NCBI GenBank assembly: GCA_937973965.1
Contig: CALJJQ010000011.1
Coordinates: 1-64,000, forward strand
Source of the DNA: an uncultured Calothrix sp.
Lineage (GTDB): Bacteria > Cyanobacteriota > Cyanobacteriia > Cyanobacteriales > Nostocaceae
Reading direction: 5' to 3'
Length of the DNA stretch: 64,000 nt
Part shown: in pieces, positions 1-64,000 of the stretch
How positions within the stretch are numbered: the stretch's first letter is position 1
Layout of the letters: every line of letters starts with the position of its first letter
Program-made: the position numbers and the translations under genes
Notes under the pieces: generated by a model
What the model was told of the DNA's origin: nothing
Seen by the model: the letters and a program-made list of their open reading frames with translations, nothing else
Database searches by the model: none

Positions 1-87
1 CTAATACTTGCTACATATTAGGGGCTGTAACCGTTGATTATTCTAGTTTCATTTATTTCAAAGTACAAGAGAATTGATATAAGAAGA

Positions 88-213
88 TGTTTGTCAAGCA
101 TTAATTATCACTATTTTGGGACATGGGGTTATAAAGCTGATTTTCCTTCGAGAGTACAGACGCGACATGTCGCGTCTGTCCCCATTCCTAAAAACGATAA
201 TTCAAGAATTAAA
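88..213 (+). repeat. Dispersed repeat R1, copy 1, with a 24-bp perfect palindrome
   Basis: About 125 bp that recurs in opposite orientation at 43084-43207 with only scattered differences. The centre (156-179) is a perfect 24-bp palindrome with half ACAGACGCGACA. A short open frame crosses it but looks like nothing coding. It lies just downstream of the glycosyltransferase stop and may act as its terminator or be an inert mobile relic. Seen directly; function is inference. Confidence 0.8.
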
Positions 214-233
214 CAAGACATTTGAAACAATCT

Positions 234-1082
234 CTAAAATCTGATGATAAAAATATAAAAATATCTCAAAACACCATACAGCTTTCCCAAGGCAGTTTGC
301 GGCTTGATTGGCATCAACACCAAAGCATAAATTAATAAACGAATTAATCTCAACAATAAAATATAAGTCGGAGCATATCTTTTTAAAGTTAATAAATATC
401 CATAGGTACTATGGTGAATTTTCCGAAAAATATATTTATTGGTAATTGAGGATGGACGATGATAAATCACTATTTTTTTTGTGACATAAATTTTATATCC
501 AGCAAGAGCATAACGTCGGCAAAAATCAAAATCTTCGTAATACAAAAAATATGCTGGATCAAACTGGGGACATTGATGAAAATTCCGTAAATTAATAATC
601 AAACTACATCCCGATACCCAGTCACATTCTGCCAGATCCATATCCTTCAACAAATTCCCATGAGAAATTGCACCTGTCTGGGAATTAAAGAGACCTCCAG
701 CAAACCATATTTCCTGATTTGTTGTCTCCGTCATTGTTCCCAAAATTGATATGTCAGGATGTAAATCAAAAAAACTTTTAATTATATGCACAACATTATC
801 CTGAACATAGGTATCAGGGTTAATTATCCAGACAATTGCCTTATTTTCTCGCTTATAAATATATTCCAAACCTATATTACAACCACCGCCAAAGCCTAAA
901 TTTCCTGGTGATTCTAGCAGGATAATTGCATGATGTGTAGATAATTGCTTCATGCCATTATCCTGAGGAGAATTATTGACAACTACAACTTGATAGTCCC
1001 CATTAACAAATTTGTGGAAAGAGTTAATTAAATTCTGAATATATTCACTAGCATAGTAATTAACAATTAAAAAATAAACCAT
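234..1082 (-). CDS. Family 2 glycosyltransferase (rhamnosyltransferase-like)
   Basis: A 282-residue GT-A-fold glycosyltransferase, likely transferring a sugar from a nucleotide donor onto a growing surface polysaccharide or lipid-linked glycan at the cytoplasmic face. Visible landmarks are the N-terminal beta strand VYFLIVNYY, the segment NLGFGGGCNIG at residues 61-71 typical of rhamnosyltransferase-like GT2 proteins, the metal/nucleotide motif NPD at 88-90, and an acidic YEDFDFCRR motif in the second half. The C terminus (about 240-280) is hydrophobic and may anchor it to the membrane. It lies 37 bp downstream of a sugar-1-phosphate nucleotidyltransferase on the same strand, so the pair is probably one transcript. 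Acceptor and sugar cannot be deduced. Confidence 0.85.
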   Translation of the reverse strand: MVYFLIVNYYASEYIQNLINSFHKFVNGDYQVVVVNNSPQDNGMKQLSTHHAIILLESPGNLGFGGGCNIGLEYIYKRENKAIVWIINPDTYVQDNVVHIIKSFFDLHPDISILGTMTETTNQEIWFAGGLFNSQTGAISHGNLLKDMDLAECDWVSGCSLIINLRNFHQCPQFDPAYFLYYEDFDFCRRYALAGYKIYVTKKIVIYHRPSSITNKYIFRKIHHSTYGYLLTLKRYAPTYILLLRLIRLLIYALVLMPIKPQTALGKLYGVLRYFYIFIIRF

Positions 1083-1119
1083 TGAAAAAATGACAAATAA
1101 TTAAAATCAAAATATACCA

Positions 1120-2196
1120 TCACGTTAATTCAATTTGACAATCATCACCAATCATAAACCTTAATGCTTTCGGACGACGAGATGCAGCACCTAATATAGC
1201 CCTTTGACCAACTACACTATCTATAATACGTTGATGGATACGAGAAATTTTTGCCGATTCTAAAATCACACTATGTTCTAAATCAGTTTCAATTAAAACC
1301 ACATTATCGGCAATACTTGTATAAGGACCAATAAAGCAATTCTCTAAATAACAATTTTTGCCAATCACCACCGGACCCCGAATTGTCGAATTAATAATCT
1401 GGGAACCTTCACCAATACTCACCCGACCAATAATTTGACTCCGGGAATCCGTTTGTACTTCCACCTGCTTCTCTAAATAGGTATCCAAAATCAAACGGTT
1501 CGCTTCCAATAAATCATCCTTTTTCCCCGTATCTAACCACCATCCCTCTAACTGACAAGCTGTCACCTGCTTCTGATTATCAATCAAACATTGGATTGCA
1601 TCGGTGATTTCCAGCTCACCCCGTAAAGAAGGCTTAATTTGCGCGATCGCATCATGTATCGTTGCGGCAAAAAAGTAAACACCCACCAAAGCCAAATTAG
1701 ATGGAGGATGTTTCGGCTTTTCTACCAAATTAATTACATTTCCATCCCCATCGATTTGCGCAACACCAAAAGCAGTGGGATTTTCCACATAGCGCAACAA
1801 AATCAATGCATCCGGTTGCTTTTCAATAAACTGAGCTAAAAATAACTTTAAATCCCCTTGCTGAATCAAATTATCCCCTAAATACATCACAAACGGCGAA
1901 TCCCCCAAAAAAGGACGAGCAACCTTCACCGCGTGAGCAAGTCCAGCTGGTTCATCCTGCAAAATATACGTTATTTTCGCACCAAATAAACTTCCATTAC
2001 CGGTCTTATTTCGCACCTCTTCCCCAGTTTCCGGACTAATTACAATCCCAATATCGGTAATTCCTGCCGCCACCATTTCTTCAATTCCATACCATAAAAT
2101 TGGCTTATTTGCAACTGGAACAAGCTGTTTCGCTCCAGTATAAGTAAGTGGGCGTAATCTTGTACCTTTACCACCAGATAGAATTAGTGCTTTCAT
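1120..2196 (-). CDS. rfbA: Glucose-1-phosphate thymidylyltransferase, long form
   Basis: Makes dTDP-glucose (or a related NDP-sugar) from sugar 1-phosphate and NTP, the first step towards dTDP-rhamnose and other deoxysugars. The N terminus has the nucleotidyltransferase signature GGKGTRLRP (residues 8-16) followed by KP at 31-32, a metal-binding Asp in YLGDN (108) and EKPK (159-162). Residues from about 245 onward form left-handed beta-helix hexapeptide repeats (IIGRVSIGEGS, IGKNCYLEN), as in the long StrD/RmlA-like branch of about 355 residues; length here is 358. Upstream partner of the glycosyltransferase. A glucose-1-phosphate uridylyl or adenylyl specificity cannot be excluded from sequence alone. 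Confidence 0.88.
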   Translation of the reverse strand: MKALILSGGKGTRLRPLTYTGAKQLVPVANKPILWYGIEEMVAAGITDIGIVISPETGEEVRNKTGNGSLFGAKITYILQDEPAGLAHAVKVARPFLGDSPFVMYLGDNLIQQGDLKLFLAQFIEKQPDALILLRYVENPTAFGVAQIDGDGNVINLVEKPKHPPSNLALVGVYFFAATIHDAIAQIKPSLRGELEITDAIQCLIDNQKQVTACQLEGWWLDTGKKDDLLEANRLILDTYLEKQVEVQTDSRSQIIGRVSIGEGSQIINSTIRGPVVIGKNCYLENCFIGPYTSIADNVVLIETDLEHSVILESAKISRIHQRIIDSVVGQRAILGAASRRPKALRFMIGDDCQIELT

Positions 2197-2557
2197 CGGT
2201 TTAACTGTAATTGTGAGTTGCTGGGATGGAAAATAATAGGGGAGTAGCCGTCATGTACTGTGTACACTAGGACGGATGAAAGTTGTTTTCCCCCACTCCC
2301 TACGCCCTTCGGGTACGCGCAGCATTGTCGTAGACTAGACGCGTAGCGTCTACACTTTCAAGTCAGAGAATCGTATGCGGAGCTTTATAATTATATATCT
2401 CAGTATTTACGCATTATTGAGTATTCCCATTCCCAATTCCCCATTTTCCACCTAGATGTATTAAAAACTTGTAGACAAATGAAATCTTTACTGTAGAATC
2501 AAAACCAACTTCCAACGTATAAAATACTTATTTTTGGGGGGTAGGCTTATTAATCCT
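2197..2557. other. Divergent spacer rfbA/murA with repeat fragments
   Basis: Holds the promoters of both divergent genes. Around 2285-2355 it contains cyanobacterial spacer repeats: a 'cccactccctac' filler, the unit TGTCGTAGACTAG also found in the R2 repeats at about 4060 and 51515, and a short palindrome ACGCGTAGCGT. No gene is visible. Confidence 0.6.
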
Positions 2558-3931
2558 GTGAGCAGTTTAGCAGATGCCAAGCTGACACCCGATGCAGACT
2601 CCGAGGTCTTGCAAATTTCGGGAGGGCATCCATTGCACGGTCACGTCAGAATCAGTGGGGCAAAAAATTCCGCACTGGTTATTATGGCTGGTGCCCTATT
2701 ATGTGGTGATGATTGTCGCATCCGCAATGTGCCCTTACTGGCAGATGTGGAGAAGATGGGACAGGTACTGAGTTCCCTGGGGGTTCACATAGAACGCCAC
2801 GGGGAAACTCTCGATATTAACGCCAAGGATTTTTGCAGTTCCAAAGCACCATACGAATTGGTGACACAACTACGGGCAAGTTTTTTCGCCATTGGTCCAA
2901 TTTTAGCCCGGTTAGGGGTGGCACAAATGCCTTTACCAGGTGGTTGTGCAATTGGAGCGCGTCCCGTAGACCTGCATGTACGTGGACTACAGGCAATGGG
3001 GGCAGAGGTACAAATCGAACATGGAATTTGTAATGCATTTGTCCCCGGTATTAGCCGACGACTCAAAGGGGCAAAAATCTACTTGGATATGCCAAGTGTG
3101 GGTGCAACGGAAACCCTAATGATGGCAGCAGTTTTAGCTGAAGGCGAAACAATTATTGAAAACGCAGCCCGAGAACCAGAAGTGGTCGATTTAGCCAACT
3201 TCTGTATTTCCATGGGAGCAAAAATTCAAGGGGCAGGTAGCAGTACAATTACAATTAATGGTGTTACCCAACTTCACGGTACAGATTATACAATCATTCC
3301 CGACCGGATTGAAACTGGAACTTTTATGATTGCGGCTGCCATTACCCGCTCCGAATTATTGTTATCCCCGGTTGCACCAGACCACTTGATTCCTGTGATT
3401 GCCAAGTTGCAGGAAGTCGGAGTATCAATTACTGAAGAAACTGCTGATTGTTTGCGGGTTCTGCCAGCAGAACATCTACGTGCAACCAATATAGATACTT
3501 TGCCCCATCCAGGCTTTCCGACGGATATGCAAGCACCGTTTATGTCTCTACTAACCTTAGCGGAAGGTGACAGCATTATTAACGAGACGGTGTTTGAAAA
3601 TCGTTTGCGTCACGCATCGGAGTTAAACCGCTTAGGTGCGGATATTCGTGTTAAGGGTAATACAGCCTTTGTCAAGGGAGTATCCCATTTATCTGGTGCG
3701 CCAGTTTTAGGAACGGATTTGCGTGCGGCTGCGGCATTAGTTGTAGCGGGTTTAGCAGCAAGTGGAACAACGACAATTCAAGGCTTACGCTTTCTCGACC
3801 GAGGATATGACCGTCTTGATTTGAAGTTACAACAGCTAGGGGCTAAAGTTAAACGCGTTAGCGAAATTATTAATAGTCCCAATGGAGGTAGTAACGGGGT
3901 GGTATCACCAGAATCTGTAATCACTTCTTAA
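2558..3931 (+). CDS. murA: UDP-N-acetylglucosamine 1-carboxyvinyltransferase
   Basis: Catalyses the first committed step of peptidoglycan synthesis in the cytoplasm, moving enolpyruvate from phosphoenolpyruvate to UDP-GlcNAc. Family hallmarks: [12 protein letters not shown] near the N terminus, and the catalytic loop [15 protein letters not shown] containing the nucleophilic, fosfomycin-target Cys (about residue 130 from this start). GTG at 2558 is preferred over the TTG at 2534, because the upstream residues are not family-like and a G-rich tract at 2536-2544 can act as ribosome site; neither start is certain. Length (about 457) is slightly longer than the enterobacterial enzyme because of N- and C-terminal tails usual in cyanobacteria. 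A hairpin with T tract follows. Confidence 0.95.
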
Positions 3932-3967
3932 AAATCCTGGTTATCGGGATTGTAACTACCTAATTAG

Positions 3968-3991
3968 AGCCTGCATCAGTGGGCTTTTTTT
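3968..3991 (+). terminator. Candidate Rho-independent terminator of murA
   Basis: A short stem AGCC/GGCT (3968-3971 with 3982-3985), extendable by wobble pairs, is followed by a run of seven T. It lies 36 bp after the murA stop. The short stem keeps confidence moderate. Confidence 0.5.
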
Positions 3992-4007
3992 GTTGCTCTG
4001 GGACTCC

Positions 4008-4091
4008 TGCTTTGTCCCATTAATTTTGATGGGTGAAGAAAGGCACGTAGTAGCGCTAGTCTACGACAAACCTGTGGGTATAGCGCCTATA
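4008..4091 (+). repeat. Dispersed repeat R2, copy 1
   Basis: About 84 bp containing CGTAGTAGCGCTAGTCTACG. The same sequence occurs inverted at 51493-51577 with a handful of differences. It fills the convergent spacer between murA and the DUF2227 gene; no coding potential. Confidence 0.8.
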
Positions 4092-4249
4092 CAGTATAAG
4101 TTTGGAGCTAGAGCCACAACTACAAACCCCTCATAACTCTGCTCCAGGTGGAAGCAGAATCATGGTTTATACGATTTCATGAAAATTTTGACACATTTTC
4201 GACTCCCCTGGAGACGACCCACTAAATCAATCCACAATCTAAAATGGTT

Positions 4250-4873
4250 TTACTTTCGGTTTGGTGGCTTCAAACGGGAATACTTTGTGCTGGTTAGGGT
4301 TTTCCTACTTGTAAGTCTTCCTGTCACCCGTTTTTGCTTATTTTTATCCGGTAATAGTCCTTTTATACCCTTTTTTTGCAACCGTTTAATCGCTGAACTA
4401 GTCCAATCGCTAACGTAATGACTCATTGCCCCAAATTCTAACCCCCAAAATCCGGCTAGAATTTCCCAACGATAGCTATCCATGAGCAACAAAGCCATAT
4501 TCCCCACTTCACGCCACTTTAACTCCCAATTAGCAAACTTTTCCGCTACCAGCAGCGCCAAGAAGACAAACACACACACAATCGTCGCAAAATAGAGAAT
4601 CCTCACCGTCGTCCCAATCAACGGTCCATGAGACAAAATCGAACGATGGCGTAAACTTCTTTGGTAGGGCAACCAAATCCAGCGCAATATTCCCCAGCGT
4701 TTATATTGAATCGAATATATATCCAAATCGGGGCCAAACATCAACCCACCAAACAAAAAACCAGCCGCAACCAGCAATGTTAATTTGGTGCTGCGAGTGT
4801 ACCAAAGGCTCAATCCCGCTACAATTGGCAATGTCCAAAGGGTAATCCGGTCGTGGGTACGGCCTAGGGGCAT
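4250..4873 (-). CDS. DUF2227 family membrane protein (putative metal-binding hydrolase)
   Basis: 207 residues, conserved in cyanobacteria. The arrangement of His and Asp residues resembles YdjM-type membrane-bound metal-dependent hydrolases: H7-D8, GPDLD at 47-51, RHRSILSHGP at 75-84 and a later SHYVSDW. Three or four hydrophobic segments (about 15-45, 85-110 and 140-155) suggest an integral membrane protein. Substrate unknown. It converges with murA; the tRNA-Val gene lies upstream on the other strand. The family is recognised with fair confidence; the enzymatic role is inference. Confidence 0.75.
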   Translation of the reverse strand: MPLGRTHDRITLWTLPIVAGLSLWYTRSTKLTLLVAAGFLFGGLMFGPDLDIYSIQYKRWGILRWIWLPYQRSLRHRSILSHGPLIGTTVRILYFATIVCVFVFLALLVAEKFANWELKWREVGNMALLLMDSYRWEILAGFWGLEFGAMSHYVSDWTSSAIKRLQKKGIKGLLPDKNKQKRVTGRLTSRKTLTSTKYSRLKPPNRK

Positions 4874-5043
4874 AGGAGTAAAAGCTGAGTCTTGCGCCCT
4901 CAGTCGCGAATAGGTATAAAGTTCAGTATAAAAGCTAGTGCCTAATTATAGGAAAAATTTTTTTCCAAAAATAGTAGCGCGATTAGCAAAGTTCTGCTAT
5001 ATTAAATAATCGTTGAGCAGTTAACTAAAGCGGCGAAACAAAC

Positions 5044-5116
5044 GGACGGTTAGCTCAGTTGGTAGAGCTCCTGCCTTACAAGCAGGCTGTCACAAGTTCG
5101 AGTCTTGTACCGTCCA
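5044..5116 (+). tRNA. tRNA-Val (anticodon UAC)
   Basis: Complete cloverleaf of 73 nt: acceptor GGACGGT pairs with ACCGTCC, D arm GCTCAGTTGGTAGAGC, anticodon stem CCTGC/GCAGG with loop CTTACAA giving anticodon TAC, and T arm ACAAG-TTCGAGT-CTTGT. Discriminator base A at 5116; CCA is not encoded. Confidence 0.97.
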
Positions 5117-5177
5117 TTGCATTTAAGGGGTTATAGCATAAGTGTGCTAGCTAAATGGCTTACCAAACTCATCTTTT

Positions 5178-5340
5178 TTAGCTCGATACTTGCTTAAAAG
5201 TGAAAATAGCACGATAGGATTGAGCAACTAAATCGGCATTACATTGTTGCGGGATGATAATCCAATTTGCATAGGCTGAAACTTGTGTTAAATCAAGAAG
5301 AATTTCTGCCCATAGACTAAAATCATCCCTTGATTATGCA
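5178..5340 (-). pseudogene. Possible remnant of an unidentified protein gene
   Basis: The minus strand encodes about 50 residues without interruption, containing DDFSLWAEILLDL and QVSAYANWIIIP and ending at the stop 5178-5180. An in-frame TAA sits just before DDF, and no start codon or upstream domain is evident. The composition is protein-like, but I do not recognise the family. Could be chance; the rest of the spacer up to 5663 holds nothing convincing. Confidence 0.25.
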
Positions 5341-5663
5341 ACGCCACTAAATCGGTGTATCCATTTAACTTTTGATTGCGATCGCATAAACTTTTATTAG
5401 AGGTTGTTTTAAAAGCTCTACAGCGTATCTTTCACGACTCATCTACTGAAAAACTGCTAGGAGAGAATCGGGTTTTTGGATTTGCGATTCCCATCCCTGA
5501 GTATCACTTAAGGCTTAAGCAGATACTTTTCAAACATCCTCTTAATCCTCTCCCCGTTTATGGGGTTATTCGTCAACCGGATCTTTCTCAAGACAGGGAG
5601 AGGTTTGGAGAAGAGTTGTATAATTTGTATAATTTGAGTTCTACACGGAACCGCTTGGATACC

Positions 5664-6446
5664 CTAATATTGACGATTATCTACTTCCTGCTTTAACCGT
5701 TTGAAAATATTAAATAAACCAATTCCCAATTTTTTTCCGGTTTGGGTGACAGGAGCAAAGGGACAGCGTTTTGTATCTGCTGCACCATTGACTTTACCAC
5801 CAGCAGTCAGTTTATCCAAAAAGAGACCATTATCAAAATAATGTTCCATTTTGGTAATTTTCAAATTATCCGTCACATGGGCAACAGTTGTACCAATAAT
5901 TTCCACCACCTCACCAGTAGGGGCAAAACCCTTGTACTCCCCCTGAAAATGTCCCCAATGTCGCCATTTAAAGGTGACAATTGGTGGTCCAGAATAGACT
6001 TCTAACACCTCCCAGGGAAAACCTTGAGGAAAGCAAGAATGGAATAGCTCGTGGGAAGACTCAAAAGTTTCTTCTGAAGACTTATAAAACTCCGAATCAC
6101 CCATAAACACATTGTAGGTTCCCTTTTGTCCCACTTCCGTTGCAGTGTATTCTCTTCCCCCATTGGTACTAATCCGAAATTGCTCGTTGACAACCGAAAG
6201 CCACTGTTGGGGGTTAGTTTTAAAAGATACCTCCATTTCAAAAGTGCGTACCAGATTTTGTACCAAAGCTTCTAGGGAACCTTCCCCATGGCTACAAATA
6301 CTTTCCTTCGCTAAATTTTCTTTGGAACGGGTATAGTCAGGAACTTTACCATTACGCCATTCCACATTTGCTTGGGCACTATATTTAATTACCGTATCAC
6401 GGTCTTGAACCCAAAGCGGCAAATTATTGGTGTTGTTCGTACTCAT
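5664..6446 (-). CDS. SnoaL-like / pathogenesis-related family protein
   Basis: About 260 residues. The segment PPIVTFKWRHWGHFQG-YKGFAPTGE, then a stretch on H-V-x-D-N-L-K-I, matches the cystatin-like alpha+beta barrel of SnoaL-type proteins, and in particular the 'pathogen-related protein' group shared by plants and cyanobacteria. The biochemical role of that group is not established; polyketide-cyclase-type chemistry is only structural analogy. The ATG at 6446 is preferred to a TTG six codons upstream; neither has a good ribosome site. The gene lies downstream of pdxJ on the same strand (81 bp gap). Confidence 0.7.
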   Translation of the reverse strand: MSTNNTNNLPLWVQDRDTVIKYSAQANVEWRNGKVPDYTRSKENLAKESICSHGEGSLEALVQNLVRTFEMEVSFKTNPQQWLSVVNEQFRISTNGGREYTATEVGQKGTYNVFMGDSEFYKSSEETFESSHELFHSCFPQGFPWEVLEVYSGPPIVTFKWRHWGHFQGEYKGFAPTGEVVEIIGTTVAHVTDNLKITKMEHYFDNGLFLDKLTAGGKVNGAADTKRCPFAPVTQTGKKLGIGLFNIFKRLKQEVDNRQY

Positions 6447-6527
6447 ACAAAAACTCGATTTCAAAGTATGTGGATCGAGATTTGCGCACAGATTCCCTTT
6501 TTTTGTTAACAGTCAACCGTTAACCAA

Positions 6528-7253
6528 TTAAAATTGACCACGAATAGCATCTTTCATTTCTCGTACAGCACGTTCCATCCCGACAAGTGCAGCGCGACTA
6601 ATAATCGTGTGACCAATATTTAACTCCTCCATACCTGGTAAACTAGCAATGGGATAAACATTCCAGTAGGTTAAACCATGCCCTGCATTGATGCGTAAAC
6701 CTGCCTTAATAGCTAAATTACACCCATTAGCCAGATAATCTAGTTCCTGTTGACGACTAATTTCGTCCCTTGCTTCCGCATACTTACCGGTATGGAGTTC
6801 AATAAACTTAGCTTGTGTGATGGCAGAGGCTTCAATTTGTGAAGGTTCCGCATCGATAAATAGGCTGACAGGGATACCGACATCTTGTAACTGTCCCACA
6901 ACCTCCTTCATTTTAGCAAGCTGTCCAGCCACATCCAACCCACCTTCAGTCGTTATTTCCTCACGTTTTTCCGGTACAAGGGTGACATAATCTGGTTTAA
7001 TATCCAGTGCGATCGCCACCATTTCTGGAGTTGCTGCCATCTCCAAGTTTAAATGGGTACGCACCGTTTGTCGCAAAATCCGCACATCCCGGTCTTGGAT
7101 ATGTCGTCGGTCTTCCCGGAGATGGACAGTAATTCCATCTGCACCCGCTAACTCGGCTAAAACTGCTGCTGCAACTGGGTCTGGTTCAACCGTTCTGCGA
7201 GCTTGACGAATCGTGGCAATATGGTCAATATTGACCCCAAGTGTTGGTGTCAC
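6528..7253 (-). CDS. pdxJ: Pyridoxine 5'-phosphate synthase
   Basis: Condenses 1-deoxyxylulose 5-phosphate with 3-amino-2-oxopropyl phosphate to pyridoxine 5'-phosphate, the last ring-forming step of DXP-dependent vitamin B6 synthesis. TIM-barrel landmarks: [14 protein letters not shown] at the N terminus, [13 protein letters not shown], and [10 protein letters not shown] near the end. Length about 241 is typical. The GTG at 7253 is chosen because it starts the protein at MTPTLGVN as in relatives and is preceded by GAGGAG; an upstream GTG at 7274 would add seven residues that read through that ribosome site. Confidence 0.95.
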
Positions 7254-7371
7254 CCTGATTTTCTCCTCAATCACAACTACTTCAGATTCTGTATTTTAGC
7301 AAACACAGAAGTCAGGTTTTGAATTAGACTATTTCACTGAATCGATCGGTATTATCAATTTGACTAATATG

Positions 7372-8343
7372 TTATTGGGAGATAGACTCTCTTTTCTCCT
7401 GTAATATTTGACGATTAAGTTGCTGTGGTGCAAGTACCATAGTTACTTCTGGGGTTTGGGTTTGGGTAAATAGGTGCAGAAATAATTTTGCGGTATTTTT
7501 GTTAATTTCATAGATTTTAGTATCAGTTTCATCCCCAATTAACTCCCAGGAATATCCCTGTTCAGTGAGGGTTTTAGTGTAAAATGCCATCACTTGGTCA
7601 ACAGAATCCGGTGTTTGCAGAATACTAATTTTGTCATTGGTTTTTGCGGTCTGTGTAGGTGCGATCGCAACACGGGATATTTGACTACGGGGATATTTGG
7701 GAAAATCTGGATATCCGGAAAATTCCAAACTGCTGAAATTAACGGGATTGGGTTTGCTGGGAGATGGAGAAGGTTTAGCGATCGCCACTGGTGTAGATGT
7801 TGGTGTGGGTTTTGGTTTTGCTGCTGTGGGAGTTGGTTGTGGTGTAGATGTTGGTGTGGGTTTTGGTTTTGCTGATGTGGGAGCTGGTTTGGGAGTAACT
7901 ACTGGTTTAACTGTAGGTTCGGTTTTTTTCTCGATTTTCCCTACTTTTTTCACTGTTGTAGTTGGAGATATTATTGGTGTGGGGACCGGTGGAGTGACTA
8001 CTGGTTGGGGAACTGGAACCTGGGAACTAATGATTACTTTTGCTCCAGTGGGGATGGATGGGAGGGAAGCAGAAACATTATCCCCAACAATTAGTTTTGC
8101 AGGTGTCTTTTTTTCCTGTTGAGCATATATTTCCCATTTAGGTGATTTGGGGATAACTTCAACTGGTTGGGGAGAGGGATTTGAATTTTCTGATTGAAAA
8201 TTATGTTGATCACCAAAAAAAGGAATAAATGACGAAACGGTATGAATAGTAATTGATGTCAACATTATCAACGACATTATTAAGATAATTTTACGCTTTA
8301 TTGGATACAAACGGGAAATGGAAAAGTTTTTTAATATATTCAT
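7372..8343 (-). CDS. Pro/Thr/Lys-rich membrane-anchored protein of unknown function
   Basis: About 323 residues. A single N-terminal hydrophobic segment (IILIMSLIMLTSITIH) follows basic residues, so the protein probably spans or is anchored in the inner membrane. The middle (about 130-200) is a low-complexity linker of KPTPTSTPQPTP-type units, including two near-identical blocks. The C-terminal 110 residues (from FSGYPDFPKYPRSQISR onward) form a small globular domain with a 'VDQVMAFYTKTLTEQGY' helix that I do not recognise. The linker resembles TonB-like periplasm-spanning regions, but no TonB C-terminal motif is present. ATG 8343 chosen over TTG 8373. The plus-strand Gly/Val-rich frame here is only its shadow. 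Confidence 0.7.
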   Translation of the reverse strand: MNILKNFSISRLYPIKRKIILIMSLIMLTSITIHTVSSFIPFFGDQHNFQSENSNPSPQPVEVIPKSPKWEIYAQQEKKTPAKLIVGDNVSASLPSIPTGAKVIISSQVPVPQPVVTPPVPTPIISPTTTVKKVGKIEKKTEPTVKPVVTPKPAPTSAKPKPTPTSTPQPTPTAAKPKPTPTSTPVAIAKPSPSPSKPNPVNFSSLEFSGYPDFPKYPRSQISRVAIAPTQTAKTNDKISILQTPDSVDQVMAFYTKTLTEQGYSWELIGDETDTKIYEINKNTAKLFLHLFTQTQTPEVTMVLAPQQLNRQILQEKRESISQ

Positions 8344-8446
8344 CTTGGGTGTAAAAAATAGATAGATATTCAACAGCCAAATCTAACGGTAGCTACACCC
8401 AATCCCATCAGTTGATATTTTCTTCAAGTGAAAATAATTGATCAGC

Positions 8447-8494
8447 AATTTCGTCGTAGTTTACTTACACGGGTAAGCTCACTACGATGAAATT
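8447..8494. repeat. Long imperfect hairpin upstream of the Pro-rich gene
   Basis: Outer arms 8447-8460 and 8481-8494 pair over 14 bp with one wobble (AATTTCGTCGTAGT against ACTACGATGAAATT). After a 3x3 internal loop, a second stem CTTAC/GTAAG closes on ACGG. It lies about 100 bp upstream of the Pro-rich gene start. No T tract follows, so it may be an RNA leader structure or a mobile relic. Confidence 0.55.
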
Positions 8495-9293
8495 TGAAAT
8501 TCACAAAAATCGCGTTTTTCCATGATTATGTGTTCATGGAGATATTTGTTCTTAAAACCCGTCTTCTAGCTAAGTAGGTGGGTCAGAAAAAACATAACTA
8601 TACCTTTGTAATTGTCAGGAGGTATAATAAAGCAATTTTAAGGATTTTGGATGCTGACGTTTTCGTGACTTAGCTAGCTTTATTTGTGCCAACCTAATTA
8701 CGGCTTGGGAAATTACAAAGTAAAATTACAAAATCTTAATATTTAGCCGAAGACTTTTACTCAAATTCTGATAATTTCAGAAAACCCCTGATATCCCCAT
8801 TTTGACTCTTGAACACACTTGAAAAAAAATATATATCGAAAGTAGTAACTCCAAAATGGAAATTTGTATTAGAGTAGGGGGTGTATCTTCTAGTTCACTA
8901 TAAGGCACACCTATTTTAGAAGAACCTACTTCATCCAACATTATAAAAGAGAAACCCCCTGAATCCAAGTATAGCTAGATTCAAGGGTGAATAATGTGGT
9001 AAGAAGCCCTAAGTATTCACGGTAAGTAAAAAAAACTAGACATCATGAGCATCAACAGTTTATAACTGTCTTTTGAAGACGACCGGCTTTTTTGAAGAGA
9101 CCGAAATAGCCTGTTTCCAATTAAATTAGACTAATCCTGGATTTCTCACGAGTAAGTTGTAAGCCTGGAGTGAGAGGTTGATTTTTCTTCTACTCCCTAT
9201 ACCCTGTGAGTTTTAGGGTTTTGTGAGAAATGCGGGTAGTAAGATTTGACGAAAATTAGGTAGAAATACGACCCTTCCCTGCTAAAGGGTAAA
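8495..9293. other. Gene-poor spacer before the pst operon 3' end
   Basis: About 800 bp without a convincing gene on either strand. Near 9141-9231 a 9-bp inverted repeat (ATTTCTCAC at 9141-9149, GTGAGAAAT at 9223-9231) brackets about 90 bp, possibly a small mobile relic. A tract at 9257-9290 (AGGTAGAAATACG onward) resembles one at about 21670. Short minus-strand frames here lack family-like sequence. Confidence 0.4.
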
Positions 9294-10088
9294 TTAACCG
9301 AAACGTCCACCGATGTAATCAGCTGTTTGTTGTTTCGAGGGGTTATTGAAAATAATCTCTGTTTTATCAAACTCGACTAACTCACCCAAATACATAAAAG
9401 CGGTAAAATCAGACACACGAGCCGCTTGTTGCATACTATGGGTGACGATCAAAATTGTCACATGGTTTTTCAATTCACCAATCAACTCTTCAATGCTACC
9501 CGTAGCAATGGGGTCAAGAGCAGAAGTTGGTTCGTCAAACAAAACGATTTCTGGGTCAGCAGCCAAAGCACGAGCAATACACAAACGTTGCTGTTGTCCA
9601 CCGGAAAGAGCAGTACCGGGTTCCTGTAAACGGTCTTTCACTTCATCCCACAACGCAGCACCACGTAAAGCCTTCTCAACTTTTTCATAGACTACAGCCT
9701 TTCTTTTTTCTCCCCGTACCCGTAACCCGTAGGCAACATTTTCAAAGATGGATTTGGGGAAAGGATTTGGCCTTTGAAAAACCATACTGACCCGCATTCT
9801 GACTTCAATCGGGTCGATTTTCGGACTGAGAAGATTTACTCCGTCGGGTTGGAGGGCAATTTCTCCCTTATACTTGTTACCAGGATACAAATCGTGCATC
9901 CGATTAAAGCAGCGTAGCAAGGTGGTTTTACCGCAACCAGAAGGACCAATTAACGCCGTTACTTTTTTATCGTAAATGGGCATCATGATATCCTTGAGGG
10001 CATGTACCTTACCACCGTAGTAGAAATTGAGGTAATTAACTTCAGCCTTCAGGGGTAATTGTTGTGATGAGTCTTTAGTTTCTACCAT
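9294..10088 (-). CDS. pstB: Phosphate ABC transporter ATP-binding protein
   Basis: 264-residue ATPase of the high-affinity phosphate importer PstSCAB, acting at the cytoplasmic face of the inner membrane. All nucleotide-binding motifs are intact: Walker [10 protein letters not shown] (48-56), Q-loop Gln105 in [10 protein letters not shown], signature LSGGQQQRL (161-169), Walker B VLFDEP ending with Glu186, and H-loop His217 in VTHSMQQA. Its ATG overlaps the 3' end of pstA (ATGGTAG), implying translational coupling. Last gene of the operon. Useful as the functional reference for the degenerate paralogue at 13697. Confidence 0.97.
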
Positions 10089-10966
10089 TTGATGTTCTTC
10101 CGTAGACGATAGCGAAGATAAATAGCGATACCGTTCATAGCCAAGGTCATAACCACAAGCACAAAACCAGCAGCAGCAGCAGCAGTCTGGAACTCGATCT
10201 GGGGACGGTCAGTCCAGTTGAACATTTGGATGGGTAAAACCGTGTAGGGGTCAAACAGTTTAGTTGGTAAGAAGGCGATAAAACCAACCGCACCAACTAC
10301 AATTAGGGGAGCAGTTTCACCAAATGCTCGTGCAAGGGCAATAATAATCCCGGTGAGAATCGTGCTCAAGGAGTAAGGAAGAATGTGATCCCAAACTGTT
10401 TGCCATTTAGAAGCACCGCAAGCATAGGATGCTTCACGAACGCTACCGGGGATAGCTCGAATGGCCTCACGGGTAGCAACGATAATAACAGGTAGAATTA
10501 GTAAAGCTAGGGTTAAACCAGCCGAGAGGATACTACGGTCAAACTGCAAACCGTAAACAAATAAACCCAAGCCTAAAAGACCATAAATAATTGAGGGTAT
10601 CCCAGCTAAATTAGCGACGTTGATTTCGATTAAATCGGTAAACCAGTTTTTAGGTGCGTATTCTTCCAGGTAGATACCTGCAGCGATTCCCAGGGGAATT
10701 GCTGCTAGAGCGGTGACAAAAATTACGGAGATGCTTCCCACCCAAGCAGCTAAAATACCAGCTTCGAGGGGGTCGCTACTGGGATAGGAAGTTAAAAATT
10801 GCCAATTGAGACGGGGTAGACCATCGAAAAATAAATCGACCATCAATACTAGTAGAGTACTAATCGCAATCAGCATCGACACCAAACCAACGATACTAAA
10901 AAGATGATCTGATTGCTTGTTACGAGCAATCGTTTGGCGAATTTTTTGAATATCTAGACTTGTCAT
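10082..10966 (-). CDS. pstA: Phosphate ABC transporter permease PstA
   Basis: Inner-membrane permease subunit with about six transmembrane segments and the EAA-type cytoplasmic loop ([21 protein letters not shown]) that docks on PstB. The ATG at 10966 is preferred because the pstC stop codon (10968-10970) ends one base before it; the open frame upstream would overlap pstC by about 40 bp. Length about 294 is normal. The order pstS-pstC-pstA-pstB on the minus strand is the classical one. Confidence 0.95.
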
Positions 10967-10967
10967 C

Positions 10968-11909
10968 TCAATAAGCCTCCCGATAACGCTTGGTGAGGAT
11001 ATGGCCGACAATGTTAAAAATCAATGTCATTAACAGCAGAGTGAGACCAACCGCGAAAATGGTTTGATACTCCAAACTGCCATAGGGAATATCCCCCTTA
11101 CTAACGGAAACGATATAAGCAGTCATGGTTTGAGCTGGGTCCATTGGATTCCAGGTCAAATTTGGTTGTCCACCAGCTGCGATCGCTACCACCATTGTCT
11201 CACCAATAGCGCGGGAAATTCCCAAAATATAGGCTGCTGAGATCCCGGAAATTGCAGAAGGTAAAATCACATTGATTGCTGTTTGGAAGCGGGTTGCACC
11301 GGTTGCATAGGAACCTTCCCGCAAATAATCAGGAACGGAACGCATTGCATCTTCACTCAAGGAGCTAATATAGGGAATAATCATGATTCCCATCACAACT
11401 CCTGCACTCAACATATTTGAGAAGGGTAACTCAGGTAAGATCACCTGTAACAATGGGGTGACAAACAGTAAGGCAAAGTAACCGTAAACAACCGTAGGAA
11501 CACCAGCTAACAATTCTAAAGCTGGTTTAACTACTTCCCGTACTGTGACTGGGGCAAATTCACTCAAGTAAACAGCTGCAATTGTTCCCAAGGGAATAGC
11601 CACACACAAAGCGACAAAAGTAGTCACTAAAGTCCCAGAAATCAACGTAATGATCCCGAAGTGTTTATCCTCAAATAAAGGTGTCCACTGGGTATCTGTG
11701 AAAAACTGCCAAATGCTGACTTCGTCGGCATGTTGGTAGAAAAACTGGAAAGTTTCGTAAACTAAGATAGAGAGAATCCCGATCGTAATTGCTACGGATG
11801 AAAAAGCTGCGAGAAATAAAATAAATTCAATCCCTTTTTCCCGGATATCCCGCAATGCCTTGGGAGACAGTGCAGTTGTTTGAGGTTTTTTTACAGATGT
11901 TCTAGCCAC
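10968..11909 (-). CDS. pstC: Phosphate ABC transporter permease PstC
   Basis: 313 residues with six predicted membrane spans and the permease loop SEDAMRSVPDYLREGSYATGAT. It forms the translocation pore with PstA. GTG start at 11909 supported by an AAGGA ribosome site eight bases upstream. A 353-bp structured spacer separates it from pstS, which fits the common need for far more PstS than permease; the two genes are nevertheless on the same strand without an obvious separate promoter. Confidence 0.95.
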   Translation of the reverse strand: MARTSVKKPQTTALSPKALRDIREKGIEFILFLAAFSSVAITIGILSILVYETFQFFYQHADEVSIWQFFTDTQWTPLFEDKHFGIITLISGTLVTTFVALCVAIPLGTIAAVYLSEFAPVTVREVVKPALELLAGVPTVVYGYFALLFVTPLLQVILPELPFSNMLSAGVVMGIMIIPYISSLSEDAMRSVPDYLREGSYATGATRFQTAINVILPSAISGISAAYILGISRAIGETMVVAIAAGGQPNLTWNPMDPAQTMTAYIVSVSKGDIPYGSLEYQTIFAVGLTLLLMTLIFNIVGHILTKRYREAY

Positions 11910-12007
11910 TATTCTTCCTTAATATGATGCGAATAGTTAGTATTTGCTTGATTTAACAGTTGGCTGTTAACGGTTGACTGAAAAATCTCAACAAAACTAT
12001 TTATTTG

Positions 12008-12077
12008 TTGGATTCCCCAAACCTACCTGGAAAAGTTAGAGGTCAAAAACCTCCTCCCGACTTTTCCCGGAATCCAA
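12008..12077 (-). repeat. Nested stem-loop I in the pstS-pstC spacer
   Basis: Outer arms TTGGATTCC (12008-12016) and GGAATCCAA (12069-12077) enclose a second pair GGAAAAGT/ACTTTTCC and an inner hairpin AGAGGT-CAAAA-ACCTC. The pairs are all in register, so the transcribed RNA would form one long branched or bulged stem between pstS and pstC. Likely an RNA-stability or attenuation element, or an inserted palindromic repeat. Confidence 0.65.
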
Positions 12078-12080
12078 AAT

Positions 12081-12179
12081 CATCAAAAATTTTTCCCCTG
12101 GAGTTATTCTCCTCTTGGACGGAACCCCCCTCTTTCCCGTATGTGCAAGAAAAAAGGGGGGTAGCCGTAATTTTTGATG
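12081..12179 (-). repeat. Nested stem-loop II in the pstS-pstC spacer
   Basis: Arms CATCAAAAATT (12081-12091) and AATTTTTGATG (12169-12179) are perfect complements over 11 bp. Inside are a small GGAG/CTCC hairpin near 12100 and a strong stem ACCCCCCTCTTT against AAAAAAGGGGGGT (about 12124-12162). It follows the pstS stop on the transcribed strand and could act as a partial terminator or 3' stabiliser of pstS mRNA. The plus-strand frame over this region is not a gene. Confidence 0.65.
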
Positions 12180-12262
12180 GACTGATAGCCGAGGTAAAAT
12201 GCACCCATTACATTCAGTCGGGAAAATTTGTCTATAAACACACACAAAAACTATCCCGAAAA

Positions 12263-13252
12263 TTAGTTTTTGGGACGCACTAACAATTCCTGAATTTTCA
12301 CACCGATTTTCTCTTTACCACCGAAGACTGTACCGGTTTGCTTCTGATTGAAACGGTTTAAAATGGTGGCGTAAGCAGTGCTAGGTAGGGCTACGTATTT
12401 AACTTTCTTGTTGATGGCAACAGCGTTTTTGAGATAATAAGTTACAAAATCCTTGACTCCTGGTTTGTCAGCAGATTTTAGGTTAACGTAGATGAAGATG
12501 GGACGAGATAATGGAGTATACTTACCACTTCTAATGTTAGCTTCGGTAGGAGCCACACCGTCAATGGTTACATATCTGAGCTTGCTCTTGTTTTCTTCGT
12601 AGTAAGCAACACCAAAGTAACCTAAACCACCGCGATCACGAGCAACACCGTTTACAGTCACGTTGTCGTCTTCGGTTGCAGTATAGTCACCACGACTCGA
12701 TTTGGATTTACCAACAATGGCTTCGGTGAAGTAATCGAAGGTTCCAGAGTTGGTTCCAGCACCAAATAATCTCAGGGGAACATTGGGGAAACCAGCGCGA
12801 ACTTGGCTCCAGTTAGTGATTTTACCTTGAGCTGCGGGTTCCCAAATTTTCTTGAGTTCGGCAACGGTCAAGTTTTTAGCCCAAGTATTTTGAGGGTTAA
12901 TAACAACTGTCAAACCATCGTAAGCAACAGGAAGCTCGATAAATTTGATACCAGCTTTTTCACAATCGGCAATTTCTTTGGCAAGAATGGGACGAGAAGC
13001 GTTGGAAATGTCAGTTTCCCCACGGCAGAATTTCTTGAAACCACCACCAGTGCCGGAAACACCCACGGTAACGCGGGTTTTACCACCGGTAGTCTTGGTG
13101 AATCCCTCTGCTGCTGCTTCGGTCAAGGGGAAAACGGTGCTGGAACCATCTACTTTCACAACGCTTTGAGACAGGGCAGCAGGAACCGCAATGGAGATGC
13201 TAGCTGCAACTGCGGCAGCTGTACCTAATAATTTTACTTTCAAACTGTTCAC
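12263..13252 (-). CDS. pstS: Periplasmic phosphate-binding protein
   Basis: Binds orthophosphate in the periplasm and hands it to PstCA. From the GTG at 13252 the protein begins with a Sec signal peptide (basic NSLKVK, then a hydrophobic core ending PAALSQS). The mature part has the phosphate-binding signatures [38 protein letters not shown], and [12 protein letters not shown]. The GTG at 13252 is chosen because AGGAG (minus strand, 13264-13260) lies seven bases before it; the frame runs upstream to 13294 through that site. About 329 residues. Preceded by a Pho box at 13384-13402. Confidence 0.95.
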
Positions 13253-13383
13253 AAGGATACTCCTAGTTGAGACTTTTCGTTTCCGCGCAATCACACCACC
13301 CCTAGAATCTCCGTATTTGGTTAAGAATTAATTATTTTTTTAACTACCATACTTAAACTTTTAGCTAAAAAATGCTTATAATA

Positions 13384-13402
13384 TGGTTAATTACAGGTTA
13401 AG
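13384..13402 (-). promoter_or_regulatory. Pho box upstream of pstS
   Basis: On the minus strand two 8-bp direct repeats, CTTAACCT and ATTAACCA, are separated by three bases (GTA), giving the 11-bp period of PhoB/SphR sites in cyanobacteria. The position is about 130 bp before the pstS start. A further single CTTAACCA lies closer to the gene near 13318. Motif match seen directly; binding of the response regulator is inference. Confidence 0.75.
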
Positions 13403-13528
13403 CTGTTTCTCCAGTTGATTTTCCAATTTTTCCGACAAAATGCAATAAAACCTAGTTGTTTTAAATTTATATATCCGTTAATTTGTGATTGCGTGATAAC
13501 AATTTGATTAGAAATTGTCGCTGGATGT

Positions 13529-13566
13529 ACTAATTAATTCATCTTCGCAAAGATGGATGAGTTAGT
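13529..13566. repeat. 17-bp hairpin between Pho box and PstB paralogue
   Basis: Arms 13529-13545 and 13550-13566 pair over 17 positions with three G.T wobbles around a CGCA loop. It sits about 130 bp upstream of the paralogue start and lacks a T tract. It may be a 5' leader structure of the plus-strand gene. Confidence 0.55.
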
Positions 13567-13696
13567 GAATCATGATTATCAGACAAAATGTAATATCGAA
13601 AACAAAATTACATCTGTCTCGATGCAGTTTATGTGGCTGTATTCAAAATAAATAAACCGCAGTTTTTTTAGATAATTTTCATTCTTTATAGCCAAA

Positions 13697-14497
13697 ATGA
13701 ACAACTTAAAAATTGCTTTAAAAGTTGAAAATCTAAGTGTTTTCTATGGAGAAAGACAAATTCTCCAGAATGTTTCCCTAGACTTTTATGAAAATCAAGT
13801 AACTGTCCTATTTGGGTATACCAACTCTGGTAAATCAACTTTATTAAAAGCATTAAATCGATTGATTGAGTTAGAAACATCGGTAAGATATGAGGGTAAA
13901 ATAGAATTTTTTGGGCAAAACATTCTGACGCGGAGAACTAATATCAACCGCTTACGTCGGCAAATAGGAATGATTTTTCCTACACCAAATACTTTTCCCA
14001 TGAGTATTTATGATAATGTCATATATGGAGTCAAATTAATCGGTTGGTATCCCAAACAGGAATTAAATTTGATTGTTGAAGTAGCCTTACGTCGAGTAGG
14101 TTTGTGGGATGAAGTCAAAAATAGATTGCATCAACCTGCCAATGATTTATCCTTACTACAGCAACAATTGTTGTGCATTGCTAGAGCTTTAGCCTTACAA
14201 CCCAAAGTTCTCATTATGGATGAACCTTGTATGAGTATTGGTATGGTTAAAAGTATCCGTATAGAAGAACTGATTCATTGTCTAAGACAGGATTTAACTA
14301 TTATTATTGCCACCCAAAATCCCCAATTTGCATTACGGGTATCTGATTTCATTGCTGTTATGGATGTGGATAGTAATATTGGTGGGTTGGCTGAATTTAA
14401 TTCCACACTTCAATTTGTGCAGAAGGGTTTAGAAAGCAAGAAGGATGAACAAGCTTATAACTTATATAATTTACCAGTTTATAATCGGAAGTTTTAG
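13697..14497 (+). CDS. Degenerate PstB paralogue (predicted pseudo-ATPase)
   Basis: 266 residues aligning end to end with PstB (KNRL-HQP, IARALA, RVSDF all shared), yet most catalytic motifs are altered. Walker A survives as GYTNSGKST (40-48) and Walker B keeps Asp175-Glu176. But the Q-loop Gln is Pro95, the ABC signature LSGGQ reads LSLLQ (151-155), the D-loop SALD is lost (MSIGM), and the H-loop His is Gln207. The last 40 residues diverge completely. The frame has no stop or frameshift, so the gene may be maintained for a non-transport role such as signalling or inhibition of the pst system, or it may be in early decay. It is divergent from pstS with about 440 bp between. Confidence 0.8.
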   Translation: MNNLKIALKVENLSVFYGERQILQNVSLDFYENQVTVLFGYTNSGKSTLLKALNRLIELETSVRYEGKIEFFGQNILTRRTNINRLRRQIGMIFPTPNTFPMSIYDNVIYGVKLIGWYPKQELNLIVEVALRRVGLWDEVKNRLHQPANDLSLLQQQLLCIARALALQPKVLIMDEPCMSIGMVKSIRIEELIHCLRQDLTIIIATQNPQFALRVSDFIAVMDVDSNIGGLAEFNSTLQFVQKGLESKKDEQAYNLYNLPVYNRKF

Positions 14498-14589
14498 GTG
14501 AGAATACAGGATAGATAATACAGGAGATAGGGATGAAACTTGTGGTATTTAAGTCCCTAACTTCAGGTGAAATCAACGGATTTTAAACG

Positions 14590-14646
14590 CTGTAATCTTC
14601 TTGAGTCAAAGATTTTGGAAATTCAGGTTCAAAGTAACCTCTGAGA
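14590..14646 (+). repeat. Repeat R3, copy 1 (two-hairpin repeat)
   Basis: About 55 bp shared in direct orientation with 36794-36871 and 52680-52758. Core elements are TTGAGTCAAAGATTTT and a small stem AGGTTC-loop-AACCT. No coding potential. Confidence 0.65.
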
Positions 14647-14847
14647 GAATGTTAAAAAATCGGAAAGTTTCTCAAAACCTCTCTCAGTGTGTTACTCAAA
14701 AAATGTTGGCTGTTCGAGCGTGCTTTTAGTTGGGTAATGGGATGTCGGCGATTGGTCAGAGACTATGAGCTATTACCCAAAATATCAGAGACTTTTATTT
14801 ATATTTACCTTGTGAAATTGAGCATTTTAGACGATACCCCCAGTAGT

Positions 14848-14943
14848 CTATGTGATTAAATTTAAATGTTTGTAGTTGGGCTTTAGCCCTCTTATTGAGC
14901 GATAAATCGCAACTACGAACCCATCAAAATTAATCACATGTAG
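14848..14943. repeat. Cruciform-like palindromic element with internal hairpins
   Basis: Outer arms CTATGTGATTAAATTT (14848-14863) and AAAATTAATCACATGTAG (14926-14943) are near-complementary. Inside, GTAGTTG pairs with CAACTAC and encloses two hairpins, GGGC-TTTA-GCCC and GCGAT-AA-ATCGC. The design is that of MITE-like or REP-like relics common in cyanobacterial spacers. The rest of 14498-15063 holds repeat R3 copy 1 and no gene. Confidence 0.6.
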
Positions 14944-15063
14944 TATTATTTCCGAATAGAGCGATCGCTCTATTCGGAATGCTGTTTACCTACCTGTTCA
15001 TGAAAGCTGAAATTCTAATTTTGACGTTAACGTTAGTTTTGCCAAGTTTGTGGTTTACTGGTA

Positions 15064-18000
15064 TTATTTACTAACACCAGCTAGGGGGAAAATAATTTCC
15101 TCCAGGGTGCGAACTAACTCTTGTTCATTATAGGGTTTAGAGAAATAAGCTCGCGCACCCAATTGCATAGCTAGCTGTCGGTGCTTGTCGCTGCTACGGG
15201 AAGTTAACATGGCAACAGGGATATCCCGTAAATCCGTATTCGCTTTCACCCTTCCTAAAAATCCGTAACCGTCCACCCTTGGCATTTCAATATCGCAAAT
15301 CACAGCTTGAACCTGTAAACCATTTTGCAACTTTTCAATGGCATCCTGTCCATCTTTGGCTTGTTCAACTAGATAACCAGCTTTTTCCAAAGTTAGTGCG
15401 AGGAAGCGACGTACATTAATTGAGTCATCGACAATGAGAATAGTACCTTTTTGATTTTTGGGTGTTTCCTTGGTTTGATTGGGAATTGCACCAAGGAAAG
15501 CGTGTTGTAACTTGGCGGATGGTAACTGTTGGTTGCGGGGAGTACGGTCCTGGGTAGCGATCGCATACAACAATTCAGTCGCGTTTACCAAGGGGACAAC
15601 CCGACCATCACCCAAGATTGTGCAATTGTTGAATCCGGGGGGAAGGCTAATAGTTCCTTCCACAACCCTCACCGCAACTTCTTGTTCACCCCAGGTTCGA
15701 TCGACAAGTAAACCCACAGGTTGATTATTGTTGTAGATTAATAATACAGATTCGGCGTTAATCGCTGCGGAGGTTTCCAGGTTGGGGTTGTCGTAACGGG
15801 GACAGTTAAATTCTAAGTATTTGTGCAAGCGAATTAGGGGAATAGTCGTCCCTTGCCAAGGAATTACCTCACCGCTACCCATTGGTACAACTTGTTCTGG
15901 TTGTAATAAAAATATCTCCGATACCACATCGGTGGGTAAAGCGAGTAGCATCATATTGCTTTCTACTAGTAATACCCGTGCAACCGAGAGGGTAAAGGGT
16001 ACGGAAAGGGTGAAGGTTGTTCCCTTTCCAGGAACGGTTTCCACTTTGATATCCCCGCGGATATTTTTCAGGTTATTACGCACCACATCCATCCCCACAC
16101 CCCGTCCCGATAGGGAAGTTACTTGTTCGGAGGTGGTAAATCCCGGTTCAAAGATTAATGATAATAATTCATCATCGGTAGCTTGAGCAAGAAGGGAAGC
16201 ATCTAAACCCATTTTGAGAGCGCGATCGCGAATTTTGTCCAGGGAAATACCTCGACCATCGTCCCGTACACGAATAACGGTACGGTTTCCTTGGTGTGAT
16301 GCTTTGATTTCAATTAATCCCTGTTCCGGTTTACCGAGACGACGACGTGTTTGCGGGTCTTCAATTCCGTGGTCAAAGGCATTCCGCAACAAGTGCATTA
16401 ATGGGTCATTTAAGGCTTCCAGGATGTTACGCTCAATTAAAATAGAACTACCTTCCACCTGAAGTTGTACTGATTTGCCGTATTCAACCCCCAAATCCCG
16501 TAAAGCGCGGGGGAATCGATCCACCACATCGGAAAGGGGACGCATCCGCACCTGGGTTAATTTGCGTTGAATTTGTTTAGAGGTCTTATTTAATTTGCGA
16601 GCAATATTATCGGTGTCATCTAAACTTAATTGCAAATCGGTGGTGACTTCCTGTACCTGGACAATTGTTTCCATCACTTCCTGGGACAGCAGGTTTAAAT
16701 CGTTGTAACGATCCATTTCCAAACTGTCAAATCCGTGGGAACTAGTTTCTGCATGAAAGTCACTAAATAATGCACCACTACCCGGATTGATTTCCGATAA
16801 TTCCGTTTGGAAGGAGATGGCTTGAGTAGCAATTTTATCGTAGCTGGTACGTAACTGTTGGTTTTCCCGCTCCAGGGTTTGCACCCGATCACTTAAATTG
16901 CGGATCAGTTTGCGCATCCTTTCCAGCTGCAAGTTTAAGCCGTTGCGCTGAACAATTAACTCCCCAAATAGGTCATTAATTTGTTCCAATTGCCGACTGG
17001 ACACCCGTACCGTATTTTCTGCGCTTTCCCGTTCCTTAATCGGTTGACTGGATTGGTAGGATAAATCGGTAACGGGGGTATATTCTGCACTGGCAATATT
17101 ATCAACCGTAGGTAGGGATGCAGCTACCAACTCCTGGGGAACCACTTTCTCTACAACCGTGGATTCCTCCAACTCGGTCTTTGAGACCTCCCCAACTGGT
17201 GTTATACTCAATTCCGGATTGGCAAAACTTTCCGTAGATATGGCTTCGACAGTAAATTCCGGTAATTCCACCTGGAACTCTGTTGTTTCCTCCTGTTCGG
17301 CGAAGGCTGCTTCTAAAGCGGCAAAGTCAGTGGAAATCAAATCCGGATCAAACCAAGACTGATTTTCATCATCAACAAGGGGTGACTCCTCAACAAAAAC
17401 ACTTTCCGGGAAATTATTTGTAGTCAGATGTTCTGAATCATCCTGAATCTGGGGTAAAGATAACCCTTGCCAATCCAAATCACGGGGTATTTGATCCAGT
17501 TGGTTTGTTAGCACTAACGCCTGTACCCGCCGCCAAGTATCTAAAGCAACACGGGCTAATTCCTCAACTTGACTTGCCTCCACCACCTCCAAGTAACGTG
17601 CCACCGCCCCACACAAATCGGTAAACGCCCCTAACTGCAACATTTCCCCCAATCCACCCAATTCAGCCGCCATAATTGCCACCTCTTCCTTCAGGCAGGG
17701 CTGTTGAGTATCATTCAGCACAGACTCCAGACGTTGCAGACACCCTTCCACCTCCGTTTCAAACAACAGAGGAATAATATCTTGCTCATCCTCTGGAGAT
17801 AACAGCGTCGAAGCATCTTCAGGGGTCGGGTCACCCAGTTGAGTGTGCAACTCGCGAAAAATCGGATTGCATTGCTGTTCTAGCCATTGGGGACTAGGTT
17901 CATAACCTTGACCGTGCAATTCCACAATTTGGCGCAGACAATCAACCCCAGACAAAAGTAAACTCTGCACCTGGGCATCAATAGTATAACGTTTGGTTTT

Positions 18001-18234
18001 TAATACCTTGAAGGAATCTTCGAGACGGTGGGCAAAATCACTCAAGGTGCGAAAACCCATCATTCCCGCTCCACCCTTAATTGAGTGAGCTGCACGCATC
18101 GCTCCATTGATTTTTTCCACCTCAATTCGACCTGTGCTATCAATCTCTAATAACACCCTTTCCAAGGTATCAATGTAATCCGTTGCTTCCTCCAGAAATT
18201 GCATCTGGATTTCATACTCTTTATCCTGTGCCAT
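15064..18234 (-). CDS. CheA-type hybrid histidine kinase with C-terminal receiver (PixL/HmpE-like)
   Basis: 1056-residue chemotaxis kinase. Order of domains: HPt (1-110) with phospho-acceptor His50 in MRAAHSIKGGAGMMGF; a long acidic linker (about 260-400); dimerisation helices and HATPase (about 420-760) with LRNAFDHGIEDP, DDGRGI and GRGVGMD; a CheW-like domain (about 760-900); and a receiver (about 930-1050) with the phospho-Asp in VICDIEMP. This architecture is that of PixL/TaxAY/HmpE in cyanobacterial phototaxis and hormogonium motility. Last gene of the five-gene operon, separated from the receptor gene by a 367-bp spacer containing a MITE. Confidence 0.93.
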   Translation of the reverse strand: MAQDKEYEIQMQFLEEATDYIDTLERVLLEIDSTGRIEVEKINGAMRAAHSIKGGAGMMGFRTLSDFAHRLEDSFKVLKTKRYTIDAQVQSLLLSGVDCLRQIVELHGQGYEPSPQWLEQQCNPIFRELHTQLGDPTPEDASTLLSPEDEQDIIPLLFETEVEGCLQRLESVLNDTQQPCLKEEVAIMAAELGGLGEMLQLGAFTDLCGAVARYLEVVEASQVEELARVALDTWRRVQALVLTNQLDQIPRDLDWQGLSLPQIQDDSEHLTTNNFPESVFVEESPLVDDENQSWFDPDLISTDFAALEAAFAEQEETTEFQVELPEFTVEAISTESFANPELSITPVGEVSKTELEESTVVEKVVPQELVAASLPTVDNIASAEYTPVTDLSYQSSQPIKERESAENTVRVSSRQLEQINDLFGELIVQRNGLNLQLERMRKLIRNLSDRVQTLERENQQLRTSYDKIATQAISFQTELSEINPGSGALFSDFHAETSSHGFDSLEMDRYNDLNLLSQEVMETIVQVQEVTTDLQLSLDDTDNIARKLNKTSKQIQRKLTQVRMRPLSDVVDRFPRALRDLGVEYGKSVQLQVEGSSILIERNILEALNDPLMHLLRNAFDHGIEDPQTRRRLGKPEQGLIEIKASHQGNRTVIRVRDDGRGISLDKIRDRALKMGLDASLLAQATDDELLSLIFEPGFTTSEQVTSLSGRGVGMDVVRNNLKNIRGDIKVETVPGKGTTFTLSVPFTLSVARVLLVESNMMLLALPTDVVSEIFLLQPEQVVPMGSGEVIPWQGTTIPLIRLHKYLEFNCPRYDNPNLETSAAINAESVLLIYNNNQPVGLLVDRTWGEQEVAVRVVEGTISLPPGFNNCTILGDGRVVPLVNATELLYAIATQDRTPRNQQLPSAKLQHAFLGAIPNQTKETPKNQKGTILIVDDSINVRRFLALTLEKAGYLVEQAKDGQDAIEKLQNGLQVQAVICDIEMPRVDGYGFLGRVKANTDLRDIPVAMLTSRSSDKHRQLAMQLGARAYFSKPYNEQELVRTLEEIIFPLAGVSK

Positions 18235-18447
18235 GCCCTATTCCCTAGTCTCTAGTCGTTAATTAAATTAGTTAGGGTTCACTTGTACCAGTTCACAATT
18301 TATTCAAGTCTCGCCTGACTTAAACTCTATTTACCTGCTGCAATTGATGATTTTGCTAATTGGTATTCTTTTGTTGTAGCCTAACTAACAGCGAACCACA
18401 CATTTCTTGGATAGGGAACCGAAATTAACAGTCTGTTAGCTCTAGAA

Positions 18448-18538
18448 GGCGTTGCTGATTTATGGGATGATTTAGCTTAATTTTGAACGAAATACTCATA
18501 GTTTCAGCCTCTGTTTCATCCCGCATTTATGCAATGCC
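18448..18538 (+). mobile_element. 91-bp MITE-like element, copy A
   Basis: Imperfect terminal inverted repeats: left end GGCGTTGCTGATTTATGGG, and right end reading inward as GGCATTGCATAAATGCGGG. It is flanked by an exact 8-bp direct repeat CTCTAGAA (18440-18447 and 18539-18546), as expected for a target duplication. A second, inverted copy of exactly 91 bp is at 37324-37414. It lies between the receptor and CheA genes. The parental transposase is not in this window. Confidence 0.8.
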
Positions 18539-18601
18539 CTCTAGAATTATGAAAATTTAACGGTAAACAGTTAACTGTCAACAGATTCCCTTCCCATCTA
18601 A

Positions 18602-21448
18602 TTAATCCACTTTAAACGTACCGACCGTATCCTGTAGTTGGCGAGAGATTTGCACAGTTTGCTGCAATGATTCTGACACCTGTCGGGATGAATAGCTAGT
18701 ATGTTGGGAAACCGCGGCGATTTGCTCCATTAACTGACTCACCTGATGGGATGTTTCTAACTGGGAGGAGGTGGCCATAGAAATTGATTGGATTAATACA
18801 TCCAATTGTCGGGATACGTCCAAAATTTGATTCAAACTTTGTTTGGCATCCTCAACTACACGGGTTCCCTCCACTACCTGGCTAGTACCTTGCTCCATCG
18901 CTTGTACCACCTCGCTGGTTTCCCGTTGAATATTTTCCACGATTTGTTCAATTTCCTTGGTTGCAGCAGCCGAGCGAGCTGCCAATTCTCCCACTTCTTC
19001 GGCTACCACCACAAATCCTTGGGCTTCCTCTCCTGCACGTGCAGCCTCAATCCCCGCGTTAATCGCGAGGAGGTTGGTCTGCATGGAAATCTGGTTAATT
19101 AATGCCACAACCCGGGAAATTTGCTGAGTAGATTCACCTAACCGTTTCACCTTCTTCGCCGTTTCACCGACGGTTTCCCGCATACTGAGAATGCTTTTCA
19201 CGGTGCGTTCCATCGCCGTACCACTATTGGTAGCAGTATTCCGAGCTTCATTGGCAACAGCTGCCGCTTTTTGGGCGCTCAGTGCCACCGTTTGCATGGA
19301 ACGGGTCATATTATCAACCGCATCCAGGGTACGATTGATTTCTTCCGCTTGATTCAAAGCTTCAATCGCTAATCGGTCGATGGCACTGGAATTATCGGCA
19401 ATGGATGCATTTACCTGGGTAGCCGTTTGTTTTACCTGGGTGACAATCCCCCGCAAGCTTTCAACGATGGAGTTAAAAAAGTCGGCAACCGTACCAATTT
19501 CTCCGGTAGTCACATCTGCCCTCACCGTTAAATCCCCACTGGCTGCACCTTCAACTTCACTCAATAACTCCAATAACTGCATTTGTAATGCTTCTTTTTG
19601 TTGCCGTTCCGACATCGAACTGGCTTCAGCCATCCTGCGACCCTGTTCAATTTCCTCCAGTAGATATCCGTGTTCCAAGGCAAAACCCATTTGGGTGGAT
19701 ATCTGCCGGAAAAACTCAAGATCCGCAGGTTGCCACACCCTGGGAGAATCGCAGTGGTGGGCAATCAATAAACCAATTAATTGCTCTTTGGTGACGATTG
19801 GTGCAATTAAATTGGCTTTAACGGCAAATTTTTCTAGCATTTGCACATAGCAAGTTGCATTTTGGAGGCTGGTATCTTGGTAAATATTACTAATCGCCCG
19901 AATTCTGCCATCTTTATAGGTTTCCACATGGCGTTCTCGAAAACAAGGGTCATCAATGTGTACTCCCATCATTTTCGGGAAACCAGCAGCTACTGATTCC
20001 GCAACCACCACCCCATCCCAAGTTTCGGGATTAAACTTGTAAAATACTACCCGGTCTGTTTTCAAGCCTTGGCGAATTTCCCTGACTGCGGTTTTGAGGA
20101 TATCCTCCGTTTCCAGGGTACGCCGCATTTTTAACGTGATGTCGGTAAGATTTTTAGCCCGTTCGGTGTCAATTTCTTGTTTTTTAATCAGGGCTTGTAA
20201 TTGTTCCGCCATCTGATTAATATTTGTCCCTAAATCACCCAATTCATCGTCACTTTGAACTTGTATCCGGGTGCTTAAATCCCCCCGTCCAATTCGTTCC
20301 ACGGTTTCGGTGGCATTCAAAAGCGGATCTGTGGCACGTTTTGCTAACCAATAGGCAATCAGTCCTACAACTGTGGCAATTACAGCTGTACCTAGTAGGG
20401 TAGCCAGAGCCAATTGATTACGGGCTTCAAAGGCAGTTGCAGCATCATTTGCTACTAATACAGCCCACTGTAGGCTGGGGAAACCAGGTAAATCGCTGGG
20501 GGTAGATGCGTAGCTGAATAGTTTCTCCTGGTTATTAATCTTGCCAGTAAAGGTGATGCTTTCAGTGGTTGCAGGTTTTTGGAGATTGGGAAACTCCGCT
20601 TTTATTTCCCGACCAACCTTGTTGCTAATACTACTGAAAAAAATCTTACCAGTGGCATCGCCGAGAAAATATTCTTCCTTGTGATCATCGTGTTGAGAAT
20701 GGAGTTTGAGTAAGCTTTCAACGGATGTAACTGGCATCCGCGCACGAATAACTCCTACCAACTGACCGGAACCAGTTTCCTGAATCGGAGCAACCACAAA
20801 AATACTGTTTTTACCATTGGTCTTTGATACCCGTGGCTGGGTAATTAAGGGTTTTTGGTCTTGCAACACCTTCTGAAAATAATCAGATTCTCGGTGATTA
20901 CTAATTGCTGCTTCTCCTGGTTTTGGCGTGGATTGGGCAATTACATCCCCATTCAAGTCAAAAACGGCGATGTTATCATACACCTTGTAGATATCGACAT
21001 ATTCGTCGAGAACGGCTTGTTTTTCAGACTGTGTACCAAAATCGCGAATCCGCCGATTGGCAAAGATAGGTAAACTAGCCATCACCTGAATATCGCCATA
21101 GCGCTCAAACATGAAGCGATTAATCTTATCAGCCAACTCTTCCGTATGGGAAGCCTGAATCTTCGCGATTTTATTTGTAATACTTCCACTGGCGATCGCA
21201 TTGGCAACCACACCCAGGGCTAAAACGGGAATTGTGCCAATGGCGATCGCCATAATTGTGGCTTTGGTACGGATTTTCATCCGTTTGAAACCGTTTGATA
21301 CCACTTGCAATGGTGATGTCCGGGTTGCCAAAGGGGATGACTCCGAAGCTAATACCAAGCTAGTATTGTGTTTGTCTGCTGGTATGGCTGGCTGTAAAGC
21401 TGTTTGCTGCTTTTCTTTCGCGTCAGCCGCGTCTGTCTTATTAAACAT
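18602..21448 (-). CDS. Methyl-accepting chemotaxis protein with dCache, HAMP and GAF domains
   Basis: 948 residues. A cytoplasmic N-terminal tail precedes TM1 (about 65-90); a dCache-type periplasmic sensor (about 95-345) contains SDYFQKVLQ and [20 protein letters not shown]2 (about 347-367) leads to HAMP, then a GAF domain (about 440-590) and a methyl-accepting signalling domain with the hairpin-tip segment [23 protein letters not shown]. The GAF is of the cyanobacterial kind with ATCYVQML at the usual chromophore position, but Tyr follows the Cys where bilin-binding domains have His, so bilin binding is doubtful. Receptor for the CheA/CheW complex of this operon, likely controlling type IV pilus motility. 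Confidence 0.92.
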
Positions 21449-21781
21449 AAATTAATTGCCCTGTTTTGGGAAAGAGAACACAACGCCGTTTGTGGTAGTA
21501 AAAACACCCTGATTTTGGATTTTGGATTTTAGATTACCCTTATGGCTACGCGCAGCAATGGGAGGAAAGCAATCGTAACAGGAAGCAGAACTCTGCTATC
21601 AAGCAACATCCAAGACCGTGACTTCCTCACCGCTACGTGTCTATAGCTTTTGGATTACTTTGAGGTAAATTCGGTAGAAATAATACGGAACTATCCTACG
21701 AGAAGATAAATTCACCTCAGACCCTGACCTCTAGTACAGACGACCCGTGGGGTCGTCTCCCCGACTCCCTAAAAAAATGTA
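21449..21781. other. Spacer between receptor and CheW genes
   Basis: Contains a heptamer-like array (TTTTGGA units, 21513-21535), a tract near 21662-21715 resembling the one at 9250-9290, and a palindrome near 21735 (AGACGACCC-CGTG-GGGTCGTCT). No gene seen. The receptor and CheW genes are on the same strand and may still be co-transcribed. Confidence 0.5.
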
Positions 21782-22279
21782 TTAATTTTGACGCAGAACC
21801 GAGGAGTGAACAATGGCATGGGCATCTAAAGCCAGCAAAATTTCATTGTCGTGGTTAATACATCCCCGCAGATAGGGAACAAGACTACTGGCTACCTGGC
21901 CAATGGGGGAACGTATTTCCTCGACGAGAAATTTCGTAGTGCCAATAATGTCATCGACTACTAAACCCAATAAAGTTGTATCGACGCGCACAATTACCAC
22001 GCTGTACTGGCGTAAACGTGTTTCTAGGGATTCTATGTTCAATAGTTGGGGCAAATCAATTGCCCAAATAATTCGACTTCGCCAGTTCATTAACCCTAAA
22101 ACACAAGCAGGCATTCCCGGCATTGCTGTCACTGATTCGACGGGAATTACGATTGCCTCTTGGGTATGGCGCATTGACAAAACGGCTGGGGTATGCCGAT
22201 TAAGCATAAATTTGAGATAACCATCGGTGGTATTGGCCAGATTTGCCTGGTTGGCGATCGCTAGTTGGGATTTGTTCAT
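21782..22279 (-). CDS. CheW-like coupling protein (PixI/HmpC-like)
   Basis: 165-residue single CheW domain: ILLALDAH-type and MNWRSRIIWAIDLPQLL segments, and the hydrophobic VTAMPGMPACVLGLMNWRS strand that fits the receptor/kinase interface. It links the receptor to the CheA kinase in the cytoplasmic signalling array. The start at 22279 is four bases after the stop of the CheY gene, implying coupled translation. Confidence 0.9.
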   Translation of the reverse strand: MNKSQLAIANQANLANTTDGYLKFMLNRHTPAVLSMRHTQEAIVIPVESVTAMPGMPACVLGLMNWRSRIIWAIDLPQLLNIESLETRLRQYSVVIVRVDTTLLGLVVDDIIGTTKFLVEEIRSPIGQVASSLVPYLRGCINHDNEILLALDAHAIVHSSVLRQN

Positions 22280-22283
22280 AGAT

Positions 22284-22661
22284 TCACACCGCTACAGATT
22301 TGATCGCTCGTACTAGTTGTTCACGGGTATAGGGTTTAGTAACATAGGCATCTGCTCCTTGACGCATTGCCCATAGCCGATCGATTTCCTGATTTTTGGA
22401 ACTACAAATCACTATTGGCAATTTCTGGGTGTTTGGGTTACGCTTGAGGGCACGACACAGTTCAAACCCACTCATCCCTGGCATTACCACATCAGTAATT
22501 ACCACATCAGGCTGTTCCTGGGCAGCTTTTTCCAGAGCCTCTTTCCCCGCCATTGCTTGAATCACGTTATACCCGCTTTCTTGCAGATAATGACTCATTA
22601 ATTCCAATTCACTGGGAGAGTCTTCGACAATCAATACGGTTCCTGTTAATGTGATGCTCAC
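22284..22661 (-). CDS. CheY-like single-domain response regulator (PixH/HmpB-like)
   Basis: A lone receiver domain of about 125 residues, phosphorylated by the CheA kinase. Acidic pair in VLIVEDSPSELE, phospho-Asp in VVITDVVMPGMSG, conserved Lys in AYVTKPYTREQL. The GTG at 22661 is chosen because AGGAG is seven bases upstream; the open frame extends to a TTG at 22679 that lies upstream of that ribosome site. Confidence 0.92.
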   Translation of the reverse strand: MSITLTGTVLIVEDSPSELELMSHYLQESGYNVIQAMAGKEALEKAAQEQPDVVITDVVMPGMSGFELCRALKRNPNTQKLPIVICSSKNQEIDRLWAMRQGADAYVTKPYTREQLVRAIKSVAV

Positions 22662-22709
22662 GTCAATTCTCCTGATCAAACGATGAGAAAATTAGCTTTT
22701 TATTTCCTG

Positions 22710-23789
22710 TCAATTCAGATGCTTGTAGACGATTTTAAGTAAATCTGCCTGGGTAAATGGCTTGGTTAAGTAACCCGATGCACGCACCATTTTCGCCTTG
22801 GCTCGGTCAATAAAACCGGTGCGTCCAGTCACCATGACAATTGGTGTATCTTTAAACATTGAATGTCGCCGCAACAAAGAACATAATTCATATCCGTCAA
22901 GATTCGGCATCTCTACGTCTAATAAAATTAAATTGGGTTTGTTACGGAGAATTTGCATCAACGCCTTAACTGGGTCATTAATTTTCACTACCGTAAATAC
23001 GGACTCATCTAAAAAATGTTGAATCGAGTTCAAAACCGTTGGACTATCGTCAATGCAAGCAATCACATAATGCTTCTTGCTGACAACTTTCTCCCCTGCG
23101 ACTTCTCCACTCCCTTCATCTGCGAGACTTGCTTCATGGGACTTTTCGAGCAGATGCGTTGACTCCTGTTGTGCTGTGGTTGGGTTACTATCCCGCTCAA
23201 ACACCTGCACCATACTGCTTTCTCGTCGAGTTCCCCCCTGTTCCGTGGTTTGATAATATTGCGATCGCAACTGCTGCTGACAATATTCCACTAACACCCG
23301 CATATCTAAATGACAAAACTTGGGCATTTCGTCTAAACTCGTTTCCCGACTAAAATCGTAATTCCCCTCCTTTAATCGCAAAAACGATACTAATACCTCC
23401 TTGGCCATCTCTTCGATTAATTCACCAGCCTGTCCAGAACTGATATAGTTACGATTAACTAACCAACAAATAGCTTGATAGTCAGCTTGAGTACTGGCAA
23501 AATCATCATGTTTGGCTTCAAAAATGACCCGCATTTGCGCTCGAATCGACTGATTTAAGCCCTCAACTCGACGTTCCAATCGTTCTAAATGTCCATCTAG
23601 CCAATCAAAAAGCTGATCCGAATAGGAGGCATAAACCAGTTTTCCCTCCTGTAAATAGAGGGACCAGTAAATCGAACCCGTCGAAACTCTTAACCGACCA
23701 GTCGCACGCCTTCCTGTCAACTGGGCTAGTAATGATAGGGGATGGATTTTTTGCAGAATTTTATAGCTACCTAGAGGAGTTGTACTCAT
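22710..23789 (-). CDS. PatA-like response regulator with N-terminal PATAN (DUF4388) domain
   Basis: 359 residues: an N-terminal PATAN domain (LAQLTGRRATGRLRV, LYLQEGKLVYASY; about 10-180), a linker, and a C-terminal receiver (about 235-355) with IACIDDSPTVL, phospho-Asp in LILLDVEMPNLDGYE and a conserved Lys in SGYLTKPFTQADL. Same architecture as PixG, PilG, HmpA and heterocyst PatA. First gene of the chemosensory operon, 48 bp before the CheY gene. PATAN proteins link chemotaxis kinases to the pilus motor in cyanobacteria; here that link is inferred from operon content. Confidence 0.9.
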   Translation of the reverse strand: MSTTPLGSYKILQKIHPLSLLAQLTGRRATGRLRVSTGSIYWSLYLQEGKLVYASYSDQLFDWLDGHLERLERRVEGLNQSIRAQMRVIFEAKHDDFASTQADYQAICWLVNRNYISSGQAGELIEEMAKEVLVSFLRLKEGNYDFSRETSLDEMPKFCHLDMRVLVEYCQQQLRSQYYQTTEQGGTRRESSMVQVFERDSNPTTAQQESTHLLEKSHEASLADEGSGEVAGEKVVSKKHYVIACIDDSPTVLNSIQHFLDESVFTVVKINDPVKALMQILRNKPNLILLDVEMPNLDGYELCSLLRRHSMFKDTPIVMVTGRTGFIDRAKAKMVRASGYLTKPFTQADLLKIVYKHLN

Positions 23790-24811
23790 TATTGCTGTTA
23801 CCTCGACTCAATCGGCGACCTAGGGAACTTTGGTGATGCAGACCCTAATTTCAAGTTCGCGATTCCCAGACTGTTGTATTATATGCTACTTAGCTTCGGA
23901 AAGCATTCAAACAGCGAAACCCAACGGCAGCAATTACTTTTTCTCTTAAAAGCAGTTAAAACATCAAGATGAAAATGCCAGTAAGTATTGATATATACTA
24001 AGACTACCAAAAATTTTTAGTTGACATATTCGGTGAAATGTAAAGAGTCGGTAAAATCATTTTTTTTAGTAAACTAACAATCATTTGTTTGTTTTTTGAC
24101 TAGTTATTTGCAAGGTAATACCTTTTTCTGTTCAGTATTCATACTTAAGTATAGTATGAATCAATGGTACAAGATAAATTTACAATAATTTTCGATGTAC
24201 GATAAATATTAAAATAAATATTTATACAATTACTGAAAACATTGTCAACACTAGTTTGACCAATTATTCCTAATCCTGTGCAGAGTCAGGAGATGCTCTA
24301 CGAGTTAAAAAGGAGACAAAATAACCCGTAAATAAATCCTGCCCCATCCGGAACAAAGTCATGGGGGTTGGGGTTTAAACTAGCTTTACATAACCAAGAA
24401 AATATCGGTGGATATTTATATTTATCTTGAATATTATGCTAATAATTGAGCAAATATATAGTTTAAGTTTATACAAATCAACCGGATGACACTGACAGCA
24501 CACCCATTGTCCTTGGTGTTTTTGGGCAAATACTTTAGGGTCTGCTGTAAAAGTCTTTTCGCCAGGGTAAGGAATAGGGAGTAGCATAGATTTAATGCTT
24601 ACACCAGAACCAATATTGATTTTTTCCCACTCCCAACTCACCACTTCCTACAGCCTTTTGTTATTAGGGTGATTTACGGATTCAATCTCGCAGAAAAATA
24701 GCTCGATTCTGAATAGAACCGAGCTGTATACGAATATGCATCTAATCAGGGTATTGTAAGCTACTCAAGGCTAAAAGCCTGTAAGCTCTAGTCCAGTTCA
24801 AATCGAAATGA
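23790..24811. other. Long spacer upstream of the chemosensory operon
   Basis: About 1 kb that includes the probable operon promoter. A 9-bp inverted repeat ATTCATACT/AGTATGAAT is at 24137-24161. A minus-strand 89-codon frame around 24375-24644 contains the common 'cccactcccaac' filler and is not believed. The rest is A+T-rich without recognised signals. Confidence 0.45.
24137..24161. promoter_or_regulatory. Operator-like palindrome ATTCATACT-N7-AGTATGAAT
   Basis: A perfect 9-bp inverted repeat (24137-24145, 24153-24161), about 350 bp upstream of the PatA-like gene. Size and spacing suit a dimeric regulator, but no known consensus is recognised. Confidence 0.35.
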
Positions 24812-24893
24812 TGCGGATGAAAGGACTTGAACCTTCACGTCTTACGACACTAGAACCTAAATCTAGCGCGTCTGCCAATTCCGCCACATCCGC
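24812..24893 (-). tRNA. tRNA-Leu (anticodon UAG)
   Basis: 82-nt class II tRNA on the minus strand: acceptor GCGGATG/CATCCGC, D arm GGCGGAATTGGCAGACGC, anticodon stem CTAGA/TCTAG with loop TTTAGGT giving TAG, a long variable arm TGTCGTAAGACG, and T arm GAAGG-TTCAAGT-CCTTT. CCA is not encoded. No intron is seen. Confidence 0.97.
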
Positions 24894-25037
24894 AAAACTT
24901 ACCATATTATACCATACAGAATTTAATTTCGTCTAGAAAATGTTCTTATCTTGCTTGTAAATAGGGAGCAGGAGACGGGAGTAATATCATTATCGCGAAA
25001 ATTTTGCCCCTATTTTCTTCCCCTGCATCCCATAGCC

Positions 25038-26231
25038 TTAATAATTTACCGTGACGCGGGGGAGTCGATGTTTAAACCCACAGAGAATTTCCCAGGATAT
25101 GGTTCCTAGCTGTGTAGCCCAATCTTCGGCGGTAATTTCTGTGTGGCGATCGCGTCCTAATAATGTTACCACATCACCGACTTGAATGGTGGGGACGTGA
25201 CTAATATCAATCATCATCTGATCCATCGTAATTGTGCCAATTTGTGGTATTTGTTGTCCTTGAAACATGACTTGTAGTTTATTGGACAAATTCCTCGGTA
25301 CTCCATCTGCGTAACCAATTCCCACGACGGCAATTCGCATATCCTGGGGAGCAATAAAGCTATATCCGTAACTGACACCTGTTCCCCCTTGAATCTCTTT
25401 GATGTGGGTAATTCTCGCTTTTACTCCCAACACTGGTTGGAGGTGGATTCGTCCTTGGAAATGGGGTGCGGGATAATAACCGTAAATGGCTAACCCCGGA
25501 CGCACCATGTCGTAATGGAGGGATTTATCGGCTAGGGTTCCCGCAGAATTAGCTAGGTGGAGTTTGGGTACTTTTAAACCTAAATTTTCTAATTGGGCGA
25601 TCGCTTGCTCAAATCGCTGCTGTTGCAACTGCATAATTGTCGGATCTAGACTATCCGCTGTCGCTAAATGGGAATACACACTGGCTATTTCTAGTTTAGG
25701 TAAACTGGTAATTAATTGCACAAATTCCCCAGCTTGTTGCCAATCGATTCCTAGTCTAGACATCCCCGTATCCAGTTTGATATGTACGGGTAACTTGTCT
25801 GTAAATCCTTCCTGCTCTAATGTTTCCGAGAATACTAATGCCTGTTTCAAACTACATAAAGTGGGCTGCAAATCCCAACTGGCGATCGCTTGAATTTGTT
25901 CCCTGGTTTGGGCTGCTCCTAAGACCAATATCGGCGCTGTAATCCCATTTTCCCGCAATTGTATTCCTTCGGGTACGGTGGCTACTCCTAGCCAATCCGC
26001 TCCTGCTGATAGGACTGTTTGCGCTACCGCTACCGCACCATGTCCGTAAGCATCGGCTTTGACTATCGCCATCAATTGGGTCTGACTGGATATGTATGCC
26101 CGCAATTGCTTCACGTTCTCTGCTAATGCTCCCAGGTCGATCTCTACCCATGCTCGCTGGGACAACCAGGCTATTGATTCACTTGTGGATACTGCTGGCT
26201 TAATTCTATGATTAAATTCGTGGCTTAACAT
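25038..26231 (-). CDS. alr: Alanine racemase
   Basis: PLP enzyme interconverting L- and D-alanine for peptidoglycan. N-terminal TIM barrel starts at AWVEIDLGALAENVK, with the PLP lysine in MAIVKADAYGHGAVAVA. The C-terminal beta domain contains the second catalytic base, Tyr in TGVSYGYSF, and VGIGYADGVPR. The ATG at 26231 is preferred (GGAG about 11 bases upstream); the frame runs further to 26285. About 397 residues with a short N-terminal extension before the barrel. Confidence 0.95.
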   Translation of the reverse strand: MLSHEFNHRIKPAVSTSESIAWLSQRAWVEIDLGALAENVKQLRAYISSQTQLMAIVKADAYGHGAVAVAQTVLSAGADWLGVATVPEGIQLRENGITAPILVLGAAQTREQIQAIASWDLQPTLCSLKQALVFSETLEQEGFTDKLPVHIKLDTGMSRLGIDWQQAGEFVQLITSLPKLEIASVYSHLATADSLDPTIMQLQQQRFEQAIAQLENLGLKVPKLHLANSAGTLADKSLHYDMVRPGLAIYGYYPAPHFQGRIHLQPVLGVKARITHIKEIQGGTGVSYGYSFIAPQDMRIAVVGIGYADGVPRNLSNKLQVMFQGQQIPQIGTITMDQMMIDISHVPTIQVGDVVTLLGRDRHTEITAEDWATQLGTISWEILCGFKHRLPRVTVNY

Positions 26232-26759
26232 GAATATTTTTCTCTCCCCACACACCACTTCTACAATTCTTGCTCTTCGATTCAACGGCTATTCCTGCAG
26301 GATAATCGCTGCTTAGTTTAATCTTTACATCACCTGGAAAACAAGTTTAGGAATAATATTTGTTAAGCAATAATAATAAATGTAACAATCTTTGAATTAT
26401 CAATTGATTTAGATGCAAACTCTCTCGGTTACTTGGTCAGAGCCTGATACCAGTTGCTGTGCCTTGGATACTTGCAATCCACCTATAGCATTTTTACTTT
26501 CAATATCTATTGTTTTAGATGCTACATACGCCTAATAAGCTGTTATTTTGATTAAAGTCTTGATTTTATGTAAATATTGGCTGCTCTTTCTGGCTTTTAT
26601 ATGTGATAATACGGATAGACAATATAATAATTACAACTACATGCTGAGAAATTTATCCTTATTAAAAATTTGAGAATAGTGGTATAAAATGTCTGCAACC
26701 CACAAACCAACTGGTTTTGTGTTAATATATGTAAAACTAATACCTTGAGAACTGAATCA
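26232..26759. other. Divergent spacer alr/HNH
   Basis: About 530 bp, mostly A+T-rich. The stretch 26412-26480 stands out as more balanced and contains a small TTGGAT-ACTTGC-AATCCA hairpin; it could be part of a small RNA, but no known family is recognised. No coding frame seen. Confidence 0.35.
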
Positions 26760-27257
26760 ATGGGGAAGGTTTTAGTCCTGAATGCCTCTTATGAGCCGCT
26801 CAACATAACGAGCTGGCGACGTGCTGCGGTTTTGCTCATTAAAGGAAAAGCCGAATGGGTTGAACATAACAGCAAGTATCTTTACGCTAATTTTCCTTTA
26901 CCGACCGTGATTCGGTTGCGCCATTACGTGCGTGTGCCTTACAAGGAAATTCCTCTTACCCGACGGAATATCTTGCACCGCGATGGGCACACTTGTCAAT
27001 ACTGCGGTTACACAGGAGATGATTTAACCCTTGATCATGTTATCCCGCGATCGCGCGGTGGTGGTGATAGTTGGGAGAATATTGTCACAGCTTGTGTACG
27101 TTGTAATGTCAAGAAGGGCAATCGCACACCCCAGGAAGCTGACATGCCATTGCGACATCCACCACGTCGCCCTTACAGTAGTCTCTACTTTGAGGTCGGG
27201 AAGCATCTCAAAACGGGAATGCATAACGAATGGCAGAAATACGTAATTGGGCTTTAA
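26760..27257 (+). CDS. HNH endonuclease family protein
   Basis: 165-residue protein widespread in cyanobacteria. The N-terminal part (VLVLNASYEPLNITSWRRA) is typical of the stand-alone HNH group. The HNH/zinc core has Cys79-x2-Cys82, LDHVIPRSRGG (91-101) with the catalytic His93, Asn107, and Cys112-x2-Cys115 followed by NxxKG. Probably a metal-dependent DNase; cellular role unknown. ATG at 26760 is chosen over the upstream TTG because the protein then begins MGKVLVLN as in relatives. Confidence 0.88.
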   Translation: MGKVLVLNASYEPLNITSWRRAAVLLIKGKAEWVEHNSKYLYANFPLPTVIRLRHYVRVPYKEIPLTRRNILHRDGHTCQYCGYTGDDLTLDHVIPRSRGGGDSWENIVTACVRCNVKKGNRTPQEADMPLRHPPRRPYSSLYFEVGKHLKTGMHNEWQKYVIGL

Positions 27258-27301
27258 CTTTCTACCCTGGTTAATTTCACCGCAAATACAAGTTAAACAC
27301 C

Positions 27302-27318
27302 CCAACCTTTGAGGTTGG
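27302..27318 (+). terminator. Hairpin after the HNH gene
   Basis: CCAACCT-TTG-AGGTTGG, a perfect 7-bp stem 45 bp after the HNH stop. No long T run follows, so it may stabilise rather than terminate. The rest of 27258-27786 shows no gene. Confidence 0.4.
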
Positions 27319-27786
27319 ATCTGGCAATTTCAACCTTTACTTAGGGGGGCTTGGTTATTGGTGGGGAGTTGCTTAATAACTAGATAACTATATTCAGTTT
27401 TCGTCGTGACAGAATTTAAGTCGCGGTCTTGTTTGGTTTGCCGCAACGAACTTAATGAGTTTAGCAAAGAAAATTGTCATAGGCAAGGGTTTGCTGTAAA
27501 TCAATTTCCATTGACGTGATTTTGGTTTTGTATTGTCGGATCGGTTTGTGGGTGGGAAGGGAAAGGAAAGGTTAATTGGAGTACCGTTTTGGGCAAGTTA
27601 TGAAGAAAGTATGTGTTTTGTGGGGTTGTGTGTGATGATTTGTCCGAAAAACAGGATAATTTCCGAATCAATTCCCTAAAGTTGCATATTTTTGCGAAGA
27701 TTAACTAATGTGGTTAAACACAACATGCCGAAAGCGAAAACTATGTTGAACGAAAAAGGAGCCTTGCGCATCCACTAGCGTTCCCT

Positions 27787-29067
27787 ATGCAACTTAATTC
27801 ACTTTCTACTTCGATCGAAACTCATCCACTCATAGGTGAAGCAACATCTATAAGCAGCGACTTCGACCCAGAAGGCGTTGAAAATGATTCGTCCAAACTT
27901 TTGAGTCAGAATGCTAACGAAATTCCCCATGGGGGTATCACCAAGATCAACACGTTGGCAGGCCAAAAAATAGAAGAATTTCGGAAAGTTTTGGCAAAGC
28001 ACCATTTGGAGAAACATTTGGTTGTATTGCAGGATTTTCCAGACCCAGATGCACTTTCAGCTGCATGGGCATATTCGTTGATTGCTCAACAGTATGACAT
28101 CAAGTGTGATATCTTTTATGCTGGAGCCTTAAGTCACCAAGAAAATATAGCCTTGGTGAAGCTGACTAATTTACCAGCACAACGGTGTCCGTTACAAAAT
28201 CTGAAATCAAAGGATTTATCATCCTATCAAGGGTTTGTCCTGGTAGATAATCAGGGAACGACTTCCCAATTGTTCTCAGTGGTACAACAGGCAAATATTC
28301 CCCTGATTGCCGTGATCGACCACCATGGTATGCAGGGGGAACTAAAGGCGGAATTTGTCGATATTCGTCCTTCCGTGCGTGCAACTGCGACAATTTTTAC
28401 CCAGTACCTACAATCGGGACTACTGACCCTAGATAGTAGTATTAGTGCCCATGTCAAATGTGCAACAGCTTTGATGCACGGTTTACGTTCCGATACGGCT
28501 CAGTTAATGCAAGCACAGGAAGAGGATTTCATGGCAGCTGCTTATTTAAGTCGCTTTTATGATTCTCAATTGTTGAATGCCATACTCCAGGCTAATCGTT
28601 CTAAACGCGTCATGGACGTGATTGAGCGATCGCTAAAAAATCGAATCGTGCAAAACAACTTTTCCATTGCGGGTGTTGGTTATTTACGCTACGACGACCG
28701 GGACGCGATTCCCCAAGCTGCAGATTTTATCGTCACCGAAGATAATGTACATACAGCCGTCGTTTATGGTATTGTCCATGATGAGGACGACGAGCTAGAG
28801 GTTGTGATTGGTTCACTGCGGACAACAAAACTGACTCTCGATCCAGACGAATTTATCAAAGAAGCATTCGGACAGGATAGTAGCGGTCGTTTCTTTGGGG
28901 GTGGACGAACCAGTGCTGGTGGTTTTGAAATCCCGATGGGATTTTTATCCGGTGGTAATGAAAACTCCACCTACGCCAAACTGAAATGGGAAGTCTTTGA
29001 CACCCAAATTAAACAAAAATTATTGCGTTTGGTGAACCCCAAGGATAACCCGATTCAGACAGAATAG
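27787..29067 (+). CDS. DHH-family phosphoesterase (NrnA-like)
   Basis: 426 residues. After a 60-residue acidic N-terminal extension comes the DHH domain with FPDPDALSAAWA (metal motif, 84-95), LVDNQG (about 152) and the name-giving Asp178-His179-His180. The C-terminal DHHA1 substrate domain carries GGGRTSAGGFEIPMGF (about 370). Relatives degrade nano-RNAs or hydrolyse 3'-phosphoadenosine 5'-phosphate and cyclic dinucleotides; which applies here is not visible. The gene stands alone, 197 bp before the sixA-like gene. Confidence 0.85.
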   Translation: MQLNSLSTSIETHPLIGEATSISSDFDPEGVENDSSKLLSQNANEIPHGGITKINTLAGQKIEEFRKVLAKHHLEKHLVVLQDFPDPDALSAAWAYSLIAQQYDIKCDIFYAGALSHQENIALVKLTNLPAQRCPLQNLKSKDLSSYQGFVLVDNQGTTSQLFSVVQQANIPLIAVIDHHGMQGELKAEFVDIRPSVRATATIFTQYLQSGLLTLDSSISAHVKCATALMHGLRSDTAQLMQAQEEDFMAAAYLSRFYDSQLLNAILQANRSKRVMDVIERSLKNRIVQNNFSIAGVGYLRYDDRDAIPQAADFIVTEDNVHTAVVYGIVHDEDDELEVVIGSLRTTKLTLDPDEFIKEAFGQDSSGRFFGGGRTSAGGFEIPMGFLSGGNENSTYAKLKWEVFDTQIKQKLLRLVNPKDNPIQTE

Positions 29068-29272
29068 GAGACAGGATACAGGAGGGATATGTTGGATCAG
29101 ACTAATAGAGATATTAGGTGTAACTATCCATTGTCTCCACTCCCCCAGCATACCCGGCATCCCCTGCTTCTCTGAAAATTGCTGAACACACAAGTTGCAC
29201 ACTTACATACTCAAAAATAGTAAAATTATCCTACAGCCTAATCAATAGCCCCTAACCTATTACTTGAAATCA

Positions 29273-29767
29273 GTGGAAGTTTACCTGATCCGTCACGGAA
29301 TCGCCGAAGAACGTCAAGATGGACTAGATCATCCCGAACGGCAACTCACCAAAGAGGGACGCAAAAAAACCGAAAAAGTTGCCCAACGGCTGAAAGAACT
29401 CCAAATAGGGTTCGATTTAGTCTTGACAAGTCCCTATGCTCGTGCCCAACAAACAGTCCAAATTCTGACGCAAGTGGGATTATGCCCAAATGTAGAGATA
29501 TGTGAATATCTGGCACCAGAGGGTAATTTTGGCCAATGGTTAGAAAATTGGTGGCAAAGGCAAGTATTTGGGGATAACTCGAGATTGGCCCTGGTTGGAC
29601 ACGAACCGGATTTGAGTCGGTGGACAGAAATTTTGGTGTGGGGGGAAACCAAAGACCACATAGTCCTCAAAAAAGCAGGTATGATTGGGGTAGAGGTGCC
29701 AACAACAGGTTCACCAGTGGGTCGGAGTCAGATGTTTTGGTTGACACCACCCAGGTTATTGTTGTAA
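29273..29767 (+). CDS. sixA: SixA-like phosphohistidine phosphatase (histidine phosphatase superfamily)
   Basis: 164 residues. The catalytic RHG is at residues 7-9 (EVYLIRHGIAEER), with LTSPYARAQQT and a second catalytic His in ALVGHEPDLSRW. SixA proteins dephosphorylate phosphohistidine on HPt or related proteins. Start at GTG 29273 gives the usual MEVYLIRHG-like N terminus; a TTG three codons upstream is the alternative. The neighbouring gltA starts about 118 bp downstream on the same strand. Confidence 0.85.
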   Translation: MEVYLIRHGIAEERQDGLDHPERQLTKEGRKKTEKVAQRLKELQIGFDLVLTSPYARAQQTVQILTQVGLCPNVEICEYLAPEGNFGQWLENWWQRQVFGDNSRLALVGHEPDLSRWTEILVWGETKDHIVLKKAGMIGVEVPTTGSPVGRSQMFWLTPPRLLL

Positions 29768-29884
29768 CAGATTTTCTGCCATAAAACTCGGAAAAGTTCT
29801 GTTAAAACCGATACTGTAATGGCTGTAGGAATTTCTGCTAACTTTAGCCTGAACAAGTAATTAACAAAAGCAGATGGTGTTGCC

Positions 29885-31021
29885 ATGGTATTGTGCGAAT
29901 ATAAGCCCGGTCTGGAAGGCATTCCTGCTGCCGAGTCCGGTATCAGTTTTGTTGATGGGCAAAAAGGGATACTCGAATATCGTGGCATCCGGATTGAAGA
30001 GCTAGCCCAACACAGCAACTTTCTGGAAACCGCGTATTTATTGATTTGGGGCGAATTACCAACTCAAGATGAATTAAAAGCATTTGAGCAGGAAGTGCGA
30101 TCGCATCGTCGGATTAAATACCGTATCCGCGACATGATGAAATCATTTCCGGAAAGCGGACATCCCATGGACGCACTCCAAGCTTCGGCTGCGGCTTTAG
30201 GACTATTTTATTCCCGTCGTGATTTACATAATCCAGTCTATATTCGGGATGCAGTGGTGCGATTACTTGCGACCATCCCGACAATGGTGGCAGCTTTCCA
30301 GTTGATGCGCAAGGGTAACGACCCGGTAAAACCCAACGATGACCTGGATTATGCGGCTAATTTCCTCTACATGTTAACTGAGAAAGAACCCGACCCTTTG
30401 GCGGCTCGGATTATGGACGTGTGTTTGATTTTACATGCCGAACACACTATGAATGCTTCTACTTTTAGTGCGCGGGTGACAGCTTCAACCCTGACAGACC
30501 CCTACGCGGTCGTTGCTAGTGCGGTGGGAACCTTGGGAGGTCCCTTACACGGGGGTGCAAACGAAGAAGTGATCCAGATGTTGGAGGAAATAGGTTCGGT
30601 AGCCAATGTCCGTCCCTATGTTGACAGCTGTCTGGAACGGAAAGCGAAAATCATGGGATTTGGACATCGCGTTTATAAAGTCAAGGACCCTCGTGCCACA
30701 ATTTTGCAGAAACTGGCAGAAGAATTATTTGCCAAATTTGGCCAGGATAAGTACTACGATATCGCCCAGGAAATGGAAATTGTTGTGGCCGAAAAATTGG
30801 CCCACAAAGGCATTTATCCTAATGTTGACTTTTATTCCGGTTTGGTGTACAGAAAACTGGGAATACCCACGGACCTATTTACACCGATTTTTGCGATCGC
30901 TCGTGTAGCGGGTTGGCTAGCACATTGGAAAGAGCAACTTGCAGAAAACCGGATTTTCCGACCCACCCAGGTTTATAAAGGCGTTCATGATGTTTCCTAC
31001 ATTCCCGTTGAAAAGCGGTAG
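29885..31021 (+). CDS. gltA: Citrate synthase
   Basis: Condenses oxaloacetate and acetyl-CoA, feeding the 2-oxoglutarate branch that supplies nitrogen assimilation in cyanobacteria. 378 residues, of the short Gram-positive/cyanobacterial type: HAEHTMNASTF, GPLHGGANEE with the first catalytic His, GFGHRVYKVKDPRA with the second, and NVDFYSG with the catalytic Asp. Placed immediately ahead of ndhA-I-G-E, an order frequent in cyanobacteria. Confidence 0.96.
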   Translation: MVLCEYKPGLEGIPAAESGISFVDGQKGILEYRGIRIEELAQHSNFLETAYLLIWGELPTQDELKAFEQEVRSHRRIKYRIRDMMKSFPESGHPMDALQASAAALGLFYSRRDLHNPVYIRDAVVRLLATIPTMVAAFQLMRKGNDPVKPNDDLDYAANFLYMLTEKEPDPLAARIMDVCLILHAEHTMNASTFSARVTASTLTDPYAVVASAVGTLGGPLHGGANEEVIQMLEEIGSVANVRPYVDSCLERKAKIMGFGHRVYKVKDPRATILQKLAEELFAKFGQDKYYDIAQEMEIVVAEKLAHKGIYPNVDFYSGLVYRKLGIPTDLFTPIFAIARVAGWLAHWKEQLAENRIFRPTQVYKGVHDVSYIPVEKR

Positions 31022-31324
31022 TTTGTAGGGAATAGCAGGGGGAGTAGAGGAAATAGATAGTTAGTATATCTTTATTAGTCTTATTCAACATATCCCTCCT
31101 GTCTCCTCGATAGTTTCAGAAAACTAAATCTTGACTATAAGCAGAAACTCTAATTATCGTTCGTGGGGTGAAAACCATCGGACGATATACTAGGCATGGA
31201 CGGCAAAAAAAACTTAATTTTTGCCCATCACGGACGCACAAATTGCCCCTGTATCGTTACAGTAATTAACAGATTGTTTTGGTGTCAATGCCGACGAACT
31301 AATGACCTAACTTAGAGCGGAAAC
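31022..31324. other. Spacer gltA-ndhA with two hairpins
   Basis: Contains GGCAAAAA (31202-31209) against TTTTTGCC (31218-31225), a perfect 8-bp stem, and a weaker TATCGT/ACGATA pair around 31155-31187. Probably the ndhA promoter region and possibly a gltA terminator. Confidence 0.4.
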
Positions 31325-32443
31325 ATGAATTCAGGAATTGATCTGCAAGGAACGTTTATCGAATCCCTCAAAGCCTTGGGATTGCCAAGTGGTACAGCCA
31401 AAGCGATTTGGATGCCACTACCGATGATTTTAATGCTAATTGCGGCAACGGTCGGTGTACTAGTTTCGGTCTGGTTAGAACGAAAAATATCTGCCGCAGC
31501 CCAGCAACGGATTGGTCCTGAATATATTGGTCCTTTGGGACTACTTGCACCGGTCGCGGACGGACTCAAACTTGTCTTCAAAGAAGATGTGATTCCAGCC
31601 AAATCGGACGCTGTCCTATTTACCTTTGGTCCAATAATTGTTGTATTACCCGTATTCTTGTCCTACATGATTGTACCATTTGGACAAAATTTGGTGATTA
31701 CCAATGTGGGTATGGGTGTATTTTTGTGGATTGCCCTGTCAAGTATTCAACCAATAGGTTTACTAATGGCAGGTTATGCATCCAATAACAAATACTCATT
31801 GTTAGGGGGATTACGTGCTGCTGCTCAGTCGATTAGTTACGAAATCCCCCTAGCTTTAGCAGTTTTGGCTGTGGCCATGATGTCCAACAGCCTCAGCACC
31901 GTGGATATTGTGAACCAACAATCGGGATACGGAATTCTCGGTTGGAATATTTGGCGACAACCAGTAGGATTTATTATTTTCTGGATTGCAGCTCTTGCAG
32001 AATGTGAACGGATGCCATTTGACCTCCCAGAAGCGGAAGAAGAACTGGTTGCAGGTTATCAAACCGAATATTCGGGGATGAAATTCGCGTTATTTTACTT
32101 GAGTTCCTACATCAACCTGGTACTTTCTGCCTTGTTAGTATCAGTTCTATATCTAGGTGGTTGGGATTTTCCCATTCCTTTGAATGTGGTTGCATCCTGG
32201 TTTGGTGTTAGCGAAACGAGTCCGATTCTCCAAGTGGTGGCTGCATCACTAGGTATTACCATGACCTTGCTCAAAACCTATTTATTGGTGTTTGTAGCTA
32301 TCCTCCTACGCTGGACAGTACCACGGGTACGGATTGACCAATTATTAGACTTGGGATGGAAGTTTTTATTACCCGTTGGTTTAGCAAATCTCTTGATTAC
32401 AGCTGCATTAAAACTCGCTTTTCCTGTAGCTTTTGGAGGGTGA
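31325..32443 (+). CDS. ndhA: NDH-1 subunit NdhA
   Basis: 372-residue membrane subunit (NuoH type) at the junction of peripheral and membrane arms of the thylakoid NDH-1 complex, which takes electrons from ferredoxin to plastoquinone in respiration and cyclic flow. Signatures: [22 protein letters not shown]-like first loop, and [25 protein letters not shown] quinone-site loop (only the start quoted here is needed: [15 protein letters not shown]). About eight hydrophobic spans. Confidence 0.97.
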
Positions 32444-32951
32444 TGGGATTTTGGGTTTTAGATTTTGGATTGACCCATAGACTTGCTATCTGTGAGATTT
32501 AGGATTGAGGATTCAGAATTCAGGATTTACCATATTGGCGATCGCGTAGACGCAATTACGAATGACCGTCAAGTCGGAAGAAATCCCAAAACCAGATTTA
32601 TTTAATTTATTCAGTCACGATTGCGTAACCTGAATTTGGAGCAAGTGAGGGGTCATTATTGAGTAATGGAGTTATTTTATTATCCCCACTTCCCAACTCA
32701 CTACTCCCTACTCCCGATTCAGAAGCAACTTCTGGGTATTTGCTCTGGGTTAGCCCGATAATTTTGAGATGATGCCAAATCCAAAAATACCAGCTTTGGC
32801 TTGACTTTTACTTCACATTGCCAGATAGGATTCTGTCATCGTGAGCTTTTTTCAGCTTGAGCTTGTAATTTTAAACCTTGTGATAGGTATGCACTGAAAT
32901 CTCAACTGGGAAATTTCCCAAACCAAAACAGAATATCTTAAGGAGAGGATA
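32444..32951. other. 508-bp spacer inside the ndh cluster (ndhA-ndhI)
   Basis: Holds TTTTGGAT-type heptamers at the start, a HIP1 site, and 'cccacttcccaactcactac' style filler near 32685-32720. No gene seen. ndhA and ndhI are usually close together, so this spacer appears expanded by repeats. Confidence 0.5.
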
Positions 32952-33536
32952 ATGCTGAAGTTTCTCAAACAAGTTGTCGATTACGGCAAAGAAGCAGTAC
33001 AAGCGGGAAAATACATTGGACAAGGTTTATCAGTCACCTTTGACCATATGCGTCGTCGTCCGGTTACAGTTCAATATCCCTACGAAAAATTAATTCCTAG
33101 CGAACGATTTCGCGGACGGATTCACTTCGAGTTTGATAAATGTATTGCCTGTGAGGTTTGCGTGCGAGTTTGTCCGATAAACCTACCCGTTGTCGATTGG
33201 GATTTTGAAAAAGCCAGCAAAAAGAAAAAGCTCAAACATTACAGTATTGATTTCGGTGTTTGTATTTTCTGTGGTAACTGTGTTGAATACTGTCCTACCA
33301 ATTGTTTATCCATGACTGAGGAATACGAACTCGCAACCTACGACCGTCACGAATTAAATTATGATAACGTTGCTTTGGGTCGTTTACCCTATAAAGTGAC
33401 TAATGACCCAATGGTGACACCATTACGGGAATTAGTTTACCTACCCAAAGGAGTGATGGACCCCCACGATTTACCTGCGGATGCACCCCGTCCTGGTGCG
33501 CGTCCAGAAGACTTGGTAGAACAAGCAGAGAAATAA
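32952..33536 (+). CDS. ndhI: NDH-1 subunit NdhI (2x[4Fe-4S] protein)
   Basis: 194 residues carrying electrons from the ferredoxin-docking side to the quinone site. Two ferredoxin motifs: Cys64-67-70-74 in [12 protein letters not shown] and Cys104-107-110-114 in [12 protein letters not shown], each completed by the fourth Cys of the opposite motif. ATG preceded by a strong AGGAGAGG site at 32940-32948. Confidence 0.97.
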
Positions 33537-33603
33537 CCTTTGGTTTTGCGATCGCCAAATCTGAGTAATTTTGGATCTTGACCACGAAAGTAAGGAAAAA
33601 AAC

Positions 33604-34209
33604 GTGAATTTAGCAGAAGGTGTACAGTTTGTTACGTTTGCTATCCTGGGGCTGATGATGATTGGCGCAGCTCTGGGTGTAGTTTTGTTTGATAATATTG
33701 TCTATTCCGCCTTTTTGCTGGGTGGCGTATTTGTCAGCATGGCAGGGATGTATTTATTATTAAACGCAGATTTTGTCGCCGCAGCCCAATTATTGATCTA
33801 TGTTGGTGCGGTTAACGTCTTGATTTTGTTTGCCATTATGCTAGTTAACAAGCGGGAAAACTTTGCCCCGATTGCGACTGCATGGGTGCGCAAGGCTGTG
33901 ACTGGGGTGGTTTGCTTGGGTCTATTTGCACTGTTAAGTACGATGGTTTTAGCCACACCTTGGTCACTTTCGAATGCAATACCCGTCAGCAACTCAATTG
34001 TTGTTATCGGTGAACATTTCTTTAGCGATTATTTATTGCCATTTGAATTAGCATCGGTATTGTTATTAATGGCAATGGTGGGTGCAATTATTTTGGCTCG
34101 TCGCGAATATCTACCGGATGTGTCCTCCTCTGCTGATTTGTCCCAAACTGTACTCATGTTACCCGAACGTCCACGGGAATTGGTTTCTGCAAATCAGGAT
34201 AATGAGTAA
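33604..34209 (+). CDS. ndhG: NDH-1 subunit NdhG
   Basis: About 201 residues with five hydrophobic spans, NuoJ type (AALGVVLFDNIVYSAFLLGGVF; LNADFVAAAQLLIYVGAVNVLILFAIM). GTG at 33604 is chosen: AAGGAAAAAAAC precedes it and the protein then begins MNLAEGVQFV as in relatives; the frame extends upstream to 33571 without family similarity. Confidence 0.95.
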   Translation: MNLAEGVQFVTFAILGLMMIGAALGVVLFDNIVYSAFLLGGVFVSMAGMYLLLNADFVAAAQLLIYVGAVNVLILFAIMLVNKRENFAPIATAWVRKAVTGVVCLGLFALLSTMVLATPWSLSNAIPVSNSIVVIGEHFFSDYLLPFELASVLLLMAMVGAIILARREYLPDVSSSADLSQTVLMLPERPRELVSANQDNE

Positions 34210-34559
34210 GTAAAAGGGAGACAGAATACAGGAGACGATTGAAATTTCATTTTTGCTGACTGTTAATTGTTAACCGTCAACCATCAATAAAGTTAAAGAC
34301 TGGAGAGTGGAGACAGAATACTCAATAATAGTTACAGCACTTTTGAGGCACATGAGGTACACTAATTTCCGGTTAGCCTTTAAGCCTGTGAATTTTGATT
34401 AATTGCTGTACCTCATAAACATCGAATCTGCCGTAAGCATGATCCATGGAAGTCTAATGTATTTTCGGAATTTCGTCAGTCCGATTAAGTACTCAAAATA
34501 TATGCTTCCCAACTCCCGACTCCCTTAAATCCAAAATCCAAAATCTAAATTAACAGAAA
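34210..34559. other. 350-bp spacer inside the ndh cluster (ndhG-ndhE)
   Basis: Contains a GTTAACCGTCAACC motif also found near 6512, 11960, 18563 and 44530. A perfect 9-bp inverted repeat ATGAGGTAC/GTACCTCAT (34352-34360, 34408-34416) follows, and a heptamer array (34527-34549) ends ten bases before the ndhE start. No gene. Confidence 0.55.
34527..34549 (+). repeat. Heptamer (AAAATCC) array before ndhE
   Basis: Three consecutive 7-bp units of the AAATCCA type directly ahead of the ndhE ATG at 34560. Similar arrays precede the genes at 44975 and 38668. Confidence 0.7.
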
Positions 34560-34865
34560 ATGCAACTTGAATACTTTTTATTACTAGCGGCTGCGCTATT
34601 CTGTATAGGCATCTATGGATTGATTACTAGCCGTAATGCTGTCCGAGTGTTGATGTCGATTGAGTTATTGCTGAACGCGGTAAATCTCAATTTGATGGCT
34701 TTTTCCAATTATCTGGACTCGACTGCAATCAAGGGTCAGATTTTTACGGTATTTGTAATTACTGTAGCGGCAGCTGAAGCGGCTGTGGGATTGGCAATTG
34801 TGTTGGCAATTTACCGCAATCGCGATACTGTCGATATGGAGCAGTTTAATCTCCTGAAATGGTAG
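34560..34865 (+). CDS. ndhE: NDH-1 subunit NdhE
   Basis: 101-residue NuoK-type subunit with three membrane spans. The glutamates in [12 protein letters not shown] and [12 protein letters not shown] are the conserved charged residues of the proton path. Stops seven bases before nadK, so those two are probably translated from one mRNA. Confidence 0.96.
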
Positions 34866-34872
34866 TTTAAGA

Positions 34873-35796
34873 GTGGATCTCAATCAGGTAATTATTGCTT
34901 ATAAAGCGCGCGACCCCCAAAGTAAAAGATGGGCGGAAATGTGTGCTAAACAACTGGAAAATCGCAACTGCCAAGTCTTAATGGGACCGAGTGGTCCCAA
35001 GGATAACCCCTATCCGGTGTTTCTTGCGTCTGCGAACCATGATATTGACTTGGCTTTAGTTCTCGGTGGTGATGGTACGGTTTTAACTAGTGCGCGTCAT
35101 TTAGCCCCAGCTGGAATCCCAATATTAGGGGTGAATGTGGGGGGACATCTGGGGTTTCTCACTGAGTCGGTGGAGGAGTTTCAGGATACGGAGGCGATTT
35201 GGGAGCGGTTGATTGAAGACCGTTATGCGGTGCAACGGCGGATGATGTTGCAAGCTGCGGTGTTTGAAGGACATGGTTCGAATTCGCAACCGGTGAGTGA
35301 GCGTTATTTGGCTTTGAATGAGATGTGTGTCAAGCCTGCTTCTGCTGACCGGATGATTACTTCGATTTTGGAGATGGAAATCGATGGGGAAGTGGTGGAT
35401 CAGTGTGTTGGGGATGGTTTGATTGTTTCTACTCCAACGGGTTCGACTGGGTATACGGTTTCGGCAAATGGACCGATTATGCATGATGGGATGGAGGCAA
35501 TTACGATTACCCCGATTTGTCCGATGAGTTTGTCGAGTCGTCCGTTGATTTTGCCCCCTGGTTCGGTGGTGAGCATTTGGCCTCTAGGGGATAATGATTT
35601 GAGTACGAAGTTGTGGACGGATGGGGTTTTAGGTACGTCAATTTGGCCGGGACATCGGGTTGATGTCCGGATGGCGGAGTGTCGTGCTAAGTTTATTATT
35701 TTAAGGGAAAATAACTCCTATTATCAAACTTTGCGAGAAAAATTGTTGTGGGCTGGTACGAGGGTTCGTTATAGTAGTACGAATCATAGTAATTAG
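34873..35796 (+). CDS. nadK: NAD kinase
   Basis: Phosphorylates NAD to NADP. 307 residues; GGDGT motif at 65-69 with catalytic Asp67, then LGVNVGGHLGFLTE and the TPTGSTGYTVSANGP nucleotide motif. GTG start follows ndhE by seven bases. The stop codon abuts, with no gap, the stop codon of the convergent peptidase gene. Confidence 0.95.
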   Translation: MDLNQVIIAYKARDPQSKRWAEMCAKQLENRNCQVLMGPSGPKDNPYPVFLASANHDIDLALVLGGDGTVLTSARHLAPAGIPILGVNVGGHLGFLTESVEEFQDTEAIWERLIEDRYAVQRRMMLQAAVFEGHGSNSQPVSERYLALNEMCVKPASADRMITSILEMEIDGEVVDQCVGDGLIVSTPTGSTGYTVSANGPIMHDGMEAITITPICPMSLSSRPLILPPGSVVSIWPLGDNDLSTKLWTDGVLGTSIWPGHRVDVRMAECRAKFIILRENNSYYQTLREKLLWAGTRVRYSSTNHSN

Positions 35797-36483
35797 TCAC
35801 TCAAGGCTGCTAGGGTTCTCAGATGGTGGGTGGTGGGGGTGTTTGATCGCGATGAGGTTGCGATCGCGTTTTGTTGGTGATGACCAGGCTGCTTCAAATT
35901 GCTCAATGGGGATTTTTCTCGATGCGATCGCTGGTGGTCCAGGGTCATGACAACATATTTGTATGCCATGACTGTTATATTGAATGTTGTATATGAGGAT
36001 GAAGTGGGGGTCGTAGCCAATTTGGTTGTTAAGTTTACACAGGTTGACTAGACACATGATTAGGTATTCAGAGTTTAAAAATGTGATAATATCCTGAGTG
36101 GTTGGGGTGTAGGGGGATATGTCTATACGGGAAATAAGTTGTTGTGCGTAAGTAATTTCCCTGGGTATGTCGCTAAATTTGCTAATGACTCTTCCTAGCT
36201 GTGGTCCAAATCTTTCGTATAAATAGGTTTCTCCTACGGTTGCAAAGCGTTGATAATCAAAGTCTTTTTGGCAAATTACTTCAAATCCTTGGTCAAGAAG
36301 ATACAGTAGTCCTTGGGTATGCCAGGTTATTTTCGTGTCGTGTTTACCTGTAATTTGCTCAAGTTGGTTACTGTTGAGGGTTTGGGTTGGCAAAAATGTC
36401 TGTAAAACCATGCTCAAACAAGCTTGGAAGCAATGGATGTCATCCCAATTTGCAACGAAGGGAATTGGTTTCACAGTCTCCAA
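35797..36483 (-). CDS. C39-like papain-fold cysteine peptidase, putative
   Basis: 228 residues, no signal peptide, no ABC domain. The N-terminal motif DDIHCFQACLSMVLQ resembles the nucleophile helix of C39-type peptidases (Cys18), with a candidate catalytic His160 in YDPHFILIYN and Asp180 in CHDPGPP. The oxyanion Gln usually six residues before the Cys appears to be Asn12. No bacteriocin or transporter gene is adjacent, so a role in leader processing is not supported. Family assignment is by motif pattern only. Confidence 0.6.
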   Translation of the reverse strand: METVKPIPFVANWDDIHCFQACLSMVLQTFLPTQTLNSNQLEQITGKHDTKITWHTQGLLYLLDQGFEVICQKDFDYQRFATVGETYLYERFGPQLGRVISKFSDIPREITYAQQLISRIDISPYTPTTQDIITFLNSEYLIMCLVNLCKLNNQIGYDPHFILIYNIQYNSHGIQICCHDPGPPAIASRKIPIEQFEAAWSSPTKRDRNLIAIKHPHHPPSENPSSLE

Positions 36484-36608
36484 ACTCCAACCAATCTAGA
36501 ATGTATTTATTTGTAACATTTGCTGTGGTGTGTGATGGTGTCAGATATTGCAGTTTTGGGGAAATAAGGGGTATGGAGAATACAGAATTCATCGGATTTT
36601 AGATTTTA

Positions 36609-36768
36609 GCCCTCTTTTTTCAGACTGGGAAAAGAAAAATCAAAGCCAAATTTTGAATTGTAGATTGGACAGGTATTTGAGCATTTATTTTCTCACACAA
36701 TGTTTGAAGTCATGTTTTTTGGTAAAAGTTGTGTGCTGTAAACATCTCAGATTATTCTCTCCTAAAAG
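36609..36768 (+). repeat. TIR repeat R5, truncated copy
   Basis: About 160 bp nearly identical to 37042-37219. The left end CCCTCTTTTTT is present but the right terminal repeat is missing: after CCTAAAAG the sequence switches into repeat R3 copy 2. Indicates loss of the right end or insertion beside it. Confidence 0.75.
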
Positions 36769-36793
36769 ACATAACTTCGATAGACTTTCAGCC

Positions 36794-36871
36794 CTATAAT
36801 CTTTGTGAATCAAAGATTTTGTCAGTTCAGGTTCAAACGAACCTCTGGGTTTATTTGAGAACAAAGTCAAT
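36794..36871 (+). repeat. Repeat R3, copy 2
   Basis: The best preserved copy for structure: AATCTTTG-TGAAT-CAAAGATT and AGGTTC-AAAC-GAACCT are both perfect stems. Ends with GAGAACAAAGTCAATAA, shared with copy 3 at 52680. Confidence 0.7.
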
Positions 36872-37041
36872 AAATGCCCATTCCCAGTTTACTGATTTTA
36901 TTCCCAGTAGACCAAGAGGTTTTTAAAAACTTTTATTTGACACAAATATTGCTGGACAAGAGTTTCAGAATTTGTGATTCATCTAACTCATGTTAAATTG
37001 TGCTTTAAATCACTTTTGACTAAAACTATATGCAGTATATA

Positions 37042-37219
37042 ACCCTCTTTTTTTGTCAGACTGGGAAAAGAAAAATCAAAGCCAAGTTTTGAACTGTAGA
37101 TTGGACAGGTATTTGAGCATTTATTTTCTCAGACAATGTTTAAAATCATGTTTTTTTGGTAAAAGTCTTGTGTTGTAAATGTTTCAGATTATTCTCTCCT
37201 AAAAGTGATAAAAGAGGGA
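37042..37219 (+). mobile_element. TIR repeat R5, complete MITE-like copy
   Basis: About 175 bp bounded by complementary ends ACCCTCTTTT and AAAAGAGGG-AT, in a TATA-rich context on both sides. The relative at 36609-36768 lacks the right end. No open frame. Non-autonomous element by structure; family not recognised. Confidence 0.65.
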
Positions 37220-37323
37220 TAAAATATATTTTCCTAGCCCTAAAAAACAGTAAAAACTAGATTGTGACAGTTAGAGTGCGGAATGTTGATTTCATATCCG
37301 GTAACGTAACCAGAATAAAATCC

Positions 37324-37414
37324 GGCATTGCATAAATGCGGGATGAACCAGAGGCTGAAACCATCAGTATTTCGTTCAAAATTAAGCTAAATCATCCCAT
37401 AAATCAGCAACGCC
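37324..37414 (-). mobile_element. 91-bp MITE-like element, copy B
   Basis: Inverted copy of the element at 18448-18538, same length, a few substitutions. Flanked by TAAAATCC on the left and TAAAATCA on the right, again consistent with an 8-bp target duplication (one change). Confidence 0.8.
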
Positions 37415-37576
37415 TAAAATCATTGTCGAGACGATCTAGAGACGCAAAATTTCACATCTCTACATTTCTACATTATCGGTAATCAATCGGATTTAAGCTT
37501 CCCCGGTTTCAAGACACGGGTATTTTTAAAGAGTCCATAAAAGAACTTTCTTAGGGGCACGTGTTGCTGCAAAAGC

Positions 37577-38668
37577 TCAAAATCCCATGACTGCTGCTAC
37601 TGATTTAATATCTGCGGAGATTCCTTGGTGAAATTGACTTTGACTATGTTTGATGGCTGTATCTGGGTCTTTGAGTCCATTTCCGGTTAATACACAGACG
37701 ATGGTTGCACCTTCGGGTACTTGGTCTTTGACTTTGAGTAAACCCGCTACGGATGCTGCACTCGCTGGTTCACAAAAAATTCCTTCCTCAGAGGCTAGTA
37801 ATCGATAGGCGTTTAAGATTTCTTCGTCGGTGACAGCATTAAACTCCCCTTGACTCGCGTCTTTAACGGCGATCGCTTTATCCCAACTAGCCGGATTGCC
37901 GATGCGAATGGCTGTAGCAATTGTTTCTGGAAATTCTACTGGACTACCGTTGACAAGGGGGGCAGAACCTGATGCTTGAAAACCCATCATTTTCGGCAGG
38001 CGATCGCATTTTCCCTGTTGGTGGTATTCACAAAAGCCCATCCAATAGGCACTGATGTTACCTGCATTACCAACGGGGATACACAACCAGTCGGGGGCGT
38101 TGCCTAAAATATCAACCAGTTCAAAGGCTGCTGTTTTCTGCCCTTCGAGACGATAGGGGTTGACGGAGTTGACGAGGGTGACTGGGTAGGACTCCGCAAA
38201 TTCCCGGACAATTTCTAGGGCACGGTCAAAATTACCTTGAATTGCTAACACTTCGGCTCCGTACAATAGGGCCTGAGCTAGTTTCCCTAATGCCACATAA
38301 CCATCGGGTATTAATACAAACGCTCGCATTCCCCCACGACGGGCATAGGCGGCGGCGGCGGCGGAGGTGTTGCCGGTGCTGGCACAAATGACCGCTTGCG
38401 CTCCTGCTTCTTTAGCTTTACTTACAGCCATTGTCATCCCCCGGTCTTTAAAGCTACCCGTGGGGTTGAGTCCGTCGTATTTGACGAATACACGAACTTG
38501 TTTACCGATATGAGCTGCGATATTGGGGACAGGAATCAGGGGCGTATTTCCTTCCAATAGGGTGACGACCGGAGTGCGATCGCTCACTGGTAGGTAGGGG
38601 CGGTAGGCTTCAATCAGTCCAGGCCAAGGTTGGCGGTGGGATTTGGCAACAGTCAGGCTTACAGTCAT
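37577..38668 (-). CDS. thrC: Threonine synthase
   Basis: PLP-dependent conversion of O-phosphohomoserine to threonine. 363 residues; PLP lysine Lys74 in [11 protein letters not shown], the [19 protein letters not shown] phosphate/substrate loop and [12 protein letters not shown]. Short single-domain type of bacteria. A heptamer array lies directly against the start codon. Confidence 0.95.
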
Positions 38669-38670
38669 CC

Positions 38671-38702
38671 GATTTGGGATTTGGGATTTGGGATTTTGGA
38701 TT
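38671..38702 (-). repeat. Heptamer array before thrC
   Basis: On the minus strand AAATCCC/AAATCCA-type units repeat four times and end two bases from the thrC ATG, leaving no room for a normal ribosome site. Confidence 0.7.
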
Positions 38703-39107
38703 ACCCTGGGGGTAGGTTTTTTGGGTTTGTTGGCGGACTTCTAATTTGACAAATTTCCCTGACGGAGTATCCTTTTGGAGGAATCCGATACTGGGGATAA
38801 TTTATCCATTGAAGTTTCCTTGCTAGCCGCAATCAGGTTGACAATAATTCTGAACTCGCGGCTAACGCAACATTTTAGTTTACCTGTTTACATGTACCGA
38901 TGGGAAGAGTTTTGGGAATTTTTTTGGGGGAAATCAGTAGGATTCACTATTTCCGTGGAAAGATTATGGAAACAAATCATTCCTCACCCCAGTCTCTATA
39001 CATACTTATGGGACGATTCAATTATCGCCGCACAAAATATACAATAATTTAATGATTCTTAAAAAAACACTATTATATTATCTCTAATGGTGTGAGTTGA
39101 GTTCTGG
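38703..39107. other. Divergent spacer thrC / small-protein gene
   Basis: About 400 bp. A 90-codon plus-strand frame at 38775-39047 has no recognised similarity or clear ribosome site and is left uncalled. Probably contains promoters for both neighbours. Confidence 0.35.
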
Positions 39108-39119
39108 ATGGAATTGACA

Positions 39120-39305
39120 ATGACTACATCAAGCCTTTCAAAACCTGAAGCTCCTGTTGAGCAAGCTAATCAATTAACAAAAACCTGTTATCAAGCAGAT
39201 CAGCAAGTCAAATTTATGTACTTGCAGGCTGAAATCGATTGCTTGCTAGAGGAACTCAAAAATCTCAAGCGGCAACGCAGTGAGAGCGACAATGTTCACA
39301 GTTAA
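39120..39305 (+). CDS. Small conserved hypothetical protein
   Basis: About 61 residues (65 if the ATG at 39108 is used). A helical, charged C-terminal half (VKFMYLQAEIDCLLEELKNLKRQR) with heptad-like leucines suggests a short coiled coil. It looks like a real cyanobacterial small protein; function unknown. Followed by a structured element at 39379-39459. Confidence 0.6.
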   Translation: MTTSSLSKPEAPVEQANQLTKTCYQADQQVKFMYLQAEIDCLLEELKNLKRQRSESDNVHS

Positions 39306-39378
39306 GCTTTAACTGGCGAACGGCAAAAAGCTAACCAAATTTAAGCTAACCAATTTGAGCTAAAAGGTTTCAATTTTG

Positions 39379-39459
39379 TGGCGATCAACGTCGGAAGGAA
39401 TTAACTCCTTCTTCTAGGAGTACACTGAATTTTTGTACTTCCTAGCGTTGCGATCGCCA
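39379..39459. repeat. Structured inverted-repeat element after the small gene
   Basis: Outer arms TGGCGATCAACG (39379-39390) and CGTTGCGATCGCCA (39446-39459), inner arms CTAGGAGTAC and GTACTTCCTAG, plus AAGGA/TCCTT. Could be terminator, small RNA or mobile relic; includes a HIP1 site. Confidence 0.5.
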
Positions 39460-39552
39460 AGTTGTTTAATATTATATTTTGATATTCAACCAGGTTAGAA
39501 CCCTTTGCAAACATAATTTACCAAATAAAATAATCACAGCAACCTTCCCCTC

Positions 39553-40965
39553 CTAACCACCTCGTAATCTCTGCAACCAAATTTGTACTTCCTTGCGAGT
39601 TTGTTCGGTCACATGGGGTTGGGATTGTAACCAAGCATTGGCACGTTTTTCGTTGGTTTGAGCGGCAATAATCAATGCTCCCCAAATTTGTACTTCACTG
39701 CGTTTCGGGTTAATACCCAAGGCTGTTCGGACTCGATCACCTAATCGACCACCATCAGCTTTGAGTAGGCGAGAGATTTCACTGACATTTGTGCCAGAAT
39801 TTTGTAAAATTCTTAAGGCTTCACCCCAGCGTCCGTCAATTAGATTGGCTAACACTGCTTGACCGGGACTAGCCCAATCTGTATCAGCTTGGGCTGTGGT
39901 TTGTTCCGCGTGTAAACGGACTAGGGCTATTTGGGCTTGAGCGGGTGCGGGAATTTTTGACTTTTTTTGTCTTTGAATAAACTCTAACCATTTATCAGCA
40001 GGACTCCACAAACCACTGCGAGCAACCTGAAGCGCATTTGTAAAAGCTTTATCATTCCAAGCAGGGGGTTGTAAGAGAATTTCCTCCAAACTGGTGGGAA
40101 AAACAGAGGATTTACCCGTTTTCACCTGGAAGACCCGAAATTGTGGCTCTAATCCCACACTTTGATTGATTAGCAATTCCTGCATTCCCCCACCCGTAAT
40201 TTCTTGCCATTGGGGAATTTGTCCCTGGGGACTTGTCCAGACTAACATTTGTTGCAGGCGATCGCGTTCTGGGGTGTAGAAAAATATTTGTCCATAGGTG
40301 AGGTTATGGATACCATCTGCACGGGAGCCATGTAAGTAGAACCAAAATCCGGGAGGTGCGGACTGGGGTGAAAACCGATCGATTTCCATTAAAGGTAGAT
40401 TGATGCTGGAACCGGGATGTTCATTGGTCGCATTGGCCAAGGGTGCAAGGACAAAGGATTCTTCGGGACCAGTGATACTGGTTTGGCTGAGTAAATAATA
40501 GTACTTTTGTTGTTGAGATTGAAACTCTGCATCATTAGACACTTGATATAACCGTAGTTCTGTAATTTCACGGCAGCTAGATGAACAGTGAGGACGCTGG
40601 GTATAAATTGGTAGCAAGTATCTGCCCTTGTCTTCAGCTAAGGGGATGAATTTACCAGCGATTTCTCCCTGCTTTTGGAGTTCCGAGTTGATATCCGTCA
40701 GGCTTTTTGGTCGCTCTCCCTGCCAAGGAACCTGGGCCCAATTTGGTAACAGTTGGTTAATCCAGGTCACTTGCTGTGGTTGAAAAATATACATAAAACC
40801 CAACCAACCCAAGCCTACCACCAATCCAGTCGCAGAAAATAAAATTGCGATCGCCAACAAGGAGGATAAACAACCGGAAACAGAGGATTTTTGTTGAGCT
40901 TTATTGGCACTAAACTTAACAATACTCCTATTTATTGCCGATTTTTTCGATACAGGTTTTGCCAT
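39553..40965 (-). CDS. Conserved cyanobacterial membrane-anchored protein, function unknown
   Basis: 470 residues. Basic N terminus (about 30 residues) then one long hydrophobic segment (about 32-62, SLLAIAILFSATGLVVGLGWL), so topology is N-in with a large C-terminal periplasmic or lumenal domain. A Cys pair (HCSSSC) near residue 125 might form a disulfide. The end is rich in helical repeats with Trp (VQIWGALIIAAQ; EVQIWLQRL). I do not recognise a catalytic motif. It stands alone between the small gene and the porin. Confidence 0.7.
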   Translation of the reverse strand: MAKPVSKKSAINRSIVKFSANKAQQKSSVSGCLSSLLAIAILFSATGLVVGLGWLGFMYIFQPQQVTWINQLLPNWAQVPWQGERPKSLTDINSELQKQGEIAGKFIPLAEDKGRYLLPIYTQRPHCSSSCREITELRLYQVSNDAEFQSQQQKYYYLLSQTSITGPEESFVLAPLANATNEHPGSSINLPLMEIDRFSPQSAPPGFWFYLHGSRADGIHNLTYGQIFFYTPERDRLQQMLVWTSPQGQIPQWQEITGGGMQELLINQSVGLEPQFRVFQVKTGKSSVFPTSLEEILLQPPAWNDKAFTNALQVARSGLWSPADKWLEFIQRQKKSKIPAPAQAQIALVRLHAEQTTAQADTDWASPGQAVLANLIDGRWGEALRILQNSGTNVSEISRLLKADGGRLGDRVRTALGINPKRSEVQIWGALIIAAQTNEKRANAWLQSQPHVTEQTRKEVQIWLQRLRGG

Positions 40966-41268
40966 TATTAGAAATTTTATATTTTTAATGGGAAATGACC
41001 TCGCAACAGAATGTCAAATGTCAGATGCAAGAATTTGTGATTAATTTTACCCCATACCCCCATTTTCAACAGGAAATTCACGGATATGGTTCTGGGAGTT
41101 TGTGAAAATCTTTATCCTCTTTTATACCCATCTTTTTCAGTAGTTGCCCACTATACAATACTTAATGTTTATTCAGACCCCAAAATACGTGTATTTACGC
41201 ATGTCAGGATGAAATTTTCTTGAATAGACTCATCAAGTAAGTGTGTTGAAAATATAGAGTGTAAAAAA
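40966..41268. other. Spacer upstream of the porin gene
   Basis: 303 bp, A+T-rich, presumably promoters for the divergent neighbours. No repeats or operators recognised. Confidence 0.3.
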
Positions 41269-43062
41269 TTGAGCGGCATACGATTTGGTTTCAAGACAAG
41301 GAACTATTTAAATGGATGCGTGTTAATTGCAACCATGTGCGGACTAACTAGCCAAGTCCGTGCGGAACTTAGCTTGCAACCAAACGTCTCCGCTATTCCC
41401 ACGACAAAGCAAAGAGTACAAGAAGACGAGACGAGCGGGAAGGTTGGGAAAGATTGGCTGGAGACCAATATTGATCAACTTTCCTCGCCTTCATTTTTGT
41501 CCGGGGAATTCAAATCAGAAACAGATTCCCCAACCATGTCCCAGGTGACATCTGTTTCCCAATTAAGTGATGTGCAACCAACTGATTGGGCTTTCCAAGC
41601 TTTACAATCCTTAGTAGAGCGGTATGGATGTATTGCTGGATACCCTAACGGCACATTTCGCGGTAATCGAGCCATGACCCGTTACGAGTTTGCAGCTGGA
41701 TTGAGTGCCTGTTTAAATCGGGTGAATGAGTTAATTGATACAGCCGCCGCGAGTTTGGCCAGTCAGGAGGACTTGGCTAAGTTACAAAAGTTACAGGAAG
41801 AATTTAGCGCAGAACTGGCAAGTTTACGGGGACGGATAGATAGATTAGAAGCTCGGACTGCGGAAATTGCAGCAAATCAGTTTTCCACCACCACCAAGTT
41901 ATTTGGGATTGCCATTGTCGGTGTTCAGGGGACATTTTCCAACCGGGGGGATATTAATCCTCGCGATGGGGTAAAAGATACCGATGATGCAGCGACCAAT
42001 ATTAATGTCGTTAATCTGAATCAATTATTACTAACTTCCCAATTTAGTCCCCGTGATTATCTGGTTACTGGTTTAATTGCTGGGAATGGGACAACCGGAT
42101 GGGGTGGACAAGTTAACGGTGAAGTTAATTATGATGGTCTATTAGCCTACGAATATCCCACTAATAACAGTTTAATTTTAAGTGACCTGCGCTACCATCG
42201 ACTATTAACTGATAAATTTGCGATCGCAGTTGGTAGTACAACGGTAAATATGACTACTACATTTCGCGGTCCCAACCGATTTGAGAATGCGGCCACGGGT
42301 TCAGTCTCCTTTGCATCCCAGCGTAATCCGATTTTAAATATCGGTTTTACTGGACAAGCGGGTATCGCCTTCGATTGGCAGTTTGCCAAACGTGCGAGTT
42401 TGCAAGCGGTGTATTCTAGTTTAAATGCTGGAAATCCGGGACTTCGGGCAGGTTTATTTGATGGTAATACCACAACCGCTGTTCAGTTATTATTAACACC
42501 AACGGATACGATTGATACGAGTATTTACTATGTGAATAATTACAGTTCTGGTGGGTGTTTATTAGCTTTTGTGGGTGATGATTGTCTCACCGCAGTCAAT
42601 CCAGATACAGACCGTCGCGAACCAGTACAAACTAACGCAATTGGTGCGACAATTAACTGGCAATTATCACCTCGCTTTACCCTGGGTGCATGGGGTGGTT
42701 ATAGTAATTCCTATACTCCTGGCAAATCGGGGAATGTGGAAAGAACCAATTGGATGGTATATATGAATTTCCCCGATTTATTTAAAAAAGGTAATTTAGG
42801 GGGAATTTATATCGGACAACCACCGAAGATTACCCATAGTAGTCTGCCAGTTGGTAATAATATACCTGATATTATCAACGGCGGATTGGGGGAAGCGGGA
42901 GGACAACCGGGAACAACCACCCAAATCGAGGCGTTTTACCGTTTCCGGGTGACAGATAATATGAGTATTACCCCTGGAATTATTCACATTATTGAACCAG
43001 GGCATAGTCCCAATAGTGATTCAATTACCACAGGTGTATTACGGACAAGTATTTTCTTTTAA
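41269..43062 (+). CDS. SLH-domain OprB-type outer membrane porin
   Basis: 597 residues. TTG at 41269 is the only in-frame start before a complete signal peptide (basic start, hydrophobic GCVLIATMCGLTS, cleavage near VRA-E). An SLH domain follows (about 95-160; VQPTDWAFQALQSLVERYG and GYPNGTFRGNRAMTRYEFA), then a coiled coil (about 170-205) and a beta-barrel of alternating strands ending in an aromatic residue (RTSIFF), as in outer membrane proteins. This is the major cyanobacterial porin family, variously linked to carbohydrate or iron/inorganic ion uptake; the SLH part binds peptidoglycan-linked polymer. Substrate not deducible. Confidence 0.92.
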   Translation: MSGIRFGFKTRNYLNGCVLIATMCGLTSQVRAELSLQPNVSAIPTTKQRVQEDETSGKVGKDWLETNIDQLSSPSFLSGEFKSETDSPTMSQVTSVSQLSDVQPTDWAFQALQSLVERYGCIAGYPNGTFRGNRAMTRYEFAAGLSACLNRVNELIDTAAASLASQEDLAKLQKLQEEFSAELASLRGRIDRLEARTAEIAANQFSTTTKLFGIAIVGVQGTFSNRGDINPRDGVKDTDDAATNINVVNLNQLLLTSQFSPRDYLVTGLIAGNGTTGWGGQVNGEVNYDGLLAYEYPTNNSLILSDLRYHRLLTDKFAIAVGSTTVNMTTTFRGPNRFENAATGSVSFASQRNPILNIGFTGQAGIAFDWQFAKRASLQAVYSSLNAGNPGLRAGLFDGNTTTAVQLLLTPTDTIDTSIYYVNNYSSGGCLLAFVGDDCLTAVNPDTDRREPVQTNAIGATINWQLSPRFTLGAWGGYSNSYTPGKSGNVERTNWMVYMNFPDLFKKGNLGGIYIGQPPKITHSSLPVGNNIPDIINGGLGEAGGQPGTTTQIEAFYRFRVTDNMSITPGIIHIIEPGHSPNSDSITTGVLRTSIFF

Positions 43063-43083
43063 AGGTTGTTTTCAAAGTCGATT

Positions 43084-43207
43084 TTAATACTTGAATTATC
43101 GTTTTTGGGAGCAGGAAGAGACGCGACATGTTGCGTCTGTACTCTCGAAGGAAAAATCAGCGTTATAACCCCATGTGCCAAAATAGTGATAATTAATGCT
43201 TGACAAA
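43084..43207 (-). repeat. Dispersed repeat R1, copy 2 (inverted)
   Basis: Reverse complement of 88-213 with few changes; the central palindrome carries one mismatch here (ACGCGACATGTTGCGT). It lies just after the porin stop. Confidence 0.8.
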
Positions 43208-43243
43208 CAACCTCTAATGCTTAACAAGCTTGTTATACAATAA

Positions 43244-43903
43244 TTACACACTGACCAATTGTTTTAAAATTCGTGCAACTGTATACAATTGATTACCCTC
43301 TGCTGTACTGAGAGTAAATTCATCCGACAGGGCATAATAAGCAGAATCGTTAAGACCGCCATACTCCGGGGGAGTCCCTACGCGATCGCATTTGACAAAC
43401 AAATAGTCCTCTCCCGTCGTAATCAACGCAAACACCGGATATGTATTTGCACCGACCATGTAGGCAAGGGTTGGGGGAATTGCTTGCCGCACACTAAAAC
43501 CATAACGCTTACTTTCAATCACAATCAACCACAGACTGTCGTGGATTACTAAGGCATCAATTAAACCCTCGAGTTGGGTATCCCCATCTTCAATTTCAAA
43601 CCGGACATATTTCTCGTTGCGGATTTGGTATGGCGGATCGAAAAAGCCAAGAGTTTCTAACAAAGGCGAGAGTAAAATTAGGTTGACAGTACCTTCCGTA
43701 ATTGCACTACTATCAGCGTAGTAAATATATCTTCGTTTGAGGAGTTCGAGTTTGGCTTTTTCCGCATCGGTCAAGGTGGGCAATGGCTCCTTCCACTCGG
43801 TAAAAAAATTCGCATCTGAACTAGGCGAAATGACTAGCTTGGTATGGGCTTCTGTGAGATTAGTAATTGCTTTGGTAATACCAAGGGTGGGCATCTGAAT
43901 CAT
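43244..43903 (-). CDS. Stand-alone PD-(D/E)XK nuclease-like protein (HsdR N-terminal type)
   Basis: 219 residues. Resembles the nuclease part of type I restriction R subunits: Glu70, then Asp116 in LEGLIDALVI, and Glu130-x-Lys132 in LWLIVIESKRYG, followed by a Gln (RQAI). No helicase domain and no hsdM/hsdS nearby, so it is not a restriction system as it stands. Such orphan proteins are frequent in cyanobacteria. An ATG at 43894 (MPTLGIT) is an alternative start. DNA cleavage is inferred from motifs only. Confidence 0.75.
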   Translation of the reverse strand: MIQMPTLGITKAITNLTEAHTKLVISPSSDANFFTEWKEPLPTLTDAEKAKLELLKRRYIYYADSSAITEGTVNLILLSPLLETLGFFDPPYQIRNEKYVRFEIEDGDTQLEGLIDALVIHDSLWLIVIESKRYGFSVRQAIPPTLAYMVGANTYPVFALITTGEDYLFVKCDRVGTPPEYGGLNDSAYYALSDEFTLSTAEGNQLYTVARILKQLVSV

Positions 43904-44922
43904 CGGTCGTGGATAGTACTCCTATGCTAGCATTCCCCTCGCTTCAATAAACCTATAGGGAGTAGGGAGTAGAAAGAGGAGAATTAATCTGCCACTCAAG
44001 ATTTATTACCCATACCATTTCACTCAAATATTTGATACATTTTCTGTTCCCCCTGTACCCAGGGTAAAGCGAGGTCATAATTGCCAGTTAGTAGGTCAAT
44101 TACATAACTATCACATACTTAAATATTTCCAACCCATTCTGAATCGGTAATTTACCTGTAAGGGCAATGTGTAAATTATGAAACCATCACAACTGCAATC
44201 AATTTTCTTGTAACTAACGCAAATATAAAATATAGAATCATTGGCGTTGTTGAATTGGGGCATGAATTATCATTATTTACATTTTGTTTGAGTACCAAAA
44301 TTATCGTAGTGGCATTGCTTGGTCTCTGCAAGTAGGTTAATCTAGAAACCCTTACTTAGGGTACATAAAAGTGTCACACAACGGCAATAACATGGGAAGA
44401 AAATGTACACCACGTTTTGCCCCTCTGCACTGATAAATGTGCCAGTCGGGTAGTCGCTAGATTTGTAAAGCAGAATGATCGCAATCCGATTTAAGTAGTG
44501 AAAAATAGCGTGCTGATGACTGGTGACTGTTAACCGTCAACCGTCAACTGTTAAAAACCCTACATGTAAGATTTCACAAATCCCGCTCGGACTGCGGTAG
44601 ATAATAAAGGATTCAAAAGTCAAAAGATAAAAGAAATGATGAATAATGAATACTTTTAACTTTGTCGCTAAAAGTCGTTAATCACAAGCCTGTAGAATCT
44701 CAACAACTCTCAAAACCCTCATTTGGAGTAAATCCCTAAAAATCTTAGGGAGTAGGGAGTAGCCTACGTTTACTGCCTACACCAGAAACCATGAAAGTGG
44801 TTTTTTCCCCACTCCCAACTCACTACTCCCGACTCACTTTCAAATCAGAAAGAAAATCGAGAGTTTATGCAAGACTGATAACTTACTCTCTCAAAATCCA
44901 GGAAAAACCAGCTATCTGCTGT
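43904..44922. other. 1-kb spacer with repeat fragments
   Basis: No convincing gene. Contains 'agtagggagtag' filler, a GTTAACCGTCAACC-type motif near 44530, and near 44243 a GGCGTTGTTGAATTGGGGC stretch that resembles the terminal repeat of the 91-bp MITE family. Confidence 0.45.
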
Positions 44923-44974
44923 AATCCAAAATCCAAAATCCAAAATCCAAAATCTAAAATCTAAAATCCCAAAT
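44923..44974 (+). repeat. Heptamer (AAAATCC) array abutting a start codon
   Basis: Seven consecutive 7-bp units, AATCCAA then AATCTAA variants, run straight into the ATG at 44975. The ribosome site normally expected there is absent. Confidence 0.8.
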
Positions 44975-45748
44975 ATGTATTTAAACTTCTTTGTTGGTTC
45001 AAGTCTATCGATTGTCCTACTAATTTTAGTTGCCTTTGGTCTATTACAGTGGTTACATATACCTACTGGTAATTTTCTCGATTGGGTGATTGGTGGTGCG
45101 AGTTTTTGGTGGTTATTAGTAATTGTCACAGTACCCTGGAATATTCATTTCCAAGCAAAAGCAGTATTTGCAGAAGGGGAACAATCACAGGAAAGAGGTA
45201 TCGCTGTAGATCCAAATCAAAAAGCCTATGTGGCAAAACTTGCTCGACGTTCCCTAATTGTTGCCATTGTTTTACATGTACTATCAGCAATTGGACTCTA
45301 TACCCTAGCGGTTACGGGTATCAGCGCAGTTGGTTATATTTCATCCGGTGCGGCTTTATTACTAACCGGATTGCGACCAGCAATTAGCGCTTACGAATAT
45401 CTCTCCAGACGCTTAAATTTGATTCAGAGCGAATGGACTTATCCCCGTGAAGACGTGGTGGAATTGCGAGATCGAGTGTCGATCCTCGAAGACAATATTG
45501 AACAGGTACAAAGACAACTAAATCCTGATTTTGATGATTCCATCCCTAGCAAACAAAAGGATTATATCAATGAAACCCGACGGGAATTAGCCCAACTCGC
45601 AGCCAAAATTGAACAACTACGAGCAACCAACGAAACAGCCCATGAACAATTATCCCGTGAAAATCGGCAAGCGATCGCCCAATTATCTACCGATGGCCAA
45701 TTCCTCGATCATGTCCGGGAAATTATCCGTTTTTTCAAGGAAGCATAA
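44975..45748 (+). CDS. Membrane protein with C-terminal coiled coil, function unknown
   Basis: 257 residues, with four hydrophobic segments (about 5-28, 38-56, 92-112 and 115-135) and a cytoplasmic-looking C-terminal half (about 150-257) predicted as long helices (VVELRDRVSILEDNIEQVQR; ELAQLAAKIEQLRA). Conserved in filamentous cyanobacteria as far as I can tell; no catalytic motif. It converges with the amidase gene with a gap of five bases. Confidence 0.75.
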   Translation: MYLNFFVGSSLSIVLLILVAFGLLQWLHIPTGNFLDWVIGGASFWWLLVIVTVPWNIHFQAKAVFAEGEQSQERGIAVDPNQKAYVAKLARRSLIVAIVLHVLSAIGLYTLAVTGISAVGYISSGAALLLTGLRPAISAYEYLSRRLNLIQSEWTYPREDVVELRDRVSILEDNIEQVQRQLNPDFDDSIPSKQKDYINETRRELAQLAAKIEQLRATNETAHEQLSRENRQAIAQLSTDGQFLDHVREIIRFFKEA

Positions 45749-45753
45749 TTTAA

Positions 45754-47109
45754 TCACAGTAACCCCGCAGATTCATACAGCCGTTTCACCATTGCCATAA
45801 TTCTTTGACCATACTGGGTATCAGCTGACCATCGTCCAGAGAGTTGACCGACCAGGGGTGCAACACCACGGGTGACGAAGCGAAAACGGGGGTCTACAAC
45901 TTCCTGAACTAACGGTTCCAAACTTGCATAGGCTTTCAGGTGTTGAATATGCGCTCTGACCCCAATCCTTGCACTCTCAAAGGATGCTGCTTCCGCACCC
46001 CCCCCAATTGTTCCTAACCCGGCAAAATTATTTTGCTCTGGACGAATATCTCCACCAAAACGCAAAAATCCGGTTTCGACACACATTTGACAAAAGGCAA
46101 TATCATGATTTACCCCTTCCACAGCTGCTTCTTCTCGATATAATCTTGGTAAATCGGGGAATCTGGTTAAAGCTGCTTCATTATTATTACGTAGGAAAAT
46201 TTGTAACTGCACTTCCGAAGTATTTCCAGCCCCCATAATGCGATCAATTTGTCCAGGGCAAATTGTGAGTATGGATTTAATAATTACTGTCCGCGTATTG
46301 CTATCCCAACCCACAGAAATATTAAAATCACGTAATTCAATCGCTTTAATATATACAACTTGTCTATAGGTAATTCGGCGTACCGTTGGTATCCGTGATA
46401 AATCTATTTGCAAACGGTCAGCTAAATCAATGGGTATATATGCGTTCCCATTCACCAAAATCCCCCTTTCTGGATAATTTTGACCGTTGATACTGATATT
46501 AATTTGCGGATAAACGGTTTCACCAGGACTAGGAGCCGAACCTGGATCAACAATCTGACTCCAGGCTACCAAACCCTCGGCAATACCTCCAGCAAAATCT
46601 CGACGACGGTTTTGTAACAGCGCTCGGTCTTCTGGACTAGTGAGAAAACCTACCTGCATGTATAAAGAAGCTACCCGGACTTGCCGACAAAATACTAGAC
46701 TTCCTAGTCCCGACTCACTGTCAGGTCTCACACCACGGTTCGGTAGTTGGGGAACACGCCTTAATAAAGCAGTTAACAGTAATTCAGCATTTTGGCGACG
46801 TTCGTTATTATTGGTAATATAAAATACACTTGCCCCGCGAACTGAGGGGTTCGGTGCTGCATCGGCATGAATTTCCAAGGCGACATCACGGGGTCGGGAA
46901 CGGGAATTAATCCAATCAATGGTTCCTCTGGCACTTAAATCATCGGGGACAGACAAAACTTCCTGATTACGGGTTCGTAATTCGGTGACAATTAAATCCC
47001 GTAGGAGAATCATCTCTCTCGCTTCTGTTGTTCCCCCCGCAATTGTACCTGGATCAATCCCCCAACTCTCCCGACCCCCATGTCCAGCTGATATAAAAAT
47101 ACGTCCCAT
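45754..47109 (-). CDS. N-acetylmuramoyl-L-alanine amidase fused to a glucosaminidase-like domain
   Basis: 451 residues. N-terminal Amidase_3 fold (1-190) with zinc ligands His10 (SAGHGG), Glu29 and His81 (EIHADA). The catalytic Glu expected in the late V-E-x-x-F motif is Gln152 (LYMQVGFLTS). The middle (about 205-285) resembles a copper-amine-oxidase-N-like domain (GILVNGNAYIPIDLADRL). The C-terminal 170 residues are glucosaminidase-like (EEAAVEGVNHDIAFCQMCVE, QNNFAGLGTIGGG). No signal peptide is visible. It may cleave or only bind peptidoglycan. Confidence 0.85.
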   Translation of the reverse strand: MGRIFISAGHGGRESWGIDPGTIAGGTTEAREMILLRDLIVTELRTRNQEVLSVPDDLSARGTIDWINSRSRPRDVALEIHADAAPNPSVRGASVFYITNNNERRQNAELLLTALLRRVPQLPNRGVRPDSESGLGSLVFCRQVRVASLYMQVGFLTSPEDRALLQNRRRDFAGGIAEGLVAWSQIVDPGSAPSPGETVYPQINISINGQNYPERGILVNGNAYIPIDLADRLQIDLSRIPTVRRITYRQVVYIKAIELRDFNISVGWDSNTRTVIIKSILTICPGQIDRIMGAGNTSEVQLQIFLRNNNEAALTRFPDLPRLYREEAAVEGVNHDIAFCQMCVETGFLRFGGDIRPEQNNFAGLGTIGGGAEAASFESARIGVRAHIQHLKAYASLEPLVQEVVDPRFRFVTRGVAPLVGQLSGRWSADTQYGQRIMAMVKRLYESAGLL

Positions 47110-47525
47110 TCTATAACCTCATCATCAAAATTAATATCTAACTTCAAGCTTCCGTGCTGAATTCAATATTTTTTAACTAAATTTTTGGTGTGCGACAAGA
47201 TTATCATAGCCATCCTGGGAAAGTGTGCATGTATGTGGCGAAATAAAAGTATATTTTTTTACCAGAAACTATAGGGGATCAAAATTGAGATTTGGGGAAA
47301 TTGCCGAAGATGGCGGATATAGTAAATTAAATCTGTAATAGATGTTAAATGAGTAGCTCGATACAGCATTAATTGGCAAAAAGTAGTTATTGTGGTTGTC
47401 CCTTCTGTGATTGAAATGAACTACAAATAACAGTGTTTGGCTTTTTGGCTATTGTTCGGAAGAAAATGGACGCATCCGGGAGTAATGCGGGAATGACCGT
47501 GAAGCTTCCACAGGGGTTTATACAC
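47110..47525. other. Divergent spacer amidase / sensor kinase
   Basis: A+T-rich; presumably promoters. The sensor kinase frame is open from 47433 (GTG) but the first part is not protein-like, so the region is left as non-coding. Confidence 0.35.
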
Positions 47526-49274
47526 ATGAAGAAAGTTCTGTTGTTGTTCAGGAAATTGCCAATAACGCTCTTGTTATTAGTAATTATTACGATTTTGAAT
47601 GCTTATTTATTTTATTTTCAGGTGACAGCGATTAGCCAAAATCAGAACTTGTTGCAGCAGTCAATCCAGGGTTTGATGGATGTAGAAGGTTTAGGTTCCG
47701 CATTTAAGCAAGGTGAAATCACTCAGAATTCCTATTTAGTTACAGGTAGCGAACAGGATTTCCAGAAATACCAGCAAGCGGTGACAGCTGTACTGAGGAA
47801 TTTAAAGAATTTACGTCAATGGGAATCGGTAGATGGGATAGTTTCTCTCCAGCAACAATTAACAGCAACAATGGATAGATGGAATCGAGAAATTGAACTA
47901 TCCCAGTCCCAATTTTCCACTGGAGTCAGGGGGATGGAAGGAGGACAACAGAATCAGGAGATATATGCAGTTTTGGAAAGAATTAGCGCGAACTTGCACA
48001 GGCGATCGCAATCCTATTTACAAAGGTCCCGATATGGTATCAACCTGAGTTTAACCACCTATGCGATCGCTATGAGTGCGAATATGGGTTTGGTGGGGTT
48101 ACTATTGTATCATCTACATTTGGCTTGGTCACGTCATCATCACCATCAGATGAAGTTACAACAACAAGGGATATTGTTGGCAATGACTAGTGAGGGGATG
48201 TTGATTCATGATTTACAATATCGGATTTGTGAGTGGAACCAGGGTGCGGAACAGTTATATGGATGGAAACGGGAGAGGGTGTTAGGTGCAAGTATTGTTG
48301 AGCTTTTGTATCCTCATGATTTAAGTTTGTCCGCTCAAGCAATGTCAAAAACCTTAGCAACAGGTTTTTGGCAAGGTGAAATGCAGCAAGTTAACTCTAG
48401 GGGTGAAATTATTGTTGTTAAAAGTTCTTGGAGATTATTGTATAACGAAGATGGGAATCCACTATCTGTATTGGTGACAAATCGGGAAATAACAGAACAA
48501 AAACGTTTAGAAAGGATTATGTTGCGTTCCCAAAGATTGGAAATGATGGGAACTTTGGCAGGGGGAGTCGCCCACGATTTAAATAATATTTTATCGCCAA
48601 TTTTATTATCTGTTCAATTATTAGAAATGAAATTGGACAACCCGGAATATCAGAAGTTATTGAAAACCCTAGAAAAGAATGTTAAACGAGGAGCAAATTT
48701 AGTTAAACAGGTTTTATCCTTAGCACGGGGGATTGAATCTCAACTAAGTCAGATTGATATTTATGCCACCCTTGCAGATGTGGAAGAATTTATTCACGAA
48801 ACATTTCCTAAATGTATTTGTTTTCATAGTCACATTGCCAAAAATCTGCCAATCATACATGGAAATAATACCCAACTTTACCAAGTGCTAATGAATCTAG
48901 TTATTAATGCCAGAGACGCAATGCCAGAAGGAGGTACAATTGAATTAGCAGCACAGATAGTAGAAGTAAGTTGCTACAAACCACAAATATCCATCAAACC
49001 AGGTACCTATCTCGTTATTACCGTCAAAGATAGCGGAATCGGTATGACACCACAAATACGTGATCGCATTTTTGAACCTTTTTTTACCACTAAGCAAGCT
49101 CATCGGGGTAGCGGTTTAGGACTTTACTCCGCACAGCTAATCATTCAAAATCACGGTGGCATAATTGATGTGGAGACCCAGATTGGTAAAGGTACTTGTT
49201 TTCACGTTTATTTACCCGTTGATGTATGTGGTGAATACCCTGCTCATTTAAATCCGATGGTAATCAATAATTAG
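47526..49274 (+). CDS. PAS-domain sensor histidine kinase
   Basis: About 582 residues from ATG 47526, which gives a clean membrane-anchor start (KKVLLLFRKLPITLLLLVIITI). The extracytoplasmic sensor of about 150 residues resembles CHASE3 (helical, with VTGSEQDFQKYQQAV). A second TM (SLTTYAIAMSANMGLVGLLLYHL) leads to a PAS domain (GMLIHDLQYRICEWNQGAEQLYGW), HisKA with phospho-His in GGVAHDLNNILSPI and HATPase with NLVINARDAM, DSGIGM and GSGLGL. No receiver is attached or adjacent, so its partner regulator is encoded elsewhere. Confidence 0.88.
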   Translation: MKKVLLLFRKLPITLLLLVIITILNAYLFYFQVTAISQNQNLLQQSIQGLMDVEGLGSAFKQGEITQNSYLVTGSEQDFQKYQQAVTAVLRNLKNLRQWESVDGIVSLQQQLTATMDRWNREIELSQSQFSTGVRGMEGGQQNQEIYAVLERISANLHRRSQSYLQRSRYGINLSLTTYAIAMSANMGLVGLLLYHLHLAWSRHHHHQMKLQQQGILLAMTSEGMLIHDLQYRICEWNQGAEQLYGWKRERVLGASIVELLYPHDLSLSAQAMSKTLATGFWQGEMQQVNSRGEIIVVKSSWRLLYNEDGNPLSVLVTNREITEQKRLERIMLRSQRLEMMGTLAGGVAHDLNNILSPILLSVQLLEMKLDNPEYQKLLKTLEKNVKRGANLVKQVLSLARGIESQLSQIDIYATLADVEEFIHETFPKCICFHSHIAKNLPIIHGNNTQLYQVLMNLVINARDAMPEGGTIELAAQIVEVSCYKPQISIKPGTYLVITVKDSGIGMTPQIRDRIFEPFFTTKQAHRGSGLGLYSAQLIIQNHGGIIDVETQIGKGTCFHVYLPVDVCGEYPAHLNPMVINN

Positions 49275-49402
49275 GGTTTCCAATCGTTTCCAATCAATTA
49301 TTTCCCCTCATATCATGTTCGGGAAATCACTTACGATTAAGCCCCGATTTTAATCCACCAATGAAAACTAGTTAGCCCTTGAATCAAATCTTGCTGTTGA
49401 AG

Positions 49403-49889
49403 TCAAGTTTGACAGCGATGAAATAAAATTTCTTCCAAATCATTGAGCGTCTCAAATGTTCGATTGGCAATTGGTTGGTTAACTAAAGTCCACAATCTTT
49501 CTACCGGTTGTAATTCGGGTGAATGAGAGGGCAAAAATGTCAAAATATATCGCGTCTCTACTGGTATGCCACCCAGCTTGATCCACAACTAAGAGAATGT
49601 GTTTATCAGCACCTAAACCGAATTCACGAGCAAAATCTGCTAAAACCTGGTTAAACAGTTCCGTATTTACAAAAGGAAGAATCCACCAATCACTTTCTCC
49701 TGTTTTGGGATGTACAAATGCGTACAACCATAACCATTTGTATCTCCAGTTGACATTGGCGATCGCTGTTTCCCCTTCGGGAATATAAATTTGTCGAATA
49801 ATCGGCTTGAGTCCTAAACACTGTTCATTCTCGCACCAAAGTTGAATTTCTGCATCTGGGTAAGTAGCTTTGAGTTGTTCAACTTCCAT
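49403..49889 (-). pseudogene. IS630-family transposase remnant
   Basis: Two overlapping minus-strand frames together give the catalytic half of an IS630 DDE transposase: LGLKPIIRQIYIPEGE, ILLVVDQAGWHTS, then after a frameshift near 49560 FLPSHSPELQPVERLW. The N-terminal helix-turn-helix half is missing and the first catalytic position reads ENE instead of EDE. Inactive. Its left edge lies about 50 bp before the AI-2E-type gene. Confidence 0.85.
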
Positions 49890-49936
49890 GATATCATTCG
49901 GCGAAAAGCCTTACCCCCGTACTGCCTTCATACCGG

Positions 49937-51214
49937 GTGCGACATTTACCTCAAGACATCTTTACATTTAAAAAATTTTCAATCAATATTGATTGGTTAG
50001 GGCGTTACAGGGGGTTTGTAGTGAATCTTGGTCAGTGGATTGGGTTATTAGCCATTGTTTTATCCCTTTATACCCTGTGGCAAATTCGGGAAGCTTTGTT
50101 ACTGGCTTTTGCAGCAGTGGTACTAGCTTCGACACTAAACCGATTAGCTCGTAGATTTCAGCGAATGGGAGCTAGTCGCGGATTTGCGATATTATTGGCC
50201 GTGGGGATTTTTCTGGGCTTGATTGTCGGGTTTTTCTGGTTAATTGTCCCTCCCTTTGCCGATCAATTTCAGGAGTTGACCCGCAAGGTTCCCCAAGGTT
50301 TGCAACGTTTTAATATTTGGCTCGAACAATTAGAAACGCGTATTCCCCCCCAACTTGCACCCTATCGACCAGACTTGAACAGTTTAATTAAGCAAGCTGA
50401 ACCCTGGATTCAAAGTGCTTTAGGTAGCTCTTTGCTATTAGTATCTGGTTCCCTGGAGGTGCTATTAAAAACGTTACTGGTCTTGGTACTGACAGGGATG
50501 TTTCTAGCAGATCCCCAACAGTATCGTAAGTTATTGATTCGTTTATTTCCATCCTTCTATCGTCGGCGTGTAGATCGGATTTTAGAACTGTGTGAAAATT
50601 CCCTGGAAAGTTGGGTTATTGGTGCAATTATTGCTTCTGGGGTAGTGGGATTGATGAGTGTTTTAGGTTTGACTTTATTGGGTGTTCCTGCGGCTTTAGC
50701 CTTGGGAGTTTTAGCGGGGTTTTTTAATTTTATACCCAATATTGGCCCGACTTTAAGTGTGGTTCCGGCGATGGCGATCGCACTCCTGGATGCTCCTTGG
50801 AAAGCTTTGGCCGTGTTGATTCTCTACTTTGTTATCCAACAGGCGGAAAGTAGTTTTATCACTCCGATAGTCATGGCGCATCAGCTATCTTTGCTACCTG
50901 CTGTCACCCTAATTTCCCAGTTACTGTTTTTTAATGTGTTTGGATTTTTAGGCTTATTTTTAGCCCTCCCCCTCACCGTAATTACGAAAATCTGGGTGCA
51001 GGAAGTCCTGGTTAAGGATATCTTGGACGAATGGGGAAACAAAAAATCACCAGCATCAATGCAGGTTGTGGTACAAACGGATGCAAAAGAAGCGAATGTG
51101 GAAATCAATTATCCAGAAACGAATTCCCAACCCTCCATTGATCCATCCAGTAAACCCGATCTTCCTCCCAATGATGATAATGATATTTTTAAGGAAACTG
51201 GTTTTGGAAAATAG
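49937..51214 (+). CDS. AI-2E family (PerM-like) membrane transporter
   Basis: 425 residues with seven or eight membrane spans, two amphipathic helices between them (QELTRKVPQGLQRFNIWLEQLE), and the conserved GFFNFIPNIGPTLSVVPAMAIALL segment. Family members export small molecules or act as Na+/H+ antiporters; the AI-2 name does not imply quorum sensing here. The acidic C-terminal tail is disordered. GTG start at 49937 lacks a good ribosome site, perhaps because the transposase remnant replaced the original upstream region. Confidence 0.85.
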   Translation: MRHLPQDIFTFKKFSINIDWLGRYRGFVVNLGQWIGLLAIVLSLYTLWQIREALLLAFAAVVLASTLNRLARRFQRMGASRGFAILLAVGIFLGLIVGFFWLIVPPFADQFQELTRKVPQGLQRFNIWLEQLETRIPPQLAPYRPDLNSLIKQAEPWIQSALGSSLLLVSGSLEVLLKTLLVLVLTGMFLADPQQYRKLLIRLFPSFYRRRVDRILELCENSLESWVIGAIIASGVVGLMSVLGLTLLGVPAALALGVLAGFFNFIPNIGPTLSVVPAMAIALLDAPWKALAVLILYFVIQQAESSFITPIVMAHQLSLLPAVTLISQLLFFNVFGFLGLFLALPLTVITKIWVQEVLVKDILDEWGNKKSPASMQVVVQTDAKEANVEINYPETNSQPSIDPSSKPDLPPNDDNDIFKETGFGK

Positions 51215-51610
51215 GGAACAGGAAATAGTCATTTCAGCCTCAACCCAACCTACAGTTATCTTTAACTGAACCCTATTGAATCGGAAGTTGCTTCTGATTG
51301 AGAACCCTTTAGTGGTAGCTCTAGCTCCGAAAAAGCTTTATGATAACGTGAGTTCGATAAACCTCACCCCAACCCCTCTCGGACTTCAGAGAGGGGCAGA
51401 AAATCCGTAGTTTTGACCAAAAATCAATGTTTCCCAAGCTTCTCTGCAAAAGTAAGAGAGGGGTTATTAGAATCCGTCGAATTTACGTTAATATAAGGCG
51501 CTATACCCGCAGGGTTGTCGTAGACTAGCGCTACTACGAACCTTTCTTCACCCATCAAAATCAATGGGACAAAGCACTACTTCCGACTCCCGACTCCCCA
51601 CTCACTCAAA
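51215..51610. other. Spacer with filler and repeat R2 copy 2
   Basis: Contains CCCCAACCCCTCTC...GAGAGGGG type hairpins (about 51365-51400 and 51466), the R2 copy and 'cccgactccccactc' filler. No gene. Confidence 0.5.
51493..51577 (-). repeat. Dispersed repeat R2, copy 2 (inverted)
   Basis: Reverse complement of 4008-4091 with few differences. Confidence 0.8.
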
Positions 51611-52528
51611 ATGGACTTACCGATTATCTACCACCCAGATTATGTAGCACCCTTACCCCCAGGTCATCGATTCCCGATGCAGAAATTTGGGATGTTGTAT
51701 GACATGCTGATTAACGATGGGGTTGCGAAACCAGAACAGTTCCATCAACCTGTCCGTCCTCCTGCAAAATTAATTGAACTAGTGCATACTCCCAGTTATG
51801 TGGAAGCCTATTGTCAGGGAAGTTTAGATGGAAAACAGCAGCGACGGATTGGTTTACCCTGGAGTGAGGCTTTAGTAAATCGGACTTGTGTTGCGGTGGG
51901 AGGGACGATTTTGACGGCAAAATTGGCTTTAGAGTGTGGTTTAGCTTGTAATACAGCTGGGGGAACTCACCATGCTTTTCCCGATTATGGGTCTGGTTTT
52001 TGTATTTTTAATGATTTAGCGATCGCCTGTCGTGTTTTACTACAGGAAGGTTTGGTGAGGAGGGTTTTAATTGTTGATTTAGATGTGCATCAGGGTGATG
52101 GTACGGCTGATATTTTTCGGGATGAACCGAATGTGTTTACGTTTTCGATGCACTGTGAGGTGAATTTTCCCGGAATTAAGCAAAAAAGTGATTTGGATGT
52201 CCCTTTAGCTGAGGGGATGGGTGATGATGAGTATTTACAAACCCTGGGGAGTTATTTACCGGATTTATTAAGTCATGTCAAACCCGATTTGGTTTTGTAT
52301 GATGCGGGGGTGGATACCCATATGTATGATAAATTGGGAAAATTACAACTGACTGATACGGGTTTATTTCGTCGGGAAATGCAAGTTTTAAGTACCTGTA
52401 CAAAGGTGGGAATTCCTGTTGCTTGTGTAATTGGTGGTGGTTATGCAACGGACATGTCTGCTTTAGTTTATCGCCATTCTATTCTCCATCGTGCTGCAAC
52501 CCAAGTTTATCAGCAGCGCTGGTTTTAA
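51611..52528 (+). CDS. Histone deacetylase superfamily protein
   Basis: 305 residues of the arginase/deacetylase fold. The active-site pair is His120-His121 (GGTHHAFPD), and the zinc ligands are Asp156-x-Asp158-x-His160 (DLDVHQGDGT) plus Asp in DAGVDTH (about 237). Bacterial members act on acetylpolyamines, acetoin-utilisation proteins or acetyl-lysine; substrate unknown here. It precedes the PhoD-like gene on the same strand but with 400 bp of repeats between. Confidence 0.9.
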   Translation: MDLPIIYHPDYVAPLPPGHRFPMQKFGMLYDMLINDGVAKPEQFHQPVRPPAKLIELVHTPSYVEAYCQGSLDGKQQRRIGLPWSEALVNRTCVAVGGTILTAKLALECGLACNTAGGTHHAFPDYGSGFCIFNDLAIACRVLLQEGLVRRVLIVDLDVHQGDGTADIFRDEPNVFTFSMHCEVNFPGIKQKSDLDVPLAEGMGDDEYLQTLGSYLPDLLSHVKPDLVLYDAGVDTHMYDKLGKLQLTDTGLFRREMQVLSTCTKVGIPVACVIGGGYATDMSALVYRHSILHRAATQVYQQRWF

Positions 52529-52599
52529 AGGGGAAAATTGGGTGTTGGGAAGTTTTTTACGAAAACCGCACAAAAACCAGTCTACAGCAAAATCCAAAA

Positions 52600-52820
52600 T
52601 CTCAAAAGGTTTGCAGCAAATCGTCCTAAAAGTCTGTTTTTTAGCCAGGGTAACGTAAATTCGGCGGACTTTAAGCTTTATAATCCTTGTGAATCCAAGA
52701 TTTTAGAAGTTCAGGCTCCAAGTCACCTCTGAAGTTGAGTTGAGAACAAAGTCAATAACTCGTTAATCCAGAATCTCAAATCTCAAAAGGTTTGCAGCAA
52801 CTTGTCCCAAAAGTCGAGTT
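52600..52820 (+). repeat. Spacer with tandem-like repeat R6
   Basis: A block reading AATCTCAAAAGGTTTGCAGCAA, split here as AATCTCAAAAGG and TTTGCAGCAA, occurs at about 52587-52610 and again at about 52770-52802, each followed by CGTCC/TGTCC-AAAAGT. Repeat R3 copy 3 lies between. No gene in 52529-52929. Confidence 0.6.
52680..52758 (+). repeat. Repeat R3, copy 3
   Basis: Same order of motifs as copies at 14590 and 36794 (TATAATCC, TGTGAATCCAAGATTTT, AGTTCAGG, then GAGAACAAAGTCAATAA). Confidence 0.65.
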
Positions 52821-52929
52821 TTTCTCAAAAATCTGACTTTTCACCCACAGATTTATTACTCCAAAACCCAAAAATCCCTTGACGAGGAAATATCATAGAA
52901 AATGATGAGTAAAACTAGGAAAAAGTCGC

Positions 52930-55344
52930 ATGGGATGGAAACCTTTACGAGAACGGCTGAATAATTTGCCACTCGTACTTGCAGGACCGATTGTGCGACG
53001 GGTTGATAGTAGGTCGGTGACGGTTTGGGTGGCTTTGAAACAAAGTCAGCGCGTTATTCTCAAGGTTTTTGATTTGGATGGTCAATTAATTTTGCAGGGC
53101 GATCGCGAAACTGTACAGTTGGGTATAAACTTACATGTGGTGGCGGTGACTGCTGCTGTTCCTGGGGATTTGTTGGTATATGGTAATTCCTATTTGTATG
53201 ATTTGGAGTTTTCTGGTGGTAAGGGTCTGGGTTATCCGGGTGTAATTAATGGGAATGGTAATATTGCAGACATCGCCTATCCTCCCTACCAGCTACCCAG
53301 TTTTGCTTTGGTTCCCAGCAATTTAAATGATGTCCGCTTGGTACACGGTTCCTGTCGCAAACCCCACGGGGAAAGTTTAGATGCTTTTGCGGGTATAGAT
53401 AAAATGATTCGCGAGGCTTTGCGAGTAAATCCGACTCAACGTCCCCACCAATTGTTTTTAACTGGTGATCAAATTTATGCTGATGATGTTGCCGATGCCC
53501 TATTATTCATGTTACAGGATGCGGGGGAGGTATTGTTCGGTTGGCAAGAAAAGTTACCAGATGTAACTGATTTGACAGAACTTGCTCCGGGAAAACGCAA
53601 TCGTTTAGCGACCGAAGTTGCTGGTTTGACTGCTAGTATCACCAAATTAAATCGAATTTCCCAAGCGGCAAAAAGCCATTTAATGGGTTTTTCGGAATTC
53701 GCTTGCATGTATTTGTTTGCTTGGAGTGATGTGTTATGGGTCGATAAACAGGATTTTCCTACTCGTGCCCAAGTGTATCCCTTAGCACCAAACACAAAAC
53801 AGCATGAGTTTGAACAGGAAGTGGAGGATTTAAAAAAATTTGCGATCGCTCTCAAATCTGTACGTCGCAGTTTGGCCAATATCCCCACCTACATGATATT
53901 TGATGACCACGAAGTCACCGATGATTGGTATCTCAATTTTGCCTGGTGCGATCGCGTTTTGAGGAAGCCTTTAGGTGTCAGGGTAATTCAAAATGGTTTG
54001 TTAGCCTATGCTCTGTTCCAAGCTTGGGGAAATACTCCACAACAGTTTGTCCAAGACCAACCGGGAGGAGCATTACTAACAGCCGTGAAGGCTTGGTGTG
54101 CTTTGCAGGGTAATAATGATACTTGCAATCAAGAAGTTCTCCATCGTCTGGGTATTGCCAGTTTCGCAGATATTCAAGCTAGTCAACCTCGACGTTTACC
54201 TGTGTCACCAGACGCGATTCGCTGGAGCTATACCGTATTAACACCTAGCTATTGTGTGCTTGTTCTCGATACCAGAACCAATCGGGATTTCCCCGGACAA
54301 GATTTTGATTTTCCCGGTTTGATTAGTCAGGAGGGGTGTAAACAACAATTAGCCGATTTGTCCCTGAGCAGCCATGTGGATGTCACCATCATTATTTCAC
54401 CCTCTCCAGTGATTGGTTTACCATTTTTGGAGGGAATTCAACGTGTTGCCAAAAATATCACTGCTAAATTTGGGGTGGCTGCTTGGGCTTTTGACCCGGA
54501 AGCTTGGGCTTTGCAAACGGAAGCCTTTGAACGGTTTTTGGCGGAACTAGCTAAGGGTGCTGGTGCAAATTCTCGCATCGTAATTCTATCGGGAGATGTT
54601 CACTACAGCTTTGGAGCGAGGATGCAATATGCCATCAGCCAAACCGTGGGTAAACACCGATTTAATACTCAGATGGTGGTAGCGCAGTTTACTAGTAGCT
54701 CTTTCAAAAACGAAGATAGCAGTATCGGCGGTAGTCATACTCTCCATTATAAAGGATTTATCCCTATCGAACATATTCGTCATTCACCTCAAAGTAAAAT
54801 TCTCGGCTGGGAAAATCCCGACCGTGGTAAACTCCAAATTGGCTATGTGAGTCACTTTGATGATGGGGGAATGGTATCCCACCCTTGGGTAATTAGCGGC
54901 AATCCAGCGAAAATTAACCTAGAATGCGATCGCGCCTGGTTTCGGGTTTTAGAAATTACCCGTCCACCCCAATGGTACTATCGGATCGACTTTCTCCCAG
55001 GTAAACCAGAACCTGTTGAACCGCTCCGTCGTCCGCAGATTCTCCCCGTCGTTGCTCCCCTTCCCAAACAACCCCGTCAGCAAGCTTTAGCCGTTTACCT
55101 CGGTAACGCCAAAAAACCACCGAAAAAATACCAAGAAGTGGTAGGAGTTAATAACTTTGGGGAAATTACCTTTGAATTTAGCAAAGAAAAACAAATAGCC
55201 ACCCAAACCCTATGGTGGCGACTCGAAAGTCGGGATGAACAAACTTTACTGGAACCTTTCCCCCTCAGTCAATGTGATATTTCTCTCAACTTTGATGATG
55301 AACAATATCCGTTTTCAGATGTGATGCGAGAAATTGTGATTTGA
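52930..55344 (+). CDS. PhoD-like metallophosphatase
   Basis: 804 residues. An N-terminal beta domain (about 10-110, AGPIVRRVDSRSVTVWVAL) precedes a PhoD-like metallophosphoesterase core: VRLVHGSCRKPHG, LTGDQIYADDVADAL with metal-binding Asp, MIFDDHEVTDDWYLN, and ILSGDVHYSFGARM. No signal peptide or twin-arginine motif is visible, unlike secreted PhoD, so it is probably cytoplasmic. Substrate unknown; despite the pst operon elsewhere in the window, no Pho box was found upstream. Confidence 0.88.
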   Translation: MGWKPLRERLNNLPLVLAGPIVRRVDSRSVTVWVALKQSQRVILKVFDLDGQLILQGDRETVQLGINLHVVAVTAAVPGDLLVYGNSYLYDLEFSGGKGLGYPGVINGNGNIADIAYPPYQLPSFALVPSNLNDVRLVHGSCRKPHGESLDAFAGIDKMIREALRVNPTQRPHQLFLTGDQIYADDVADALLFMLQDAGEVLFGWQEKLPDVTDLTELAPGKRNRLATEVAGLTASITKLNRISQAAKSHLMGFSEFACMYLFAWSDVLWVDKQDFPTRAQVYPLAPNTKQHEFEQEVEDLKKFAIALKSVRRSLANIPTYMIFDDHEVTDDWYLNFAWCDRVLRKPLGVRVIQNGLLAYALFQAWGNTPQQFVQDQPGGALLTAVKAWCALQGNNDTCNQEVLHRLGIASFADIQASQPRRLPVSPDAIRWSYTVLTPSYCVLVLDTRTNRDFPGQDFDFPGLISQEGCKQQLADLSLSSHVDVTIIISPSPVIGLPFLEGIQRVAKNITAKFGVAAWAFDPEAWALQTEAFERFLAELAKGAGANSRIVILSGDVHYSFGARMQYAISQTVGKHRFNTQMVVAQFTSSSFKNEDSSIGGSHTLHYKGFIPIEHIRHSPQSKILGWENPDRGKLQIGYVSHFDDGGMVSHPWVISGNPAKINLECDRAWFRVLEITRPPQWYYRIDFLPGKPEPVEPLRRPQILPVVAPLPKQPRQQALAVYLGNAKKPPKKYQEVVGVNNFGEITFEFSKEKQIATQTLWWRLESRDEQTLLEPFPLSQCDISLNFDDEQYPFSDVMREIVI

Positions 55345-55351
55345 TTCCCGT

Positions 55352-55495
55352 TTATTTACGTTGTCTTGCGATCGCACCAATTAAACCGGATACTCCACGC
55401 ACTATCTAAACAGTACGTCGATCCTCAAGACGGCTAGAACTAAAATAGACAATTATTGCTACTAGGGTGGTTAATAGGGAGAAAATAAAACTCAT
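55352..55495 (-). pseudogene. Small membrane protein frame interrupted by an amber codon
   Basis: Minus-strand frame beginning ATG at 55495: MSFIFSLLTTLVAIIVYFSS followed by SRLEDRRTV, then TAG (55406-55408), then 17 more codons in the same frame (IVRGVSGLIGAIARQRK) to TAA at 55352. One N-terminal membrane helix and a basic tail make a plausible 47-residue protein. Either a 29-residue protein, a pseudogene, or chance; the ribosome site is weak. Confidence 0.4.
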
Positions 55496-55657
55496 GGGAT
55501 TTAGGTTTGTGAGTAGATATAGTTATATCTAGTGTTTTTTTTGACGTTAATATCACTGTATATCTACTAAATTAAGATAAATTAAGAAGATGTGATTTGT
55601 AATCAAACAAATTCTTAAAAATTAGGGATGAAACCAGACTCCCCACTCTCGATTTCT

Positions 55658-56188
55658 TTAAACAGAAACCAATCTTCTCAAGGATTGGCAGCGACGTTTA
55701 GCAATTTTGTTATTTGGTTCTAATTTCAGAACATTTTCATACATTTCTAAGGCTGAGGAATTGAGTTTTTTCCGTTCGTAAGCATGTCCTAAGTTATTCA
55801 TGGCAACGACATAATTCGGCTGGTATTTTAGGGCTTCTTTATATTGACGAATTGCTAAATCATACTGTTCTTGGGCAAAATAGGCATACCCTAAACCATT
55901 GTAAATAATACTAATAGAATCATCTCCTTCCCCTTCTGCTTCTGCGGCTTTAATAGCTTTTTGAAACAGACTAATTGCTTGGGAATAGAGTTTTTTGTCC
56001 GCATAAATACTAGCTAATTCATAGTATTCCTGTGCTGTACCCTTTTCCTTGGAGAGTTTGTTACGTAGCTTGGAAAAATTGCGTTCAACTCGTTGGGTTT
56101 TCCAAATTTGACGCAGTACACTCACTAATGTAAAAGTCAGTAAGCTAACGAAGACCCCTAAATAAATAATTGCGAGTTTGTTATCCAT
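55658..56188 (-). CDS. Membrane-anchored TPR protein
   Basis: 176 residues from ATG 56188 (the frame continues upstream to 56311 but the extra part reads through a repeat and is not believed). N-terminal membrane helix (LAIIYLGVFVSLLTFTLVSVL), then at least three tetratricopeptide repeats (EYYELASIYADKKLYSQAI; IYNGLGYAYFAQEQYDLAI; AMNNLGHAYERKKLNSSAL). Protein-protein adaptor; partner unknown. Confidence 0.85.
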   Translation of the reverse strand: MDNKLAIIYLGVFVSLLTFTLVSVLRQIWKTQRVERNFSKLRNKLSKEKGTAQEYYELASIYADKKLYSQAISLFQKAIKAAEAEGEGDDSISIIYNGLGYAYFAQEQYDLAIRQYKEALKYQPNYVVAMNNLGHAYERKKLNSSALEMYENVLKLEPNNKIAKRRCQSLRRLVSV

Positions 56189-56296
56189 TATTGTTGTTAA
56201 ACGCTGACGAGTATGGCTGTTTGTACAGGATATATAGTAATCCGATTTCGGTGAGAAAAAATATTGGATGTTGACGGTTGACGACCCGACAAACAT

Positions 56297-56324
56297 GTAG
56301 AAACGTAACATGTTACGTTTCTAC
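56297..56324. terminator. 28-bp perfect palindrome between two minus-strand genes
   Basis: Half site GTAGAAACGTAACA followed by its exact complement. It lies eight bases after the solute-binding-protein stop and upstream of the TPR gene, so it is placed like a terminator, though without a T run. Its design resembles the R1 palindrome (156-179). Confidence 0.5.
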
Positions 56325-56331
56325 CTACCTA

Positions 56332-57156
56332 TTATCGGTCTTTTGTGGTTGATTCGGAAATGGGAATTTGTAATTGTGATGGTAAAAGTCCCCAATATTC
56401 AATCCGTTCTTGTAGCCATCCTGTTTCCAGATAACGAGCGATCGCTTGATTTATTTCCTGTCGCAGTTGGTCATGTTGTAGTCCTTTGGGGATAACTACG
56501 GCTAAGGGTTCGGTGGAAAGTCTTATGGGTAAGAGTCTATAGCCAGGATACAATTGCGTCCAACCAGTTAAAATACTACCATCAGCAGCAAAGGCATCCA
56601 CTTGGTTTTGTTCCAGTTGCTGGTAAGCTTGTTGATAGGAATTTACACCAACAATTTCGGCATTGGGTATAAAATAATTAACTCGGTCAACCGTACTAGA
56701 ACCGCGTAGAACGGCGATTTTCCGGGATTTTAAATCAACTAAACGCTGAAGAGAGGAGTTTTTAGTGATTAAAACCGTACTATCCAGATAATAGGGAATA
56801 CTGAAATTTACTAAACGCGATCGCGCTGGTGTGGCGGTGACACGAGCAATGGCAATATCGACTTGATTTTCCAATACCCAAGCCAAGCGATCGCGATTAT
56901 TAACGGGTTTAAGTTGCAGTGAATGGGGTTTTTGCAGTAAATCTTCAGCCAAACGTCGCGCTAAGTCGATTTCCAAGCCCTGTAATTGGCCTTTGCCATC
57001 TCTAAACCCCAAAGGACGAATATTGTCCTTAACAGCGATTCGTAGGGAACCTTGATGTCGAATCTCTTTTAGTTCCCTTGCTTGAGCATAATCAGGCAAC
57101 AACCACAAGGCAAAAGAAAGAAGGAGAACAAGAATTAATAAACGAGTGCATCGCAT
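56332..57156 (-). CDS. Family 3 extracellular solute-binding protein
   Basis: 274 residues. Signal peptide (RCTRLLILVLLLSFALWLL, cleavage near AQA). SBP_bac_3 features: SLRIAVKDNIRPLGFRDGKG, LEIDLARRLAEDLL, VDIAIARVTATPARS, VNFSIPYYLDSTV, VLRGSS, and a late VDAFAADGSIL. Likely binds an amino acid or related small molecule. No permease or ATPase gene is adjacent, so it is an orphan binding protein; partners would be elsewhere. Confidence 0.88.
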   Translation of the reverse strand: MRCTRLLILVLLLSFALWLLPDYAQARELKEIRHQGSLRIAVKDNIRPLGFRDGKGQLQGLEIDLARRLAEDLLQKPHSLQLKPVNNRDRLAWVLENQVDIAIARVTATPARSRLVNFSIPYYLDSTVLITKNSSLQRLVDLKSRKIAVLRGSSTVDRVNYFIPNAEIVGVNSYQQAYQQLEQNQVDAFAADGSILTGWTQLYPGYRLLPIRLSTEPLAVVIPKGLQHDQLRQEINQAIARYLETGWLQERIEYWGLLPSQLQIPISESTTKDR

Positions 57157-57323
57157 TTGCTTACTGTCGCGGCGTTGTTCATACCCAAAATATCAAGCCA
57201 TTCAGCTAAAAGCAACGCAATTAAGATATTTAGTGGACGCGGGTAACGCGGCTAGTCACTGAAAAAGCCAAATGTAATACATTAAGTGGTTTGACTGGCA
57301 GATACAAATCGTGAAATGTGTAA

Positions 57324-57770
57324 TTAGCTGAGGCCACCTAGGCGAATCCCTGCACCAATAATGACAAATCCAACAGACAGGATAGTGACTCCTCCAATGT
57401 GCCAAGCGAGGCTGTTAAGGTTGTCTTTGGTGAGGTTGGAGATGATAAAAAAGCGAGCGTGCATGGCTAGTGTCAGGGTACCCAGCAACAACAACAGTTT
57501 GATGCCAATGTAAGTAGATAGATAGGAATCAAAAGCCCAGAAATGTTCCAGCCTGGGAAAGTAAATCCAGGTCAGCCACAGCCCCGTCAGCACCTGAAGC
57601 AAGAGCGCCAACAAGCCAAAGCCCTCGAAGTGTGACTCAAATTGATGGATGCGATCGGGATCGCGGTGTTGTAATGCCTGGGGGAGTACGGTGACGGCAA
57701 GCACCAGATGGCCACCTGTCCAGATCGTGGCACCCAGGGTATGTAGAATCACCAGAATTTTGAATAGCAT
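57324..57770 (-). CDS. CopD-like four-helix membrane protein, last gene of the NO cluster
   Basis: 148 residues with four hydrophobic spans and conserved His10 and His21 (LHTLGATIWTGGHLVL), reminiscent of the CopD/DUF2269-type membrane proteins that may bind heme or copper. Its ATG overlaps the stop of the RIC gene (TAATG), so the two are translationally coupled. Its role in NO metabolism is inferred from this coupling only; possibilities include heme or electron supply to the NO reductase or metal handling. Confidence 0.75.
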   Translation of the reverse strand: MLFKILVILHTLGATIWTGGHLVLAVTVLPQALQHRDPDRIHQFESHFEGFGLLALLLQVLTGLWLTWIYFPRLEHFWAFDSYLSTYIGIKLLLLLGTLTLAMHARFFIISNLTKDNLNSLAWHIGGVTILSVGFVIIGAGIRLGGLS

Positions 57771-58489
57771 TATCGTTGTCCCTTGGTTTGCTCTAGCGCG
57801 ATCGCCTGGGGAAATAATAAATTATTTTCCTTGTGAATATGTTGGTGCATATCCTGTTCAAAGGTGTGCAGGGCATCGAGCATCGCTCGATAGGTATTGC
57901 AAGCCCAGTTTGGTGGGGTGAAATTATCGGTCAGTTGGCGCAGTTGGGCGAGGGCAACGCCAGTTTCCTCATGTTCCAGTTCCATCTGCTGCATGGGATT
58001 AGCCAGCGTCCCACAGTGAAACACGGGTACAGTGTCGCTGGCTTCTAACTGCCGAATCATCGGAAATAAAATCTGTTCTTCCTTCATCAGGTGCGTGGTG
58101 AGTTCAGCAGAGATGGCTAGAAAAATGTCCTGAATTTGTCGCAAGCGCGGTTCTTTCTCACCGTGGACGGTCGCTACCTTGGTGACCAGTTTTTCTAAAC
58201 GTGGCAGTTCGGTATGCAAATAGGCATGGTGGATTTGCTCAATGTGGTTAGCAAGCTCCGTTAAAGACAGGTCCCTGAGATTGCTTTCTGGCGCAGCTGT
58301 GTCTGCACTATAGGCTTCTAACTGTGCGAGGAAAGCTTGGGGATCAATCCCGCGCTGGGTACAAGCTTCTGCCAGGGTTTTTTTACCGCCACAGCAATAA
58401 TCGACCTGGGCTTGCTCGAATAGACGGGAGAGGGAGGGGCGATCGCGGACAATCGCACCAACGGTGTCGTTGACTTGCAAAGTAGCCAT
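57770..58489 (-). CDS. ric: RIC-type di-iron iron-sulfur cluster repair protein (ScdA/YtfE)
   Basis: 239 residues. Repairs Fe-S clusters after NO or oxidative damage. N-terminal DUF542 part with Cys32-Cys33 (VDYCCGGKKTLAEAC), then a hemerythrin-like four-helix bundle with di-iron ligands: HIEQIHHAYLHTELPRL, LMKEEQILFPMI, MELEHEETGVAL, HIHKENNLLFP. ATG at 58489 chosen over 58522 because AGGAG lies six bases upstream. A hairpin (58553-58578) separates it from glbN. Confidence 0.95.
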   Translation of the reverse strand: MATLQVNDTVGAIVRDRPSLSRLFEQAQVDYCCGGKKTLAEACTQRGIDPQAFLAQLEAYSADTAAPESNLRDLSLTELANHIEQIHHAYLHTELPRLEKLVTKVATVHGEKEPRLRQIQDIFLAISAELTTHLMKEEQILFPMIRQLEASDTVPVFHCGTLANPMQQMELEHEETGVALAQLRQLTDNFTPPNWACNTYRAMLDALHTFEQDMHQHIHKENNLLFPQAIALEQTKGQR

Positions 58490-58552
58490 AGTTGTCTCCT
58501 GGATGGTTATAAGGTGGGGCATTCAACTTTTGCCAGTGAACCCTCATTCATC

Positions 58553-58578
58553 CCCCAACTCCTTCTTCCAAGTTGGGG
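58553..58578 (-). repeat. Hairpin between glbN and ric
   Basis: CCCCAACT (58553-58560) pairs perfectly with AGTTGGGG (58571-58578). Could tune the ratio of the two transcripts. Confidence 0.5.
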
Positions 58579-58621
58579 AACTGGACTCAAAGTCTCCACT
58601 TTGGGAGAGGAATGCAGGGGG

Positions 58622-58996
58622 TTATTGGTTCAAGACATCTCTTTTATGCTGGGGTGCAGTGGCGATCGCGGCGACTTGAGCGCGTAGTTCCTCCGAAACA
58701 CCCATCTCCTCAAGGGTGAGCATCAGATCCTCAGCGACAGCATCAAAATGCTCGTGGTTTAACCCTTGCTCCAGTACCAGGGCTTTATGGGCTTCCCGCA
58801 TATTGCTGCCGCTATATTTATCCGTGCCGCCAAAAGCATAGGTGAGAAAGGCTTTCTGGTGTGCCCGTTGTTTCGCCATATCAGTCTTGGCAAAAAAGTG
58901 TTTGATCCGCTCATCCGCCAATACCCGTTCGTAGAATTTATCCACAGCCAGGTTGACTGCTTCTGCTCCACCCAATTGCTCAAATAAGGTTGCCAT
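58622..58996 (-). CDS. glbN: Group I truncated hemoglobin
   Basis: 124 residues, the same length and closely the same sequence as known cyanobacterial GlbN (FYERVL, HFFAKTDMAKQRAHQKAFL, TYAFGGTDKY, HFDAVAEDL, HKRDVLNQ). Tyr22 (B10), His46 (distal ligand in the bis-histidyl form), His70 (proximal) and His117 (covalent link to heme) are all present. Such hemoglobins scavenge NO and reactive nitrogen during nitrate growth. GGAGG ribosome site precedes the ATG. Lies between the NO reductase and ric genes. Confidence 0.96.
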   Translation of the reverse strand: MATLFEQLGGAEAVNLAVDKFYERVLADERIKHFFAKTDMAKQRAHQKAFLTYAFGGTDKYSGSNMREAHKALVLEQGLNHEHFDAVAEDLMLTLEEMGVSEELRAQVAAIATAPQHKRDVLNQ

Positions 58997-59032
58997 TTTT
59001 GTCCTCCTTGGGTTATTTTTTATGGGTTTTAT

Positions 59033-61342
59033 TTAGTGTGTAGTAGTTTCAGCCGCGATCAATTCGGGCGGTTGCACCTGGGTCGGTTGTTGAAAAATAC
59101 CCACGAGCGATCGCCCAACGCAATATACCAGCATGACCGCCCCGACCGAGAAAACAATATCGCCGGGAATCCGCAGCCACACGGTCCACTGCATCCAGGG
59201 AGAACTAATCACCTCGGCGCTGCGGGCGTACCAGGTACCGTGGTTGAACGATTGCACCAATTGATAGAAGCCGTTGGGAATCAGACCCGTGACCATCATC
59301 AGCACCAGTCCACCGTTAATCCACCAGAAAGCAAAGTCCATGTTCTTTTCATCCCAGGCGCGATCCGGGGTGATTTCTCGCAGGGCAAAGAGCATGAGCG
59401 CGATCGCCAACGAGCCATAGACACCATACAGCGCCGAGTGGGCATGAATTGGCGTGGTGTTCAATCCCTGGGAGTAATAGAGAACAATCGGCGGATTGAT
59501 CAAGAAGCCAAACACGCCAGCGCCCACCAAATTCCAGAAGCAGGTGGCAATAAAGAACTTGAGCGGCAGCCGATAAAATCCCTGAGCCTCCTGGGAAAGT
59601 TTGAGGGATTTCACGACTTCAAAGCCAATCAACGTTAGGGGGACGACCTCCAACGCCGAAGCCACAGACCCCATTGCGGTGATAAACACGGGTGTGCCTG
59701 CAAAATACAGGTGATGCAGCGTGCCAATGACCCCGCTACCGAGATAGAGAATGGTGGTCAGATAGGTGGCGCGTAAGGCAGAGGAGCGCTTGAGGAAACC
59801 TAGTTCACTACAGAGGTAGGCGATCGCCACCGTGGCAAACACCTCAAAGAATCCTTCTACCCACAGATGCACCACCCACCAGCGCCAGTACTCGGCCACG
59901 CTCAGCGGCGTATGGTTGGTGTACATCAATCCGGATGCATAGAACAGGGGAATCGTAATCGCACTGTAGAGGAAGAAGTGATTTAGCCCGGTTTTGCTAC
60001 CTTCCGCCTTGAGCGCAGGTTTGAGGGCACGGAACATCAGCCAGAGCCAAAATACCATGCCGCCAATCAGCAACAATTGCCAGAGGCGACCCAGTTCCAC
60101 ATACTCATAACCCTGGTGCCCCAACCAAAAGCTGTTATTGCCTAACCAGCCCTGTACCCCTGCCCAGGTACCGACCAGAGAACCCACAACCACCACGGTC
60201 AGAGCCGCCAATAAGCCGCCATTACCCCAGGCTTGTCCCTTGGGTTCGTGCTGACCAAAGCGCGGGCCAAAATACAAACCTGCCGCTAACCAACAGGTGG
60301 CAATCCAGAACACAGCCAGTTGCAAGTGCCAGGTGCGAGAAGCTGCATAGGGCAGGTAGCTTTGAATCGGTACGCCGTAGAAACCATCACCCTCCACTGC
60401 ATAGTGGGCCGTGACCATGCCCATGAAAATTTGTACCAAAAACAGGGTCATGGCAACGCCAAAAAACAGCGTCGTCACCTTTTGACTGGGCGTAGCCAGA
60501 CGAATTGCCGGTCGGGTAGCGACGCTCTGAATGCCTTCTGCCTCTTCCTGGGTGAGATAGACAAAGAGGAAGAAAGCGATCGCGGCAATCAGCACAATTA
60601 CTGACACGATCGACCAGATGAGAAACTGCGCCGGAGCTTGGTTGCCAATTAGGTTATCGTGGGGCCAGTTGGCAGTATAAGAAAAAGGCGTATTCGGTCG
60701 TTTGGCGGCGGCAGCCCAGGCAGTCCAGCTAAAAAATGCTGTGACATTGCGGATTTGTCCAGCATCGCTAAACCAGTCCTTCGGGATAGAATGCACCGCC
60801 GAACCTTGGGACAACAAGGTTTGATAATCCGCAAAGACCTTTTGTAAGCCTTGGGTTTGGGCGGCTGTCAGGGTCAGGCTGCCCGTGTCCGGGTCATAGC
60901 GATTGGTCTTAAATTCGTCGTGCAGTTTGACCTGCAACAGAGCGCGATCGCTTGCCGACAAGGCTTCCCAATCCGCCTGCTCAAAGTCCGCATTGCCGTT
61001 GTACAATACCCCCGCCGTCGCCAAACCCCAACGGTGTAAAACATCAGCCGTCCAATCGGGAGCGAGGTAGCTACCATGTCCCCAAATACTGCCAATGTGT
61101 TGCCCACCCCGTGCCAGATAGGTTTCCTGACCCGATTGAATGTTTTCCTGGGTTAAAATGACTTCCTGGTCTGGCGAGACTACCGTTGCAGGAATCGGCG
61201 GCGCATTTTTATAAATCGCTGCCCCCGCCGAAATCAATACGGTAAAGGTGATAATACAGATCAAAACTAGCCAAGTGGGTAAGCTTAACTGCTTACTTGG
61301 CTTGCGGATTGGCACAGTTGTATCAAAAGTTGGATTTGCCAT
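59033..61342 (-). CDS. norB: Quinol-dependent nitric oxide reductase (qNOR)
   Basis: About 769 residues. Single-subunit heme-copper-family enzyme that reduces two NO to N2O with quinol electrons in the membrane. An N-terminal extension (about 40-225; GGQHIGSIWGHGSYLAPDW) replaces NorC and has no CxxCH, as in qNOR. The catalytic core holds His in RTWHLQLAVFW, His and Glu in VVHLWVEGFFEVF, His-His in GTLHHLYFAG and His-x-His in PIHAHSALYG. Fourteen hydrophobic spans. ATG at 61342 chosen over 61378 because the protein then starts MANPTFDTT. First gene of the minus-strand NO operon. Confidence 0.96.
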   Translation of the reverse strand: MANPTFDTTVPIRKPSKQLSLPTWLVLICIITFTVLISAGAAIYKNAPPIPATVVSPDQEVILTQENIQSGQETYLARGGQHIGSIWGHGSYLAPDWTADVLHRWGLATAGVLYNGNADFEQADWEALSASDRALLQVKLHDEFKTNRYDPDTGSLTLTAAQTQGLQKVFADYQTLLSQGSAVHSIPKDWFSDAGQIRNVTAFFSWTAWAAAAKRPNTPFSYTANWPHDNLIGNQAPAQFLIWSIVSVIVLIAAIAFFLFVYLTQEEAEGIQSVATRPAIRLATPSQKVTTLFFGVAMTLFLVQIFMGMVTAHYAVEGDGFYGVPIQSYLPYAASRTWHLQLAVFWIATCWLAAGLYFGPRFGQHEPKGQAWGNGGLLAALTVVVVGSLVGTWAGVQGWLGNNSFWLGHQGYEYVELGRLWQLLLIGGMVFWLWLMFRALKPALKAEGSKTGLNHFFLYSAITIPLFYASGLMYTNHTPLSVAEYWRWWVVHLWVEGFFEVFATVAIAYLCSELGFLKRSSALRATYLTTILYLGSGVIGTLHHLYFAGTPVFITAMGSVASALEVVPLTLIGFEVVKSLKLSQEAQGFYRLPLKFFIATCFWNLVGAGVFGFLINPPIVLYYSQGLNTTPIHAHSALYGVYGSLAIALMLFALREITPDRAWDEKNMDFAFWWINGGLVLMMVTGLIPNGFYQLVQSFNHGTWYARSAEVISSPWMQWTVWLRIPGDIVFSVGAVMLVYCVGRSLVGIFQQPTQVQPPELIAAETTTH

Positions 61343-61490
61343 AGCGATCGTTACAAAACAGTTTGCTAATCCAGGCAAAAAACCTGAAACAGAACCTGAA
61401 CTAGAAACGGGATCGCCCCCTTGCTCAGGTCATGTAATTCAAGGTTTTGCTCCATAGGATTCAGTTTATGGTCGATCCTGCCAAACATGC

Positions 61491-61506
61491 TTTGACTTAA
61501 GTCAAA
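61491..61506. promoter_or_regulatory. DNR/FNR-type palindrome near norB
   Basis: TTTGACTTAAGTCAAA, a perfect 16-bp palindrome with half sites TTGAC, about 150 bp upstream of the norB start. Same sequence repeated at 61718. Confidence 0.8.
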
Positions 61507-61717
61507 CCCAACCTTAAAAAAGTTTGAAGCTTACCCATTCCAGCCAGCCAAATGTTCCGAAGCTTGGTGATAGCAATCTTTCAGTATCATTAACAGAAAA
61601 CCACTTTTTCAACCGCCACTGTGTATGAGTTAGAATTTTGACTGGAAACATACCAAATCGTGCAATTTTTAGATCCACCCCAGGTCAATCAATTTAGATC
61701 GGTTTTGCCAAAAATAC

Positions 61718-61733
61718 TTTGACTTAAGTCAAA
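61718..61733. promoter_or_regulatory. DNR/FNR-type palindrome near the regulator gene
   Basis: Second identical copy of TTTGACTTAAGTCAAA, 114 bp upstream of the Crp/Fnr gene. The flanks of both copies also resemble each other (GCCAAA before, then CC-TT and GAAGCTT-like after), which suggests a duplicated promoter module. Confidence 0.8.
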
Positions 61734-61846
61734 CCTTGCTTGAAGAAAAGCTTAAAATCTAGCGGTTTTAGTGGGCTGGTCAGTCTAAAACTGGCATCCA
61801 CTAGAATAATATCTAGACAAACTATCAGCGATCGCGCCCAAAAGCC

Positions 61847-62587
61847 ATGCTCCCCTCCACTGACTTATCCCACTGGCTCAAAACAACGTCGATCTTTCGC
61901 GAGTTAAACTCGGCACAGCTGAGGTCACTCGCTGACATTGCTCAACTACAGACGTTCCCAAAAGGCGACTATATCTTTCATCAGGGCAGTGCGGCGACTG
62001 GCTTTTTTGTGGTGAAAATAGGTCGGGTAAAGGTTTTTAAGTTATCAACCCAAGGGAAGGAGCAAATACTCCACTTTTTCGGTCCAGGGGATCATTTTGC
62101 CGAGGTTCCCGCCTTAGATGGTCAGGATTTTCCAGCATCGGCAGCCACTCTTGAACCATCAGAAGTGATTTTTCTGCCCCGAGTTGCGTTTATTCAGTTG
62201 CTCCATCAGTATCCCGACATCGCGAACGCCATGCTCATTAGCCTGTCCCAACACGCACGTCATCTAGGTCAGTTGGTCGAAGATCTCTCTTTTAAAGAAG
62301 TTCCGGAACGCCTCGCAACCTACTTGTTGAATTTGAGCGATCGCGTTGCATCGACTGCACCAAATCACACCTCCACTCCCTGTATCGTCGAGTTAGATTT
62401 GAGCAAAAGTCAACTGGCTGCTGCCCTAGGCACTATTCCCGCGACCCTCTCTAGAGCCTTCGATCGACTCAGCCGTGAAGGAATGATTGTTATTCGTGGG
62501 ACACGAATTGAGTTACGCGATCGCGATCGCTTGCAAGACCTAAGTCAGTCACTGAGGCAGAAAGATGCTGTAGGACACCTGGATTAA
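61847..62587 (+). CDS. Crp/Fnr-family regulator, DNR-like
   Basis: 246 residues: cyclic-nucleotide-binding fold (about 15-130), dimerisation helix (about 130-165) and winged helix-turn-helix (about 185-220; SKSQLAAALGTIPATLSRAFDRL). No N-terminal Cys cluster, so not an iron-sulfur FNR; like DNR it may sense NO through heme. The recognition helix reads PATLSRA where FNR has ETISRL, consistent with half site TTGAC instead of TTGAT. Divergent from norB across two identical palindromes, it most likely controls the cluster and itself. Confidence 0.88.
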   Translation: MLPSTDLSHWLKTTSIFRELNSAQLRSLADIAQLQTFPKGDYIFHQGSAATGFFVVKIGRVKVFKLSTQGKEQILHFFGPGDHFAEVPALDGQDFPASAATLEPSEVIFLPRVAFIQLLHQYPDIANAMLISLSQHARHLGQLVEDLSFKEVPERLATYLLNLSDRVASTAPNHTSTPCIVELDLSKSQLAAALGTIPATLSRAFDRLSREGMIVIRGTRIELRDRDRLQDLSQSLRQKDAVGHLD

Positions 62588-62730
62588 TTCCAAATCTGGG
62601 ACAATCGTGAACGAAATATCAAGGATTGCAGGCGCTGTTTTTCGCAAATCGGGCAATTTTTCGGAGTCCCATATAACCCTAGATTTACCTTTCTTATCAG
62701 TAAAAGTGATGCGTCGTTTTGTTGGATGCA
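62550..62730 (-). pseudogene. Unrecognised protein fragment antisense to the regulator 3' end
   Basis: Minus-strand frame of about 60 codons starting after a TAG, with HPTKRRITFTDKKGKSRV and IWDSEKLPDLRKTAPAILD, ending at TGA 62550. The composition is very protein-like, but no start codon is obvious. It overlaps the end of the regulator gene by 38 bp, suggesting two sequences joined there. Family not recognised. Confidence 0.3.
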
Positions 62731-62808
62731 GTGACCACCCACTAGTCTTCTACTCAACTGAACGATTATCTTTGTGAAATCTGGGAAAACCTTTCCTACC
62801 TGTCCTGT

Positions 62809-63444
62809 ATGCCTCACGATTCAGAACTGACGAGATTCATCGGACCGCCACTGGGTGACTGTTTCCGCGAGATGCTGTCATCGGAAGACAGCGTTGACAC
62901 GGCTGTTGCCGCGTATCGCGATAGGTTTGCCTTGGTCGGTATGTTTGAGAACTCCGTGTACGACGGCATACCAGAAGCACTGGAGTCGCTGCTATCACAT
63001 GGCGCTTGCTTGTTCTTGGTGACATCGAAGCCCAGAATCTTTGCGGAGAGAATTCTCGAACATTTTGAACTGGCGAAGAACTTTAATGCCGTCTACGGAA
63101 GTGAACTGGACGGCAGGCTTTCTGACAAAGGCGAACTCATTACCCACGCGCTACGGCAATCTGGATTACCGAGCAACGATACGGTAATGGTTGGTGATCG
63201 ACGATACGACGTTATCGGAGCACTTGCTAACGAAGTGCTTCCGGTTGGAGTACTTTGGGGTTATGGTTCACGGGAAGAGTTGACGAGTGCGGGAGCAAAG
63301 AAGCTGTATCAGGAACCGCACGAACTCCGGCTAATCGTCTCGCAACCGGGTACAGCGAGTGCGGGACGCTCAAGTGCAACTTCGGAAACGTGGGCAGCAT
63401 GTTACTGTTCCGGAAGATTATGCCCTTCAATTCTTGGTAGGTAA
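62809..63444 (+). pseudogene. 5'-truncated HAD-family phosphatase (phosphoglycolate phosphatase-like)
   Basis: Contains the cap and core of a Gph-type HAD hydrolase: SELTRFIGPPLGDCFREML, FLVTSKPRIFAERIL (motif II/III region), VMVGDRRYDVIGALANEVLPVGVLWGYG. The N-terminal DxD nucleophile segment, about 45 residues, is absent upstream, and the last 30 residues (after RLIVSQPG) look out of frame. No HIP1 site occurs in it and codon use differs from neighbours, so it was probably acquired and is decaying. Confidence 0.75.
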
Positions 63445-63492
63445 GCAGCCGAACCCTAACTCTTCTCCCTATACTTTATCCAAAGCTAAAAT

Positions 63493-63849
63493 TTAGCCTT
63501 GCACCTGACTCGCAAGTTGAGCTACCTTGCTAAATCCATCCGGATCTAACACAGCTAACTGAGCTAACATCTTCCGATTCAGGTTGATATTTGCCTTCTT
63601 CAAATTACCCATCAACTTGCTGTAGCTCATTCCATGTAGACGAGCTGCGGCATTAATCCGGGTAATCCAGAGACGACGGAAATCGCGCTTACGTTTTTTG
63701 CGATCGCGATAGGCACTGCGTAGCGCCTTCATTACCTGCTGATTCGCCGTTCTAAACAAAGTCGAGTGGGAACCTCGGAAACCTTTCGCTAGTTTTAAGA
63801 TTTTCTTGCGGCGTTTGCGTGCCACATTACCACGTTTGACCCGTGCCAT
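63493..63849 (-). CDS. rplT: 50S ribosomal protein L20
   Basis: 118 residues, complete and canonical: basic N-terminal extension ([25 protein letters not shown]), then the helical core ([32 protein letters not shown]). Binds 23S rRNA early in assembly. The usual upstream partner rpmI is not in the remaining 150 bp and presumably lies past the window end. Confidence 0.97.
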
Positions 63850-64000
63850 AAATAAATATTCCTAATTGTTTGTGATGTTGTTGTCTAATCCTGAATTTTG
63901 CAGAAGTGGCGATCAGCCTTGAGTAACAGGTCGTTATTTCATACTACTCTTAACTCCTCACTCCCTAAAGGTTTTAGGGATTTTTGCTCAATTCAGGTAA

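Follow-up and report, generated by a model that had tools for sequence, protein, structure and literature searches.

How PstSCAB signals phosphate (Pi) status to PhoR is debated, and according to one proposal the conformation of the ATPase subunit PstB is read via PhoU and PhoR; the contacts between PstB, PhoU and PhoR are reviewed in the same source (PMC5775613, excerpt). Two engineered E. coli PstB variants described there do not transport, one of them (Q160K) signalling Pi sufficiency and the other (E179Q) Pi starvation (PMC5775613, excerpt). In ABC ATPases, the Q-loop and the H-loop sense the gamma-phosphate and the signature closes the dimer, and the Q-loop also contacts the transmembrane domains (PMC7756269, excerpt). 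NBDs with altered catalytic motifs that are kept by selection are known from heterodimeric ABC transporters with a degenerate site, the hallmark of which is a change of the Walker B Glu (PMC7756269, excerpt). Enterococcus faecalis has a pair of dissimilar PstB paralogues in a single pst locus, the tandem proteins PstB1 and PstB2, which have all motifs intact and play non-overlapping roles (PMC12096839, excerpt). In cyanobacteria, an extra pstB (PstB1') accompanies the pst operon of Synechocystis PCC 6803 and Anabaena variabilis (PMC1906773, excerpt), two pst operons are described for Nodularia under phosphate limitation (PMC9846622, excerpt), and only pstB1 and pstB2 are given for Nostoc PCC 7118 in the excerpted part of PMC7564538.

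The window (the whole stretch of DNA analysed, 64,000 nucleotides from an uncultured Calothrix sp.) carries a further kind of paralogue, a pseudo-PstB gene here called X, whose start lies some 400 bases from pstS and whose transcription leads away from pstSCAB (Table 1). The original prediction had described it as a lesion-free 266-codon frame with Pro95 at the Q-loop, LSLLQ in place of LSGGQ, no D-loop and Gln207 at the H-loop, with Walker A and the Walker B Glu retained, 3.6 kb away from an intact pstB. Re-reading and alignment bore out each of these points exactly: X is a single frame with an ATG start, and the neighbouring pstB has all ATPase motifs. The positions, which we take to be the Q-loop, D-loop and H-loop of X, were placed by aligning X to canonical PstB. 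X scores 92.4 bits with PF00005 (ABC ATPase domain), above the Pfam gathering cut-off of 25, and 259.3 bits with TIGR00972 (PstB equivalog), below the curated cut-off of 343.2. Among the residues expected in the TIGR00972 family, those of Walker A and Walker B are present (K46, D175, E176), and the Q-loop Gln, LSGGQ, the D-loop Asp and the H-loop His are replaced (P95, LSLLQ, G182, Q207).

Table 1. Positions of X, its motifs and the adjoining pst genes in the window; the last row gives loci by their handles.
Feature	Position	Strand	Remarks
Pseudo-PstB gene (X)	13697..14497	+	266 aa, catalytically degenerate PstB-type ABC ATPase; PF00005 and TIGR00972 scores in the text
Walker A, residues 40-48	13814..13840	+	GYTNSGKST, retained; Lys46 in 143/143 aligned X
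Q-loop position 95	13979..13981	+	Gln to Pro; sequence MIFPTP
Signature position, residues 151-155	14147..14161	+	LSLLQ replaces LSGGQ
Walker B, residues 171-176	14207..14224	+	VLIMDE, retained; D175 E176 in 143/143 aligned X
D-loop position	14231..14242	+	MSIG replaces SALD; D182 to G
H-loop position 207	14315..14317	+	His to Gln; sequence ATQN
Canonical pstB	9294..10088	-	all ATPase motifs; TIGR00972 363.5 bits, above cut-off
pstA	10082..11011	-	TIGR00974 291 bits, above cut-off
pstC	10968..11909	-	named from homology and position
pstS, divergent from X	12263..13294	-	TIGR02136 314 bits, above cut-off
Three Pho-box-like repeats, shared upstream region of pstS and X	13373..13402	-	oriented to pstS; PWM score 20.06
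Stand-alone X divergent from f10	L105, L106, L112, L118, L138, L222, L243-L250, L252, L255, L256, L259		

An AlphaFold2 model of X, based on an alignment of 38 sequences (window X, its orthologue in Calothrix sp. NIES-3974, window PstB and 35 other PstBs), reached a mean pLDDT of 90.1 and a pTM of 0.88. Only residues 248-254 and 258-266 fall below a pLDDT of 50, marking the C-terminal tail as a low-confidence region. The top PDB match of the model was E. coli PstB in PstSCAB (9k3x; TM 0.86/0.93, 42% identity), and an ABC fold is confidently predicted for X. Since the alignment consisted mostly of canonical PstB, the model speaks for the compatibility of the X sequence with this fold and not for retained function. 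X resembles E. coli PstB in its fold, in Walker A and Walker B and in the conserved segment after the Q-loop; it differs from the PstB of PstSCAB in the four lost motifs, the TIGR00972 score below the cut-off, the C-terminal tail and the direction of transcription.

Walker A, Walker B, LSGGQ and the H-loop are all intact in both E. faecalis paralogues (PMC12096839, excerpt) but not in X, so that X and pstB of the window are not a pair in which both paralogues have all ATPase motifs. X differs from the degenerate-site exporters (PMC7756269, excerpt) as a free NBD of the importer type and in retaining the Walker B Glu. The Q160K and E179Q variants of E. coli PstB combine absence of transport with a fixed signalling output, as we propose for X (PMC5775613, excerpt), but they are laboratory mutants of the sole PstB, while X is an additional copy that occurs in nature and is altered at other residues. 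PstB1' can be likened to X by description only, and no X gene was noticed in the excerpted account of Nodularia. The open-access papers searched yielded no prior description of a Q-loop-less PstB family. Work by Hudek from 2016 reportedly deals with Nostoc punctiforme PstB1.

X is widespread among the relatives of the host. The A1 profile, built from 20 X rows, was searched against all 217 genomes of the family to which Calothrix sp. NIES-3974 belongs, which we take to be the Nostocaceae. Profile matches together with individually read loci place X in at least 150 of the 217 genomes, and it was not found in up to 67. The count comprises 141 genomes with scores of at least 463.7 bits, of which 138 were read and all carry X (G169, G170 and G181 were counted on score), and nine genomes identified by reading (G000, G001, G010, G188, G198, G199, G200, G217 and G218). 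A profile-score cut-off for X was rejected, as G188, G198 and G199 have X genes with scores (447-456 bits) in the range of canonical PstBs; the 463-bit matches of G112 and G113 are canonical PstBs, and so are the matches read in 17 single-match genomes. Outside the family, 51 genomes (of 388 in the class) had a match at E <= 1e-110, none above 421.2 bits, and the 22 of these 51 matches that were read (including G036, G038 and G042) all keep the Q-loop Gln, in a search that would miss more divergent X. At one locus (L234, G135:C1:2955668-2956444), X is present and another PstB-like match lies at 2953920. The X family is also a caution that a pstB annotation in these cyanobacteria need not denote an import ATPase.

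The origin of X was approached with a tree of 65 PstB-like ORFs, for which 60 genomes of relatives were searched. Window X falls within a separate X clade, on one side of a branch with support 94/88. X and the PstB of the second pst operon type group together, apart from the neighbouring PstB; X is 50-55% identical to the former and 40% to the latter. An origin of X from the adjacent pstB is rejected on the trees, in which the nearest canonical protein belongs to the other pst operon type. In a tree with G200 and without the long-branched G010, the Calothrix and G200 X genes form a clade (100/99) that is sister to 17 other X rows, with 98/93 for the whole group. After removal of the motif columns, the main X branch had support of 100/99 and the Calothrix branch 91/88; the union of X then also included one canonical row (94/92), and the strict X group appeared in 18% of bootstrap trees. 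Judged from these trees, a single origin of X is likely, and in what appears the best explanation X goes back to a duplication of the PstB from the second pst operon type, which is absent from the window genome. This genome has two PstBs above the cut-off, on contigs C11 and C106, neither of which belongs to the parental type in the tree, and trees and match counts indicate that X is retained in genomes lacking that type, the window genome included.

Motif states were counted in one alignment of 143 X genes. The Walker A Lys and the Walker B Asp-Glu are present in all 143, and the Q-loop Gln is present in a single one, with Pro (103), Ser (27), Ala (9), Gly (2) or Thr (1) in the others. LSGGQ or ISGGQ is kept in 104, the D-loop Asp in 137 and the H-loop His in 127. 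Every ATPase motif counted was complete in all 111 canonical PstBs (109 from the same loci set plus G112 and G113), and comparison of the two groups gave a Fisher p of 9e-5 for the His and of 2e-11 for the signature, with shared ancestry uncorrected. In four further X genes (one of G184/G187; G188, G198 and G199), the Gln is missing throughout, with Walker A, the Walker B Asp-Glu and the His retained; two of the four read LSYGQ. The residues P97, N98, F100, S103, Y105 and N107 beside the Q-loop are conserved in both X and canonical pst2-type PstB. The wider control, 64 PstB-like ORFs from diverse phyla, kept the Q-loop Gln in 62. One exception, a PstB of a Chloroflexi MAG (L012), has Ala at this position with LSGGQ and His intact; the other (L072) is a fragment with doubtful alignment. 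LSxGQ or LAAGQ was found in 21 of the 64, so loss of a single signature Gly does not prove inactivity.

Nearest to the window in the trees stand G217, G218 and G200. The X proteins of G217 and G218 have LSLVQ, have lost the D-loop Asp and carry Lys for His and Pro or Ala for Gln. The X of G200 (L336/L343) keeps Gln95 and has LPILLQ, no D-loop Asp and Gln for His, which rules out loss of the Q-loop Gln as the sole founding event. On the tree without motif columns, the minimum number of changes was 3 for the Q-loop, 5 for the signature, 2 for the D-loop and 4 for the H-loop. Because of these multiple changes and of Gln95 in G200, the motif losses are at least partly parallel.

Flanks were fetched for 120 X loci, and 80 of them lie beside pst genes. 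In 52, X lies on the pstCAB strand, downstream of these genes at a median gap of 669; in 27, X diverges from the pstS of a pstSCAB operon, as in the window, and one locus has another arrangement. In the remaining 40, the flank is free of pst genes, and some of these flanks are cut short by contig ends. The X of G218 is also divergent from a pstS. A gene of family f3 occurs at 61 of the 120 loci (32/52 downstream of pstCAB, 16/27 divergent from pstS, 12/40 without pst genes and the one other), and its recurrence across neighbourhood types indicates that X stays put while the adjoining pst operon differs. Members of this conserved family, about 430 aa long and encoded on the strand of X at a median distance of some 200 bases downstream (e.g. 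L178:3634-4920), look zinc-ribbon and NYN/LOTUS-like by eye only.

Pho boxes were scored with a PWM taken from Table 1 of PMC1906773 (excerpt), using a threshold of 13. Scores at or above this value were found upstream of pstS in 29/29 and 33/35 cases, upstream of 14 of the 27 X genes that diverge from pstS, and in 2 of 249 cases from six control gene families. X genes away from pstS scored much like the controls (3/52 downstream of pstCAB and 1/40 without pst genes in the flank), and the scores do not support X as a Pho-box gene independent of pstS.

X is a conserved pseudo-PstB family, and we infer a regulatory role for it. We assign a probability of about 0.5 to the reading that X is an ATP-binding, non-cycling pseudo-PstB which replaces PstB in the Pst-PhoU(SphU)-SphS signalling assembly; the partner that X binds, its binding of ATP with no turnover and the direction of its effect are the parts that we infer. 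After duplication, the nucleotide-binding core and the fold would have been kept and the gamma-phosphate sensors lost. In the window lineage, the motifs that close the dimer would have been lost as well; the D-loop has a role in this closure. X would then take the place of PstB, either on the PstC/PstA groove beside canonical PstB or directly on PhoU, and, unable to close and hydrolyse, would lock the assembly into a single signalling state and dampen uptake. A PstB that cannot cycle is expected to hold the signalling state because the E. coli Q160K and E179Q variants behave so. A role as regulator or decoy of phosphate uptake or SphS signalling, which the original prediction had put forward, would fit the anatomy of the protein, its neighbourhood and the E. 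coli PstB data (PMC5775613, excerpt). With the ATP-binding motifs kept and the gamma-phosphate sensors repeatedly lost, X proteins are natural, ready-made subunits for testing the PstB-conformation idea, available in laboratory relatives of the host. PhoU was present in all nine genomes tested, eight of which carry X. Weighing against the regulatory reading are the Pho-box scores of X genes away from pstS, the presence of X in G014 in the absence of PstA and canonical PstB, the possibly relaxed constraint in G217 and G218, the early end of X in G188, the up to 67 family genomes in which X was not found, LSxGQ or LAAGQ in PstBs of diverse phyla, and Gln95 in the X of G200.

X and PstB could instead form a heterodimeric NBD pair on PstCA that has one canonical and one degenerate ATP site and still imports phosphate, in the manner of heterodimeric ABC exporters. 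Type I exporters provide known cases of degenerate sites (PMC7756269, excerpt), and in the ABCC1 exporter Gln-to-Asn changes in the Q-loops reduced MgATP binding and raised Vmax (PMC7756269, excerpt), so that an ATPase is not necessarily silenced by loss of the Q-loop alone. The LSGGQ kept by the 104 X proteins could complete the PstB site, and it is retained in 49 of the 52 X genes downstream of pstCAB vs 22 of the 40 without pst genes in the flank (Fisher p 1e-5, shared ancestry uncorrected). All 18 losses in the latter group fall in one neighbourhood type. X proteins that keep LSGGQ may form a transport-competent heterodimer. Window X, however, also lacks the signature and the D-loop, so that neither composite site should work, and X persists where the parental PstB type is missing, as in the window genome. 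We consider a working heterodimer rather unlikely as an explanation of X. A pair of X and PstB that includes the window protein would not be expected to transport, and the regulatory reading is preferred for window X because both composite ATP sites of such a pair are without essential motifs.

Another alternative is that X acts without the Pst permease, as an ATP-charged adaptor binding PhoU or SphS or in a task unrelated to phosphate. The genome G014, a single 3.76-Mb contig of 99% completeness, is the only one among the 217 without a PstA match at 1e-40 (best weak match 5e-18), and no canonical PstB was found in it. It keeps X (L138, with LSMGQ and Ala for Gln), PhoU, two PBP-like proteins and a Pit transporter; its X gave NG86 dN/dS values of 0.05-0.12 against the nearest relatives, at saturated dS (>=1.3). 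In the sister species G206, pstA and pstS are present along with a canonical PstB, and there is no second A1 match. Since G014 has X without PstA or canonical PstB, a role within the transporter is not obligatory. In addition, 18 of the 40 X genes without pst genes in the flank stand alone, divergent from a conserved protein (family f10), and all 18 lack LSGGQ. Judged by eye, the f10 protein (about 410 aa) resembles a TPR protein and appears to be secreted. Against permease-free action, G014 is one genome only and its Pst system may have been lost recently or may lie on an unassembled plasmid. The 80 X loci that adjoin pst genes also argue against it. Action of X without the permease is improbable in our view, and we regard as scarcely less doubtful the specific form in which X, as an ATP-loaded mimic of PstB, attaches directly to PhoU (SphU) or SphS and reports ATP or phosphate status with no Pst permease involved. 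If true, PstB-type signalling would be separated from PstB-type transport.

The claim that the open frame of X reflects selection is supported by comparison with Calothrix sp. NIES-3974, the one further Calothrix genome among those searched. Its X orthologue is 91% identical, occupies the same locus position and has the same four lesions; the X genes of G217 and G218 have lesions of the same class. For the window/NIES-3974 pair, dN/dS was 0.07 with YN00 (0.042/0.607) and 0.05 with NG86 (0.043/0.873; bootstrap 0.030-0.083), and 85 of the 114 nucleotide differences fall at third codon positions. For the window lineage, this is neither a ratio near 1 nor an absence of orthologues with the same substitutions. 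The YN00 ratios of the same two genomes were about 0.08 for pstB, 0.21 for pstA, 0.08 for pstC and 0.10 for pstS. When neutral evolution was simulated with substitutions only (0.3 per site), 1 copy in 2000 acquired no stop.

Across the family, median NG86 dN/dS values of random pairs with dS 0.2-1.2 were 0.118 for X with LSGGQ and His kept (828/1200 pairs), 0.116 for X with the signature also lost (252/528 pairs), 0.085 for canonical pst2-type PstB (390/1200 pairs) and 0.067 for canonical pst1-type PstB (183/496 pairs). A YN00 run gave 0.106, 0.079, 0.076 and 0.065 for the same four groups. In the profile search of the family genomes, no stop was seen inside an X match among the matches listed, where X frames were read as stop-free ORFs and openness is partly by construction. 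The G217/G218 pair had a dN/dS of 0.35 over 245 codons (0.42-0.50 with unaligned ends), which suggests that constraint on X may be relaxed in these two genomes. That X is a redundant pstB in simple decay is most improbable and, for the window lineage, ruled out by dN/dS and the age of the family: the repeated motif losses, the long branch to the Calothrix X pair (1.22 in the 65-ORF tree, 0.98 in the tree with G200), the G217/G218 ratio and a shortened frame in G188 point towards decay, but the low ratio of the window pair, the lack of stops among the matches listed, the intact Walker A and Walker B in 143/143 X and the presence of X in at least 150 genomes stand against it.

The X of G188 (L398, G188:C1:1726053-1726733) is a 237-aa frame that ends early, with the profile matched to position 225 of 259, a possible C-terminal truncation. 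We also note that, directly past X, the window encodes on the minus strand (15064-22279) ORFs that by eye resemble a CheA-like hybrid kinase, a methyl-accepting taxis protein and CheW; the CheA-like neighbour of X is also present in Calothrix sp. NIES-3974.
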